Assembly: GCA_036898135.1 (NCBI GenBank)
Contig: CM072511.1
Coordinates: forward strand, 157,059,872-157,123,871
Direction of reading: 5' to 3'
Length of the DNA stretch: 64,000 nt
Source: Oncomelania hupensis
Taxonomy: Eukaryota; Mollusca; Gastropoda; Littorinimorpha; Pomatiopsidae
Below are positions 1 through 64,000 of the stretch, in pieces (the stretch's first letter is position 1; the number at the start of each line of letters is the position of its first letter). The translations under genes and the position numbers were made by a program. Under the pieces are notes generated by a model. That model was not told the DNA's origin, searched no databases, and saw nothing but the letters and a program-made list of their open reading frames with translations.

Positions 1-502
1 CACCATCAGAAAGTTAAGTGTAATCGACGAAGGTGCACTTAAACTCTTCAGAAACTGTAAAACGGACCACAGTAGTCCAACTCTTCAGAAACTGTAAAAC
101 GGACCACAGTAGTCCAAATCTACATGAAATATAATAGCAAGTGCCCGAGGAAGATATAACAGCTGCCTAGACTATCAGCGATCGAACTATTAGCAGTGAC
201 TGAGACTTTTTAAGTTAGATTAGTACTTAGAGAATCTTGTATAGAGTAGAAGAAATAAATGTGTGATTTTAACTGTTATCAAGTGGCTGGACTACATATG
301 ATTCATAGCCGTGTGAAAGCTAGTGTGACAGTAATCTTTTACCATTTTTTCTATCTATTTCTGTACCCCAACCTTAACACAGAACGAGCTAAACAAATAA
401 ATTTATTAAAGTAATTCATAGGGTGACTTACTAGCAGTTCCCACCGAATAAACGTGAGGGTCCATAATTCCATTGTGCAGAGCCCATAAACCCCACGTGA
501 CA
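1..502. mobile_element. Right-hand part of a family-A LTR
   Basis: This stretch matches 60188-60680 almost throughout. There the same sequence is the right part of an LTR bounded by TGTCATG...CGTGACA and a 5-bp TSD. The match ends here at CCACGTGACA (493-502), the expected CA terminus, and unrelated sequence follows. The left part lies outside the window. A ~37-bp segment is duplicated in tandem at about 44-117, while the other copy has only one and a half units. A plus-strand AATAAA at 254-259 would fit a poly(A) signal, so plus orientation is likely but unproven. No primer-binding site or purine tract follows position 502, so this is more likely a solo LTR than the edge of a full element. 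Confidence 0.75.
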
Positions 503-875
503 TATGTTACGTTGAAACGCGCACGATAGTATGTGGGAGGCGCGCACAATATATCCAATCGTTTTATTTTTGTAGAGCATTCAATAACAGAGTGTATTTA
601 CCCTTGATTTGATTTTGCGTTGCCAGTGATGACGAAGTTCATTCTGATTGGTTATATTTGTGTCACACACAAACATTCGAACGTTCTCTCGAGTATAGAG
701 AAACTATTTATGTACCGCACTGTTTGAGTTCAGGAGAGAATTGTATAAAGAGAGAAAGTGAAAAGCGATTGAGCGATTGTATGCAGTTGTTGATGTACGC
801 TGAATATAGTTGGGAAACTTCATATGACGACTCCTGCCTTGTTGTTGAGTGAACAGGTTGCGTGGATAAACGAAT
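503..875. repeat. Unclassified repeat (family F) with a second copy near the right end
   Basis: The segment 761-875 matches 61750-61860, sharing blocks such as ATGCAGTTGTTGATGT and GCGTGGATAAACGAAT. The other copy carries TGAATAAAGTT, which resembles an LTR polyadenylation signal, so the family may be an LTR fragment; this is inference. Here the match stops at CGAAT (871-875) exactly where a tRNA-derived SINE begins, so the SINE seems to have inserted into F. The stretch 503-760 has no recognised gene. The small open frame 658-852 has no protein-like features. Confidence 0.5.
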
Positions 876-1055
876 CAGAGTGGCTGGTAGAACGGCTTAC
901 TAGTAACCGAAAGGTCCCTAGTTGGAATCCCGGATTGGCCAACGTGCGACATTATTTTCCCCTTGCATGCCATCAACTGGTTCGCTGGTGTCAGATTAAA
1001 GTGACCGGTAGTTGCCTATGCGCTCCGGTGTCGTTTGACTATAATCTACAATTAT
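876..1055 (+). mobile_element. tRNA-derived SINE, family D, diverged copy
   Basis: It shares blocks with the intact minus-strand copy at 21217-21412, including TTACTAGTAACCGAAAGGT, AATCCCGGATTGG and the end ACTATAATCTACA. The head is a decayed tRNA, with the B-box-like region at about 924-934 altered to GTTGGAATCCC. The 3' part carries a degraded version of the hairpin seen in other elements of this window. The (CAA)n tail is degraded and no TSD is clear. SINEs of this type are transcribed by RNA polymerase III and moved by a LINE reverse transcriptase. Confidence 0.75.
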
Positions 1056-1677
1056 TACAGATACAGAAGTAGAAGGGGACAAAAAATTAATATTGAAACT
1101 TTACTATATTCTGTGCTGGGATACTCAGCACCACAGCTAAATTGCAGTGTCATAAGATCTTCTGCACACACAAAATCCTGAAGCTTTGCTGACTCTTGTA
1201 TCAGCTATCATACTGAAATATTCGCGGCTAAATTCAGAGCAACTACAAATGTTAAAAGCAACCAGTAACCCCTTTTGCACTAGTCTTATATAAGATGTAC
1301 TCGGCAGTCATGGCTATAATACGGAGTATTTTGAGTACCGAATTCAATGTCTCTCCGAATTTGTTTTTATAAATAATTTTATTTCTTAGAACACAGGACC
1401 AAACATCGGTATTGCCTGCAGGGGGTCTTCGATACTCAGATTGTGGGGTGGGGGGGGGGGAAGAGGAGGAGGAGGAATGAATACCTGTTTAGTTTTACCT
1501 GTGCAGAACAGTTAAGAGAGGAACGCAACGCGATCCGCTGAAAGTCAACAAACATTTTTCTCTGGCTGAAATCTCACAGCGAACAGGCGCACAACCTGTC
1601 TTTAAGTTTTTCCTCGTCCAGGTGTCTTCTAGAACAGGGAACTGTGGAGAGGAGTGTAGTAAAGGGGTGGGGGTGAA

Positions 1678-1681
<4 letters not shown>
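1056..1681. other. Intergenic stretch, no gene seen
   Basis: AT-rich unique-looking DNA with a short poly-G/purine run at about 1444-1475. No convincing coding frame, splice-site pair or RNA gene is visible. Confidence 0.6.
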
Positions 1682-1744
<63 letters not shown>

Positions 1745-1782
1745 AGAGAGAGAAAAGAGAAAAAAGGGGAGAGAGGGAGGGG

Positions 1783-1845
<63 letters not shown>
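1682..1845. repeat. (GA)n microsatellite
   Basis: Two long GA tracts (about 1682-1740 and 1785-1845) are separated by an imperfect purine-only segment. The Ser/Leu-rich and Arg/Glu-rich open frames across 1495-2025 come from this repeat and are not genes. Confidence 0.97.
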
Positions 1846-1848
<3 letters not shown>

Positions 1849-2498
1849 TCCGAAAAATATATTCAGAGACAAACACAGAGAGGCAAAAATAGAAAGACGT
1901 CTGCAGAGCAAAAGATAGACAAATAGAAAATGTAAAGAAAGAGAAAAAAAACAAAACAAGTACGGTAGGATCGGAGTGTCATAACGAGAAGAAAGAAGAT
2001 GCTGCTGTGTTGATAAACAAAACATGTTTGTTAGGACTTTTCTTAAGGACTATGTTATGGCTTTACGTTCTGTTTCGTCGCGCTCTGTTTTACTTTTTTA
2101 TTTTCTTCACAATGGCAATTGCTGTCTTTTCTTGCCTCAGAAGACTACTTGTTTCCTGTACGTTAGCTTCTGCCAGTCGCTGCGCTGTTACTGTCATTAT
2201 TAGTGCAACGACGCCGTGTAGTATTGACATTGTGTTTTATTTCTCGTCAAGCCTCCCTGGTAGTTTTATCTATTCTCCAGCGTTTTATTATCGTTCAACA
2301 TCTCTTGTTGTTTATTGTTTACAACAACGTTCTTTTTTTATTTTCTTTGTTTTTTATTTTCTTTGCCTATCTATCTTTGTTGTGTTTTTTTCCTGTGCTT
2401 TTATCTTTCCTTCTTTTTTTCTTCCGTTGACTGGAAAGGTATACCTTTTATTCAAAATTTGATTAGTACATAGTGTTTTTGTATTGTTGCTGTTATTA
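1846..2498. other. T-rich intergenic stretch
   Basis: The plus strand is strongly T-rich at 2080-2460 and produces a Phe/Leu-rich open frame (2007-2462) that looks membrane-like only through base composition. No gene can be supported. Confidence 0.6.
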
Positions 2499-2525
2499 TA
2501 GTAGTAATAGTAATAGTAATAGTAA

Positions 2526-2591
<66 letters not shown>
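2499..2591. repeat. (AGT)n microsatellite
   Basis: About thirty trinucleotide units: AATAGT-type units at the start (2500-2527), then pure AGT. It generates poly-Ser and poly-Thr frames. Confidence 0.97.
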
Positions 2592-2592
<1 letters not shown>

Positions 2593-2812
2593 TTCTTTCA
2601 TTCTTTTGGATCCGTTTCCTTGCTTGCCATGCACATAAGGTTGATGAGGCATCTCTAAAAATTGTTCCGATTGGTGCAACGCATGGCGTTTATTATGACA
2701 ACGATTTCTTTTTTCTTTTTCACTCGTACGGCCTTTCTTTCGTTGCTGCTTTTTCATATATACCTCTGATTTCATTTCCTGTCTAAGCAGGTGTCTTTCT
2801 TTTTTAGTTGTC

Positions 2813-2867
2813 CCCCCCCCCCCCCCCCCCATGATTTTGATTATTCGTTCCATAAACACTGCTTTTT

Positions 2868-2914
<47 letters not shown>

Positions 2915-2942
2915 GTCCCTCCCTCCACCCCCACTACCTTGC

Positions 2943-3010
<68 letters not shown>
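2813..3010. repeat. Poly-C run and (CT)n microsatellite
   Basis: An 18-bp C run (about 2813-2830) is followed by (CT)n at 2871-2905 and 2945-3009, ending in TGTGTGTG. The open frame 2791-3165 is composed of these repeats. Confidence 0.95.
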
Positions 3011-3017
<7 letters not shown>

Positions 3018-5238
3018 CTCCCGCCCTGTTTGTCTCTCAGTGATGGTATTCATAGTATCTAAACAACTTACAAAGTCAAGAAAGAAAAACTATGCAAGAA
3101 GACAGTTGGCGATCAGGGGCCATATGCATGACGGTGCGACTGCTTGTCGTACGACAAGCGCTTAGGGGTCTTCTAGCTCTCGGTCCGAAAAATCTTGTCG
3201 TCTGCTGCTATTCAAAAGCACCGGACAACCTCACCATTAGCTAGCGAGGTAGTTATTTTTAGTTGAAGGGAATCCCCAAGTTTCCGGTCCAACCGCGCTT
3301 GCGCTGAATTGTCCCACGGGATTTTATACAATGGAAGTGTGGCTCCTCCATATGAGCCCTCTAATATTTGACTACCCAAATGCTGGGCAAAGTAGGGTTG
3401 TTTCCTTCATTTCCGGCAGATCTAATCTTTTAGCTAATCAGCTAACTGAGACCAATCAAACCGCTTTTATCGAGGACACACCTTTAAAATGGCGACACTT
3501 ATGATAGTGCACGTTTCTTCTCCAGTTCAAGAATGAAAATCTGTCATTTTCATGTCCGATGGTCTGCCGACTATTTTGACGTCATTGTGATTTTTATGTT
3601 TATTTGTATCCCGTACATTGCATCATTGTTTGTGAACACAGCAGTGGAAAAAATGGCGATTGTGGCAAGAAATAAATTGTTTTAGACTGTTTCCGTCCCT
3701 ACGCGCTACTGTTGCCACCGACCTTCATATCAGAATGAAGGCGGCCTTTTTTTAAATCAAAGGTATCGTACCGAACATAGTGGCACCGCTAACTTTATCG
3801 TACGACAGTGCCACCGATAGCGCCTACAAGTGGTTCATGAATTCCACGACAGAGGGTTATCAGAAGCTTTCTGTTTATCGGACCTACAAAACCCTTGTCG
3901 GAGGCTTCATGAACACGTCCTCAAGCCTAGTATAGCAGTGCGTCGATCACTGCGGCGTGACGTTAGAAGTGTTTGTATGTGTGTGTGTGTATCACCTACG
4001 TCATCATAAACGTCACGTGTGGGCCACATAGCCATCATTGCACTGGCATTTCAACGGAACAAAACTTTTAAATAACGGTCGACTAAGCCGCAGTTAGCAG
4101 CAGCAGTAGGGGCGGGGCGGGGCGGCAGCAGCACCATCTACAGCACGATGTAAAATATTTGGTGGCGGGGTGGTGAAACACAACAGACAGTAGACTACAA
4201 GCTCGACTACAAAGGAAACTTACCTCAGACCCCAATGGACTACAATGTAGACTATACATGGAAACTGATCTGGGACCATTGCGCCATTAAAGTTAAAAGA
4301 CTGTAAAGTTAAACGACTGTAAACTATTAAGTCACTCGAGAGCCCGTGCAATGAAATTTCAGACAAACAGCTGAGCCTCAGAAAGGAAACAACACACCGA
4401 GGATCAAGGCACAAGTACACCAAGTATCTCAGCTTCCAGAACGTCCTGAACAGTCACAGGGTAGAATTAGTACTGTCTCCAATTCTTCGGTAAAACGCTC
4501 ACTGTAACGGTATCACTGTAGTAAGAAAATGCATTTTCAAAACAGTCAAGTAGAGTGAGGATACTACTAAGCATGAGATCTGTATTTATTCCAGGGGCAA
4601 CCTACTATGTAGTGTCTGCTGCAGCTGAAACTTCAGAATTATTGCGTCACCATTATTGTAATAATAGCTGTACTGCACCAACGATACTACAGCTGAGGTA
4701 AAGACAATGACTATTCCCGTGGCGTAACAAAGAATATCTGCGTGTCATTAAGTGCTACAGGAACCTAATACATCATACGACGCTGACAACAATGCATACT
4801 TGAGGTGTCACCACGCGCCAAAGGTATGTCATAGATCTTCTCACATCAACTCTTCACATGGTTCAGACTCAAAACACGCTTCAGAACAGTCCCTCCTCGT
4901 CTTACCTCACTATTTAACGGTTCGCTTAAAGCAGCATTCTTTTCTCTTATTTCCATACGAGCAATCCATCGATGACAACAAATAACTCATGTGTTTCAAA
5001 ACAACCTTTCACCATTAGACTGTAATGTTTCAAATACAACATTGAAAGGTGTGAGTGATTGTGGGGGAGGGGTGAGAGAGGAAGGGGAGAGAGAGGGAGA
5101 GAAAGAGAGTTTGTCTTAAGTACATGAGATAAATGGTCGTATGCCAGCCGCAGCATTTATCAACGACAACATCGGGTTGATTTTTGTGGCAAAAATGAGG
5201 TGCATGCCTTCTTCAACTTTGCGAGCACGCTTCGACCT
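3011..5238. other. Intergenic stretch, no gene seen
   Basis: Mixed-composition DNA without a convincing coding frame. Two overlapping GGGGCGGGGC boxes (about 4108-4124) flanked by CAG repeats resemble Sp1 sites, but no first exon can be tied to them. A short impure GA tract lies at 5067-5110. Confidence 0.55.
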
Positions 5239-6662
5239 GAGCCAGGAACCTATATCCTATCCTATCCTGTCCCGTAACCCGAAGGTCGTAGGGGCACCAC
5301 AGATGATCGTTTAACCAGCATACTCCATCTTTCTCTGTCCTCAGCAGCCCTGATGGCTTCGCTCAGTGTCAAACCAGTCCATTCTCGAATGTTGTCCTCC
5401 CACCTCTTTTTCGGTCTCCCTCTTCTTCTACCTCCTTGCACTGTGCCTTGCAGAATAGTCTTTGCAAGGCCTGATGATCTGGTGACGTGGCCATACCACC
5501 GAAGTTTCCGTTTCTTCACCACTGTTAGCAGGTCATCGTGTTGTCCAATGGCTTGTGTGATGGTCTGTCGGACTTCGTCGTTGGTGATGTGTTGGGTATA
5601 GGAAATGCCCAGAAGTCTTCTGTAGCACCTCATCTCCATGCTTTGTATTCTTCGTTGGAGATCTGCTGTGAGGGTCCATGCTTCGCAAGCATATAGGAAG
5701 ATGGAGATGACAAGGGAGCGCAGCAGTCTTACTTTGGAATGTAGACTGATGGTCCTGTCTTTCCAAATGGGCTTCAACCTTGTCAGGGCAGCAGTTGTTT
5801 GTGCGATCCTGGAGAGGACTTCCTGTCGGGACCCATTGTCTGATACAATGGCTCCTAAATATTTGAAGCTATGCACTGTGTCGAGGGATTGGCCTTGGAC
5901 TTTGATGTCCGTATTGATGCCATTGGTGTTGTTGGTCATCATTTTGGTCTTCTCTGCACTTATTTCCATTCCATAGGCTTTGGAGGTGGTGTCAAGCCTC
6001 TGTACCAGCTGTTCAAGTTCTTGTTCCTCTCCAGCCAATCCATCAATGTCATCTGCAAAACGAAGATTGGAGATTGCTCTACCCCCTATGCTGACTGTGC
6101 CTTCATGGTCTGCAAGAGCATCCGACATGATGCGCTCTAGGAAGATGTTGAAGAGTGTTGGAGAGAGTAGGCATCCTTGACGCACACCGATTGTAGTTCT
6201 GAACCAATTCCCGATGGCTCTGTTGTGGAGGACTGCACTGGTAGCCTTGTCATACAGGCTTTTGATGACTTCAATAATTTTAGGGCTGATGTTGTACACT
6301 TTCATTGTTGCCCATAGAGCTGCATGCCAGACTCGGTCAAACGCCTTCCTGAAGTCTATGAACACATGATATAGATGTTGTTGGTGCTGTAGGTATTTCT
6401 CACAGATTATTCTGAGGTTGAAAATCTGCTCAGTGGTACTTCGCCCTGCCCTGAATCCTGCTTGTTCTTCAGCTATGATTTGTTCAGCTTGGGGTTTCAA
6501 CCTGTTGAGTATTATTTTCAGGAGGACCTTGCTGGGATGGCTGATGAGGCTGATGGTCCGGTAATTTTCACACTCCTGAAGGTTACCTTTTTTGGGAAGA
6601 GTGATGACAAGCGACTGGGTCCATGGTATAGGCCACTCCCCACTCTGCCAGAGCCAGGAACC
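5239..6662 (-). mobile_element. RTE-type LINE copy, 5'-truncated, with 12-bp TSD
   Basis: The element occupies 5251-6650 and is flanked by perfect direct repeats of GAGCCAGGAACC at 5239-5250 and 6651-6662. That is the signature of target-primed reverse transcription. Its 3' end (left, since it reads on the minus strand) is a short pentanucleotide tail of AGGAT units at 5251-5274. The 5' end is cut inside the reverse transcriptase, so the endonuclease domain is missing. A second, shorter copy lies at 62696-63815 and a decayed fragment at about 30261-30475. Confidence 0.93.
5262..6650 (-). pseudogene. RTE-type LINE reverse transcriptase, N-terminally truncated
   Basis: The frame is open for about 465 codons. 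Visible RT motifs in order (residues of the open frame that starts in flanking DNA at 6671) are LPKKG near 25, the EEQAGFRAGRST block at 68-79, FIDFRKAFDRV at 104-114 with catalytic D106, GVRQGCLLSP at 162-171, and the catalytic FADD box at 205-208. These are followed by a KYLGA block and a C-terminal RKLRWYGHV/GRPKKRWED region typical of RTE-type LINE proteins. The endonuclease expected upstream is absent, so the copy cannot move alone, although no stop or frameshift interrupts the remaining RT. The stop codon lies inside the 3' tail repeat. The first few codons (6651-6671) are the TSD and host DNA, not element sequence. Confidence 0.9.
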
Positions 6663-8094
6663 ATTCGTCAAAAACTTAAAAGAAAATTAACACTCAGTGT
6701 CAGTGACTTATAGAGGCAACTCCCGGCCTAACCTCTCAGTGTGCCTTTTACGACTAAAAAAAAAATCAGAGACCAAACTGATCGAAGCCACGTTCAAATA
6801 AGAGCTTTTAGCGCATCTGACCTCTCCAGTCTGTCCAAAAGAGTATTTGTAACTAATACTGCGCGCTTTGCCTCCAAGAACTGCTCCGACATGACGCTGG
6901 CAACTTCGATCCATCAAACACACAAAATTAACGTAAGTCAATATCTGACACCCCAAGACTCACATTTTAGGCAAGGTTGGACCCTATAGCGCTGCCAACC
7001 ATTGAGTCGCCTCCACGGCAATGTACTCACAACTTTTATCCTGTCCTGCCTTTCCGGCAGGTCAACGCAGGAAGTTTCTGGGTTCATTCTCCGTAGTACA
7101 GCGCAACATCTCAGCTCATAGTGCACGTAATATGAGGAGGAAATGTGGCCTAATTATGAGAGTTACGCGGCGGAGGCTGCGACCACAGTGGCTGCGACGA
7201 CCTGAATACCACTATGTCATTCCGCGCTAATCCCAGGTGACATCAGTGACAAGGGACTACACTACGGAACAAGATTCCATCTTGTCGCCGCAGGTGACTT
7301 CTCTTTATTCCGACAAGCTGCTTGGTCTTTGCTGCGACCACAGAGGCCACACGTCCCCCTTGCCAGGACATTCCTTCAACAATAACAACCCCCTTTACCC
7401 CCCTCCCCCCCCCTCAACAAAAAATAAAATTCTCTTACCGACAAGTACGCCTACGCTTGTCACGAGTTTTCCTCATGACAAACAAGTTTCTCACAATTTT
7501 GGGACAGACAGTTCCTCCTTCTCTACTTCGTCTGATGAATAATTAAGGGCGGTTAATAGGCGCTTCCTGCATTTTAACGCAAAGAGAGGACGACCATTAT
7601 CTGTAGGCTAGCGACATCATACTCAGCCAGACACACAAATCAAGCCGCACTTCTTTGAAGTCGGCAGTTTTCAAGGTCACAGCCCGCCGTGACCCGACCT
7701 GCCGGAAGAGTGGACGTAGTAAGTACTGTGGGGATGGCCTGACTGTTGCCTAGCAACACCACCACGCCGTTACTGAGTGTACATTACGAGATGTCTTTCT
7801 TGCAAGTTCTTGATTACAGAGGCATGGCTAAGGATAATCGGTGAGCAAGATTTTGTTGGTGCCTTGGTTCGTTTCTGCGTCACCGACTCCGCAATATTTT
7901 ATTACCGTAAACAAGCCACAAACAATAGGACTGTGAGAAATTATACAAACGATGAAGAACGTCAACAAGCGTGGGACAATAAGATGTAGGCAGAACCGTC
8001 TAGACGTCTAACTACCAAGACCGTAAGAATGGTAGAAGCGGCAGTGTAAAGAGGGGAGGAGAGGGGCTAAAAAAGTGACAGTCGAATAAGAAGA
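6663..8094. other. Intergenic stretch, no gene seen
   Basis: No protein-like frame or RNA gene is recognised. A C-rich run lies at 7398-7413. Short open frames here have no domain or splice support. Confidence 0.55.
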
Positions 8095-8163
8095 GGAGGA
8101 GGAGAAGAAGAAGAAGAAGAAGAAGAAGGAGAAGAAGAAGAAGAAGAAGAAGAAGAAGAAGAA

Positions 8164-8228
<65 letters not shown>

Positions 8229-8232
8229 GGAA

Positions 8233-8312
<80 letters not shown>
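8093..8312. repeat. Compound (GAA)n-(GAT)n microsatellite
   Basis: GAA/GGA units (8093-8164) switch sharply to GAT units (8165-8310), broken once by GGAA near 8227. Long poly-Met, poly-Ser and poly-Ile frames over it are artefacts. Confidence 0.97.
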
Positions 8313-8313
<1 letters not shown>

Positions 8314-8639
8314 AATAAGCAAGATGAAAATAAGCAAGAAGAAGAAGAAGAAAAAAGACAACAACAAGATTTTAAAAATAAAAAAAGATGAAGAAAGACA
8401 AAATCAAAACAGTACCCAAAAAAAATCAAGTCGTAGCCAAGATTAACAAAATAGTTTGGCAAGTTCCCGCCATTTGTGAGAACGCACGGTGGCTGTTCAA
8501 AGCATACCCACGTGTCTCCTGTACATGGCTGCAGCAAGCCACCTGAGGAAGGGAACACGAGCTGAGAAAGGTCAGCGAACCAACGACACACAGACTGCTA
8601 CAACTACAACAACCACTTCGCTGACAAAACAATAAAGTG

Positions 8640-8785
8640 CACTTCCCAGAAGAAGAAAAAGTGGTTTCACCACTGGGCCACTGTACTGAAGAAGAAGAAG
8701 AAGAAGAAGAAGAAGAAGAAGAAGAAGAAGAAGAAGAAGAAGAAGAAGAAGAAGAAGAAGAAATGGTTTCACCACTGTACCACCC
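8640..8785. repeat. (GAA)n tract bracketed by a duplicated palindrome
   Basis: A (GAA)n run (8686-8761) has the motif TGGTTTCACCACTG on both sides (from about 8661 and 8764). Both copies fold as TGGT-TTC-ACCA hairpins, with an extra G:C pair of the form GTGGT/ACCAC on the left. The left copy is itself preceded by a short GAAGAAGAAAAA run. Confidence 0.85.
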
Positions 8786-9384
8786 AGGCTTATCGAGTCC
8801 AGTGTTACTATGGCCGAGTGGTCAAATGGCCTGGAAAGTCTGGAGCCACTGACCGTAACCACATCACAAGACCATGGTCAGTTTTAATGGCCACGGGTCC
8901 CACAACGAAGCGCACAATAAAGTTTGTTCGCAGTTTCTGGCAAATAAAATGCAGCCCCCATTGTTTTATCTTGGGATTAATTATTCTCTGCACTGTTTGT
9001 TTTAGAATATGCCGTAGTTCATTCAAGGGGTGCAGTTAAGTGTTAAAATGTGTTTATATTCCAATATACCTTCAAGAAGAGGGTTTACTGTCTACAACAA
9101 AGACCACTCGAAGGGAAAAGTCCATATAACTTGACTCACATGCTCCTTATGGACCTTGAAATATTTGTCATGAAAATGATTGCCCCCTTTCCCCTCCTCA
9201 CCCCCTCTCCCAACCCCCCCCCCCCCCCAAAAAAAAAAATCAAGAAGAAATAACATGGTGGTATTAAAATGCAAATACCGACTTTGATCTATGCTTTTAA
9301 CCGTGACCCTTCGGCCCCAAGTACAATCATGTACGATCAAATAAACAGCAAAAGTTGTATTATGACCACACAAAAAATAGTCAC

Positions 9385-9875
9385 CTTGGGATGACCTTGA
9401 CATTAGAGACCTTGACTTGGGATGACCTTAACCTGGGATGACCCTGACCTTCACGTGACCTATCATATTTATCTATGATCAACTAACAAAATGTTGCTGC
9501 ATACTATGGGTTATAAACAGCCATTCCACTGTGTCATGACCTATGTTTTAATGTTTTTGCAAGGCCTAAAATGAGCTTTACATTCCAGAACGCAAAAACG
9601 GAAGATATACCAAAGATCAATATACTGTCTCTAAATACAAGTTTGGACTTTATATCTCACATACTTCACGGTCAAGGTCGCTTCAAAGTACCTATACTAA
9701 CCGACTTTAGACAGCTCCAGAGACTTTGACCTTGGAATGAGGTTGACCAATTTGAACATTACGTGTGTCTCATTCATATCTATCATGCATCAAAGAATCA
9801 TAAGTTAAATATTATTCACTTAGAAAAAAGGTGAAAAGTGAAAAATTCATTTTTGACCCTGTGACCTTGACCTTG
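9385..9875. repeat. Region dense in TGACCTTGAC direct repeats
   Basis: The motif TGACCTTGAC and near variants occur repeatedly, at about 9391-9460 (four to five times), 9670, 9726-9750 and 9857-9880, mostly on one strand. The complement TCAAGGTCA is an extended nuclear-receptor half-site. It is more likely a decayed interspersed repeat than an enhancer. No coding sequence is seen. Confidence 0.5.
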
Positions 9876-12692
9876 AAGTGAAGTCATTCATTCACTGGTC
9901 ATTTATGAGGTCTCGTGGATATACAAGTTTGGTTATGATAGTTGAAATAGGTTCTGAGATATTAATCCCATTGCAAGTTTTGCACCAATCATTATTATTT
10001 TATATTTATTTCATTTTATTTTATTCTTTTATTTCTTTTAAATATTTCTTTAAAATTTTGTGGGGGAGGGAGGGGGGTAGGGTGGTTTGAGAACATAGAT
10101 TCATAATGGTATGCACGCGAGTCAAAAATTGTTCGTGAATGCTATATCCGTTTATGTGGGAATACATCTTGCTTCGAAGTTCACAAGAGATGAAATATAG
10201 CCTACGTGTTTATTCTTGTTATCCTTATTGCTACATCTGTTCTTTTTCTTTTTTTTTTTAAAGAAAACATTTAAATTCTTAGTGTTTCCAAAGGTGACGT
10301 TCGCCGAGGTCTAGATAGACTGGAATATTTATTATACAAGATAAACGCTTCTTTGAGCTCACGAGGGGATTCGCGCGACGAACAGCCCGCCTGCAGAATA
10401 CTACATGTAAGTTAGTTCCGTGCAACTCCCGAGTTCAAATTAAAATTCCACGAAGTTTTACACTGGAAATATGGCAAAGAAAACTGTCAAGAAATCAGTC
10501 AAAGTGTTCAAGTTTCCTATCTCGGTTGATTGCAGTTCAGGAGAGGAAAAAGAATCGACAAAATAGCTGAAAAGTTTCGGAAAGCCCAGAAACAACGTTA
10601 TTACGCAACGAATGGCTGACAGGCACAGATTTACATATATCTTCAGAAATGGAAACTATAATTAATCATCCAATAAATTTATTTAGAAATAAGAAACAAG
10701 ATAGAGATCAATGGAAAGGTGTCCCAAAGAAAGGAATAAAGGGAGTGTGTGCGTCTATGGACTCGTTAAATCCACGGTCTAGCTTCTTGATAGTGACTAC
10801 CGACTTGAGGCAAACTACAGAACGAGAAAGAAAAGAAAGTGACTGGTTTTGAGACCGAGAAATCAGACCACATAGCATTATCCAGAGCAGTTAGCGGACA
10901 CACCAGTCTTCCACTACAACGCAAGCATCCACTCTTGAAATAAGCTACAGCTACAGCTACACAGTACCCCAGCACAAAGATCGCTGACACTCAGTGTGGC
11001 TCTGCGACATGTGGCCGCAATCAGAAAGCTTCTACGGCAGTTCTTAGCCTGAGCACAACGCCAGGAAGTCGCCTGCTGCGTCGGGAGGGGCGCAAAGGAG
11101 GCGACCCCAGACCCCCAACGCGTTAAGGTCTCAAATTGGAAAGTTCAACCACCAAAGAGCTAACGAACGCAGCCACCGTGCTGCCACCTTGAACGAGAAT
11201 CAAACCAGACAAACTTCATTCTTTAACCAAATCAAACCAGTCACACACTTCTGCTGCAAGTACCTTAAGGCAACTAGTCTTAAAGCACCGACTTCTAGGG
11301 ATAATAATAATAATAATACCGCGAAGGAGGTTAGGTCTCTTATACTCTCTTTGGTACCCTTTACGAGAAACCAACTACGTTAGGCACTTGCTACTTTCAG
11401 CACCTTAAGGCACCGCGCGAAGTACTGACCAACCCCACCTTTAACAAAATTCAACAAGATACCACTGCACTTGTATTTCTGTGATGAGAATTCATGCAGA
11501 TACAACTCTACTTCTCTCTCTAACCCCAAATAAAAACTGGCAGGGTTGCGGTCTGGAATTTCAAGGGTGTCTACTGCACAATCATTCAAACCATCTGGAA
11601 GCTGCATTGCTACATGAATCAGACTCAAACCAGATGCACGCATCTCTACTCGTATTTCGTTATGTTTATTTATAGTGAGTTCCTAAGTACAAGGCATAAA
11701 TAACAAGTTAAAGTGCGTCTACAATGACGATTTCAAAATAAACCCTAATGTTTCAATTCAACTTTGCATTTTTTAGTGCATGCATGTCTTTTACTAACTG
11801 CAGGTTGGAACCCCAGATCCTGAAATTTTAGAACGAACTGACTGTCAAAATGTTCTTAGAATAGAGTCAAGACGCCCTTTGCTTTTGGAGTTACATTTAT
11901 TCATACTTTTTAACGTAAACCTCTATTTTCTAACACTACATAGGGGCCTACAACGAGAGACGCCCGTCCGCAATTGCGTTCTATAAAGCAACTCCACGAA
12001 AACATCCTCCTAAAATGATACACCATAAGGCTCGCATTACAATAAGCTACAGTGAGCCTGAAGACCACTGTACCCTCTGTCAACTTAAATAGTTTCAAAA
12101 ACTGTACAATTTGCGTTCTTTCCCAACACGCTCCCATTAGCAATTTTAACACGTACTTTAAAAAAAAGGGGGCTGTGCTTATTATTACCCGTCACCCCCG
12201 CTGTCAAAAAAACAAAAAACAATAAACGACCGAAAACTACCTCTCTACAGGGCGCAGAAAATTGCGTTTTATTGTTCTATGATTGAAGTGACCTACATTT
12301 TACGATACAACCGCCATACGACGCTCCAGTTTAAAAAAAAAAAGAAAAAAAAAGAAAAAAAGAAACGTTACTTCTATAGGAGAAGAGGCCAGCAAATGAA
12401 AACCACTATCAAACCATCATCACCCGTCTTCGCCCTCGCTAGTGACTGGAGGTACACGAAATAAAACAACCAGCAGGCCTAGACGTTCTTGGTGCTGCCA
12501 TAATAATTATTATGAACTGCAATCAAATAATAATACGTCTGAGGTTAGCATTTTCAATTGAAATTCCCCGGATTCCGACATTGTGAAAACTTGTAATGCA
12601 TTTTGATGAAACAAAAACTGATCGCGACGCACACTGAACCTTTTGAAGTCAGTTAATTCCGTTTTTGTCTTAAATTTCTCGAGGCACAACGC
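9876..12692. other. AT-rich intergenic stretch, no gene seen
   Basis: A possible 31-codon open frame (10471-10566, starting MAKKTVKK) is too short and unsupported to call. The remainder shows only short A, T and G homopolymer runs. Confidence 0.5.
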
Positions 12693-12965
12693 ACGCAGGC
12701 AGGCACGCACGCACACACACACACACAAGCACGCACGCACGCACGCACTCATGCGCATACTCATACACACACGCACAAACACACAAAAGGGGAGCGCATT
12801 AATTTGTAATCAACATTTGTCTTGTTTAAAAAATAAAAAATAAAAACTTTGAACTAAAAGGAACAATTCATTTGTTAACATTAATTTTTATTCTTTTGTT
12901 AAAGAAACAAGTGGAGGGAGGGAGCACGGACAGAGACAGACAGACAGACAGACAAAGAGTGACAG
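12693..12965. repeat. (CA)n/(GCAC)n and (GACA)n microsatellites
   Basis: A CA/GCAC-rich tract spans about 12693-12785 and a short GACA tract about 12928-12955. Open frames over them are compositional. Confidence 0.85.
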
Positions 12966-13388
12966 AGACTGACAGAGACACAGACAGAGCAGCAGTGTAA
13001 TAAAAATCCTAAAATCTACATCTGGCGCTGCACTGCACCGAGTTAGGATAGATGGCACTATTATTGGGCACAACACTCACGAGTCCTATCCACACCATTG
13101 TTGCTGTTCTCCAACGCTATTCTGAGCAGATGTTACACCGACTGCTATTCCCATACTCTCTGACTACAATTAGTTCTGGATCTGGCTATCCAAGACAATA
13201 AATTTCAGCGATTTAAATTTAAAAAAGAATTATATCCAGAGAATTAGTTTCTGGCCTCTGGGAGTAGCCTAACAGTAACACCAACTGTGACACTAACGTT
13301 TATCAAATATTATCTGAATAGAAAATATATCGGTACTATAATAAAGTGGAATATCTTACATAATTATTTCCGTAGTGAGACAATTATT

Positions 13389-13395
<7 letters not shown>
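12966..13395. other. Intergenic stretch, no gene seen
   Basis: AT-rich DNA with no recognisable feature. Confidence 0.5.

Positions 13396-13466
<71 letters not shown>
13395..13466. repeat. (CT)n microsatellite
   Basis: An uninterrupted CT run of about 70 bp, followed by CCCCCC and a few more CT units. Confidence 0.97.
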
Positions 13467-13467
<1 letters not shown>

Positions 13468-13634
13468 CCCTCCCTCTCTCTCAAAGGAGTTTTTTTACAA
13501 CTCCATTTAAATGAATAAGACTCAACGCCTAAACATTCACCTCTCCCATATTCTGCAAGGTATACATTGGCCTGGCAATAATGAGGAGTCTCAGACTGGG
13601 TGGTAGTAACTCAGACTAGCCCAAATGCTTATGT

Positions 13635-14660
13635 TCGCACGAATAGAATGAAGAGTGCAGAGACCAATAGGATGATGAGTGCAGAGACATATAGAATGAT
13701 GAGTGCAGAGACCAATAGGATGATGAGTGCAGAGAGATATAGAATGATGAGTGCAGAGACCAATAGGATGATGAGTGCAGAGACATATAGAATGATGAGT
13801 GCAGAGACCAATAAGATGATGAGTACAGAGACATATAGAATGATGAGTGCAGAGACCAATAGGATGATGAGTGCAGAGAGATATAGAATGAAGAGTGCAG
13901 AGACCAATAAGATGATGAGTGCAGTGACATATAGAATGAAGAGTGCAGAGACCAATAAGATGATGAGTGCAGAGACATATAGAATGATGAGTGCAGAGAC
14001 CAATAAGATGATGAGTGCAGAGACATATAGAATGATGAGTGCAGAGACCAATAGGATGATGAGTGCAGAGACCAATAGGATGATGCGTGCAGAGACATAT
14101 AGAATGATGAGTGCAGAGACATATATGATGATGAGTGCAGTGACATATAGGATGATGAGTGCATAGACCAATAGGATGATGAGTGCATAGACCAATAGGA
14201 TGATGAGTGCAGAGACATATAGAAGGATGAGTGCAGAGACATATAGAATAATGAGTGCAGAGACCAATAGGATGATGCGTGCAGAGACCAATAGGATGAT
14301 GAGTGCAGAGACATATAGAATGATGAGTGCAGAGACATATAGAATGATGAGTGCAGAGACATATATAATGATGAGTGCAGAGACATATATAATGATGAGT
14401 GCAGAGACCAATAGGATGATGAGTGCAGAGACAATGATGAGTGCAGAAACATATATTAATATAATGATGAGTGCAGAGACATATATAATGATGAGTGCAG
14501 AGACATATAGGATGATGAGTGCAAAGACCAATAGGATGATGCGTGCAGAGACCAATAGGATGATGAGTGCAGAGACCAATAGGAGGATGCGTGCAGTGAC
14601 ATATAGGATGATGCGTGCAGAGACATATAGAATGAAGAGTGCAGAGACCAATAGAATACT
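13635..14660. repeat. 24-bp minisatellite with two alternating unit types
   Basis: About 42 units of 24 bp share the core GATGATGAGTGCAGAG followed by either ACCAATAG or ACATATAG. In the left half the two types largely alternate, giving a 48-bp higher-order period. In the right half runs of the same type occur. Because 24 is a multiple of three and units rarely contain stops, several frames stay open for 170-360 codons on both strands (for example 8-residue repeats MMSAETNR/MMSAETYR on plus). That is expected of such a satellite and is not evidence for a protein. Confidence 0.95.
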
Positions 14661-16289
14661 TCCACCCAAACAATTACTGTCACGTCATTCACCCTCGCTA
14701 AAGTCTCGTCAAAGAGACATGATGTAAAAAAAAAGACAAGTTCTCCAGCCTAACTAGCCATTCTACAGGTTGTAAGACTGGCAGCATAAATACGGACATA
14801 AATCTTGATCTCCTAGACAATCCTAGCATAAGTTAGTTCAAGACTCAGCCTGCAAATCTGGTTGTGGGTTGTATAAAAAGGGGGGAGCGGAGCGAGCAAT
14901 AAACTAAAGCTACAGCGGATGCAGGTGGCACCAACTGACAACGACTATTCATCAAAGGTCACACCGCTTAAATAGGCCCCCATAGGTCACAGGAGACCAG
15001 CAGGCGAGTGAGAGGCGCAGTAGTACTAGTGGTGATGCAGATTCCACACACACACACACACCGACACATTTTTTGTGTTGTAATCACTCTTTCAACTTTA
15101 CTGTATATATATATACTGCATACGGGGGAGAAAGGGCGAGAGGGCTCGTCTAGTCTCAGCTACGCTGTATGTACTGTTCGCTGTACAGGGAGGGAAAGGC
15201 TGGTCAAAGGAAAAAGGATGAGAGGTGGGGAAGGGGGAAGTGGGAGGGCGAGTGAGGGAGGGAGGGGGGTGTAGAGAGAGAGAGAGTGGGTAACAAGAAA
15301 ATCTAAAAACAGCAAGGGACTAGAGCGTACAAACAATAGGTTTTACTCCAGATGAGGAAGCCTTTTTGAATAAAGGCGAAAATGCCAAAAAATGTTATAG
15401 GACTTGTTGGGTATAAATATTTTCTCTCTTCTGCTCTTTGTTAAAATATGGATATAAACGTGTTCAATACACACTACACTTGATGTATACAGTTCATGGT
15501 TTTTACTTGGATTTCTTTTTTGTTTGTTTGTTTTAATACATCGAAATTTCGTTGCACTGGTGCTTGTTTTATCTCTTCACACTACATGTATATTATATAA
15601 CACTGTTCATGAATGAACAATGAAGTTTGTACGTACCACTGGCTATACGACAAATTTGGATAACCATACCACAGAAGAGAGGGGTAGGGACGCACATCAA
15701 TTTTACAGTAGCAGTACCAAAAAGGACAAAAAGCTTTCTGTAACATGTTAGGCACGCAAGTACTGAAGGGAAACCAGAAGTCGGTTGGTGAACTTGTAAG
15801 TAAATCTGCAGTCACAGACTCGCGCGACTGCGATAAGGCTGTGAGAAGGACAAGGGAAGTCACTCTCCCGCTTCCTGATTTACTATGCAGCTGGAGTTAC
15901 CCATCCTAAGGACTCCGAAGTGGATGGACCCTGGAGGGTAGCAGGCAAGCGAAGGGGGGTCATGTGTCAATTTATAAAACACTTTCCTTAAACATTCGGA
16001 CTTCTTAAAAGTAAGTTCATAAACATCCCCACTGATTATTTCTCGTCTTGATAATTTTCAGCTCGTTCTCTTCAAGACTCCTTCATCTGAGTTCCAGATA
16101 TCCGACTTGTTACGACACAGGAACTAAGGAAAGGCCAGCAGTAAATCAGTGCCAGCACTCACATCGTGAGGTGGTACCCCCTACAAACAATATTTACACT
16201 GGTGGTGGCTAATTCACTCATTATCTTACAGCATGGAAACATCTTCATGGCGGGAAATTGCCCCAACTCCTGTCAAACATTCAGGTCGA
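14661..16289. other. Intergenic stretch, no gene seen
   Basis: Contains a short CA run (15047-15061) and a TA run near 15106, impure GA at 15240-15290, and a small hairpin followed by GAAA at 15353-15384 that recurs at 44258-44282. No coding region is recognised. Confidence 0.5.
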
Positions 16290-16611
16290 CGGTTAGTGTA
16301 AGTAACAATAATTTCTTGGGCAATTTTCAACATAAGCCTACATGTCTTTGCTACCACATCATCTCTGGAACTGCTCCTAGCTATTTTTCCGAACTTTTGA
16401 CTATGTTCCTTCTCTGTCTCTCCGCTCGTCTGCAGATGAAAGGATGTTCCGTGTTCCAGAAAACCACAGGGTGAGACACGGTGGTAGAGCCTTCAGTTTC
16501 TTCTCCTTTCAGACCTGGAACTCGCTACCTCGGTCCGTCCGTCACAGTCCTTCACTAGCGTCTTTTAAAATGTACTTGAAGACGCATCTTTTTAGAGAGG
16601 CCTTTTCTTAG
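16290..16611 (+). pseudogene. C-terminal end of an L2/CR1-type LINE reverse transcriptase
   Basis: Two adjacent frames read as the end of an L2/CR1-clade ORF2. The first has CYHIISGTAPSYFSELL (about 16350-16400). After a frameshift near 16430 the second reads VPENHRVRHGGRAFSF, then FQTWNSLPRSVR and FKMYLKTHLFREAF, and stops at TAG (16609-16611). The 'WNSLP...VR...S..FK..LKTHLF' ending is characteristic of these LINE proteins. The catalytic RT core is absent. It is a dead, 5'-truncated insertion. Confidence 0.85.
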
Positions 16612-16748
16612 GCGCCATGAGCGAGTGTTGTTAGTTATTTTTGGTGTTGGGATGTGTATGTGGTTGCGTGTTATTGACCAATGTACGCATGTTGTATTTT
16701 GTTTGTGTAAAGCGCTTTGTGATTTTGGAAAGCGCTGTATAAATTGCC

Positions 16749-16811
<63 letters not shown>

Positions 16812-16812
16812 G
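16612..16812 (+). mobile_element. L2/CR1-type LINE 3'UTR with (ATT)n tail
   Basis: The RT remnant is followed by a ~140-bp 3'UTR ending in AAAGCGCTTTGTGATTTTGG and AAAGCGCTGTATAAATT. This is the conserved stem-loop region of L2-like LINEs, which the reverse transcriptase recognises. It runs directly into (ATT)n at 16750-16811, the tail of the insertion. Confidence 0.85.
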
Positions 16813-17330
16813 ACTGTCTGGCTGCCTTTGTCTCTCCTCTTCTCGGTACCTCCCCACTCTGCACCTCTCCCACCTTGTTATGGAAAGCAGTAGTGTAAAT
16901 TACTTCAAGTTAAATTGAAACAGCTTGTTAGTGTTAAAGGTAAGATAGACCGAGCATTTGGTTGGCTTGCTATTACCTTTCAACCGTCCATTTCTAAAGT
17001 TGATTTAATTGACGGGTGTCAAACTGCAACTAAAAAAAAAAAAAAGTCAGACACTCAACCCCAACAATTACCTTTGCAGAACATGGCGCACGTTCAAACT
17101 TAAAATTTAAAAATAAAGCATTTTCCAAAAGAGGAGGCGGAGTTGCTGTTGATGCTGAGAACGGCGAAGGGAAATAAAAGAAAACAAGGCTTAGAGGGTG
17201 GAGAAGATCATGAACGAGAAGATGAGACTTCTAAGAGTCAGAAGGAGGCGGTGAAGAGAAAAGAATAGTATAAGTAAGAGGAAGAAGGACGGAAGGAGGA
17301 CAGAATAACCGGAAGAATGAAGAACGCAGC
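16813..17330. other. Intergenic stretch, no gene seen
   Basis: No recognisable feature apart from purine-rich sequence grading into the next microsatellite. Confidence 0.5.
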
Positions 17331-17334
17331 CGAA

Positions 17335-17408
<74 letters not shown>

Positions 17409-17543
17409 GAAGAAGAAGAAAAAGAAGAAGAAGAACAAGAAGAAGAACAAGAAGAAGAACAAGAACAACAACAAGAACAACAACAACAACAACAACAACT
17501 GAACAAGAAATGAATTTTTTTTAAGAAAAAGAAAGAACGAAAG

Positions 17544-17622
<79 letters not shown>

Positions 17623-17724
17623 AACAAACAAAAAAGAAGAAGAAGAAGAAGAAGAAGAAGAAGAAGAAGAAGAAGAAGAAGAAGAAGAAGAAGAAGAAGA
17701 AGAAGAAGAAGAAGAAGAAGAAGA
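17331..17724. repeat. Compound purine microsatellite (AAAG)n, (AAG/AAC)n
   Basis: (AAAG)n at 17337-17405, AAG/AAC mixtures at 17406-17500, (AAAG)n again at 17545-17623, then (AAG)n at 17634-17723. Almost 400 bp is purine-only on the plus strand. All long Phe/Ser/Leu frames here are artefacts. Confidence 0.97.
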
Positions 17725-20486
17725 GCGGCGGATAGCTATGAAGACTCACGAAGGAAAAACAACGTAGCATTACCGGGGTTTTTGTATAGATCTGACAACC
17801 CATGATTTCAGGCTTTTAGGTTCCAATACTAACCCGACATATTTGTCTTCACTGACCGAAAAAAATATGTTGAAAACCTGCACTTGTTTTTCGATACGCT
17901 TCGGTAAAGGTGCTATTAAGTTATTCCATCCTTAAAATGTCTTTTATAAAGCACATTCCAGTGACTCTATGCTATGAATTTCTAAAGTTGCTGCAGTGAA
18001 GAAACTGTATACAAAACCCAAACAGAAAGCCATGCAGGCCAAGACAGAATATATTTAATACACACACACACTTAAATATAAAAAAAATCCGTCTTGAAAA
18101 ATATTCAAGAGAACGACCGAACAGAATAGTAAATATTAATTATTATATAAATCCACACATTTATTGGTTCATGTCCCTATTAATAGCACCATTACTACTC
18201 AAATACACCGCACGCGCGACGATGATGACTGAAAACAATTCAAGGACATACATTTTCCTTAAATATTTGTATGAAAAAGCACTCCTTTAATAATAGTCAC
18301 AGTATGGAGAAAAACGTTTTAACAAGGCAGGAAATAAAACAGAGTAGAAAATGGTTTTTCAAGTGGTCAGAACATAAAACAGCAACGCTCAACGGCAGGA
18401 AAGCAATACATATAAGAAAAAATCAACAGACAAGTACTTTAAATGGTAAGAGCAACAGAACAGCAGACTGAGGAAGAGGGACAAGTGTCGAAGCAGTTTA
18501 AACAAGAAACAGCCATAGACCCGTTTCTTTGAACAGCAACAGTGACACGGAAACAAAGTCCTAAAGTAGATTATAGGGGCACCAGTCACAGTATCAACGT
18601 TTCTTGATTTTATTTCATTTTAGTTTATTGGTTTGTGACAGTGACTTTACTTTGGCAATTGCTTTGTTATCACATATAAAATATGATGCAGTGGACACTC
18701 GTTGCTCAACCTTATCGTGTTGCTCAACCTTATCGCTAACTTCGGAGTTTAGACGACTCTTTTCTTTGTTTGTCTTTTACGCGCGCGTGTATGTGTGTGT
18801 AAACGAACAACTGTGGCTATTATACACACCTTCGCTGCGGGGTTATTTTTTTTAGAATAAACCTTGATGTTATTAATTGGCAAATGAAAAAATGAATTTA
18901 TTGATTAATTTCAAATCAGTACTTTTGAAAGAAGATATAGATAAAATTATTGGGTTCCTCTTATTTCTTTCCAGTAGCACAACAACACTGTGAATTTGAG
19001 AGAAGAAAAATAAAGATCCGTGACCGACGCTGAAATGTGTGCCCTTGGGTTCCTTTAAATGTTTAAATAACAGGGACAGACGAGACAGAAGAGGACAGAA
19101 GAGGAGCCTTGAGTGTGTACTTTCACAACACAGCACCCCTCTCTCCGAAAGGCGGCTCTATTACAGCTGCTCAGGTGAACCGCTAGTCAGGTAGGAGACA
19201 GTGAATAACCGACGCTCTTTAAAACTTGCGGTTACCTTTTCAAAACGGGGGCCGGCTACAGTAGAAGTCTCTGTGTATACGGTCTTACTGAGAGTTTAAG
19301 AGACAAAGAGGCTATCTATCAAGGCCAAGGGTTGTCGTTAGCGGCAGGTATGCCCCCCCCCCCCCACCTTCTCCACAGTGGCGCTCGCTACATAAAAGCC
19401 AAAACTTTCACAAGGTTTATCTACCGCTCAGATGTCATTCAACAATGTTCGACTTAGCCGCAATGACGTACCTTCGCCCTAGGCCCTGATCTCCCAAAGA
19501 GTGGCGTACATTAGCGTGCAACTTTCACAAGGTTATCTCCCGTCCAACGGTCGCTCAAAAGAAGAAGCCAAGAGTTAAAAGTTTTCTCAGTGGTCTGGTA
19601 CCTATCTCTAGCATATCTCGATGTAACTCTCACTCCCAATGATCACCACTTAAGAACACCTCTAATTGGAAAAAAACGGACTGCTCTATTCTCTTCCCCG
19701 AGGCCTACAAGGTCAAATTCTTAGTTGAGTTACGTTGTTTCTTCTGTTAGAAAAGGACATGCAGGGCTAATAACATTTAGGAATACTCTTTTAACTTTAG
19801 AAATAGCAAAGACCCAAAGTATTTGGACATGCGCACTAGATCTCTCAGGGCTTGCAAACGCTTAATCCCATACAAGGATTAGTTTGTTTGTTTGTTTTCC
19901 GTTTTAATCTTTCCCGAGCAAAAGCATTTCTCGAATACTCTATCTCCACGTTGAGATACCGTTTGGCTACGTAGATTTCTATAGCGTATAGAAAATCTGT
20001 GGCCATTCCAACCAGACTCAAAAGAAGATTCGGGTCATAACGTCATAATTTCGGGTCTGTGCTGCAACTCAACACCCGGGTTTTGTGGAAACCGCAAAGG
20101 CAGTCTGCCATGCGTGGAACGCTATACACCCCCACAAACCACCCGACCGACGCGTCATCCACTCGCCCACCCCGGATAGTATTTATCTACCCAAGTCATG
20201 GTAGCCTAAGCAAGAAGCACAGCTCTACGAACTTTCCTTAGTTACTGGGAAGAAACAATTCCCTCTTCCCTACTCCCCTTTCTATTCCTACGCATCCTTT
20301 TTATCTTCCTAGACATCAGCTTAGTACAAATCTAAACGTCTTTTCTTTTTCGGAACTGCTAATTTATTGCAATGTGTTTTGGTACTGTCAGCAAAGCCTG
20401 TGTTCAGTTCTCTGGTTGAGTTAGTTACGTTTTCTTGAATCGTGAAATCAAATGAGAAAGAGCGCGCGGGTGTGTGTGTGAGGGAA
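17725..20486. other. Intergenic stretch with one low-copy repeat
   Basis: No gene is recognised. Segments at about 19370-19440 and 19499-19555 share CTTTCACAAGGTT(T)ATCT with each other and resemble 43095-43165. They appear to be pieces of an interspersed repeat (family E). A poly-C run lies at 19351-19364. Confidence 0.5.
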
Positions 20487-20526
20487 GGTGAGGAGGAGGA
20501 GGAGGAGGAGGAGGAGGAGGAGGAGA
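20487..20526. repeat. (GGA)n microsatellite
   Basis: A short GGA run of about 13 units. A (GT)n run at 20669-20692 lies downstream. Confidence 0.9.
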
Positions 20527-20795
20527 GCGCCATGATGATCGATGATGTTAATCGCACAACAAAGTTGAATTGTATTGTATGTCATGGCATAGTCACCTCA
20601 GATTGTTCACAACACAGCATTAAATTTGTTTTAAAAAATTTGTGTTGGGTGTTTTTACCAAACTTTTCGTGTGTGTGTGTGTGTGTGTGTGAGGAAACAA
20701 GAAGTTACAATGACAACAGACAGCGTCAATTTGATTTTTGTAACAGATAAGTTTCACGCAAGAAAAGTTCCTTGAGACACCTTTTACACGCCAAC

Positions 20796-21106
20796 CTTTA
20801 ACTGTACTATCTCGCACTTTAACTGTACTATCTCGTACTTTAACTGTACTATCTCGTATCTCGCACTTTAACTGTACTATCTCGCACTTTAACTGTACTA
20901 TCTCGTACTTTAACTGCACTTTAACTGTACTATCTCGCACTTTAACTGTACTAGCACTTTAACTGTACTATCTCGTACTTTAACTGTACTATCTCGTACT
21001 TTGACTGTACTATCTCGCACTTTGACTGTACTATCTCGCACTTTAACTGTACTATCTCGCACTTTAACTGTACTATCTCGCACTTTAACTGTACTATCTC
21101 GCACGC
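20796..21106. repeat. 21-bp minisatellite
   Basis: About 14 copies of CTTTAACTGTACTATCTCG followed by CA or TA, with a few partial units (20855-20875, 20905-20925, 20950-20965). The minus-strand frames reading VRDSTVK repeats are by-products of a 21-bp period. Confidence 0.95.
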
Positions 21107-21206
21107 ACATGCATCTCCTTAAAACCACTTCTCTTAACAATCAACACCCGATTCTTTAAATTGTTATGAAGAACGCGTTCCGTTTTAAACATTTACTGCA
21201 TGTAGG

Positions 21207-21422
21207 CTTCACCTTGTTGTTGTTTGTAGATTATAGTCACACGACACTTTCGCATATAGGTGACTACTGGACCGATTTATACTGACACCAGCGGGCCAGT
21301 TGTTGGTAAAGGGGAAAATAATATGATCACACGTTGACCAATCCGGGATTCGAACCAGCGACCTTTCGGTTACTAGCAAGACGCTCTTACCAACTGAGCT
21401 ACCCGGCCCCATCTTCACCTTG
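21207..21422 (-). mobile_element. tRNA-derived SINE, family D, with 10-bp TSD
   Basis: The element is 21217-21412 on the minus strand, flanked by CTTCACCTTG at 21207-21216 and 21413-21422. Its head is tRNA-like: GGGCCGGGTAGCTCAGTTGG contains a good A box, and GGTTCGAATCCC is a perfect B box. The anticodon stem is imperfect, so it is not a functional tRNA gene. The 3' part ends in a hairpin with GTCAC/GTGAC arms, then ATAATCTAC and (CAA)n. The same ending is found in the stand-alone hairpin elements, suggesting a shared LINE partner. Confidence 0.92.
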
Positions 21423-21727
21423 AAAACTGCATTAGGCATAAGACTGATTCAAAAATCTAATACCTCTAATGTTACCCTTTCTTTTACTACAACAACCGAG
21501 CCAAGGGATTGAACTAGAACCGCCTACTCACTCTTGACAGTAACCACAACCAGTTTACCTCTTCTCAGTCATAAAATTAAAAGTATACATAACCTATATG
21601 ATGTACAACCTTTGAACTTTAAAAATGTTGCCCTACTACTATGTATTCAGATTTGTCACAGGGTCGCCATCGCTTTTCTCGTTTGTTCTTTGACCTACCA
21701 CTCCGTCTCGTAAAGAAGAAAAACTAC

Positions 21728-22020
21728 GCCCAAAAAAATGAAACTAGAATCATCTTATTATCCCGAAATTAAAAACTAATGGTCGGAAACTGTAACTGTA
21801 GACGCATTCAATCTAAACTTAAGAAGGTTACCCCAATGTGTAATCAAATCAAATGAATATGCCGCGCGTCCAAAAGATGAAACGCGAAGCTTCCTAATAG
21901 CCGGAAATTAAAAATTTAAGGCTCTTAACTAAAATCCAAATCAAACTAAGCTCATCAATTAAAGCTAACATGCATGCCCAAAATGGAAACTAGAATCGTC
22001 TCAATAATCCGAAAGGCCCA
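21728..22020. repeat. Diverged tandem repeat, three units
   Basis: Three blocks beginning GCCCAAAA or GTCCAAAA (about 21728, 21868, 21976), each followed by a GAAAC(T/G) element and TCCGAAA/GCCGGAAATTAAA. Spacing is roughly 110-140 bp, so the units are old and uneven. Confidence 0.45.
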
Positions 22021-23767
22021 TTAAAATAATGGGTCCATTGCGGTAGCTGGATTATATAACGTTCACCTTTACCTCGGTGTTTAAAATGGGTCTTGTTCAA
22101 AATAGGTTGTAAGCACGCTACCCCGTTCCATTTCACTATCAGCGTACACTAACAGAATCCGGTAACATGTGCATGCAAATTTGCCTTAATCGGTTTAGGA
22201 GGAAAGAAGATAAATGGTCACTTTAGGAAGAAGATTAGCCTTCCTATCATTCTCACTTCAACTCAACAGAAAAATTGAGTGACATATAAGCTTAATTTAT
22301 GACAATGAGGAGGAGGAGCATCACGCAGAAGTAAAGGCGTCGTGAATAACTTCTCACATTGTTCTTTTTTTCAGGGAAGACGAGAGGAATACGAAGAGGG
22401 GGCGGGGAATTGAATGTACATGCATATTTAAAAAAACAAAGGAATAACAAAGACTAATAAAATTCTACAAAACTTCACAGTAATACTTGATTTTTTTTTG
22501 GGGTCGTACATTTCCCTTCTTGTCAACACTTCAAAAGTGACGATTTACTCGGTAAAAAGTTATAATGATTTCAGATACTCAAAATGAAAGCAAGAGAGCA
22601 GTTAACAAATAAGATACCACCATTTTTTTTCCCGCGTTTCCCCTAAACAAGCGACACCTTGTTCGTGCTTCGGAGCAAGAAATTTTTCAAAGTTAAAAAT
22701 CGGCAACTTTGTTTGAGACACATAAGCGACTTGTCCCCCTTTTTTTCGGGCCTAAATGTACCGTGTACGCGTATCAACGCACGGGCGCTAAAAGTCTTTT
22801 TTAAATGAGACGAGCCATGGTGATCAGTTTTTTCCACGCTGTTGAAAATAGCTGTGCGAATATATATACAAGAGCTCCTATAAATTTGCCCACAGCGGCG
22901 TAGCTGTTCACCTTAAAGACCCTGTTTACTGTTGTTCATTGCCCCATATCGTTGATTCGTGTATGCCAGCCCATAGCCGCTGCGTTCCTCTCAGTGGTGC
23001 CTGGTATTGACTGTAGGCAAACTGGGGTCCAGGTTTGGAAAGCGAGAGGAAGCTGCTCTGTGACACTGACAGCACAATGTTGCTTCTTCCCCACCGCTCT
23101 TCCCATGGTCAACGGCATTCCCCAACCAGAAAAGTTCAGACATCACATCGAGTACAACAATACACCAATAACACCAAACAAAGACTTAAAAGATCCAACA
23201 ATACATAGACCTCACGCCTAAGACCAAATACTGCAGCAACAGAACATTTATGTGAAAGTTTTGAAGACAACATTAACAAATCTTTATAACAACGCATAAT
23301 TATATCAACAAAGCACCTGCAAGTCTTCTGTATCCTTATACTCGGATCATAAAACAGACCACTGGGCAGACATTTCAGCACAGCGCCATGCACCGGACCA
23401 CTGCCTCTAGCACTCTGTAGTGTGTCGCTGACCGGTGTAACTCATATACTCTGACTGCAGCATTCTCCAGCTGCCGTGTGCAACGTGTTTCGAGCTGTTA
23501 CAACCTTTGCAGAGCACATGCACACGGCCCCAAAGCAGATGACGATCGAACAAGAAAAGAAAAGAAATAGAACATTTCAAAAACATCGTACAGGTCACTG
23601 TCCTCTTCAACAATCCCTCGTGTTTCGGGAAAAATGTCTGCATTCTTTACGTGTCCTCATTTGTTCTCCCTTGCTCTTTGCAGTCTTCTCATTTGACATT
23701 TCTCTTTAGTAGCAGATTAGAAACACGACCAACAAAGGAAAAACGCACCACAGATTCAAACAAACTA
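22021..23767. other. Intergenic or intronic stretch, no firm gene
   Basis: May be intron or downstream sequence of the minus-strand gene whose exon lies at 24033-24297. A second possible terminal exon (minus strand, 23409-23511) would follow the weak acceptor TGCTCTGCAAAG in the right phase and encode about 32 residues with two cysteines. Its polypyrimidine tract is poor. The plus-strand frame 22952-23221 is not supported. Confidence 0.4.
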
Positions 23768-23823
23768 TTAGCGAGCCAAAGTACTAGGGCGAGTTACAAA
23801 CACCAAACGAAACCATTCCTTTG
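23768..23823 (-). CDS. Candidate last coding exon of the secreted-peptide gene
   Basis: On the minus strand a strong acceptor, TTTTCTATTTTCTTAG, ends at 23824. It is followed by a frame in the phase required by the donor at 24032. Joining would give Ala at the junction, then KEWFRLVFVTRPSTLAR and a TAA stop. The intron would be about 209 bp. Support is limited to the good acceptor and phase agreement (a one-in-three chance). No homology is recognised, so it could also be a chance site within a longer intron. Confidence 0.25.
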
Positions 23824-24032
23824 CTAAGAAAATAGAAAACCGACATTAAAAACAGACAATAGCCAAGAGACATTTTAAAATAGAAAATAGACATTTTAAA
23901 ATACAAAAGAGAAACTAGGAAGTACGAGCACGAAGACAAGCTATTTGTTGAATGGCCACACAAGGAAAGACAAGGCAAAGCGTACATATGTCACAGAGAA
24001 ATTTTTACTTTAAAGTAGTGAACACTACTCAC

Positions 24033-24297
24033 CAGGGTGAGTCTGAGCTGCTTCAGACTGGATGAAGGTGAGCAGCACAATGGCGAGAAACGTTGTAAAC
24101 ATCAACCGCCGTTTCCTGCCCATGGTTTTCAATGTGTGTTGTTAGGTATTCCTCATGGTGACACACTCACCAAGGCACAGCTAGCCTAACACACATATAG
24201 AAGCAGTAATCCGTCACTATGAACAAGTAAGTAATCCTTTGGGTGTTTAGATGTTGTCTGGATGATGATGGTCTCCAGTCCTCCGAAGCCCACGAGC
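24033..24297 (-). CDS. 5'UTR plus first coding exon of a secreted protein (signal peptide)
   Basis: This is the best host-gene evidence in the window. On the minus strand a textbook acceptor (TATTCTTCTCTGTTGCAG, AG at 24298-24299) opens the exon and CCTG|GTGAGT closes it (donor at 24027-24032). The coding part is 24123-24033: ATG in a perfect ACCATGG context, then 30 codons, ending in phase 1. The peptide has a basic n-region (GRKRR), a hydrophobic core (LMFTTFLAIVLLTFI) and a plausible signal-peptidase site after SEA or SEAA, leaving QTHP as mature sequence. A four-codon upstream ORF (ATG at about 24155) lies in the leader. The protein family is unknown because later exons are not identified. 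They should lie at lower coordinates, and the non-coding upstream exon and promoter at higher ones. Confidence 0.6.
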
Positions 24298-24915
24298 CTG
24301 CAACAGAGAAGAATAGTGTTTACAACTAGACAGTGGCACTGCTGTTTCAAAAGTCCGTCAAGACAGTGCTACTCAAACTGAAACATAGAAATTGCGGCCG
24401 AGTACCGATGGACGGAAGGACAACTAACGGTATTTAACCAAACCGCATGAGGTCCACCGTCCTTACGATCACAATAACGAGGATACAGTTTTGCAGAATA
24501 ATTCGTTAATTAAAGAGCAGGGAAATGCAAATGCATGGTGTGATGACCTAACGCTTAACTATGAACGTGATTAAAGTCTATATTATTTGTAAAAAAAAAT
24601 CAAGTTGTTACATCTAACATTTCCGCTCTTTAAGAAGTTGTTGCATCAATGTTACTTGATCAGATCAACATAATTTGTGTTGATAAATCTGTAAGATAAG
24701 ATAGCTTATACAGAAGATAATTAGTAGTATCACAGGTAAGAAAATTCCATCACATGGAACTGACAATAGCTCAATACACAAACTGTAGCAATGTTTCAGT
24801 TCTGATATAAGTAAAATTAGAACTTGGCATAAACGATTAACCTTAAGAATAAAGAAACAGCGTACAAAGACTCACGTCTATCTTAATTATCTTACCCTAA
24901 TTATTGTTACTACTA
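24298..24915. other. Probable upstream intron of the secreted-protein gene
   Basis: Follows from the splice acceptor at 24298-24299 (minus strand). A GTGAGT donor on the minus strand at about 24871-24876 (GATAGAC|GTGAGT) could end an upstream untranslated exon. No promoter was identified. Confidence 0.3.
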
Positions 24916-24917
24916 TT

Positions 24918-25302
24918 AATACGCGAGCGTTGTGGCCAAGTGGGCTAAGGCGGGACTAACTTGCCTTGTCCACAGGCCAGAAACCAATGGCGCCTGACAG
25001 GTGTGGGTTCGATCCTGCATCGGGGCGTTATGTTTCTCCGAATATTATTTACTTTCGACTCGGGCAACGTCTCGGGGGTTTTCTCCGGGTACTCCGGTTT
25101 GCTCCCCCAGCAAAATTTCAAAAAAATTTCAAAATTTAAAGAATTTCTAAATTTCAAAAATCATAACTAACTGTTAGGTAGGTTGGGTTTGGGCGCGCCA
25201 CAGGCTGCGACTACGCCTTCCACAGGCGAGGCGGCCTAGAATTTCCCGATAAAAAGGGACAATAAAGCATTAAAATCTTAAAATCTAAATCTAAATCTAA
25301 TA
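24918..25302 (+). mobile_element. tRNA(Ser/Leu type)-derived SINE with (AAATCT)n tail
   Basis: The head GTTGTGGCCAAGTGGGCTAA has an A box typical of class II tRNAs (Ser/Leu), and GGGTTCGATCCTGC (about 25006-25019) is a B box. The body contains GGGGGTTTTCTCCGGGTACTCC. An AT-rich segment of AAATTTC repeats (25112-25160) interrupts it and may be a later insertion or expansion. The tail is AAATCT repeats. A 6-bp TAATAC at both ends is a possible TSD but is short. Confidence 0.75.
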
Positions 25303-25599
25303 CTCCATCGCCAACATCAAAATGTACACACGACCCGTAATAGGTAGCAACACTGAACACAAAAACAACATTATTTCGGTCAAATGGAGTCAAAATGCGA
25401 CTTCTGTCAGGCCGAAATGAAAATATAGTTTCCCGTCTTTAATCCCTTTTCTCGTGTGGTTGCGCACGATTGTCAACAGATGCTGTACAATTCAAAGCAC
25501 GCTGAATCGATATATATATAAACCAATTTCCATTAACTGACTGACACAATTTTTTTTTCAAAACACGGCACGAGAATGGCACTATTTACATTATCATCA

Positions 25600-25735
25600 T
25601 CATCCGTCAATCGTCATCGTCGTCATCATCATCATCAACTATCATTCATCACCCAACATTATCATTACCATCATCAGCATCATTATGACCTCATCACTAT
25701 CATTATTATCATCATCATCACTTATGCCATACTCC
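25600..25735. repeat. (ATC)n-rich region
   Basis: Imperfect CAT/ATC/ATT trinucleotide sequence giving His-rich frames. No gene. Confidence 0.85.
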
Positions 25736-25949
25736 ACAACGCGCCCTTTTCTCGAGTTGCAGTCACGAGAGCAATGCCAATGTACACGATAATTTTACTG
25801 CATTCTTACACGGAGTCCTACAACAAGTAGATTTAAAACATAACTTTAGTTAGTTTAGGCCTTCAGGCCCGATCATCTACATAAACAAATATTCATCAAC
25901 ATCTCATTAGCATTATTACATTATTCAAACGCAACGATTGCATGGGGGA

Positions 25950-26102
<153 letters not shown>

Positions 26103-26348
26103 ACATGAGGCGCGAGAAGTACATATTATAGGAATAGGAGAAGGACATCTTTAAAACAAAAACAACACACACACACACAACAGAATATTATTATTCGTGA
26201 GTAAAAATTCCCATCAATTCAACGAATTTTCATAGCGCGTGAATTGTAAAAGTCAGTCATTCCGCGGCAGTTGCTGCTAACGTTCCTCTTCTCCTATTCC
26301 TCCTCCTCCTTCTTGTTCTTGATGTTTTTGTTCTTATTGTCGTTGTTC

Positions 26349-26650
26349 TTATTGCTGGGGGTGTCGGATAGCGCAGTGGTTGGAGCACTCGCTACTGTGT
26401 CGCAAGTTAAGCATCGTCCAGTGCGGTTAGCACTTGGATGGGTGACCGCAAACCGTGAAGCGACAAATAACAACGCCCCCAGTTGACTCAACTGTGACTG
26501 AGTACCTACTCTCTTAATGGTGGGGAAGGTAAAGCAGCGAGGGAGAGAGATTGGCATCACCCTCATTACGCTGGCCCAAGATAAGTGTGATCTCCAACAT
26601 CACGCTCCCCTACGGCCACAGGCTATGGGACCACCTTTTACCTTATTGCT
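26349..26650 (+). mobile_element. tRNA/5S-rRNA hybrid SINE with 8-bp TSD
   Basis: The element is 26357-26642, flanked by TTATTGCT at 26349-26356 and 26643-26650. The 5' head contains TAGCGCAGTGG, which fits an RNA polymerase III A box. The next part matches the 3' half of 5S rRNA: AAGTTAAGCA, then GGTTAGCACTTGGATGGG(T)GACCGC, which covers the 5S box C. The body ends in a pyrimidine-rich ACCTTTTACC tail. A second copy is at 62171-62535 on the minus strand. Motility presumably depends on a LINE. Confidence 0.9.
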
Positions 26651-27398
26651 GCTCTTTTTCTTCTTTCAGCAAAAAACGGATGCAATGTCTTCTACACCTG
26701 TTACACTTCTTGTTTCGAACCAGCAACGGACAGTTGCACTTCGTGGTGATGTGAGTAATACGAAGAAATAATAAGAAAAACGCGAGGAAAAGAAAAGCAA
26801 ACTTGAAGGTGTTGCATCGAGAAAACCTTGGTTAAGATTACTTAAGCCTAGTGTGGACAATCCGCACTAAGGAAAAACAACACAAACAAACAAGGTAATA
26901 CGCTTGTCCAACTTTAAGGCCAACACGCACAATCCCGTTCAATTACTACAAAGGGAAACCATTGAGACTTAAATACAGCGTACTCGTTCAAGTGATACAC
27001 TGTTGTATAATGAACAAAGCGAGAAAGATTTTTTTAATATGTCTGATTATGTCATGAAATCAGCAAATTCACATATTTAGCGTTAACATGGCACGCCTGG
27101 AGCAAGCATACGAGTTTTAATGTGTGACAGAAAGGGAAATCTTTCGCGCGCAAAATAACCTTTGCGACTGAGGGCACTCGGGTTTGCCTCCATTTCAATT
27201 CAATTCTTTTATTTAACGTCTCTTCACTTGCTGGGTTTGCTTCCAATTAGTTGCTGATGCTGAGTCAACGGTATTGCTTTCTCCATACTTGATATTAAAA
27301 GCGTGGAGACCGGTCAGTGTGTAGCAGGAAGTCATGGAACGAGAGGGAGAAAGAGAAGGGGAAGGATGAAGTCAACCAATCTTTATGACCCACAGTGG
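26651..27398. other. Intergenic stretch, no gene seen
   Basis: AT-rich with no recognisable feature. Confidence 0.5.
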
Positions 27399-27585
27399 AC
27401 AATTCATACAGCATCACTGCATTGGACAATTCATACAGCATTACTGCATTGGACAATTCATACAGCATTACTGCATTGGACAATTCATACAGCATTACTG
27501 CATTGGACAATTCATACAGCATCACTGCATTGGACAATTCATACAGCATTGCTGCATTGGACAACTCATACAGCATCCCTGCTTG
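27399..27585. repeat. 27-bp minisatellite
   Basis: Just under seven units of TTGGACAATTCATACAGCA followed by TTACTGCA or TCACTGCA. All three plus frames and one minus frame remain open across it because the period is a multiple of three. Confidence 0.95.
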
Positions 27586-27663
27586 TCAGCAAATAAGAAA
27601 ACAATAACAGAAAAAACTGGTAAAACAAATAGAATCACTATATATTTTCAACTTGACTTTTAA

Positions 27664-27745
27664 CACACCCACACACGCTTACACACACACACACGCCCGC
27701 AGGCCCCCACACACACACACTCTCTCTCTCTCTCTCTCTTTCTCT
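27664..27745. repeat. (CA)n-(CT)n compound microsatellite
   Basis: CA-rich 27664-27718 switching to CT 27719-27742. Confidence 0.9.
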
Positions 27746-28260
27746 TCTAGTTCTCTCTGACTACTAACGCACATACACCCGCATAACAAATTTACAGTTC
27801 ATTTCATTTGGCTGACATATTATGCACAGACAATTAAGATAACTTTCCATTGATTATAATAGTTTGCCGGTATGAACATACTATATAATAGTATTAAATT
27901 ACCTATCACATGATGCACCTGATAAAATCACATCACAAGTTTTCATCATGGGAAGCAAGAAGGATGCTGGACATAGTATGACGGTAAGAGAAGGAGAAAG
28001 AACGGGTGGGGAGGGGGTGTAGGGCAAGGGGAGAAGGGTGCAAGAGCAAGAAAAGTATGAAGGATGAAATATCAATGTATCCAGACTCTAATAGATGAGA
28101 CGGAAAGCCCACGCTAGTGAAGGCCCCAACCCTAAGAATGGTCAATACTGCTGTATTATGTTGTATGGCGACAAAGCGTGCCTCCCTCCCTCCCACCCTT
28201 TCTCTTGATAGCCTGAATGACTACAGGGTCCTAGCTGCAGACTGAACGACGGTGATTTTG
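27746..28260. other. Intergenic stretch, no gene seen
   Basis: No recognisable feature other than a purine-rich tract at 27985-28040. Confidence 0.5.
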
Positions 28261-28261
28261 A

Positions 28262-28336
28262 CAGGTGAGGCGCGCTGGGCCCGACCCGGACAGGTGACCG
28301 ACAGGTGCGCGGACAATACCTGTTGCACCCTTACCT
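28262..28336. promoter_or_regulatory. CAGGTG E-box cluster in a GC-rich island
   Basis: CAGGTG occurs at 28262, 28291 and 28302, with related ACCTG cores near 28318 and 28333, inside the most GC-rich part of this neighbourhood. CAGGTG is the core bound by Snail/ZEB-type and some bHLH factors. A regulatory role is inferred only from spacing and composition. Confidence 0.25.
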
Positions 28337-29155
28337 GGCCGCTGTGCCGTGCTGTGCTGGGCTGCGGTACACTGCAGTTTTATCTCCTGTCCCTATTCGC
28401 ACCCTGCCTGTGTACAGCCGTAAGCCACAGTCATTGTACCCCGGATACAAAAACACCTCACTTGACTTTCTCTTCCTCCCTACCCTTGTTTAGTATGAAT
28501 AGACCAATACATACACAGTCTGTGTATTATGCCATTAAGCAGAGTAAGACAGCCTGACTCCACTTCCTCGCTTAACTGTATCCATATATTAGCTTTTTAT
28601 GAGTTTGCATATATATGTATACACAAAAGGCATTATCGCGTGAGCACTATTATAGAATATTAATAGGTTCCTTCACTCAATTATTTCTGATAGGGGTCTG
28701 TTTGTACTCAGCAATCAAGCCCCTGAACTTGACTGAAACCAGGGAGACAAACGCTATACAAAATATATAATTATCGTAAACTACTAACGGTTTGGTGTAT
28801 GCGCGCTTCTTCCTCTGCGTGCGCTCGCGCCTCTGAGTGTATGTGCCTCTGTGTGTGTGCCTGACTGTACAGTCGATGATGTATATCAGCTAATAATCTA
28901 AATAAATTGTAAAACATTCTCGCCCGTGTTCACTGATGCGGGTGACTGCGTACTAAGTCTTGTTCCACCTACCGTTCAGCTACACAGAACGTGAACTTCG
29001 TACAAACAAAGCGAACGACACACACAAAAATAGACTTAATGCAAATGGATAAGGTTCGATGATCCCCAAGTGCGCATTTTGCCTCTGGCTATTCTTCTTA
29101 GTATGCTGATTGTGCTCTCAGTGCAGTGCAAACATAGAAAATTAAGAGCGGACTG
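28337..29155. other. Intergenic stretch, no gene seen
   Basis: No recognisable feature. Confidence 0.5.
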
Positions 29156-29300
29156 AAGAAGAAGAAGAAGAAGAAGAAGAAGAAGAAGAAGAAGAAGAAG
29201 AAGAAGAAGAAGAAGAAGAAGAAGACTAAAGGGCGCGGTGGGGAATTTTAGATGAGAGGATGATGGTATCAGGGAATATAAAAGGGGGGGGGGGGGGGGA
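29156..29300. repeat. (GAA)n microsatellite and poly-G run
   Basis: (GAA)n at 29156-29224 and a G run at 29284-29299. Confidence 0.95.
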
Positions 29301-30260
29301 GAACAAAGAGAAAAAAGAAAACACGGCATGAATAATAGAAAAAGTCATGTTGACAGACAGATCGCGCGAGGTATAAAGACAGAAAAGCTAAAAACAGACA
29401 AAACAGACAGACCAGACCATGCTGTGTCATAACGGTGAGACAACGATAAAGTCATAAAGACATTACACTCAAACAAAGACAAGAAAGGGAGAAATGTCAA
29501 CATGCCCCGTGAATGGCAAAACAACAGTAACTACATAACCTACACACACACACACACACACACACACTTATATAGACCTACTTCAACCACACTTGTTGGG
29601 GCGTACTGAAAAAGTTGCTTTGACTCTTGTACTGACAATAAAATGCCTGAAGATTCACTTTTCTTAACGTAGAGAATAAAAGTAATAATAACAAGAGAGC
29701 TCATGACTACACTTCAAAATGACGTGTGTGTGTATATAGCGGACGTGTACAGAAATCAAACCTGCCTTTCCAACCACAAAATAATGATACCATAAAGAAA
29801 CTTCTCAGGTAGCTTCCCAGATTACTAACATCGAGCGCGACGATGCTCGACTACCCTATATTTAACCAAACTGCGATGCTGCGATACATGTTCTAGGTGG
29901 CTCCCATTCCTCTTTATTGCAGGCCACTACCTGAAGACCACTCATCTCTTTGATGTCAAGAAGGTTGACCGTTAGTGTAAGGCCATCAATTTGTAACGTT
30001 AGTATCTACCATTATATCAAGTAAGTCTACACAAAGTGCCATTTTCTTTAACTTAGTGCCTTTTCGTTCCTTTCATCGAATTTCGGCGACGCGAAGACCT
30101 TTCTGCGAAAAGTGAAAGATCTGTCTACTTTGATCAAAGAAAAGACAAATCACTTGATGAAGAAGTGAACACTGATCTGACTTGCTGGAAATTCACTCGC
30201 CAACGGTCGTTATCCACAGTTCAAACCTTCGAAACTTCGCCACCATGACTCGTGGTTGCC
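29301..30260. other. Intergenic stretch, no gene seen
   Basis: AT-rich with a short CA run at 29543-29568. No gene recognised. Confidence 0.5.
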
Positions 30261-30475
30261 CACAAAGATGTATGTCAGACTCGGTCAAACGCTTTTTTGA
30301 AGCCTACAAACAAATGCTATAGACGATGTCGGTGCTGTACAGTAGGTATTTCTCGCAGATTATTCTGAGGTTGAAAATCTGCTCAACGGTACTTCGCCCT
30401 GTCCTGAATCCTGCTTGTTGTTCAGCAATCAGGTATGATTTGTTCAGCTTGGGGTTTCAACCTGTTGGTCAGGTA
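30261..30475 (-). pseudogene. Decayed RTE LINE reverse-transcriptase fragment
   Basis: Matches the RTE copy at about 6305-6510 with many substitutions and indels, sharing CAGACTCGGTCAAACGC, ATTATTCTGAGGTTGAAAAT and TTCAGCTTGGGGTTTCAACC. It covers only the region around the AGFRAGRST and FIDF(R/K)KAFDRV motifs and has lost its frame. Older than the two larger copies. Confidence 0.88.
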
Positions 30476-31522
30476 GACAATTTACAAAATGAAGATGGAC
30501 AGCAAATAGACAGCAATAGACTTGAAGCGATACTACTCCCTCAGCACCATGGAAATCTGTATAGCACCTTTAAATGATGATTATAGTGTGATTCGATAAC
30601 CAAGATTATGCATTATCAAACAGCTCTTATCACAAGTAAATGCAATAGGCGTGTTATTTCTACAGAAGAAAAAAAATCAACTAAAGAACAAAGTGATTGA
30701 AGGGAAGGATAAAAAGACTAAATTGGTTTACACAAGGTAATAAATAACTAAAGTCCTCTACTTCAACATCCTCTAGTAATCACGCCCTCTGTCCGTGCTT
30801 AAAAGTAGAACAGTGACGGCATGCTTTTATCTTCATGTAAATATTTGTTGTTGTTTTTCAATTGTAGTTTTGTACACATAAATTTAACTACGGTGTAATA
30901 GTCATATCACTCTCACACTCTCTCCCATATTAAATTGGAAACAGACAAAAGCCTTCTTTCTTTCTTGTCTTCTTTTTTGTTTTAAATGGAAAACCAAGAC
31001 AGTTGTTCCTATCCACTGAAATAGACTAAGAAAAAAACCCACTAAACCTGTAGTGAAGTACATAATAAAGTCTCAAAGCCCCTCCATTCGCTTCCACGCT
31101 CCATTCTATTTTCCACTTCCACTCCACTTGGAAAATTCTAAAATGGAAGACACAACTCCTTCTTCTAATAAGAAACGGAGATGTAATAGAAAGGGCGCCA
31201 AAAAACTTTCCATTTTTATTTCTCCTGAAAGCAAACATAAAAGGCGACCCCCGCATCTTATCCCGCCTTGCCTCTCGGGAATCAGCCTATTAAGGCACTT
31301 TGCAAGGGTGAGGATGAAATCGCTACAGTCTTCCTACCCCACATCAACCCACTGATGCAGAACAACCTTAACAAGAAAAACAGATAGATCAAGCTGAATG
31401 AGACATTTCGTGACGCTCCTTAGGCCCAATGCTACTATTTATCTGGCCGTTATCTCTCTGGTCAATTTGTTTTTGAGAGAGCGTTCTTTCTCTCTTCTAG
31501 TTCTGCGCTAAGTAGTAATTTT
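30476..31522. other. Intergenic stretch, no gene seen
   Basis: No recognisable feature. Short frames near 31026-31355 on both strands lack domain or splice support. Confidence 0.5.
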
Positions 31523-32138
31523 CTCTGTTATTTTACCCCTGTTGGCGTACCGGGGGTTTCAGTAGTATCCCCATTTTCTGGAAATTTAGTGCTTTAAATT
31601 TTCACTTTCGCTGTCGTTCTCCTTTGTTCTTTCTCATTCTACTCTGTTCTATCTACTATACTATCTTCCTTCTTCGCTAGACCAGTCACCTACCTTTTTT
31701 CTTGAAAACTCTTCCAAAACTCCTCATTTGTGTACGAGGTCTGTTGTATCAGCTTGGGAATATTGGATGCTTTCTGCTATATGGTCACTAGTTTCCTATG
31801 ATATTATTATTTAGCAATATATTATATAGGCATTATTTTTATATGAATGTGTTTGGTTAATATTTTATAACGATGTTTATATTCTATTTTGTTTTTGTAA
31901 ACGGGAGTTCGATAAATTAGAGTATAGCCTCAGCGTCCCCTGCGTGGCCTGCCTTTATCGTAAAGTGACCGGCTGTGGAGTGCCTTCAGTGTAACCACTA
32001 GGGTTGTTTCAGCAGATCTTTTATACAGATCAGGGGTGAGTCATCTTTCAACCAAGTTGTGGTCCTGATTTTGTGGTCCTAATTCGGCTCTTTGCAGTCC
32101 ACTGGACCCTGTAAGCAATGATTAACTGACTCTGTTAT
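31523..32138 (+). mobile_element. Family B retroposon, copy 1, with 9-bp TSD
   Basis: The element is about 31532-32129, flanked by CTCTGTTAT at 31523-31531 and 32130-32138. It begins near CCCCTGTTGGCGTACCGGGG, has an AATAAA-like site (GATAAATTAGAG) before CCTCAGCGTCCCCTGCGTGG, and ends AAGCAATGATTA. It shares both ends with copies at 42263-42894 (plus) and 43605-61102 (minus, interrupted), so the family is a defined ~0.58-0.63-kb unit rather than random truncations. No open frame longer than a few tens of codons is conserved. The class is unknown. TSD lengths of 9-13 bp and a (TGTAA)n tail in two copies indicate LINE-driven retroposition. Confidence 0.85.
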
Positions 32139-32268
32139 GTTCTTCCCCTCTCTATTTTCTTCGACTTTTCTTCCATCTTCTGGCCTCACTAGTGTTGAGT
32201 TTTTCTTTATCCAGTGCTGTTCGATCAATCCACTTTGTTTTTTTCTTCTTTTGTTCTGCCTCTCTAAC

Positions 32269-33400
32269 ACGTAGCAGGGCTCGAAATTAGCGGGGGCCCG
32301 GGGCCAAAAACCCGCAAAGTTGATTTCGGGCTCGGAAAGTTGAAAAACGAAGGGCCCGCTTGGCCCGCAAATAATTCGTCTGATACAGCTAGCTCTACTC
32401 GGCAGTTTCGTATTTGGGCCAAGGGAAGCAACCCACACCGGTGCCCTAAATTTGGACAGAAAAAAAAAAAACTGAGAAAAGAAGCGAAAACCCTTTAATT
32501 TTGCACTCAAAAGTTTAATATACACTTCAATATCTTTTTAATATAATAAACAAAAGGCTATGGCACAACATAAGCGCAAAATGTCCATCTTTGCAAGTAC
32601 GAAAGTATGGCTACATATCGTCGCCATATAGTTGCTAAAACAATCGGCGATGGCGTATTTTCCAATTTGGGAAGCAAAAGACGCCAGAAGAAAACGTAGA
32701 CGAAAGGAAAGAACAAGAAAAAGAGAGAAAAAAGAAGTATGAAGAGGAAAAAAGATCAAGGAACTACAATGAAGGGTGGGAAAAAATATTTCCTTTACTT
32801 CTGTTAACTCAAGTGCACATAAGTGTAATATGAATAGATGATTGAAAAAAAGAAAAGGCAAAATCTGTTTGTTTTAGTTTATCAGGAAGAGTACTGTTAA
32901 GTTTAGTTCCCTTTCATGGTTTTGTTTTGAACTTTTGTGCATTGAGGTCAGATTTTTTTGTTAGGTTACTCATATTAAAAATTTAATGATGTGTATTGTG
33001 CAATACTCCGTCACAAAACTAAGAAGTATTATACAAGAGACTCACTTGATTTTTTTCTATTTTGTTTATTGGCCATTTCAGGCTCACTAGTCACTGGAAT
33101 ATGTGTGTCACTGAATGTGTGTGTGTGTTTTTTCCCCTATTTTGTTGGTAATGTTTGAAAGTGAAAGAAAAGGCAAATAAAAATGACATCACTCAGCAAA
33201 ATTGGAAATTCAATTGTTTTTATTTTAGATTATCAGACAAATTGTACTTTCTACTTATTATATTGTCAATAATTTTTTTGTTTTTTGTTTGCATTATTTT
33301 TCAAGTTGGGCCCCGAAAGTTGTTTGTGGGCCCTCACATTTTTCAATCAAGGGGCCCGGGGGCCCCCAAAGAAAAAAGTTAATTTCTAGCCCTGACGTAG
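32269..33400. mobile_element. 1.1-kb non-autonomous TIR DNA transposon with 6-bp TSD
   Basis: The element 32275-33394 has terminal inverted repeats CAGGGCTCGAAATTA (left) and CAGGGCTAGAAATTA (reverse complement of right), followed by GC-rich GGGCCC-type subterminal sequence on both sides. ACGTAG at 32269-32274 and 33395-33400 is the TSD. The interior is AT-rich and contains no transposase-like frame, so it needs a transposase in trans. The CAGGG terminus recalls hAT-like elements, but those usually make 8-bp duplications, so the superfamily is left open. Confidence 0.88.
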
Positions 33401-34820
33401 GCTCTCTAGTATGTCTCCAATAATTTTCTCTCCAAGGACCTATACTAATATTTCTCTATTAATTTTGTCTCTACAGCCCTCTACTAGAATTTCTCTATTA
33501 ATTTTCTCTCTAGGATTTACTCTCATAGATTTACTAGTATTTCTGTGCTATATTTCCCCATATATCCCTTAGTAAAATACAGTTTTCCATGTTTCTAAAG
33601 CAAACGGCAAGAGAACTTATAGAAATCGTGCCTTGTCTCGGTCGTTGTAAACCTAATATTTTGGGGGTTCCGTAACAGGCAGCACCTTTCCAGATCCATT
33701 TTTTTTATATAATAGTATCTAGCATTGCTATCGTATAGTACAGTCGTCGTATATATTCAAGGAAGATTAAATCGCTGTGTATCCACTGTCATCGTCAATA
33801 TGTTATTGCAACACTTTGGATTTATTTGGTCCTTCTCACTCAATGTATGTGTGTTTTTTTCTCTAGTCAGCAATGCTGCAAACTTTACGTCACGTTATGT
33901 CCTGTCAGTTTTAGCTTTTTGCAACACCACGTACGGCTGTTTTAAAACCCATGTAGCCTATTTGCGTATTTCCCTTCCCCTTTTATTTACATTGAAGAAA
34001 ACTGACAACACTTCCTCTACTAGATCTATCAATTCTAAATTCCCGTAACACGCGTGACCTCCCGTGAAAAACAGCGTCTACACGCAAGGAATTGACCCTT
34101 TTTTTTAATTGGCTCTTCCTCATCCGTCAATATTCATTTCCCTCTGTTTGCCTGCCTGCCTCCTTGAGCCCCTCCCCCACCTTCCTTCCCCTCACCTCTC
34201 TCTCTCTCTCTCTCTCTCTTCTCCATACACCATCTTCTCTGCTAAACAAATCGAAATCACTTTTAATCTTACGTCAATTCTCATTTTGTACAAACATCAG
34301 TTCTTTGCCTCTGGCAATCTGTGCCCACCTTTCTAATCATGTCACATAACGTTAAGTTTACATTTTAATATTTGTATTCAAATTATTCGTCAGTAAAAAG
34401 TATGTCTGTCTTTCCACCATCATACCATTCAGCTTTTACCCGTACAAATAATATACTAGATTTTCTTTTTTTGTCTTCCCTTACGTTCTTTCCTTTTTTT
34501 TTTTAATTTAAATTTTCTTTTTTTTTCTTTCCTTTCTGTCGCCCTTTTTTATTTTCTCCTCTCCTTCTGTCTTTCACATATTTCAATATTCTTTCCACTA
34601 TATACGAACAAGCTTGTTCTGAGCAAGAGGGGGGGGGGGGGGGGGCACATAAGATAACAGAAGATTAAAAAAATTCAAGAAAAGAAAATAGATATATAGA
34701 ATCAATGGAGTTATCAGTTTATGTGTGTGTGTGTGCGCGCGCGTGTGTGTGAAGGTGTGTGTGTGAGAGAGAGAGATAACTCAATAACCGTTAAATGTGT
34801 AGCGGTAAGGCAAGCACAAA
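33401..34820. other. T-rich intergenic stretch with simple repeats
   Basis: Three imperfect ~45-bp units sharing TTTCTCTATTAATTTT lie at about 33410-33530, a short CT run at 34197-34220, a poly-G at 34629-34646 and (GT)n at 34721-34765. No gene is recognised. Confidence 0.55.
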
Positions 34821-34878
34821 GGTCCCCTATACGCTCAATGTGTCCGGGGACACAAATCTACCTCAACAACAACAAAGC
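34821..34878 (+). mobile_element. 3'-end hairpin element, copy C1
   Basis: A hairpin with arms GTCCCC (34822-34827) and GGGGAC (34846-34851) encloses an 18-nt loop starting TATACGCTC. It is followed by AAATCTACCT and (CAA)n. Upstream sequence is not shared with other copies, as expected for 5'-truncated retroposon insertions. The same 3' structure ends the family-D SINE. Confidence 0.7.
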
Positions 34879-35261
34879 ACAAAGAAAGAAGACGCTAACA
34901 AGCTTAAAGCAAAGGCAGCGATGGCGGAGAGAACTATAAAGCAATCCGCTCTATATAAATATAAATCGGATCTCGCTCGTCTGCCTGGCACCGGATTTTT
35001 ATGCGGCTCCCTGACAACCAGAGGCCTCGTGCACCTGTCGGAGAGGCTAATGAAGCAATTTGGCACAGCCAGCTTCCAATTGCTGATGCGAACCCTACCC
35101 CTATCCCGCCCTCCACACACCCACAGCGGTAGGATGTGACGCTGGCAAGGGTGATATAGATCTACCCCTCCACAACCATCCCGAGAGGATTTGATTTTCA
35201 GGGTAGGGTGGGAAACGTCTGTGAGGTGGTACCTTCTTCCCCCCTCCCCACTCCACATACG

Positions 35262-35395
35262 CCCCCTCCCCTAAACCTCTCCTGTATACCCCCTCCTCCC
35301 CTAAACCTCCCCTGTATACCCCCTTCCCTAAACGTCCCCTGTATACCCCCTCCCCTAAACCTCCCCTGTATACCCACTCCCCTAAACCCAAGTGG
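35262..35395. repeat. ~27-bp C-rich minisatellite
   Basis: Four and a half units of CTCCCCTAAACCTCCCCTG followed by TATACCCC. Each unit contains one CCCTAA, but not in telomeric tandem form. Confidence 0.92.
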
Positions 35396-35586
35396 AGGAG
35401 AATTTGACTTTGTGAGTACGGAAATAAAGCTTTGGAACCTACCCCTGGCCCCTCAAACCTATTAGTCAGAGGATTATAATGACGTTCGAGTAGGACTACA
35501 GAAGCTGCCAGCGCACAGTCTTTGGTAGTACTAGTAGTACTGTGATGAGACCTGTGATGTAGTTCTTACCTACGCTACCTATCCTA

Positions 35587-35660
35587 TTTTGTTTGTTTGT
35601 TTGTTTGTTGTTTGTTGGGTAGATTAGTGTCCCCGGACACCTGAGCGTATAGGGGACGTT
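35587..35660 (-). mobile_element. 3'-end hairpin element, copy C2
   Basis: On the minus strand, arms GTCCCC (35657-35652) and GGGGAC (35634-35629) with a 17-nt loop are followed by CTAATCTACC and a tail of CAA/CAAA units (35591-35617 complement). Same family as C1, C3 and C4. Confidence 0.72.
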
Positions 35661-36080
35661 TTTAATTTTAACTATTTTACCGTGGGGCCACCCTTGTGTC
35701 TTTAAGATTTAGGATAGAGGTGAAGATTTGTGGGAATGACTGAGTACCTAGCTAGGGGGATTTGACCGACACTAGGAACGAGTTCAGTACAGTTCTAACT
35801 AATGAAGGTGGTTTTTAAACTACACCACTCTCTACCAAACCGCCCGACCCAGGCAATTAAAGCTTAGAACCCTCGTGTGGTGCCGACTACAGAAGAAGAA
35901 GGGATGGTACTAGCTAGCGGGATACCTACAGGGGTAGTGGGGTGTGGTAAATCCTTACCTCCAAGGACCGAAGGGTAGAGAAGAGGCTGGAGCATACCGG
36001 GTAGCTGAGATTAGACGATGCCCTCAAACTTGTGAGAGGGGCTAGGCCTCGTCTAGTCTCAGCCATGATGTGTGGGGAGA
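35661..36080. other. Intergenic stretch, no gene seen
   Basis: No recognisable feature. Confidence 0.5.
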
Positions 36081-36082
36081 GG

Positions 36083-36146
<64 letters not shown>
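36081..36146. repeat. (GA)n microsatellite
   Basis: Uninterrupted GA run of about 60 bp. Confidence 0.97.
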
Positions 36147-36147
<1 letters not shown>

Positions 36148-36492
36148 ACTCAAGCATCAAAGTCTTGCAATAACGTTATGACGTTAGACGGAAACGGTCT
36201 ACAGGAACTTGAGGAAAGAAAGACAGTGGCGGTAATAATGATCGTGGGACGTGATGGGGAGCTGTGGCGGCAGCGCTGGAGGTAGTGGCGACGGAGTTAA
36301 CTTCTTTGCGCGGGTGACGTTGTGGAAGAGGGAAAGCTGGCGGTAGGATGATGTATGATGAAGAAATCAGAAGCGAATGAGGGATGGAAAAGTTGGTCTT
36401 TCTAGTTGAGTGCTAAAAGAGAAGACCCGGCATCCAGAGCGCTTGGAGGGTCGCACGCTTGTCTGCTCTCTAGTCGGCAAAAGCCAAACTTA

Positions 36493-36564
36493 AAAGCTTC
36501 ACACAATGTATGATTTGTGCTATTAAAAAAGCTTCACACAATGTATGATTTGTGCTATTAAAGC
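36493..36564. repeat. ~37-bp tandem duplication
   Basis: The block beginning AAGCTTCACACAATGTATG and ending TTGTGCTATTAAA is present twice back to back without visible differences, so it is recent. Confidence 0.92.
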
Positions 36565-36841
36565 TAGGCGCAGACCAAACTGTAGATGGAGAGTGGAGAC
36601 AGTATGAACAGACACTGGATCAATGACAAGGCACAAGGAAAAGTACAAAAAGGAATAGTATGACGAAGAAAGGAAGGTAGGATAATTTAAATTGGCAGGG
36701 ATGAGGTAGGCGGAAGAGCACGCACGCACATGGCATTACTGTCCTGTAAATAAGCACTAGACTTACCACTCCAATAGTTTATATACCAAGGAAATGAAGA
36801 TGAAAGAGGAAACAAAACTTTGTGGGAGGATGATGTGTATG

Positions 36842-36843
<2 letters not shown>

Positions 36844-36932
<89 letters not shown>
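36844..36932. repeat. (GA)n microsatellite
   Basis: Uninterrupted GA run of about 88 bp. The Ser/Leu and Arg/Glu frames across it are artefacts. Confidence 0.97.
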
Positions 36933-36936
<4 letters not shown>

Positions 36937-38144
36937 GAGCGCACGGAACAAAGTGTATATAAACTTATAGAGAAGAAAAAGCAAACTAATTCATGGGCTG
37001 GGGGACTGGGTAAATTTGCTTTGGAAAAAGACAAAAAAGAGGGATGAAACGCAATACAAACAGATGATACGGATACTGGAAGAGATGGAGACTGTGGATG
37101 GTTGGGAGGGGGGTTGGACAGAGTATATGGGAGGTTGGACCGGGGAGGGTTAAGTTAGGGACGGGGGGAATGGTGGAGAGGAGGTGTGGGGGTCAGAGAA
37201 GTACGAAATCAGCTGGGAGGAAATGCTAGAGTTTACACACGATCCATCTTCTGTACAAACAGTGAAGCACATGTCTTCGTGTGTGTCTGGGTGCCAGTGG
37301 ATGTGTCTGTAAGTAATTGCTCAGTACCGGAATTTCCCCTGTCCCTCCAGCTCACACTTTTACACCATGGGTGCGTGAAGGTTGTTTGTGGAGGAGGTGT
37401 GGGGGGGGAAAGAAAAAAAATGAGGGAGAGAAAGAGAGAGAGGATGAGGAAGGCGAGAGAGGATGAGGGGGGGAGAGAGAGAGAAAGGTCAGTTTGCATG
37501 CGTGCATTACTGTAATTCGACTTTAGACTTCCATTGAAGTACAGCAAGCACAATGTACATCAATTTATTTTCATAATCATACAGTTACACTTTTAACGTT
37601 CCCACCCAGACTCCAATGGAAAGAAATATCTTCCTAATTTCCCTTAACACTAATAAGTGTTGCAAACACTATGCAACGAAACTGATAACAACGACCCCAA
37701 CACCTCAGAACTAATCAAGAAAGTCAATGTTCTGTCACGCCGTCGATTGTTTCAGCTGTGACACGTTACGCAGCATAATGAATTCGCGTGGCAGCAATAC
37801 AATTTGTTAATAACTTTAACTAAGGTGGTATAAATTCGCGTCAATTGGACGAAAGGATAAAATAGCGTCAATCTGACAAAAGAATACAATTACATCACTA
37901 TTTAAAAAAGCATAACCTATATACGACGACAAAAGTTAATTTAACCAGTTAGACTAAATGAGTGGTCACTGTGTTGACAAGCGGAGTGTCAGAAGGCGAA
38001 TCCAAGACCACATCAGAGGCCAATTCAAAAGCACATCCAGTAACAGCGTTCGATCACTCTTCACATTGGGCGGTGGATTATTTGGCGGATCGTTATTATG
38101 CGATGCAATGCAATGCAGCCTTTTTATAACATTTTAACATGTAA

Positions 38145-38148
<4 letters not shown>
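36933..38148. other. Intergenic stretch, no gene seen
   Basis: G-rich and purine-rich segments at 37080-37190 and 37395-37490. Otherwise no recognisable feature. Confidence 0.5.

Positions 38149-38204
<56 letters not shown>
38149..38204. repeat. (CT)n microsatellite
   Basis: CT run of about 55 bp. Confidence 0.97.
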
Positions 38205-38207
<3 letters not shown>

Positions 38208-38599
38208 AAAACTTGATTATTAATCGCAATTCAGGTTGTAAATTGTATTTCATTGTTGTTGTTGTTGCATCAATTTTTATTCATCAGATTAACATAAGTT
38301 GTACTGATAACTGTATTTCATTGTCAAACAGTTGAGAGGGGGAAATTTATATACATCCACAAGGGAGAGACAGAGAGAGACACATACAGACACACAGACA
38401 AAGAAACAGAGGAGGATAGGAGAAGGAAGCAAAGGAAGAAAATAAGGAAGAAGAGGGAGGGGTAACTGTGAAAGTTGAGAAAGGCCAAGGGAAACGGTGG
38501 CGGGTTTGGTGCGCTACGGTATAAGCGCAATGTTGTTGTTCTGCAATACTAATGCACACAAGTCTTTCCCTACAGTGCATGCAACAACATTTTCCAATA

Positions 38600-38664
38600 G
38601 ACGATGATGATGAGAAGGAGGTGCAAGAGGATGACGACGACGACAACAATGATATGATGATGAA

Positions 38665-38706
<42 letters not shown>

Positions 38707-38727
38707 AATGACGACGACGACGACGAC

Positions 38728-38778
<51 letters not shown>

Positions 38779-38780
38779 AA
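38600..38780. repeat. (GAT)n/(GAC)n microsatellite
   Basis: GAT units at 38600-38616 and 38652-38705, GAC at 38708-38728, and GAT again at 38729-38780. Poly-Met and poly-His frames are artefacts. Confidence 0.96.
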
Positions 38781-39575
38781 TGGCAGGTGGGGATCAAGTC
38801 TCTAAGACTGAGGCTAGAACTGTGGGAAAATGGACAGTTTTTCCGAAAGTGGAAGAAAAAAAAAAGAAGAACACTTTTGTTCAATCCTGCATTGTCCCCG
38901 GCGAACGTGAGTAGGGAGCAATTTCTGCGTGGTCCGAGGGTGATGGGAGACTCCGAACAAACACGAGCTGCCATATCCGGCCCTCGGCCCAAAAAAGCTC
39001 GGCTATGAATGGTAAAGGTCCAGCCTCACTTTACAAACTACTAACAGCCGTCTTTTTTTCTCTCAATCCAGGTTTTTTTTTCTTTCGTAATTATTTCAAA
39101 TATTTTTCCTTTCCAAAATCTTTTTCTCCTCCTTCCCTTAGCTCTTACATTCGTCCCGCTCTAGTAAGCAATTCACAAGTATTTCACCTTAGGTAATCGC
39201 AATAATAAACACTGTAAACAGCGTACAATCTTAATCCGTGCTTTTCTTTAATATAAATTAGCATTTAGTGCAAAACTGGTTTTGAACTACCAAATAAAAA
39301 ATCTCCTTTGAAAGAACGGACTTACTTTGTAAATTATACTTTGCACTTAAATTACACGCTTCAAATCCGTCCTTTTATTAAATATTTTCTTTGCTGTTCT
39401 TGCTTAGACTACTAGTGCTACCAAAAGTATAATTTGCACAGATATAAGGACTGTAACATTCGTATTCTTTGTTAATGAGACGTGGGTGATAAACAGGTCA
39501 GGCAGAAACACACAACGCAGATTGTGAATGTAAGGGGAAGATCGAGTAGAAGGAAATCACGAAGAGAGAAAGGGG
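38781..39575. other. Intergenic stretch, no gene seen
   Basis: No recognisable feature. Confidence 0.5.
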
Positions 39576-39619
39576 GAGAGAGGGAGAAGTTGGAGAGAGA
39601 GATAGAGAGATAGACAGAG

Positions 39620-39672
<53 letters not shown>

Positions 39673-39712
39673 GAGAAAGAGAGAGAGAGAAAGAGAGACA
39701 GAGAGAGAGAGG
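39576..39712. repeat. Impure (GA)n microsatellite
   Basis: GA units interrupted by GATA and GACA. Followed at 39821-39852 by AAT/AAG trinucleotides. Confidence 0.94.
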
Positions 39713-39852
39713 TGCACAAGATATGGGAAATTCTATACGTGAAATAATTAAATAAAAAAAGCCTCGTCTTTCCTTCATGACTTCCTCTTCAACGATACGA
39801 TAAATTAAACACAGCAATAATAATAATAATAAGAAGAAGAAGAAGAAGAAGA

Positions 39853-40576
39853 ATAACGTAGAATTTCTCATTCACTCTCGACAGATAAATGTTCAGATTA
39901 AAGCAAGTAGAAGTCAAAGATGCATGTTTATGTTAAATCAACAGAATGACCTTCCCTTACTAAATGTGTTATCGCATCCTACATATTTTTACTTTCTCCC
40001 ACTTCCTCCTTGCCATCAACAATTATCTTGAAAATTAAAGAGAAAAGAATAAATTTATGCACATGATTAAGTTTTAATGGTAAGCCAATGAATACAGCTT
40101 CATTGTTCTTGAGTAAGGAAAAGTGGTCACACTCCCTACAACACAAACTCTGACAAACAAATTATTTATTTCCCAACAATCTTATATTAAACACACTTAG
40201 TCTACTCCTGTGACTACCCAGCATCTAACATAACCTTAGCTGTTAAGCCAAACTTAATCTTCGATCGACCCAACTCACACCTCGCTTTTACGACGCACAT
40301 TCATGAAAATTCCGTGGTTTAGATTCAAGCGCGTTACCGTTACAACAAAATAACGACTCAAAATCTAGATATATCTGGTCAGTAAATCAGTAGGGGCAAC
40401 AATAAGTGTGGGCAAAACGGCACAAGCGACACTTTGATCCTGTCAAATTCCCCCAGTCCCCAGTGACAGGCGTCGCACCGCTTCCAACCATTGTCGTCTG
40501 CTTCATGCGGGGCCACTTTTTTTTTTCAAGAAAACTGTAAAACTATTACCGCCAAACACACGCACAATAACTTACC
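39853..40576. other. AT-rich stretch, possible intron
   Basis: Would be the first part of an intron if the minus-strand donor at 40571-40576 is real. No other feature. Confidence 0.35.
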
Positions 40577-40870
40577 TTGAAAGTTTCAGATCCTATCAGG
40601 TATAATCCACAGAAAGAGTGCCAAACACAACGGAAAAACTGTATAACAAAGTCCAACGCACAGATTAGTGAATACAATCCCCAAAAAATGCAACAAGTCG
40701 TCCTAAGAAACAGAAGTGAGATTTCTATACTGAATGCACGCGGGCTGGACAGCCAGTAATATTCCGTGGATACCGAAGAGAGAGCGTTGGTTCACACTCA
40801 ACGATACACAAAATTCAACTGCCTTTCCCCTTCGCTTCTCTCTCACAGCGAAAACCTCGTCAGTCACGTG
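40577..40870 (-). promoter_or_regulatory. Possible promoter and non-coding first exon (minus strand)
   Basis: Reading the minus strand, AGTCACGTGACC at about 40862-40873 contains the palindrome GTCACGTGAC, an E-box form bound by USF/TFE-type factors. It lies upstream of a pyrimidine-rich segment and about 270 bp of ATG-free leader ending ACTTTCAAG|GTAAGT. The donor (40571-40576) is a perfect consensus. The combination fits a 5'UTR exon, but no coding exon can be linked to it. Confidence 0.3.
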
Positions 40871-40930
40871 ACCCTCTTTGGCCCTCTTTAAACTAGAGTT
40901 TATCGGCGCTGTAGCCTACCCCGAGGTCTG

Positions 40931-40931
<1 letters not shown>

Positions 40932-40983
<52 letters not shown>
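40932..40983. repeat. (GA)n microsatellite
   Basis: GA run of about 50 bp. Confidence 0.96.
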
Positions 40984-40986
<3 letters not shown>

Positions 40987-42249
40987 TACACAGAACGTGA
41001 GCGCGCGGTTTTTGCTGTGTATATGCAAGCAAAAGTGGGAGGGAAGTTCACTGAGAGAGGAGAACACTGATTGGAGGAAAGTTTTATAGATTTATTGGTG
41101 GTCAATCGTAGTTGGTTCGTGCCGCTAATGAATAGGGTCTTTCTTTTTTTTAGATTTTGGGGGCTGGGGTATGGGAAAAGAGATGAAAAACAAGGTACCT
41201 CTTGCTTTTAGAAATAGATCTGTGTATTATCACATTCCTGACATTAAAAACGTACCTGGCATCACCTGTCAGGATTTACCTGTAAGCTCAAGACTTCTGC
41301 AGGTTATGAATAATATTCAACTGTCCTGTGCAGTACTAGTGATCGCTTATCGATGAATGAACTCCCCCTCGCCGGGCTTTGAGATCGAACTGGCCAATCA
41401 TGGATAGTCTAATCGATGCTCATGCATTTGATCGATCGTTCTACGATTGACGGGGGAGTTCTGGACTTGAAGAACAAGTTAAAGACGGAATGAGACCTAT
41501 TGAGCAGAGAGAGAGAGAGAGACAGCGAGAGAGGGGGATGGGGGGGGAGGGTATATAATGAATTTCTCTCGCGTTTTCGTCGAGGACATTGGAAATGACA
41601 GGAAGTAAGTAATATAATGAAGCCTACGTGTTGACAGGGGCATACAAGCATTATTTATCTCACTGCATCGTGTGTTTTTGTATGGTTTACAAAGGAATAA
41701 AAAGCAGGTTTATTGATGATGTAATCTATCATAGAACTAGTGCACCAGAAAAATAATAAAAAATTCCTCTTTAAAAATCGTAATATTTGTAAAGATTACA
41801 CATTAACTGTTAATTTTAGTTTTAAATTCTTTTTTTTTTTTATATCGTCTTTTTGTGTGATCCCCATGTTAGTTATCTGGAAACAATATTAAACGCAAAT
41901 CAGGCGATAGCATTATTTTATTTATTGATTTCATTATTATTTCTATGCCACCGATCCTCCAGTCCAACCCCACATTGCAATACTTAGTTGGTTTACGTAG
42001 AACATGTCCACCACTTCACCTTCCCCATCACACCTACCCCGTTCCCCTCTCTCCCTTCTCCACACAACCCTAGTAACTGATCCCCGATCTGTACAGGAAA
42101 CCTTTAATAACTATAGCAATATTGGATGTTATAGACACCTTATTCCTAAATCAGACTCAAAGATCGTGGATCCGTAATCAACAAGCAAATTACAAACCCG
42201 TTCCTGTTGCAGACACAGCACATATGCGTATTAGGCTACTAAAACATGC
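40984..42249. other. Intergenic stretch, no gene seen
   Basis: Short GA tract at 41505-41535 and a poly-T run at 41830-41841. No gene recognised. Confidence 0.5.
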
Positions 42250-42907
42250 GGCGCAAAGAAAACCCCCGTTGGAGTACCTGAAAAACTTGGAGATTTACGT
42301 CCTAGTGTTATTGTAAACGTTAAGGACAAATTGGAGTACCGGGGCCGGGTTTCAGTTTAAATAGTATCCCCACTTTCTGGAAAGATCTAAATTTCCACTG
42401 TCGCTGTCTTTCTCATTTGCTCTTTCTCATTCCTGCTCTGTTCTATCAATCTGCTATACTATCTTCTTCTTCGCTAGACCAGTCACCTACCTTTTTTCTT
42501 GAAAACTCTTCTGGGACAAGACTCCTTATTTGTGTATGAGGTCAGTTGGATCAGCTTGGGAAGATTGGATGCTTTCTGCCAGGTGGTCACTAGGGCTTCC
42601 TATGATGTTATTATTTAGCAATGTAGGCATTTTATATGTATGTGTTTTGTTCATAATTTATAATGATGTTTGTATTCTATTTTGTTTTTGTAAACGGGGG
42701 TTCAATAAATTAGAGTACAGCCTCAGCGTCCCCTGCGTGGGATGTCTTTATTGTAAAGTGACTGGCTGGTGGAGAGCTTTCAGTTTTCCCACTAGGGTTG
42801 TTTCAGCAGATCTTTTATGCGTATAAGGGGTTGTCCGGTCCTGATTTGGCTCGGAAGAGTCCGCTGGACCTAAAGCAATAATCATGTAATGTAAGGCGCA
42901 AAGAAAA
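42250..42907 (+). mobile_element. Family B retroposon, copy 2, with 13-bp TSD
   Basis: The element 42263-42894 lies between GGCGCAAAGAAAA at 42250-42262 and 42895-42907. It starts CCCCCGTTGGAGTACC like the other copies but carries about 70 extra bases near its 5' end, ending in a second TTGGAGTACC. It then runs through CAATAAATTAGAG and CCTCAGCGTCCCCTGCGTGG to the tail ATCATGTAATGTAA. This intact copy shows what the B copy at 43605 looked like before the family-A LTR entered it. Confidence 0.9.
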
Positions 42908-43592
42908 GCACGTCTCTATGAGAAGACGGAAAGGAAATCGAAGGGACGCAGTAATCTTACCCGGAAAAAACTCACGTTGACCTGCAAAGTCTCGTCCTAC
43001 CTAAGTCATATAAGTTCACTCCCTGCGGGAATCGAATCCTGCAAACTTTTGGCACGTTTTCCACACGATACTGGTCGACTTGACAGCAGTCATTCCACAC
43101 AGTGGCGCTGGCTACATTAGTGGAAAATCTGTCACAGGGTTATCTTCCGTTAGACAGTCCGCTTTGTTTAGTATTAATTATTAGTGAGCGCCTCGAGCGT
43201 CTTGAGTTAGATCTTGTATCGGCCAGCGCCTTGAGCAACTCTTGAGCTGAAAAAGCGCTATATAAGAAGGAAAATTAATGTAGCCTTTAATAAAGACATG
43301 CGAGCTGAAATGACAATATCATAGTTAAGGACATTTGCCAAACAAATCCCTAAAATAATAACTCGCAATATCACGCCTTAGTGTGTGCTGCTGTAAGCAA
43401 CGCAACACGTAACTGAAAATTTCAGTCCACGCAAAGCACGTGCAAAGTAAGCCTACCAGGAGGCGCGTGCAAGATTTGATAAAGGGGCGCGTGTACCTTT
43501 TCGTCATGGGGAAGATTTTGTTTCACAGAGAAAGCGAGACCGGTCGAGACTACAGCAGCCTGTGGACACATCCCAGAAATTTCGACTAATTT
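42908..43592. repeat. Spacer with family-E piece and an L2-like LINE 3' end
   Basis: About 43095-43165 resembles repeats at 19370-19555 (CAGTGGCGCT, then CACAGGGTTATCT). About 43185-43272 ends GCCTTGAGCAACTCTTGAGC and AAAGCGCTATATAAG, the typical stem-loop end of L2/CR1-type LINEs. No gene. Confidence 0.5.
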
Positions 43593-43764
43593 ACAATATT
43601 TACCTTACATTACATTACATGATTATTGATTTAGGTCCAGCGGACTCTTCCGAGCCAAATCAGGACCATACAACCCCTGATCCGCATAAAAGATCTGCTG
43701 AAACAACCCTAGTAGTAAAACTGAAGGCTCTCTACCAGCCAGTCACTTTACAATAAAGACATCC
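43593..43764 (-). mobile_element. Family B retroposon, copy 3, left part (interrupted)
   Basis: Positions 43605-43764 are the 3' end of B on the minus strand, including its TGTAA-type tail (complement TTACATTACATTACATG). The 12-bp TSD ACAATATTTACC is at 43593-43604 and again at 61103-61114, about 17.5 kb away, because a family-A LTR and a gypsy array are nested inside. The break falls at CATCC (43760-43764). Confidence 0.92.
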
Positions 43765-44797
43765 TGTCATGAATTGGCTAGTTTTACACTGCCCAGTGAC
43801 TATTTAGCCATGTGTAGTAATTGTAACAGTAGAGAGTTAGTATAGTACACAGCAGCAAGTAAATTACACAGCAAGCCACACACCGCGAGCCCGACCCACG
43901 CTCCGCAGTGAGTCAGCACTTGAGTTTTGAATCTGACCAGTTTAACCAATCAGAAGCAGGCTTAGCGGTAGAGCAGTTCTGACTGTGTCAGAGCCACACA
44001 CAGTTTGAATCAGTCGTGTGTGAGACGAGGTAGAGGCAACATCTCCACAGCTAGAGAAATCTCTACACTCATAGACCAGGACGCAGGACTTAGGAATCTT
44101 AGAATTCTCTCAAGTCACAACGGGCCTGAACTTGTCAAACAGGTAAATGAACACCCTTCTGTTTCATCGTGATATATTTGTATTATTGTTGAAATTATGT
44201 TTGAAGAATTTGCTATGCATAAATGTGAATTGTTAATCCGAATTTGCGGGACCACGTGGAAGAGCCTACCACGAGGCGAAACACGACCGGTTGCGCCGCC
44301 ATGTTGTATCCCGTACGGAACCACTGTTGTTTAACTTATATGTATGTTTGCAGACCAGTGGTTGTACCACTGAATGTTTATATTATTATTAATTCTGTAT
44401 GTGTATAGTTAGACACGATTGATATTTATGTATGTATAGGAATTTAGAGTGAGATTCCAGTGGACCCCGGAAGTAGCAGAATGTTCGTCGCTTATGTATA
44501 GAGATGTGGAGCTATCACTGAGGGGCTACTTGGCTTTCAGTGAGACGCTCTGCACAAACCGATTATTCAGGGTTGTGCAGAATTTCGTCTCTTATATTAC
44601 AGACGAGCAGGCGAGCTATCCCGAGCTATCCCGAGCTATCCCGAGCTATCCTGTGTGCCCCACTCCACAGAAACGACTAGTTGGTTGAGGAGACTCTACC
44701 GCACAAGACGGAAAGAGCTGCCTTGAAAGACACCCTGTCAGACCCCACAGCGTGGCAAGGGAACCCAACTACACAACTACAAAGGTGTACCAGAAGC
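43765..44797. mobile_element. Family A solo LTR, left part (interrupted)
   Basis: It begins TGTCATG, complementary at six of seven positions to the right terminus CGTGACA (60674-60680), and is flanked by CATCC at 43760-43764 and 60681-60685. Without the nested array it would be about 1,550 bp. Only one LTR copy is present, so its internal region has been lost or never arrived, the usual result of LTR-LTR recombination. It contains four tandem copies of CGAGCTATCC (about 44613-44652) and a GAAGAGCCT...AGGCGAAAC hairpin at 44259-44282. The interruption is at GAAGC (44793-44797). Confidence 0.88.
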
Positions 44798-46433
44798 TGT
44801 CACGAAGAAAGGGATTTGGGGAAAGGGGGTAAGCTCTTAATCTCTAGCGCTGTGTTATCTCCTTTGATAGACTAACGTGCGATGACATTCCAGAGATTAA
44901 AGCAAGGCCAAATTAATAAGTGATAAATAGAGTAAAGACGAGGAGGAAAAGTAAATGTACTAGTTAAGAAATTCACAGTCAAAGGCCAGTCAAGGGAATT
45001 GCGATTTCTGTAACTATCTACTTTTAATAATTGAAAAGGGAGAGTCTAGGTCAAATTGTTCTATAGTGATTCATTGGCGTGGCGTCTCTAGTACTGAGTA
45101 GTCCGGTGATATTCGGGAAAGTCAATCTTATGGGTACTAGAGCTATCGTAGACTGATCACATCACAGGGTGAGAGAGTATCTGTATGGGGGCCAGAGTTT
45201 CTGTGATAATCTGGCGAGTGGGGGGTCTCTCAGGCTTGGGCACTTAGCTGTGGACTGCAGTGCGGCGAATTGTCCAGGATCCTCTGGATGGCTTGCCAGT
45301 GATGGTGCAAGCGTGGTTGGAAATATGCAGGTCAGTGGTCACGCGGGGATGACTCACGGATCACGAGTGCTAGTGGTGTTGTTGTGTTGTGGTACAGGCG
45401 TTGAACTTGGCTTACGTGGCTAGCCGGTTCAGAAATTGCGAAGTCCCAAATCACGCGTCTCATTGACCTCCCGGGTTGTTGGGGGCCTGCAGCGGGTCAG
45501 CGATTGGGAGATGATACCAGTCCGGGGCAATGCGTCCGGCACAGGAACCCGTCTGCAACGTGTACAGACGCTGTATCAGCTGGGGATAGGGATAATGCGA
45601 ATTCCGGGCCTGTTGTACAGTCACCCTTCTCAGAATTCAAATTGGTGTGACCGGTCAAGAGTTGAATCAGTGCACATACCAACAGTCAAACAATGCTACT
45701 AGATTTACTGGGCCAAAGTGGGGGTTACTGGCAGCCACTAGTAAAAGTACATTCGGCGCATTTAGGATGGGGATGGCAACAGGGCAAATATTTATACATC
45801 GGGAGGCATGGGGGAAAGCAATAATAGGGGTACAGGACAAATGGGTTGTAGGTCTGGGCCGTACTTGGGATTCTAATCTATAGGGAGGGGGTAGCATGGC
45901 ATGGGATATTTATACATGGGGCAACGGAGTATACAAGCATAAATTCAAACATGTCATGAGTTATGTACAAGGTAGAAAGTATGTGCAAGGGAGAAAACAC
46001 AAGTCATAGCAATACATCAAAGCAAATTATAAACATGGACCTACATACTGACAGGACGCATGAACATGATGGCGAACGACGGGTGATGGGGTTGCTATAT
46101 GACCACGAGTAAATTCCCTCTCTTACCTTGGTTTAAGACGGGTGGAAGCACAAGGATACTGACGAAACTCAGAGGTCGCTCGGTGATGGCGGCGTGGATT
46201 CGAACAGGTTGTGACTTCGAGGCAGGGAAGTTAGCATCTGACACTAAGCCTTGGTCAGTAGCAGACTTTAAGGCGATCCTGGGGGCGGGGCTTAAGAGAC
46301 TGTGCGAGCCTGCTAGGTAGTGATGGCTGGTCAAGAGGAATGATGGCTGGTTTGAAGCGATCGTCGCTGGCGGTGCGGGGTGGTCGAATGGTTGCAGCCG
46401 GGCCTCAGGGGTGCAATTGTCCGCCTCGTCACA
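44798..46433 (-). repeat. LTR 1 (3' LTR of copy 1)
   Basis: 1,636 bp, TGTCACGA at the left and TCGTCACA at the right, so on the minus strand it reads TGTGACGA...TCGTGACA. TATAAATA boxes on the minus strand lie at 45789-45796 and 45907-45914, and ATTAAA at 45023-45028 is a candidate poly(A) signal. This gives a U3-R-U5 order from right to left. Open frames inside the LTR (for example 45169-45423) recur in each LTR and are not genes. Confidence 0.92.
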
Positions 46434-46448
46434 GAGGCCCCCCCAAGG
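46434..46448 (-). other. Polypurine tract, copy 1
   Basis: Minus strand CCTTGGGGGGGCCTC directly abuts the TGTGACGA start of the 3' LTR, as expected for the plus-strand primer of an LTR retroelement. Confidence 0.85.
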
Positions 46449-46622
46449 GAAAAGGCGAGGACGTAGGACTCGACGAAGGCGCGGCCAATCAGCTCTGAGG
46501 TCGGCTGCCGGGTGCGACGATGGGTTGTGATGATCCGGGTGATGCGGGGCGATGCAGGGTTCCGGGTACGGTAGCGGATGCCCAAGGCTGGGGTCCGCGG
46601 AGCTGCCGGGTTTCGGCTACGG

Positions 46623-49017
46623 TTAGTGGGCGGCGGCAGGAATGAAGGCTGGGGCGTCGGCCCTCAGGGGCGACTCGATGGAGTCGGTGGCGGGGTGACG
46701 GCTGAGGAAGTCTGCGCCGTGGTTGTCTTTTCCAGGGATGTGTTCCAGCTGGAAAGAGTATGCCTGGAGCAGCAGAGCCCACCTCATTAGCCGGGCGTTG
46801 AGCGATTTGGATGTCGCCAGGAAGGAAAGCGGCTGATGATCCACTTGGACTGTAAAGTGCGAACCGTAGAGATACAGTTGGAACTTCTGGACTGCCCAGA
46901 CGAGGGCGAGACACTCCTTCTCCGAGGTGGCGTAGTTTTGTTCGGCCGGCTTGAGTTTCCGGCTGGCGTACGCGACGGGGAAGAGCGTCGGGGCGTCCGA
47001 GGAGTCCCGTTGGAGCAGAACGGCTCCGAGGCCTACGTCGCTGGCGTCTGTGCGCAGGACGAAGGGTTGTCCGTGGTTGGGGAGTCGTAGGACTGGCTGG
47101 GACGTCAGCTTGTCCTTGAGCTCCTGGAAGGCAGCTTCGCATTGCGGGGTCCAGATGACTCGGTCCGGTGCGGTTTTCCGGGTTAGGCTTGATAGTGGCG
47201 CGGCGATCCCGTTGTAGCCGGGTACAAACTTCTGATAGAAGCCACTCAGTCCCAGGAAGGACTGAACATCTTTCTTGGTCTTGGGGCGTGGCGCGTCTCG
47301 AAGGCGCTGGACGGTCTTTTCCAGAGGCCGGAGCTGTCCACGGCTGATGGTGTGGCCGAGAAATTCCAGCTCTTGATAGCCGAACTGGCATTTGGTCGGC
47401 CGGGCAGTAAGGCCAGCTTCTCTGAGGCGGCGCAAGAGTTGGCGCACCACTCGCAGGTGCTCCTCCCATGTCTCCGTTGCGACGAGTATGTCGTCCATAA
47501 AAGAGTGTATGAACGGACAGTGGAGGGGGTCCAACAGCTTCCGCATCATCGTGCTGAAAATACTTGGGGCATTGTGCAGACCAAACGGCAGAACGTTAAA
47601 TTCATAGTGGCCGTCCATCGTGCTGAAGGCTAGGTACTGGCGGGATGAAGGGTGCACGGGAATCTGATAAAAGCCTTTGCTCAGATCCACCCTGGAGAAG
47701 TATCGGGCGGATTGTAGCTTTGCGAACAAGTCCGTGGGGTCGGATAGGGGTCCGGGCACGAACTGGGTTACAAGGTTCAACTGCCGGAAGTCGATACAGA
47801 GGCGATGTTCTCCGCTGGGCTTCCGTGATAGAACTATTCCTGCGCTGTAGGGGGAACGGGAGGGAGCGATGACTCCGGCTTGTAGCAGAGCCTCTACTTC
47901 CGTTCTTACTACTTGCTGCTGGGAAAGTGGGACGGGGTACGGTTTCTGGCGGACGGGAGTGGGGTCCGTTAGGGTTAGTCGGACTTCTTCTAGGTCCGTC
48001 CTCCCAGGAATGTCGGTGAGGACTTCCCTGTGTTCTGCTACGATGGCGCGTAGCTGGTGTTGCTGGCCGGCGGGAAGTGAGGGGTCCAGAGAGACGTCCC
48101 GGAAGGATTCCTTCCCTTTTAGTGGAAATTCGGCGACGCCGGTCTCTGTGCCATCCACCTCGACGGCCAGCGCGACCGTGAGTAGTGAGTGGGAGTCTGG
48201 GGCGGGTGCAGGTTGCTCCAGGTACCGCTTGAGCAGATTGATGTGGTGGGTCCTGGGTTTTCCGCCTACCTCGATGCGGTAGGTGGTGCGCGAGAGCTTC
48301 TCGAGCACCGGGTAGGGTCCCTGCCAAGCTATGTCTAGCTTGTTCGTGCCGCTGGGGAGAAGCAGTAGGACTTGGTCTCCTACCTGTAGCTCTCGGTCCC
48401 GGGCGCGGCGGTTGTGGTAGCGGGCTTGTCGCTCTCTCGCCTTCTTCAGGTTGGCGGAGGCGGCTTTCCATGTTGCCTTGAGGGTTTCTTGTAGCTTCGT
48501 GACGTATTTTGTAGCGTCGACCGGTGCCTCGTCCAGTTTGGCGTCGGTCCAGCTACGTCGTAAGGCGGCTAGTGGTCCGGAAAGGGGTCTTCCGAAAAGC
48601 AGCGTGGAAGGCGTGTATCCGGTGGAGGTGTGCGGGGTCTCTCGATACGCGAAGAGCGCTGACGCGACGTATGTGTCCCACGCTTCCGGCTGTTCGTCGG
48701 CGATCTTGCGGATAATCGAGATAAGTGTCCCGTTTAGGCGCTCGACCTGTCCGTTGCTAGCGGGGTGGTAGGGTGGAGTCCGGATATGGCGGATGCGGAG
48801 TAGTTGAAAAACCTCCTGCATAAGTTTTCCGGTGAACTGGGACCCGTTGTCGGTCAGGATGTTGTCCGGGAATCCGACTCGAGTGAATATGGTGACGAGC
48901 GCGTCGGCGACTCGGGCGGCGTCGATCTTCGGTAGAGGAACGGCTTCGCACCACATCGAGCAGGCGTCGACGAGGGTTAGTAGGTACTGGTTCCGCTTCT
49001 TGGTCCGCGGGAGGGGT
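46623..49017 (-). pseudogene. pol: Copy 1 pol, 3' part: integrase core, RT, RNase H
   Basis: A 777-codon frame (start used 48956; coding continues upstream to the break near 49020). Residues: integrase core with ILTDNGSQFTG (D36) and NGQVERLNG (E72), spacing D-35-E. Integrase C-terminal GPY-type module around 200-245 (QGPYPVLEKL). RT from about 340, with RVDLSKGFYQIP (catalytic D424) and FMDD at 487-490. A tether/RNase H segment from about 590, with RTDASDVGLGAV (D637), EKECLALVWAV and VQVDHQPLSFL, ends HGADFLSRHP. Integrase preceding RT is the reverse of ordinary Ty3/gypsy. The first catalytic Asp lies just beyond a one-base deletion near 49021 (compare 55887), so integrase is split. RT and RNase H are uninterrupted. 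Confidence 0.92.
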
Positions 49018-49018
49018 C

Positions 49019-49522
49019 CTACAAGTCAACAGCCACTCGCTGGAAGGGCGTTCCGACAACGACGGTGGGGCTGATAGTGACCGGGACGGTGTGATGGCGG
49101 GGCGAGTATCGTTGGCACTGGCTACAGGACTTGACGTAGCGCTTCACGTCATCGGTCATCCCGGGCCAGTGATACTGAGCGCTGATTCGTAGGGTGGTCG
49201 CTCCGATGCCCATATGTCCGCTTAGGGGCATGCTATGGCCAAGTTCCAGGACTTGGGGGCGAAGTGTCGCAGGCACGACTAATTGAGTATGGTCGTCCTT
49301 CTGGCGGAAGAGGAGTCCGTCTTCGACGAAAAAGTCCCCGGACTTGGGTGGAGTGCGTGCGGCGGGAAGCTTTCCGTAGCACTTGCGGAGGGTGACGTCG
49401 CTTTCTTGGGCCTTCCGGATCTGTTCCGGCATCTGGTTGGGTATCGGAGGTGGAGTCGCGGCTGTTTTCGCCTGTGCGCGCGTCTGGACGGCGGCCATCG
49501 ATTCCACGGGCTGGGGCGGCAT
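49019..49522 (-). pseudogene. pol: Copy 1 pol: integrase zinc-binding domain
   Basis: In frame from MPPQPVESMAAV to FQRVAVDL (stop at the 49021 frameshift). It carries the HHCC zinc finger: H at 49237, H at 49216, and the Cys pair in CSQCQ near 49125-49115, with YHWPGMTDDVKRYV between. This domain multimerises integrase and binds LTR ends. A one-base deletion near 49527 (CATCCC versus CATCCCC in copy 2) separates it from the protease upstream. Confidence 0.88.
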
Positions 49523-49525
49523 CCC

Positions 49526-49900
49526 AAGAAAACGTATCGGCATCCTAAAATTAAGTCGTACAGGGGCTGGTCCATTACTGCAGCTTGAATGGTCCCCGTT
49601 ACGTATCGGCTGGTGACTTGGATCCGGGCTATAGGGAGCGTGGTGCTGGGTTGGGACGCGTCGGCCAACTTCAGGGTGATAGTCTCGCCGGTCAGGTCTT
49701 GTTCTCTGATGAGCGAGCGGCGGACGACGGCGTCGAAGGTAAGTCCAGTGTCGTAAAGACAGTGGGCTGGGCGATCGTTGACTGTCACTTGCTCGGTGAC
49801 GGCCGGTCGATCGGCGGGAGTAGCGACGGGGGTGACAGGGGTCCCGTCGGGGGTAACTTGGCGTAGGGCTAGTACGGTACCTTGTTTGCGACGCTGGTCG
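49526..49900 (-). pseudogene. pro: Copy 1 retroviral-type aspartic protease
   Basis: The active-site triad DTG is at 49752-49744, in CLYDTGLTFDAVV. About 68 residues later comes LYDLILGCRYVFLG with the conserved ILG (about 49551-49543). The enzyme would act as a homodimer to cut the gag-pol polyprotein. In this copy it is in frame with the zinc knuckle upstream, implying gag and pro are one reading frame. In copy 2 the DTG region is out of frame. Confidence 0.85.
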
Positions 49901-49914
49901 CTGATGCGTCGAAA

Positions 49915-50520
49915 ACATTTCTCCCGGGTGTGTCCTCTGCGTTGGCAGTAGCCGCAGTAGAGCTCTGTGCTCCGCTTCCCTGGCTCTGCTGTGAGGGTTG
50001 GGCGTCCTTTGGGCGGCGGTGGACGGTGGTTCGCCGGCGGGACTGGCCGGCGAGGCGGGTGGCGGGTATCTGGCGACGAGGGTGCGGGGGGATCACGGCG
50101 AGGCTGTCTGTCGTCGGGATGGGCGGTGAGGTATCGATCCGCGACGATGATCAAGTCTTCAAGGCGAGCGGCGCCTTGTTCGGCGGCGAATGTCCGGAGT
50201 TCCGCCGGCATTGTGCCTCGGAGTTGCTCGGCGAGCATCAACTCTAGTAATCCGTCATAGGTCCTGGGTTCGTCAGTTTGCTCAATCCATTTATCCCGTA
50301 GCGTAGCTAGACGGTCGGCAAACTGCGTGAACTTCTCCCCTCTCTCTCTCCGGGAGTTCCGGAAACTCTTGCGATAGTGCTCACCTGAGAGCTCAAAGCC
50401 ATGTAGTAGGGCTCTCTTGAGGGCGGGATAGTCTCCCTCCTCGGAAGTCGGTGTCTTGGCCAGAATCTCATAAGCCTTTCCCTTGAGGCCATGACTGAGC
50501 TTGCGATACCAGAACTGGGG
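49915..50520 (-). pseudogene. gag: Copy 1 gag: SCAN-like capsid and zinc knuckle
   Basis: From DPQFWYRKLSHGL through YRKSFRNSRRERGEKFTQF, LRDKWIEQ, LMLAEQLRGTMPAELR to IIVADRYLTAH. This pattern (FR..R...GE....A..L..L...W, then EQ....LP/MP.ELR) is that of SCAN domains and their gypsy capsid ancestors. A proline-rich linker and a CX2CX4HX4C nucleocapsid knuckle (CGYCQRRGHTREKC, 49956-49915) follow. The frame is cut on its 5' side by a two-base deletion near 50524 (CAACCG versus CAAGACCG in copy 2). Confidence 0.88.
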
Positions 50521-50521
50521 G

Positions 50522-51209
50522 TCAACCGTTTTCTCTCGCGACTCGCTCGAATCGGGCGAGATAGACTTCAATAGTTTCGTCCCGTTCGACGAATGGGTCC
50601 AGGGGGAAGTTCATCCCCGGAATCGGCGGGGGGGGGGGGGGTGCGGGTATTCCGGCGCTGGTGGCGAAGCTGGGGGCGATGAGCGAATAGTCTTCGCTAG
50701 CCGGCGATGCGATCCCTAAATCGCGGCGGTCGCGCTCAAGTTGGAGGAGTGCTTGGCGCCGTTCGAGCTCCCTGTCTTTTCTCTTCTCTTCGAGTGCCGC
50801 GACCCTCTCGTCCTCCTCCTTCTTCCTTGCGGCGGCCCTCTCCTCCTCTGCTATTCTCTCTTTCGCCTCCTCTCTTCTCCGCTCGGCGGCTCTCTCCTCC
50901 TCTGCAAGCTTCCGGGCGGCGGCCCGTTCCTCCGCGGCGAGGCGCTCTTTCTCTTCCTCTTTCCTCCGGGCGGCGGCCCGTTCCTCAGCGGCGAGGCGCT
51001 CTTTCTCCTCCTCCTTCTTCAGTGGCTCCTCTTTCTTCCTCCTGCCTCTTCGCATCTCGCTCTTTGGCCCTCTCCTCCCTCTTCACCTTTTCCTCTGCCA
51101 CGTCAGCCTCCACGTTCGCCAAGACGTAGTCTTTGAGTTCGGTGCCGGCGAGCCCTAAGCTCTCGCCAATACTCTTGTACTTAAGAGCAAGCTCTCCCCG
51201 GTCGGCCAT
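50522..51209 (-). pseudogene. gag: Copy 1 gag N-terminus: charged coiled coil
   Basis: Starts MADRGELALKYKSIGESLGL at 51209 and continues as about 120 residues of Glu/Arg/Lys/Ala heptad-like repeats (KERLAAEERAAARRKEEE pattern), then a proline run over a poly-G tract (50627-50641) and MNFPLDPFVERDETIEVYLARF. A small indel near 51023 (GTGGCTCC versus GTGCCGCTCC) splits it into two frames (50985-51209 and 50522-51055). The E/R-rich coiled coil before the capsid is shared by Gmr1-like gag proteins of other animals, as far as I recall; function is probably particle assembly. Confidence 0.8.
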
Positions 51210-51522
51210 GGTAAGAGAGGTAACTTACCCTGCAAAAGGTCCTAACCGGATGAGGGGTGCACCCGAGGGGTATACTGACGGAAAACAGGGGGGTGGGCTG
51301 GATGAGCTACGATGAAAACTGCAAAGGGGCGAATACAACACAACCACAAAGACAAAATGCAATCAATCAAAAAATCACAAAAAATGAACGCAAGAAAAAA
51401 GCCTGTTGAGAGATCACCACTCGGGAAAGCCAGTAAGGGACCTATGGGGCTATGCTAACTACTACTAGGCCTAGTGGGCTGGGTCCTATCTATACTGGGC
51501 TGGGGTGGAAATCTAGCTAAGT
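51210..51522 (-). other. 5' leader of copy 1
   Basis: Untranslated leader between the primer-binding region and gag. A-rich stretches (complement of 51340-51400) may hold packaging signals; no structure is demonstrable. Confidence 0.5.
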
Positions 51523-51653
51523 CCTAAGTCTAGTCAAGTTGGGATGGGAGCCTAAGTCTTTTGTCTCGTTGGTTGGAGGGGGATACCTAAGTCTTCTGGT
51601 CTCGTCGGGTTGGAGGGGGAAAACCTAAGTCTTTGGTCTCGTCGGGGTCGCCA
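51523..51653 (-). repeat. Leader repeat array ending in the primer-binding site, copy 1
   Basis: Four imperfect units each start CCTAAGTC(T) on the plus strand: 51523-51550, 51551-51585, 51586-51623, 51624-51653. The last three contain GTCTCGTYGG. The unit nearest the LTR ends in CCA and is the functional-looking primer-binding site, so the others are PBS-like decoys or remnants. The same array is present in copy 2. Confidence 0.75.
51637..51653 (-). other. Primer-binding site, copy 1
   Basis: Minus strand TGGCGACCCCGACGAGA lies 7 bases inside the 5' LTR end. It begins with TGG as expected for pairing with a tRNA CCA end. The complement GGGGTCGCCA resembles the 3' acceptor end of some animal tRNA-Arg (GTGGTCGCCA), so tRNA-Arg priming is a tentative suggestion. 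Confidence 0.65.
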
Positions 51654-51660
51654 AAATTAA

Positions 51661-53296
51661 TGTCACGAAGAAAGGGATTTGGGGAAAGGGGGTAAGCTCT
51701 TAATCTCTAGCGCTGTGTTATCTCCTTTGATAGACTAACGTGCGATGACATTCCAGAGATTAAAGCAAGGCCAAATTAATAAGTGATAAATAGAGTAAAG
51801 ACGAGGAGGAAAAGTAAATGTACTAGTTAAGAAATTCACAGTCAAAGGCCAGTCAAGGGAATTGCGATTTCTGTAACTATCTACTTTTAATAATTGAAAA
51901 GGGAGAGTCTAGGTCAAATTGTTCTATAGTGATTCATTGGCGTGGCGTCTCTAGTACTGAGTAGTCCGGTGATATTCGGGAAAGTCAATCTTATGGGTAC
52001 TAGAGCTATCGTAGACTGATCACATCACAGGGTGAGAGAGTATCTGTATGGGGGCCAGAGTTTCTGTGATAATCTGGCGAGTGGGGGGTCTCTCAGGCTT
52101 GGGCACTTAGCTGTGGACTGCAGTGCGGCGAATTGTCCAGGATCCTCTGGATGGCTTGCCAGTGATGGTGCAAGCGTGGTTGGAAATATGCAGGTCAGTG
52201 GTCACGCGGGGATGACTCACGGATCACGAGTGCTAGTGGTGTTGTTGTGTTGTGGTACAGGCGTTGAACTTGGCTTACGTGGCTAGCCGGTTCAGAAATT
52301 GCGAAGTCCCAAATCACGCGTCTCATTGACCTCCCGGGTTGTTGGGGGCCTGCAGCGGGTCAGCGATTGGGAGATGATACCAGTCCGGGGCAATGCGTCC
52401 GGCACAGGAACCCGTCTGCAACGTGTACAGACGCTGTATCAGCTGGGGATAGGGATAATGCGAATTCCGGGCCTGTTGTACAGTCACCCTTCTCAGAATT
52501 CAAATTGGTGTGACCGGTCAAGAGTTGAATCAGTGCACATACCAACAGTCAAACAATGCTACTAGATTTACTGGGCCAAAGTGGGGGTTACTGGCAGCCA
52601 CTAGTAAAAGTACATTCGGCGCATTTAGGATGGGGATGGCAACAGGGCAAATATTTATACATCGGGAGGCATGGGGGAAAGCAATAATAGGGGTACAGGA
52701 CAAATGGGTTGTAGGTCTGGGCCGTACTTGGGATTCTAATCTATAGGGAGGGGGTAGCATGGCATGGGATATTTATACATGGGGCAACGGAGTATACAAG
52801 CATAAATTCAAACATGTCATGAGTTATGTACAAGGTAGAAAGTATGTGCAAGGGAGAAAACACAAGTCATAGCAATACATCAAAGCAAAATTATAAACAT
52901 GGACCTACATACTGACAGGACGCATGAACATGATGGCGAACGACGGGTGATGGGGTTGCTATATGACCACGAGTAAATTCCCTCTCTTACCTTGGTTTAA
53001 GACGGGTGGAAGCACAAGGATACTACGAAACTCAGAGGTCGCTCGGTGATGGCGGCGTGGATTCGAACAGGTTGTGACTTCGAGGCAGGGAAGTTAGCAT
53101 CTGACACTAAGCCTTGGTCAGTAGCAGACTTTAAGGCGATCCTGGGGGCGGGGCTTAAGAGACTGTGCGAGCCTGCTAGGTAGTGATGGCTGGTCAAGAG
53201 GAATGATGGCTGGTTTGAAGCGATCGTCGCTGGCGGTGCGGGGTGGTCGAATGGTTGCAGCCGGGCCTCAGGGGTGCAATTGTCCGCCTCGTCACA
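51661..53296 (-). repeat. LTR 2 (shared: 5' LTR of copy 1, 3' LTR of copy 2)
   Basis: 1,636 bp. Compared with LTR 1 it shows an extra A near 52889 and a missing G near 53024, and I saw no substitution. It is bounded on its left by the copy 1 primer-binding region and on its right by the copy 2 polypurine tract. It therefore serves both copies. Confidence 0.92.
52652..52777 (-). promoter_or_regulatory. Duplicated TATA box in LTR 2
   Basis: Two TATAAATA boxes on the minus strand (52652-52659 and 52770-52777), each within a similar ATGTATAAATATYYS context, 118 bp apart. They would drive transcription of copy 1 toward lower coordinates. Equivalent pairs occur in LTR 1 and LTR 3. Confidence 0.55.
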
Positions 53297-53311
53297 GAGG
53301 CCCCCCCAAGG
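53297..53311 (-). other. Polypurine tract, copy 2
   Basis: Same CCTTGGGGGGGCCTC adjoining LTR 2 as in copy 1. Confidence 0.85.
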
Positions 53312-53485
53312 GAAAAGGCGAGGACGTAGGACTCGACGAAGGCGCGGCCAATCAGCTCTGAGGTCGGCTGCCGGGTGCGACGATGGGTTGTGATGATCCG
53401 GGTGATGCGGGGCGATGCAGGGTTCCGGGTACGGTAGCGGATGCCCAAGGCTGGGGTCCGCGGAGCTGCCGGGTTTCGGCTACGG

Positions 53486-56023
53486 TTAGTGGGCGGCGGC
53501 AGGAATGAAGGCTGGGGCGTCGGCCCTCAGGGGCGACTCGATGGAGTCGGTGGCGGGGTGACGGCTGAGGAAGTCTGCGCCGTGGTTGTCTTTTCCAGGG
53601 ATGTGTTCCAGCTGGAAAGAGTATGCCTGGAGCAGCAGAGCCCACCTCATTAGCCGGGCGTTGAGCGATTTGGATGTCGCCAGGAAGGAAAGCGGCTGAT
53701 GATCCACTTGGACTGTAAAGTGCGAACCGTAGAGATACAGTTGGAACTTCTGGACTGCCCAGACGAGGGCGAGACACTCCTTCTCCGAGGTGGCGTAGTT
53801 TTGTTCGGCCGGCTTGAGTTTCCGGCTGGCGTACGCGACGGGGAAGAGCGTCGGGGCGTCCGAGGAGTCCCGTTGGAGCAGAACGGCTCCGAGGCCTACG
53901 TCGCTGGCGTCTGTGCGCAGGACGAAGGGTTGTCCGTGGTTGGGGAGTCGTAGGACTGGCTGGGACGTCAGCTTGTCCTTGAGCTCCTGGAAGGCAGCTT
54001 CGCATTGCGGGGTCCAGATGACTCGGTCCGGTGCGGTTTTCCGGGTTAGGCTTGATAGTGGCGCGGCGATCCCGTTGTAGCCGGGTACAAACTTCTGATA
54101 GAAGCCACTCAGTCCCAGGAAGGACTGAACATCTTTCTTGGTCTTGGGGCGTGGCGCGTCTCGAAGGCGCTGGACGGTCTTTTCCAGAGGCCGGAGCTGT
54201 CCACGGCTGATGGTGTGGCCGAGAAATTCCAGCTCTTGATAGCCGAACTGGCATTTGGTCGGCCGGGCAGTAAGGCCAGCTTCTCTGAGGCGGCGCAAGA
54301 GTTGGCGCACCACTCGCAGGTGCTCCTCCCATGTCTCCGTTGCGACGAGTATGTCGTCCATAAAAGAGTGTATGAACGGACAGTGGAGGGGGTCCAACAG
54401 CTTCCGCATCATCGTGCTGAAAATACTTGGGGCATTGTGCAGACCAAACGGCAGAACGTTAAATTCATAGTGGCCGTCCATCGTGCTGAAGGCTAGGTAC
54501 TGGCGGGATGAAGGGTGCACGGGATCTGATAAAAGCCTTTGCTCAGATCCACCCTGGAGAAGTATCGGGCGGATTGTAGCTTTGCGAACAAGTCCGTGGG
54601 GTCGGATAGGGGTCCGGGCACGAACTGGGTTACAAGGTTCAACTGCCGGAAGTCGATACAGAGGCGATGTTCTCCGCTGGGCTTCCGTGATAGAACTATT
54701 CCTGCGCTGTAGGGGGAACGGGAGGGAGCGATGACTCCGGCTTGTAGCAGAGCCTCTACTTCCGTTCTTACTACTTGCTGCTGGGAAAGTGGGACGGGGT
54801 ACGGTTTCTGGCGGACGGGAGTGGGGTCCGTTAGGGTTAGTCGGACTTCTTCTAGGTCCGTCCTCCCAGGAATGTCGGTGAGGACTTCCCTGTGTTCTGC
54901 TACGATGGCGCGTAGCTGGTGTTGCTGGCCGGCGGGAAGTGAGGGGGTCCAGAGAGACGTCCCGGAAGGATTCCTTCCCTTTTAGTGGAAATTCGGCGAC
55001 GCCGGTCTCTGTGCCATCCACCTCGACGGCCAGCGCGACCGTGAGTAGTGAGTGGGAGTCTGGGGCGGGTGCAGGTTGCTCCAGGTACCGCTTGAGCAGA
55101 TTGATGTGGTGGGTCCTGGGTTTTCCGCCTACCTCGATGCGGTAGGTGGTGCGCGAGAGCTTCTCGAGCACCGGGTAGGGTCCCTGCCAAGCTATGTCTA
55201 GCTTGTTCGTGCCGCTGGGGAGAAGCAGTAGGACTTGGTCTCCTACCTGTAGCTCTCGGTCCCGGGCGCGGCGGTTGTGGTAGCGGGCTTGTCGCTCTCT
55301 CGCCTTCTTCAGGTTGGCGGAGGCGGCTTTCCATGTTGCCTTGAGGGTTTCTTGTAGCTTCGTGACGTATTTTGTAGCGTCGACCGGTGCCTCGTCCAGT
55401 TTGGCGTCGGTCCAGCTACGTCGTAAGGCGGCTAGTGGTCCGGAAAGGGGTCTTCCGAAAAGCAGCGTGGAAGGCGTGTATCCGGTGGAGGTGTGCGGGG
55501 TCTCTCGATACGCGAAGAGCGCTGACGCGACGTATGTGTCCCACGCTTCCGGCTGTTCGTCGGCGATCTTGCGGATAATCGAGATAAGTGTCCCGTTTAG
55601 GCGCTCGACCTGTCCGTTGCTAGCGGGGTGGTAGGGTGGAGTCCGGATATGGCGGATGCGGAGTAGTTGAAAAACCTCCTGCATAAGTTTTCCGGTGAAC
55701 TGGGACCCGTTGTCGGTCAGGATGTTGTCCGGGAATCCGACTCGAGTGAATATGGTGACGAGCGCGTCGGCGACTCGGGCGGCGTCGATCTTCGGTAGAG
55801 GAACGGCTTCGCACCACATCGAGCAGGCGTCGACGAGGGTTAGTAGGTACTGGTTCCGCTTCTTGGTCCGCGGGAGGGGTCCTACAATGTCAACAGCCAC
55901 TCGCTGGAAGGGCGTTCCGACAACGACGGTGGGGCTGATAGTGACCGGGACGGTGTGATGGCGGGGCGAGTATCGTTGGCACTGGCTACAGGACTTGACG
56001 TAGCGCTTCACGTCATCGGTCAT
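53486..56023 (-). pseudogene. pol: Copy 2 pol: integrase, RT, RNase H (RT partly out of frame)
   Basis: An 845-codon frame. The integrase core is complete here: RVAVDIVGPLP (D45), ILTDNGSQFTG (D104) and NGQVERLNG (E140), a D-58-D-35-E spacing, preceded by the CSQCQ half of the zinc finger. An inserted G near 54943 shifts the frame and a deleted A near 54522 restores it, so about 140 codons are out of frame. These cover the linker after integrase and the RT fingers up to motif A (RVDLSKGFYQIP is lost). FMDD and RNase H are in frame. The open frame therefore looks intact but encodes a defective RT. Confidence 0.9.
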
Positions 56024-57017
56024 CCCCGGGCCAGTGATACTGAGCGCTGATTCGTAGGGTGGTCGCTCCGATGCCCATATGTCCGCTTAGGGGCATGCTA
56101 TGGCCAAGTTCCAGGACTTGGGGGCGAAGTGTCGCAGGCACGACTAATTGAGTATGGTCGTCCTTCTGGCGGAAGAGGAGTCCGTCTTCGACGAAAAAGT
56201 CCCCGGACTTGGGTGGAGTGCGTGCGGCGGGAAGCTTTCCGTAGCACTTGCGGAGGGTGACGTCGCTTTCTTGGGCCTTCCGGATCTGTTCCGGCATCTG
56301 GTTGGGTATCGGAGGTGGAGTCGCGGCTGTTTTCGCCTGTGCGCGCGTCTGGACGGCGGCCATCGATTCCACGGGCTGGGGCGGCATCCCCAAGAAAACG
56401 TATCGGCATCCTAAAATTAAGTCGTACAGGGGCTGGTCCATTACTGCAGCTTGAATGGTCCCCGTTACGTATCGGCTGGTGACTTGGATCCGGGCTATAG
56501 GGAGCGTGGTGCTGGGTTGGGACGGGCCAACTTCAGGGTGATAGTCTCGCCGGTCAGGTCTTGTTCTCTGATGAGCGAGCGGCGGACGACGGCGTCGAAG
56601 GTAAGTCCAGTGTCGTAAAGACAGTGGGCTGGGCGATCGTTGACTGTCACTTGCTCGGTGACGGCCGGTCGATCGGCGGGAAGTAGCGACGGGGGTGACA
56701 GGGGTCCCGTCGGGGGTAACTTGGCGTAGGGCTAGTACGGTACCTTGTTTGCGACGCTGGTCGCTGATGCGTCGAAAACATTTCTCCCGGGTGTGTCCTC
56801 TGCGTTGGCAGTAGCCGCAGTAGAGCTCTGTGCTCCGCTTCCCTGGCTCTGCTGTGAGGGTTGGGCGTCCTTTGGGCGGCGGTGGACGGTGGTTCGCCGG
56901 CGGGACTGGCCGGCGAGGCGGGTGGCGGGTATCTGGCGACGAGGGTGCGGGGGGATCACGGCGAGGCTGTCTGTCGTCGGGATGGGCGGTGAGGTATCGA
57001 TCCGCGACGATGATCAA
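56013..57017 (-). pseudogene. pro: Copy 2 zinc knuckle, protease region, integrase N-terminus
   Basis: A 334-codon frame holding CGYCQRRGHTREKC, then an out-of-frame stretch between an extra A near 56683 and a short deletion near 56524 (GACGGGCC versus GACGCGTCGGCC). This removes the DTG triad. It is then in frame from PSQPSTTLPIARIQ through YDLILGCRYVFLGMPPQPV to QYHWPG, ending at an extra C near 56027. It shows that protease and integrase are continuous in one frame at 56388, where copy 1 is broken. Confidence 0.85.
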
Positions 57018-57475
57018 GTCTTCAGAGCGGCGCCTTGTTCGGCGGCGAATGTCCGGAGTTCCGCCGGCATTGTGCCTCGGAGTTGCTCGGCGAGCATCAA
57101 CTCTAGTAATCCGTCATAGGTCCTGGGTTCGTCAGTTTGCTCAATCCATTTATCCCGTAGCGTAGCTAGACGGTCGGCAAACTGCGTGAACTTCTCCCCT
57201 CTCTCTCTCCGGGAGTTCCGGAAACTCTTGCGATAGTGCTCACCTGAGAGCTCAAAGCCATGTAGTAGGGCTCTCTTGAGGGCGGGATAGTCTCCCTCCT
57301 CGGAAGTCGGTGTCTTGGCCAGAATCTCATAAGCCTTTCCCTTGAGGCCATGACTGAGCTTGCGATACCAGAACTGGGGGTCAAGACCGTTTTCTCTCGC
57401 GACTCGCTCGAATCGGGCGAGATAGACTTCAATAGTTTCGTCCCGTTCGACGAATGGGTCCAGGGGGAAGTTCAT
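57014..57475 (-). pseudogene. gag: Copy 2 gag: SCAN-like capsid
   Basis: A 153-codon frame from MNFPLDPFVERDETIEVYL through ENGLDPQFWYRK to ELRTFAAEQGAA, uninterrupted across the point where copy 1 lost two bases. It ends at a four-base deletion near 57025 (TTCAGAGCGG versus TTCAAGGCGAGCGG in copy 1). Confidence 0.87.
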
Positions 57476-58070
57476 CCCCGGAATCGGCGGGGGGGGGGGG
57501 GTGCGGGTATTCCGGCGCTGGTGGGAAGCTGGGGGCGATGAGCGAATAGTCTTCGCTAGCCGGCGATGCGATCCCTAAATCGCGGCGGTCGCGCTCAAGT
57601 TGGAGGAGTGCTTGGCGCCGTTCGAGCTCCCTGTCTTTTCTCTTCTCTTCGAGTGCCGCGACCCTCTCGTCCTCCTCCTTCTTCCTTGCGGCGGCCCTCT
57701 CCTCCTCTGCTATTCTCTCTTTCGCCTCCTCTCTTCTCCGCTCGGCGGCTCTCTCCTCCTCTGCAAGCTTCCGGGCGGCGGCCCGTTCCTCCGCGGCGAG
57801 GCGCTCTTTCTCTTCCTCTTTCCTCCGGGCGGCGGCCCGTTCCTCAGCGGCGAGGCGCTCTTTCTCCTCCTCCTTCTTCAGTGCCGCTCCTCTTTCTTCC
57901 TCCTGCCTCTTCGCATCTCGCTCTTTGGCCCTCTCCTCCCTCTTCACCTTTTCCTCTGCCACGTCAGCCTCCACGTTCGCCAAGACGTAGTCTTTGAGTT
58001 CGGTGCCGGCGAGCCCTAAGCTCTCGCCAATACTCTTGTACTTAAGAGCAAGCTCTCCCCGGTCGGCCAT
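57429..58070 (-). pseudogene. gag: Copy 2 gag N-terminus: charged coiled coil
   Basis: A 213-codon frame starting MADRGELALKYKSIGESLGL. The coiled coil is uninterrupted where copy 1 is broken (KRQEEERGAALKKEEE). A one-base loss near 57523 (GTGGGAAG versus GTGGCGAAG) shifts the frame just before the proline run. Confidence 0.85.
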
Positions 58071-58383
58071 GGTAAGAGAGGTAACTTACCCTGCAAAAGG
58101 TCCTAACCGGATGAGGGGTGCACCCGAGGGGTATACTGACGGAAAACAGGGGGGTGGGCTGGATGAGCTACGATGAAAACTGCAAAGGGGCGAATACAAC
58201 ACAACCACAAAGACAAAATGCAATCAATCAAAAAATCACAAAAAATGAACGCAAGAAAAAAGCCTGTTGAGAGATCACCACTCGGGAAAGCCAGTAAGGG
58301 ACCTATGGGGCTATGCTAACTACTACTAGGCCTAGTGGGCTGGGTCCTATCTATACTGGGCTGGGGTGGAAATCTAGCTAAGT

Positions 58384-58514
58384 CCTAAGTCTAGTCAAGT
58401 TGGGATGGGAGCCTAAGTCTTTTGTCTCGTTGGTTGGAGGGGGATACCTAAGTCTTCTGGTCTCGTCGGGTTGGAGGGGGAAAACCTAAGTCTTTGGTCT
58501 CGTCGGGGTCGCCA
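58384..58514 (-). repeat. Leader repeats and primer-binding site, copy 2
   Basis: Same four-unit CCTAAGTC array as copy 1. The unit nearest the LTR ends in the primer-binding site at 58498-58514 (minus strand TGGCGACCCCGACGAGA), 7 bases from LTR 3. Confidence 0.75.
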
Positions 58515-58521
58515 AAATTAA

Positions 58522-60158
58522 TGTTCACGAAGAAAGGGATTTGGGGAAAGGGGGTAAGCTCTTAATCTCTAGCGCTGTGTTATCTCCTTTGATAGACTAA
58601 CGTGCGATGACATTCCAGAGATTAAAGCAAGGCCAAATTAATAAGTGATAAATAGAGTAAAGACGAGGAGGAAAAGTAAATGTACTAGTTAAGAAATTCA
58701 CAGTCAAAGGCCAGTCAAGGGAATTGCGATTTCTGTAACTATCTACTTTTAATAATTGAAAAGGGAGAGTCTAGGTCAAATTGTTCTATAGTGATTCATT
58801 GGCGTGGCGTCTCTAGTACTGAGTAGTCCGGTGATATTCGGGAAAGTCAATCTTATGGGTACTAGAGCTATCGTAGACTGATCACATCACAGGGTGAGAG
58901 AGTATCTGTATGGGGGCCAGAGTTTCTGTGATAATCTGGCGAGTGGGGGGTCTCTCAGGCTTGGGCACTTAGCTGTGGACTGCAGTGCGGCGAATTGTCC
59001 AGGATCCTCTGGATGGCTTGCCAGGATGGTGCAAGCGTGGTTGGAAATATGCAGGTCAGTGGTCACGCGGGGATGACTCACGGATCACGAGTGCTAGTGG
59101 TGTTGTTGTGTTGTGGTACAGGCGTTGAACTTGGCTTACGTGGCTAGCCGGTTCAGAAATTGCGAAGTCCCAAATCACGCGTCTCATTGACCTCCCGGGT
59201 TGTTGGGGGCCTGCAGCGGGTCAGCGATTGGGAGATGATACCAGTCCGGGGCAATGCGTCCGGCACAGGAACCCGTCTGCAACGTGTACAGACGCTGTAT
59301 CAGCTGGGGATAGGGATAATGCGAATTCCGGGCCTGTTGTACAGTCACCCTTCTCAGAATTCAAATTGGTGTGACCGGTCAAGAGTTGAATCAGTGCACA
59401 TACCAACAGTCAAACAATGCTACTAGATTTACTGGGCCAAAGTGGGGGTTACTGGCAGCCACTAGTAAAAGTACATTCGGCGCATTTAGGATGGGGATGG
59501 CAACAGGGCAAATATTTATACATCGGGAGGCATGGGGGAAAGCAATAATAGGGGTACAGGACAAATGGGTTGTAGGTCTGGGCCGTACTTGGGATTCTAA
59601 TCTATAGGGAGGGGGTAGCATGGCATGGGATATTTATACATGGGGCAACGGAGTATACAAGCATAAATTCAAACATGTCATGAGTTATGTACAAGGTAGA
59701 AAGTATGTGCAAGGGAGAAAACACAAGTCATAGCAATACATCAAAGCAAAATTATAAACATGGACCTACATACTGACAGGACGCATGAACATGATGGCGA
59801 ACGACGGGTGATGGGGTTGCTATATGACCACGAGTAAATTCCCTCTCTTACCTTGGTTTAAGACGGGTGGAAGCACAAGGATACTGACGAAACTCAGAGG
59901 TCGCTCGGTGATGGCGGCGTGGATTCGAACAGGTTGTGACTTCGAGGCAGGGAAGTTAGCATCTGACACTAAGCCTTGGTCAGTAGCAGACTTTAAGGCG
60001 ATCCTGGGGGCGGGGCTTAAGAGACTGTGCGAGCCTGCTAGGTAGTGATGGCTGGTCAAGAGGAATGATGGCTGGTTTGAAGCGATCGTCGCTGGCGGTG
60101 CGGGGTGGTCGAATGGTTGCAGCCGGGCCTCAGGGGTGCAATTGTCCGCCTCGTCACA
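58522..60158 (-). repeat. LTR 3 (outer 5' LTR of the array)
   Basis: 1,637 bp, starting TGTTCACGA (one extra T) and ending TCGTCACA. The only other difference noticed is a two-base deletion near 59023 (CCAGGATGG versus CCAGTGATGG). The TSD GAAGC (60159-60163) and family-A sequence follow directly, without any polypurine tract. This shows that the array ends here. Confidence 0.92.
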
Positions 60159-60680
60159 GAAGCTACCTCACAGAAGGACTTCGACCGCACCATAAGAAAG
60201 TTAAGTGTACACCCAGAAGTGCACTTAAACTGATCATTACAGGACCACAGTAGTCCAACTCTTCAGAAACTGTAAAACGGACCACAGTAGTCCAAATCTA
60301 CATGAAATATACTAGCAAAGTGCCCGAGGAAGAAATAACAGCTGCCTAGACTATCAGCGATCGAACTATTAGCATTGAAAGAGACTTTTTAAGTTAGATT
60401 AGTACTTAGAGAATCTTGTATAGAGTAGAAGAAATAAATGTGTGATTTTAACTGTTATCAAGTGGCTGGTCTACATATGATTCATAGCCGTGTGAAAGCT
60501 AGTGTGACAGTAATCTCTTACCATTTTTCTATCTATTTCTGTACCCCAACCTTAACACAGAACGAGCTAAACAAATAAATTTATTAAAGTAATTCATAGG
60601 GTGACTTACTAGCAGTTCCCACCGAATAAACGTGAGGGTCCATAATTCCATTGTGCAGAGCCCATAAACCCCACGTGACA
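60159..60680. mobile_element. Family A solo LTR, right part
   Basis: Continues the LTR interrupted at 44797, after the repeated GAAGC. 60188-60680 matches 1-502. Ends CCACGTGACA, followed by the TSD CATCC (60681-60685). AATAAA at 60433-60438 corresponds to 254-259. Confidence 0.88.
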
Positions 60681-61114
60681 CATCCCACGCAGGGGACGCT
60701 GAGGCTATACTCTAATTTATCGAACCTCCGTTTACAAAAACAATTTAGAATACAAACATTATTATAAATTATCAACAAAACACATACATATAAAATGCCT
60801 ACATTGCTAAATAATAGCATCATAGGAAGTCCTAGTGACCACCTAGCAGAAAGCATCCAATATTCCCAAGCTGATCCAACAGACCTCACACACAAATAAG
60901 GAGTCTTGTCCCGGGAAGAGTTTTCAAGAAAAAAGGTAGGTGACCGGTCTAGCGAAGAAGAAGATAGTATAGCTGATTGATAGAACAGAGCAGGAATGAG
61001 AAAGAGCAAATGAGAAAGACAGCGACAGTGGGAATTTAAAGCACTAAATTTCCAAAAAGTGGGGATACTATTTATACTGAAACCCCCGGCACCCCAACAA
61101 GGACAATATTTACC
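60681..61114 (-). mobile_element. Family B retroposon, copy 3, right part
   Basis: 60686-61102 is the 5' three-quarters of B on the minus strand, ending at the complement of CCTTGTTGGGGTGCCGGGG. The TSD ACAATATTTACC is at 61103-61114. Together with 43605-43764 it makes about 577 bp. Confidence 0.92.
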
Positions 61115-61373
61115 ACCATATATATGTGAAATAGACCATCATATTATTCCTTCCTCCTCGAGGCCCTCACTGCCACGGCACCCCCTGTTCACGCCTCCCC
61201 TTCGCGCCTTCTGCTGACTATCCACCTCGCGCCTTGCCATCTTCAACTTGTGTGAACCTCTACGAACGACCCTTTCCAGCGTCGCATCTCAATTCTGCAA
61301 CGAACGTCTTCCACGACAGCCCTGTGGCCACTTCCTATATGAAATCTTACAATATTATGACTTCAAACTTCAC
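61115..61373. other. Intergenic stretch, no gene seen
   Basis: C-rich sequence with no recognisable feature. Confidence 0.5.
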
Positions 61374-61418
61374 GTCTCCTATACGCTATGGTGTCCGGAG
61401 ACGTAAAACGAAACAAAA
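61374..61418 (+). mobile_element. 3'-end hairpin element, copy C3
   Basis: Arms GTCTCC (61374-61379) and GGAGAC (61397-61402) with a 17-nt loop starting TATACGCTA, then GTAAAACGAAACAAAAAC. The arms differ from the other copies by a paired C-to-T and G-to-A change that keeps the stem. Confidence 0.7.
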
Positions 61419-61671
61419 ACTTGAGTAAATGTCCCACCGCCGTAACTCAAGTGTAGAGCGTTGGACTGGCACGCCGATGACCCAGGTTCGAATCCCGTGG
61501 TGGGCGAAATAAAAGTGGCCATTTTTCACTGTCCATTTTAGCAGTATGATTGCTGTGGTGGTTCAGTGTTGATTTAGGTCCCTAACTCTTGTTCCCTGGG
61601 ATGGTTATCCCCGTCTGCCATATCGCCAATGGTGGGTGTAGACGTTAAACCTCAATGTTTCACTTGAGTAA
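61419..61671 (+). mobile_element. tRNA-Ala-like SINE with 10-bp TSD
   Basis: The element 61429-61661 is flanked by ACTTGAGTAA at 61419-61428 and 61662-61671. The head is close to a complete tRNA fold: CCCACCG pairs with TGGTGGG as acceptor stem, the anticodon loop CTGGCAC would read GGC (Ala), and GGTTCGAATCCC is a B box. The body ends GTAGACGTTAAACCTCAAT. The TSD and body show that this is a SINE, not a tRNA gene. Confidence 0.88.
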
Positions 61672-61749
61672 GAGAGTGATTGAGTGATCTGAGAATTGAG
61701 AATGAGAGATTTGTGCTGATTTTTGATGATGATCATTGAAGGGATTTTT

Positions 61750-61860
61750 GGAAAGCGATCTTGTATGCAGTTGTTGATGTTTGCTGAATAAAGTTCAAAA
61801 ACTTTATGCGACGATTCCTGCCTTGCTACTGAGTGAACAGGATGCGTGGATAAACGAATT
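61750..61860. repeat. Family F repeat, second copy
   Basis: Matches 761-875 and contains TGCTGAATAAAGTT, which could be an LTR poly(A) signal. Confidence 0.55.
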
Positions 61861-61866
61861 GAATTA

Positions 61867-62170
61867 CACTTATCAAGATTCAAGCGTCGGGGCTGAATCA
61901 ACTATTGATAAATAACCACGTGTAACAGATGCTGAGACTGATTCCCTTGGCAGTGACCATCTTCCTATATTTATACTTGTTAATAACATTGTTGATACAC
62001 AACTTTAAGATGATTGTTTGCCAAAGTATAATTATAGTCATGCAAACTTGGAAACATATCAAAGTTTAATACTGGGATAGGATACTAATTTTGTAAACAA
62101 TGTTGCTAATTTTGTAAACAATGTTGCTATCAGTTATGTATATGATAATTTTGTGCGATATATTCACTTA
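61867..62170. other. AT-rich stretch with a 21-bp tandem duplication
   Basis: TGTTGCTAATTTTGTAAACAA occurs twice near 62080-62126. No gene. Confidence 0.5.
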
Positions 62171-62535
62171 AAAGGTAAAAAGGTAAAGGTAGTCCCATAG
62201 CCTTGTGGCCGTAAGGGTGCGTGAAGTTGGAGATCACACTTATCTTGGGCCAGCGTAATGAGGGTGATGCAAATCTCTCTCCCTCGCTGCTTTATCTTCC
62301 CCACCCTTAAGAGAGTAGGTACTCAGTCACAGGTGTTTCACCCGTCCCCTATACGCTTAATGTGTCCGGGGACGTAAATTTAATCCAAAAAAAAAAAAAG
62401 TTGAGTCAACTGGGGGCGTTGTTATTTGTCGCTTCACATTTTGCTGTCACCCATCCAGGTGCTAACCGCACTGGACAGTGCTTAACTTGCGACACAGTAG
62501 CGAGTGCTCCAACCACTGCGCTATCCGACACCCCT
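62171..62535 (-). mobile_element. tRNA/5S hybrid SINE, second copy, carrying a hairpin-element insertion
   Basis: Reverse complement of the SINE at 26357-26642, from the AAGGTAAAAAGGTAAAGG tail (left) to the head complement GCGCTATCCGACACCCC (right). Relative to the other copy it carries an insertion at about 62332-62399, in the body between CACAG and TTGAGTCAACTG. That insertion is hairpin element C4: arms GTCCCC 62344-62349 and GGGGAC 62368-62373, then a poly-A tail of about 13. Confidence 0.9.
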
Positions 62536-62684
62536 ATTTAGCAGCTTCTAATTCTATTTCTCAAAAGGGAACATCTTATAAGAAAAAACATATTGGAAAT
62601 ATATGGTGAAATAGTAAATGTGAAACGGTAGTGAACAGGGGTGATGTCAGCACGGCATCACTGGGCGAAAGTCTTCTACACAGA
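62536..62684. other. Short spacer
   Basis: No feature recognised. Confidence 0.5.
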
Positions 62685-63826
62685 AGTCACCGGCCTGTCC
62701 TGTCCTGTCCTGTCCCATAACCCGAAGGTCGTAGGGGCACCACAGATGATCGTTTAACCAGCATACTCCATCTTTCTCTGTCCTCAGCAGCCCTCATGGC
62801 TTCGCTCAGTGTCAAACCAGTCCATTCTCGAATGTTGTCCTCCCACCTCTTTTTCGGTCTCCCCCTTCTTCTACCTCCTTGCACTGTGCCTTGCAGAATG
62901 GTCTTTGCAAGGCCTGATGATCTGGTGACGTGGCCATACCATCGGAGTTTCCGTTTCTTCACCACTGTGAGCAGGTCATCGTGTTGTCCAATGGCTTGTG
63001 TGATGGTCTGTCGGACTTCGTCGTTGGTGATGTGTTGGGTATAGGAAATGCACAGAAGTCTTCTGTAGCACCTCATCTCCATGCTTTGTATTCTTCGTTG
63101 GAGATCTGCTGTGAGGGTCCATGCTTCGCAAGCATATAGGAAGATGGAGATGACCAGAGAGCGCAGCAGTCTTACTTTGGAATGTAGACTGATGGTTCTG
63201 TCTTTCCAAATGGGCTTCAACCTTGTCAGGGCAGCAGTTGTTTGTGCGATCCTGGAGAGGACTTCCTGTCGAGACCCATTGTCTGACACAATGGCTCCTA
63301 AATATTTGAAGCTGTGCACTGTGTTGAGGGATTGGCCTTGTACTTTGATGTCCGTGTTGATGCCATTGGTGTTGTTGGTCATCATTTTGGTCTTCTCTGC
63401 ACTTATTTCCATTCCATAAGCTCTGGAGGTGGTGTCAAGCCTCTGTACAAGCTGTTCAAGTTCTTGTTCCTCTCCAGCCAATCCATCAATATCATCCGCA
63501 AAACGAAGATTGGAGATTGCTCTGCCCCCTATGCTGACTGTGCCTTCGTGATCTGCAAGAGCATCTGACATGATGCGCTCTAGGAAGATGTTGAAGAGTG
63601 TTGGAGAGAGTAGGCATCCTTGACGCACACCGATTGTTGTTCTGAACCAGTTCCCGATGACGCTGTTATGGAGGACTGCACTGGTAGCCTTGTCATACAG
63701 GCTTTTGATGACTTCTATAATTTTAGGGCTGATGTTGTACACTTTCATGGTTGCCCATAGAGCTGCATGCCAGACTCGGTCAAATGCCTTCTTGAAGTCT
63801 ATGAACACATGATATAGTCACCGGCC
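62685..63826 (-). mobile_element. RTE-type LINE copy 2, 5'-truncated, with 11-bp TSD
   Basis: The element 62696-63815 is flanked by AGTCACCGGCC at 62685-62695 and 63816-63826. It is nearly identical to the copy at 5251-6650 but truncated further downstream, just before the FIDF motif. The 3' tail is AGGAC units rather than AGGAT. Confidence 0.93.
62687..63808 (-). pseudogene. RTE reverse transcriptase, severely N-truncated
   Basis: A 373-codon frame starting at FIDFKKAFDRV (catalytic Asp present) and including GVRQGCLLSP, RFADDID and the RKLRWYGHV...GRPKKRWED C-terminus. The RT fingers and the endonuclease are absent. The frame runs through the AGGAC tail (GYGTGQDRTGR) and stops at a TGA formed with the flanking TSD, because this tail lacks the TAG present in the other copy. 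Confidence 0.9.
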
Positions 63827-64000
63827 AGGACGGAGGAACCTCATGTTACTATAGGTTCAACGAACACGTGCTCGGGGCCAATGCGAGCCACACTGTATTC
63901 GTGGATATCGGCTGTGGCCAACAGCCTGGAGAGGATTGGGCCCTGCCCGGTCTTTTCTTTTTGCCCAAGACACACTGCATGATGAAAACAACCATTCACT
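63827..64000. other. Window end, no gene seen
   Basis: No recognisable feature. Confidence 0.5.

What the first reader, a model, noticed from the sequence alone, without database searches (positions are those of the whole stretch)
46623..51209. Ty3/gypsy element with integrase upstream of reverse transcriptase
The minus-strand order is coiled-coil gag, SCAN-like capsid, zinc knuckle, protease (DTG), integrase (HHCC, then D-D-35-E, then a GPY-type module), RT (FMDD), RNase H. RT and RNase H sequences are clearly gypsy-like, but the Ty1/copia domain order applies. Such Gmr1-like elements were described mainly from deuterostomes. A copy in what appears to be a mollusc, probably in a single gag-pro-pol frame, extends or tests that picture.
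Basis: partly seen in the sequence, partly recalled or inferred. Interest (0 to 1): 0.8.

Follow-up and report, generated by a model that had tools for sequence, protein, structure and literature searches.

The report
Integrase-first gypsy retrotransposon in mollusc
This is a recently active jumping element of a mollusc whose enzymes are of the common gypsy kind but sit in an unusual order (integrase before reverse transcriptase); that order is already known from several animal groups, so the element is a new member rather than a new kind.

Summary
On the minus strand the window carries a Ty3/gypsy LTR retrotransposon with SCAN-like capsid, zinc knuckle, protease, integrase, then RT and RNase H. 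It lies in a two-unit array (LTR-internal-LTR-internal-LTR, 44798-60158) inside one 5-bp target duplication. RT-RNase H and integrase both match yeast Ty3, in opposite order. The 120 listed homologs (of 1356) are integrase-first; 119 of 120 homologs of a control element are RT-first. RT-RNase H and integrase trees give the same 11-row clade, and integrase-first rows fall on one side of a branch against 21 RT-first references (supports 100 and 86), which argues against a join of two elements. The host is a mollusc (hemocyanin). Copies are young, with a primer site fitting tRNA-Arg(TCG). The window copy is not one open frame; 2 of 14 other copies are. Gmr1-like elements are in print for crustaceans and an annelid, so the deuterostome picture is out of date. 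Added here: mollusc members, an RT-less derivative keeping Gag-protease-integrase, and recurrent tandem arrays.

The parts
58524..60158 (-). outer LTR, 5' in sense of the array (about 1.64 kb, TGTGACG...CGTGACA)
   Evidence: pairwise match; its inner end is placed from the match, not from an exact motif; outer end
53297..58523 (-). internal region of array unit 2 (frames broken)
51661..53296 (-). middle LTR, shared by the two units
51636..51653 (-). primer-binding site TGGCGACCCCGACGAGAC, 7 nt from the LTR; complement of the 3' end of tRNA-Arg(TCG) with CCA
46434..51660 (-). internal region of array unit 1 (the finding lies in it)
50522..51209 (-). gag N-terminal coiled-coil part (two ORFs in different frames; 33/54-nt repeats)
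50119..50382 (-). SCAN-like capsid domain
   Evidence: Pfam PF02023, E 4.9e-8
49915..49956 (-). zinc knuckle CX2CX4HX4C
49540..49791 (-). aspartic protease, DTG motif
   Evidence: Pfam gag-asp_proteas E 0.0024 (below its curated cut-off); motif
49097..49276 (-). integrase H2C2 zinc-binding domain
   Evidence: Pfam PF17921, E 1.7e-20
48741..48851 (-). integrase core, D-35-E spacing
   Evidence: Pfam rve E 3.9e-8; motif
48225..48320 (-). integrase C-terminal GPY/p58-like module
   Evidence: Pfam PF22938, E 3e-6
47346..47825 (-). reverse transcriptase (FMDD at 47490-47501)
   Evidence: Pfam RVT_1 E 3e-32; Ty3 match; motif
46758..47153 (-). RNase H; the frame ends at 46623
   Evidence: Pfam PF17917 E 8.3e-39 and PF17919 E 1.8e-38
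46434..46448 (-). G-rich tract next to the 3' LTR, candidate polypurine tract (atypical, flanked by pyrimidines)
44798..46433 (-). outer LTR, 3' in sense of the array
44793..44797 (.). target-site duplication GAAGC (plus strand), low side
60159..60163 (.). target-site duplication GAAGC, high side

Best explanation
It is a young member of the integrase-first (Gmr1-like) lineage of Ty3/gypsy LTR retrotransposons in a mollusc genome. Shown: the LTRs, a primer site fitting tRNA-Arg(TCG), the domains and their order, 5-bp target duplications, near-identical LTR pairs, 40 scored near-identical pol matches in the genome, and agreement of the RT-RNase H and integrase trees. Inferred: the element is transcribed, makes one Gag-Pro-Pol precursor that its protease cuts, is reverse transcribed from tRNA-Arg in Gag particles, and is inserted by its own integrase, which is made from a precursor where it precedes RT. 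The order most likely arose once by a rearrangement inside a gypsy pol and was inherited. The window copy is a two-unit array that entered as one insertion or grew from one, most simply by exchange between LTRs.
For: Pfam and motif order; Ty3 7q5b matches RT-RH at 597-1017 and IN at 1210-1454, where the window has IN before RT; 120 of 120 listed homologs integrase-first, 3 of them without an H2C2 match, against 119 of 120 RT-first, the other with one module only, for a control element; same 11-row clade in RT-RH and IN trees (100*, 99*); distance correlation 0.70, 0 of 999 permutations as high; integrase-first rows on one side in RT-RH (100*) and IN (86) trees with 21 RT-first references; SCAN in 11 of 18 integrase-first proteins and 0 of 20 RT-first ones; LTR pairs with 0-5 mismatches, 11 of 20 pairs none; 5-bp duplications at 10 of 12 places with both outer flanks; primer match.
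Against: The window copy has broken frames in both units. The integrase split is not starred (86), trees are quick ones without bootstrap, and long branches meet. 18 of the 21 RT-first references belong to one group, so the comparison is narrow. No named Gmr1, CsRN1, Osvaldo or copia reference was available, so Gmr1 membership rests on order, SCAN and the homolog set. The RT-RH test did not reject a tree with the window clade next to the RT-first side (p 0.288), so its place within the lineage is open. L043 and L044, counted as integrase-first in one tree each, were seen only in part.
Confidence: 0.94

Rival explanations
1. Chimera: integrase and RT come from two different elements joined by recent recombination or by the tandem array.
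For: The window does hold a tandem array, and the copy has frame changes between modules.
Against: Both internal regions lie between LTRs; two full-length copies elsewhere carry the same order in one frame; the same clade appears in both trees; 120 of 120 listed homologs share the order.
Confidence: 0.02
2. A Ty1/copia element, or a gypsy element that took a copia integrase.
For: Only the order resembles copia.
Against: RVT_1, RT_RNaseH, H2C2 and GPY/p58-type integrase, no RVT_2 match (0 of 19 members; RVT_2 is not fully specific, since 2 of 20 RT-first gypsy proteins match it weakly); Ty3 RT-RH at 281 bits and Ty3 integrase at 54 bits.
Confidence: 0.01
3. Integrase-first order arose more than once within gypsy, and the mollusc elements are an independent case, not of the Gmr1 clade.
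For: No Gmr1 reference could be placed in the tree; the integrase split is only 86; the place of the window clade is not fixed (p 0.288).
Against: RT-RH puts all 33 integrase-first rows (window, L042, L043 and 30 proteins, with named members from molluscs, ticks, shrimps and echinoderms) on one side at 100*; a SCAN capsid is shared by 11 of 18.
Confidence: 0.08

Closest known systems
Gmr1-like Ty3/gypsy elements (Goodwin and Poulter 2002; title seen in a reference list, paper not read)
   Same: Gypsy-type elements with integrase upstream of RT (PMC6238403 passage); capsid homologous to SCAN, as reported for Gmr1-like elements (PMC4592553 passage); one gag-pol product in other copies here, as the 'Gag and Pol' column (1506-1634 aa) for pufferfish Gmr elements suggests (PMC11117352 table passage).
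   Different: Host is a mollusc; LTRs 1.64 kb against 337-518 bp in the pufferfish table. Sequence distance to Gmr1 itself not measured.
Integrase-first proteins P0001-P0010 (P0009 named Biomphalaria glabrata)
   Same: Same clade in both trees, 58-69% RT-RH and 53-64% integrase identity.
   Different: Other sources; only P0009 of these ten has a host name in the listing.
RT-first gypsy elements with K02A2.6-like names from mussels, oysters, scallops and fishes (the link of that name to the Mag lineage is recalled)
   Same: Same modules, gypsy family.
   Different: RT-RH then integrase in 119 of 120; no SCAN match in any of 20 scanned, 18 of them from this list plus L046 and L047.
Ty3 (yeast)
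   Same: RT-RH and integrase both match.
   Different: Integrase lies after RNase H.

Membership tests
Ty3/gypsy | RT and RNase H of gypsy type | tested here: met
   RVT_1, PF17917, PF17919; best solved relative Ty3, E 2.9e-99
Ty3/gypsy | integrase with H2C2, D-35-E and GPY/p58-type end | tested here: met
   D-35-E also in 119-120 of 120 homologs by two patterns
Ty3/gypsy | RT before integrase (usual order) | tested here: not met
   the Gmr1 clade is the stated exception (PMC6238403 passage), so gypsy membership is kept on RT and integrase type
Gmr1-like | integrase upstream of RT in a gypsy-type element | tested here: met
Gmr1-like | capsid homologous to SCAN | tested here: met
   PF02023 E 4.9e-8, over its cut-off; link in print read as a passage in PMC4592553
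Gmr1-like | groups with Gmr1 in RT, RNase H and integrase trees | not testable with these tools
   no Gmr1 sequence held; the group of 33 integrase-first rows was tested instead
Ty1/copia | RVT_2-type RT | tested here: not met
   no RVT_2 match at E 0.01
LTR retrotransposon | LTRs, tRNA primer site, target duplication | tested here: met
LTR retrotransposon | polypurine tract | tested here: inconclusive
   G-run with flanking pyrimidines next to the 3' LTR

The most novel reading that the evidence does not exclude
Integrase-first order gives rise to mobile RT-less elements. When RT-RNase H is the last module, a deletion can remove it and leave Gag, protease and integrase in one frame with the old stop. 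Four places share one such deletion (five units, one junction). Over about 780 nt around the junction these units differ from each other by up to 36 of 778 positions (4.6%), while LTR pairs at three of the four places have 0-1 mismatch, so the derivative seems to have kept moving with RT borrowed from full-length relatives. A second deletion of RT-RNase H, with other ends, exists too.
Probability: 0.4. Interest if true: 0.5.

Novelty: new member of a known kind. Interest (0 to 1): 0.35.

Why it matters
The order itself is known, so the value lies in scope. A 2018 survey of mollusc LTR elements lists 21 gypsy clades without Gmr1, naming it only as an exception in the background (PMC6238403 passages). 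Yet this mollusc carries at least two clearly divergent integrase-first families (window and L042, 48% identical), and public proteins from ten named mollusc genera show the order. The lineage may have been overlooked, or may sit inside clades named otherwise, because that survey classifies by RT-RNase H (inference). If the RT-less derivative reading is right, domain order affects what kind of dependent element can arise, which could be tested across integrase-first and RT-first families.

Tried and rejected
Viral contigs gave no eukaryotic relative: two searches with single queries found none, and one with alignment A1 gave six loci with short integrase matches. A LINE protein search to name the host gave almost no host names and was replaced by hemocyanin. 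The one scan of prokaryote contigs, done in the hope of contaminant gypsy DNA, gave three RT-first references used in the trees. A programmed frameshift near the gag repeats was considered, because seven full-length copies split there; the frame step goes both ways between copies, so plain indels in a repeat fit better (my reading). The AU test of 'window clade plus RT-first rows' was not rejected (p 0.288); it concerns the place of the window clade, not single origin. A regular expression for D-35-E was off by one and corrected. Kuafuorterviruses were considered and left: the passages read report IADD, VADD or LADD where YXDD is usual, while the window has FMDD. A count of all copies by a junction pattern was asked four times and never answered. 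The protein query was the unit-2 ORF; for most listed rows the best local alignment covers only 35-42% of it, probably because that ORF changes frame in its middle (inference), so domain order was judged by separate domains from unit 1.
Full report
What is there. The finding's stretch is the gag-pol part of one unit of a longer insertion. Self-comparison of the window shows 8.5 kb repeated at a distance of 6.86 kb and a third copy of 1.64 kb. Read on the minus strand this is LTR, internal region, LTR, internal region, LTR at 44798-60158; the LTRs begin TGTGACG and end CGTGACA. The whole array is flanked by the 5-bp repeat GAAGC (plus strand). The two units show 17 indels and no substitution over 8513 aligned positions.

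Domains and order. Pfam finds SCAN, a protease-like match, H2C2, rve, p58-type integrase end, RVT_1 and RNase H in that order. The knuckle CX2CX4HX4C, DTG, D-35-E and FMDD are present. The protease match is weak (E 0.0024, under its cut-off). As assembled, 46623-51209 is five ORFs in three frames. Of the 20 units in fetched loci L009-L028, 14 have an internal region over 5.1 kb, one of them (L023) with other sequence in place of its start; 2 of these 14 have one open frame of 1536-1542 codons. So the single-frame guess holds for the family, not for this copy.

Gypsy, not copia. The best solved relative is Ty3 (7q5b): its residues 597-1017 match the window's RT-RNase H with 281 bits, and its residues 1210-1454 match the window's integrase with 54 bits. 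In Ty3 integrase follows RNase H; here it precedes RT. No RVT_2 (copia RT) match appears.

One lineage, not a join. A search with the unit-2 ORF of 845 aa gave 1356 proteins at E 1e-10 or better among 7980 scored candidates; 120 are listed. All 120 listed have integrase before RT: 117 with H2C2-core-GPY-RT-RH, 3 without the H2C2 match. Named hosts in the list include molluscs (Biomphalaria, Littorina, Batillaria, Mizuhopecten, Pecten, Ylistrum, Argopecten, Pinctada, Babylonia, Elysia), ticks, penaeid shrimps and echinoderms. As a control, a gypsy element from a Bathymodiolus symbiont record (L047; taken to be host DNA) was searched: of 120 listed homologs (of 4590) 119 are RT-RH then integrase and one shows only one module. 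Among 119 integrase-first proteins with both modules (1 of 120 dropped) plus the window, RT-RH and integrase distances correlate at 0.70, with 0 of 999 permutations as high. Trees of 47 rows each (window and 46 of 47 chosen homologs) give the same clade of window plus P0001-P0010 from RT-RH (100*) and from integrase (99*).

Against RT-first elements. With 21 RT-first references (17 proteins, L045, L046, L047, Ty3; 18 of them one group), the 33 integrase-first rows are one side of a branch in the RT-RH tree (100*) and in the integrase tree (86, not starred, long branches meeting). These are quick trees without bootstrap. The 33 rows hold L043 in the RT tree and L044 in the integrase tree, whose order was seen only in part; one reference (P0275) gave an over-long RT cut. 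A tree that holds the window clade next to the RT-first side is not rejected (p 0.288), so its depth within the lineage is open. SCAN is found in 11 of 18 integrase-first proteins (the 19th member is a pol piece without gag; some of the 18 are partial) and in 0 of 20 RT-first ones. A link between SCAN and the Gmr1-like capsid is in print (passage of PMC4592553, citing Emerson and Thomas 2011, which is not held).

Host. The assembly has 1.45 Gb in 428 contigs. Mollusc-type hemocyanin beta-sandwich domains occur in clusters (66 matches; 0 of 14 control genomes, whose nature is not shown, so the control is weak). Two exons of one unit match multi-domain hemocyanins, among them keyhole limpet KLH1; the second exon fits best the seventh of eight domains of 8trz and 3j32. 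This supports a mollusc; gastropod is likely but not shown.

Activity and life cycle. A 300-base pol probe gives 40 scored matches at about 100% identity, the window's two units among them, out of 1034 first-look candidates. LTR pairs differ by 0-5 substitutions and 0-11 gaps; 11 of 20 pairs have no substitution, some pairs being cut by the fetched ends. Ten of 12 places with both outer flanks have a 5-bp target duplication; L026 and L010 do not. The primer site TGGCGACCCCGACGAGAC follows in 23 of 26 occurrences of an LTR end plus TTAA, overlapping loci counted twice. Three exact matches of a tRNA-type pattern lie in the genome; the two fetched are tRNA-Arg(TCG) genes by ARAGORN, and their 3' end with CCA is the complement of the primer site. 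The polypurine tract is unclear.

Arrays. Besides the window, arrays lie at C1:128478767-128492020 (two RT-less units) and C2:14253381-14269754, and two LTRs with the start of a second unit at C12:27846334: 4 of 19 places seen, though pairs visible as neighbours were chosen for fetching. C1 and C2 also show one 5-bp duplication around the whole array. In C2 one unit has about 1.6 kb of other sequence in place of its first 478 nt, so its units are not alike. A primer-site pattern with one mismatch gave 85 matches; 78 look like element copies by their sequence variant, and these fall at 73 places, 4 of them arrays: spacings of 6.8 kb (four) and 5.8 kb (one, the C1 array), with one run of three (apart from C1 these were not fetched). 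Exchange between LTRs of one insertion explains like units inside a single duplication; insertion of a concatemer is not excluded.

RT-less derivative. Five units at four places lack RT and RNase H but keep H2C2, core and GPY at 96-100% identity; one unit has a frame change in the core. They align across the deletion with at most one gap and differ by 0-36 of about 770-870 positions. Two of the five have a single frame of 1162-1163 codons. LTR pairs at three of the four places have 0-1 mismatch; at L010 3 in 890, and L010 lacks a clear target duplication. This suggests long-lasting spread with RT supplied in trans (inference). A further locus (L025) has a different deletion of the same region.

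Other families here. Of 150 scored RNase H hits in the genome (12460 candidates; the window's own place is not among the 150), two were fetched. L042 is integrase-first and 48% identical to the window over 754 residues. L043 has RT-RH and no integrase match in the 1.5 kb after it. L044, from 150 scored H2C2 hits, has integrase and no RT match in the 1.8 kb before it. L043 and L044 fit integrase-first, but each was seen only in part.

Literature. Gmr1-like elements in protostomes were first claimed for crustaceans in 2013 (PMC3587641 passages), then for an annelid (PMC8220671 passages). A 2021 paper counts Gmr1 among clades present in several phyla but did not find it in its own annelid transcriptomes (PMC8556966 passages). 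The mollusc survey of 2018 lists 21 gypsy clades without Gmr1 (PMC6238403 passages). In the open-access library I found no description of Gmr1-like elements in a mollusc (searches, listings capped); papers outside that library were not seen.

Verdict. A real, recently active, integrase-first gypsy element in a mollusc; a new member of a known kind. The more interesting leads are the RT-less derivative and the recurrent tandem arrays.

Noticed in passing
L009, L010, L016/L017, L028 (units at four places): A shared deletion removes RT and RNase H but leaves Gag, protease and integrase; two of five units keep one open frame of 1162-1163 codons.
   Followed up: partly
window:44798-60158; G000 C1:128478767-128492020; C2:14253381-14269754; C12:27846334 onward; C2:60670993-60684604: Tandem LTR-internal-LTR-internal-LTR arrays recur in this family, with a 5-bp duplication around the whole array in the three checked; the last place listed is a run of three by primer-site spacing only.
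   Followed up: partly
G000 C2:14259765-14261348 (in L023/L024): About 1.6 kb of other sequence stands in place of the first 478 nt of one unit's internal region, including its primer site.
   Followed up: no
L042 (G000 C15:16798400-16802700): A second, divergent integrase-first family in the same genome, 48% identical over 754 residues of pol, with a long open frame.
   Followed up: partly
window:13591-14673: A tandem repeat whose copies match at distances that are mostly multiples of 24 nt, at 83-89% identity, open in several frames.
   Followed up: no
window:5262-6671 and 62687-63808 (minus): Two ORFs with a LINE-type reverse transcriptase (RVT_1, DUF6451), 96.7% identical over 1.1 kb of DNA.
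   Followed up: no
L026: The 3' LTR is followed by TTAA and then the AGT repeat of the other flank, with no 5-bp duplication; an odd integration end.
   Followed up: no
L045 (cyanobacterium MAG), L046 (Calditrichota MAG), L047 (Bathymodiolus symbiont): Gypsy retrotransposon DNA inside prokaryote genome records, probably eukaryotic contamination.
   Followed up: no
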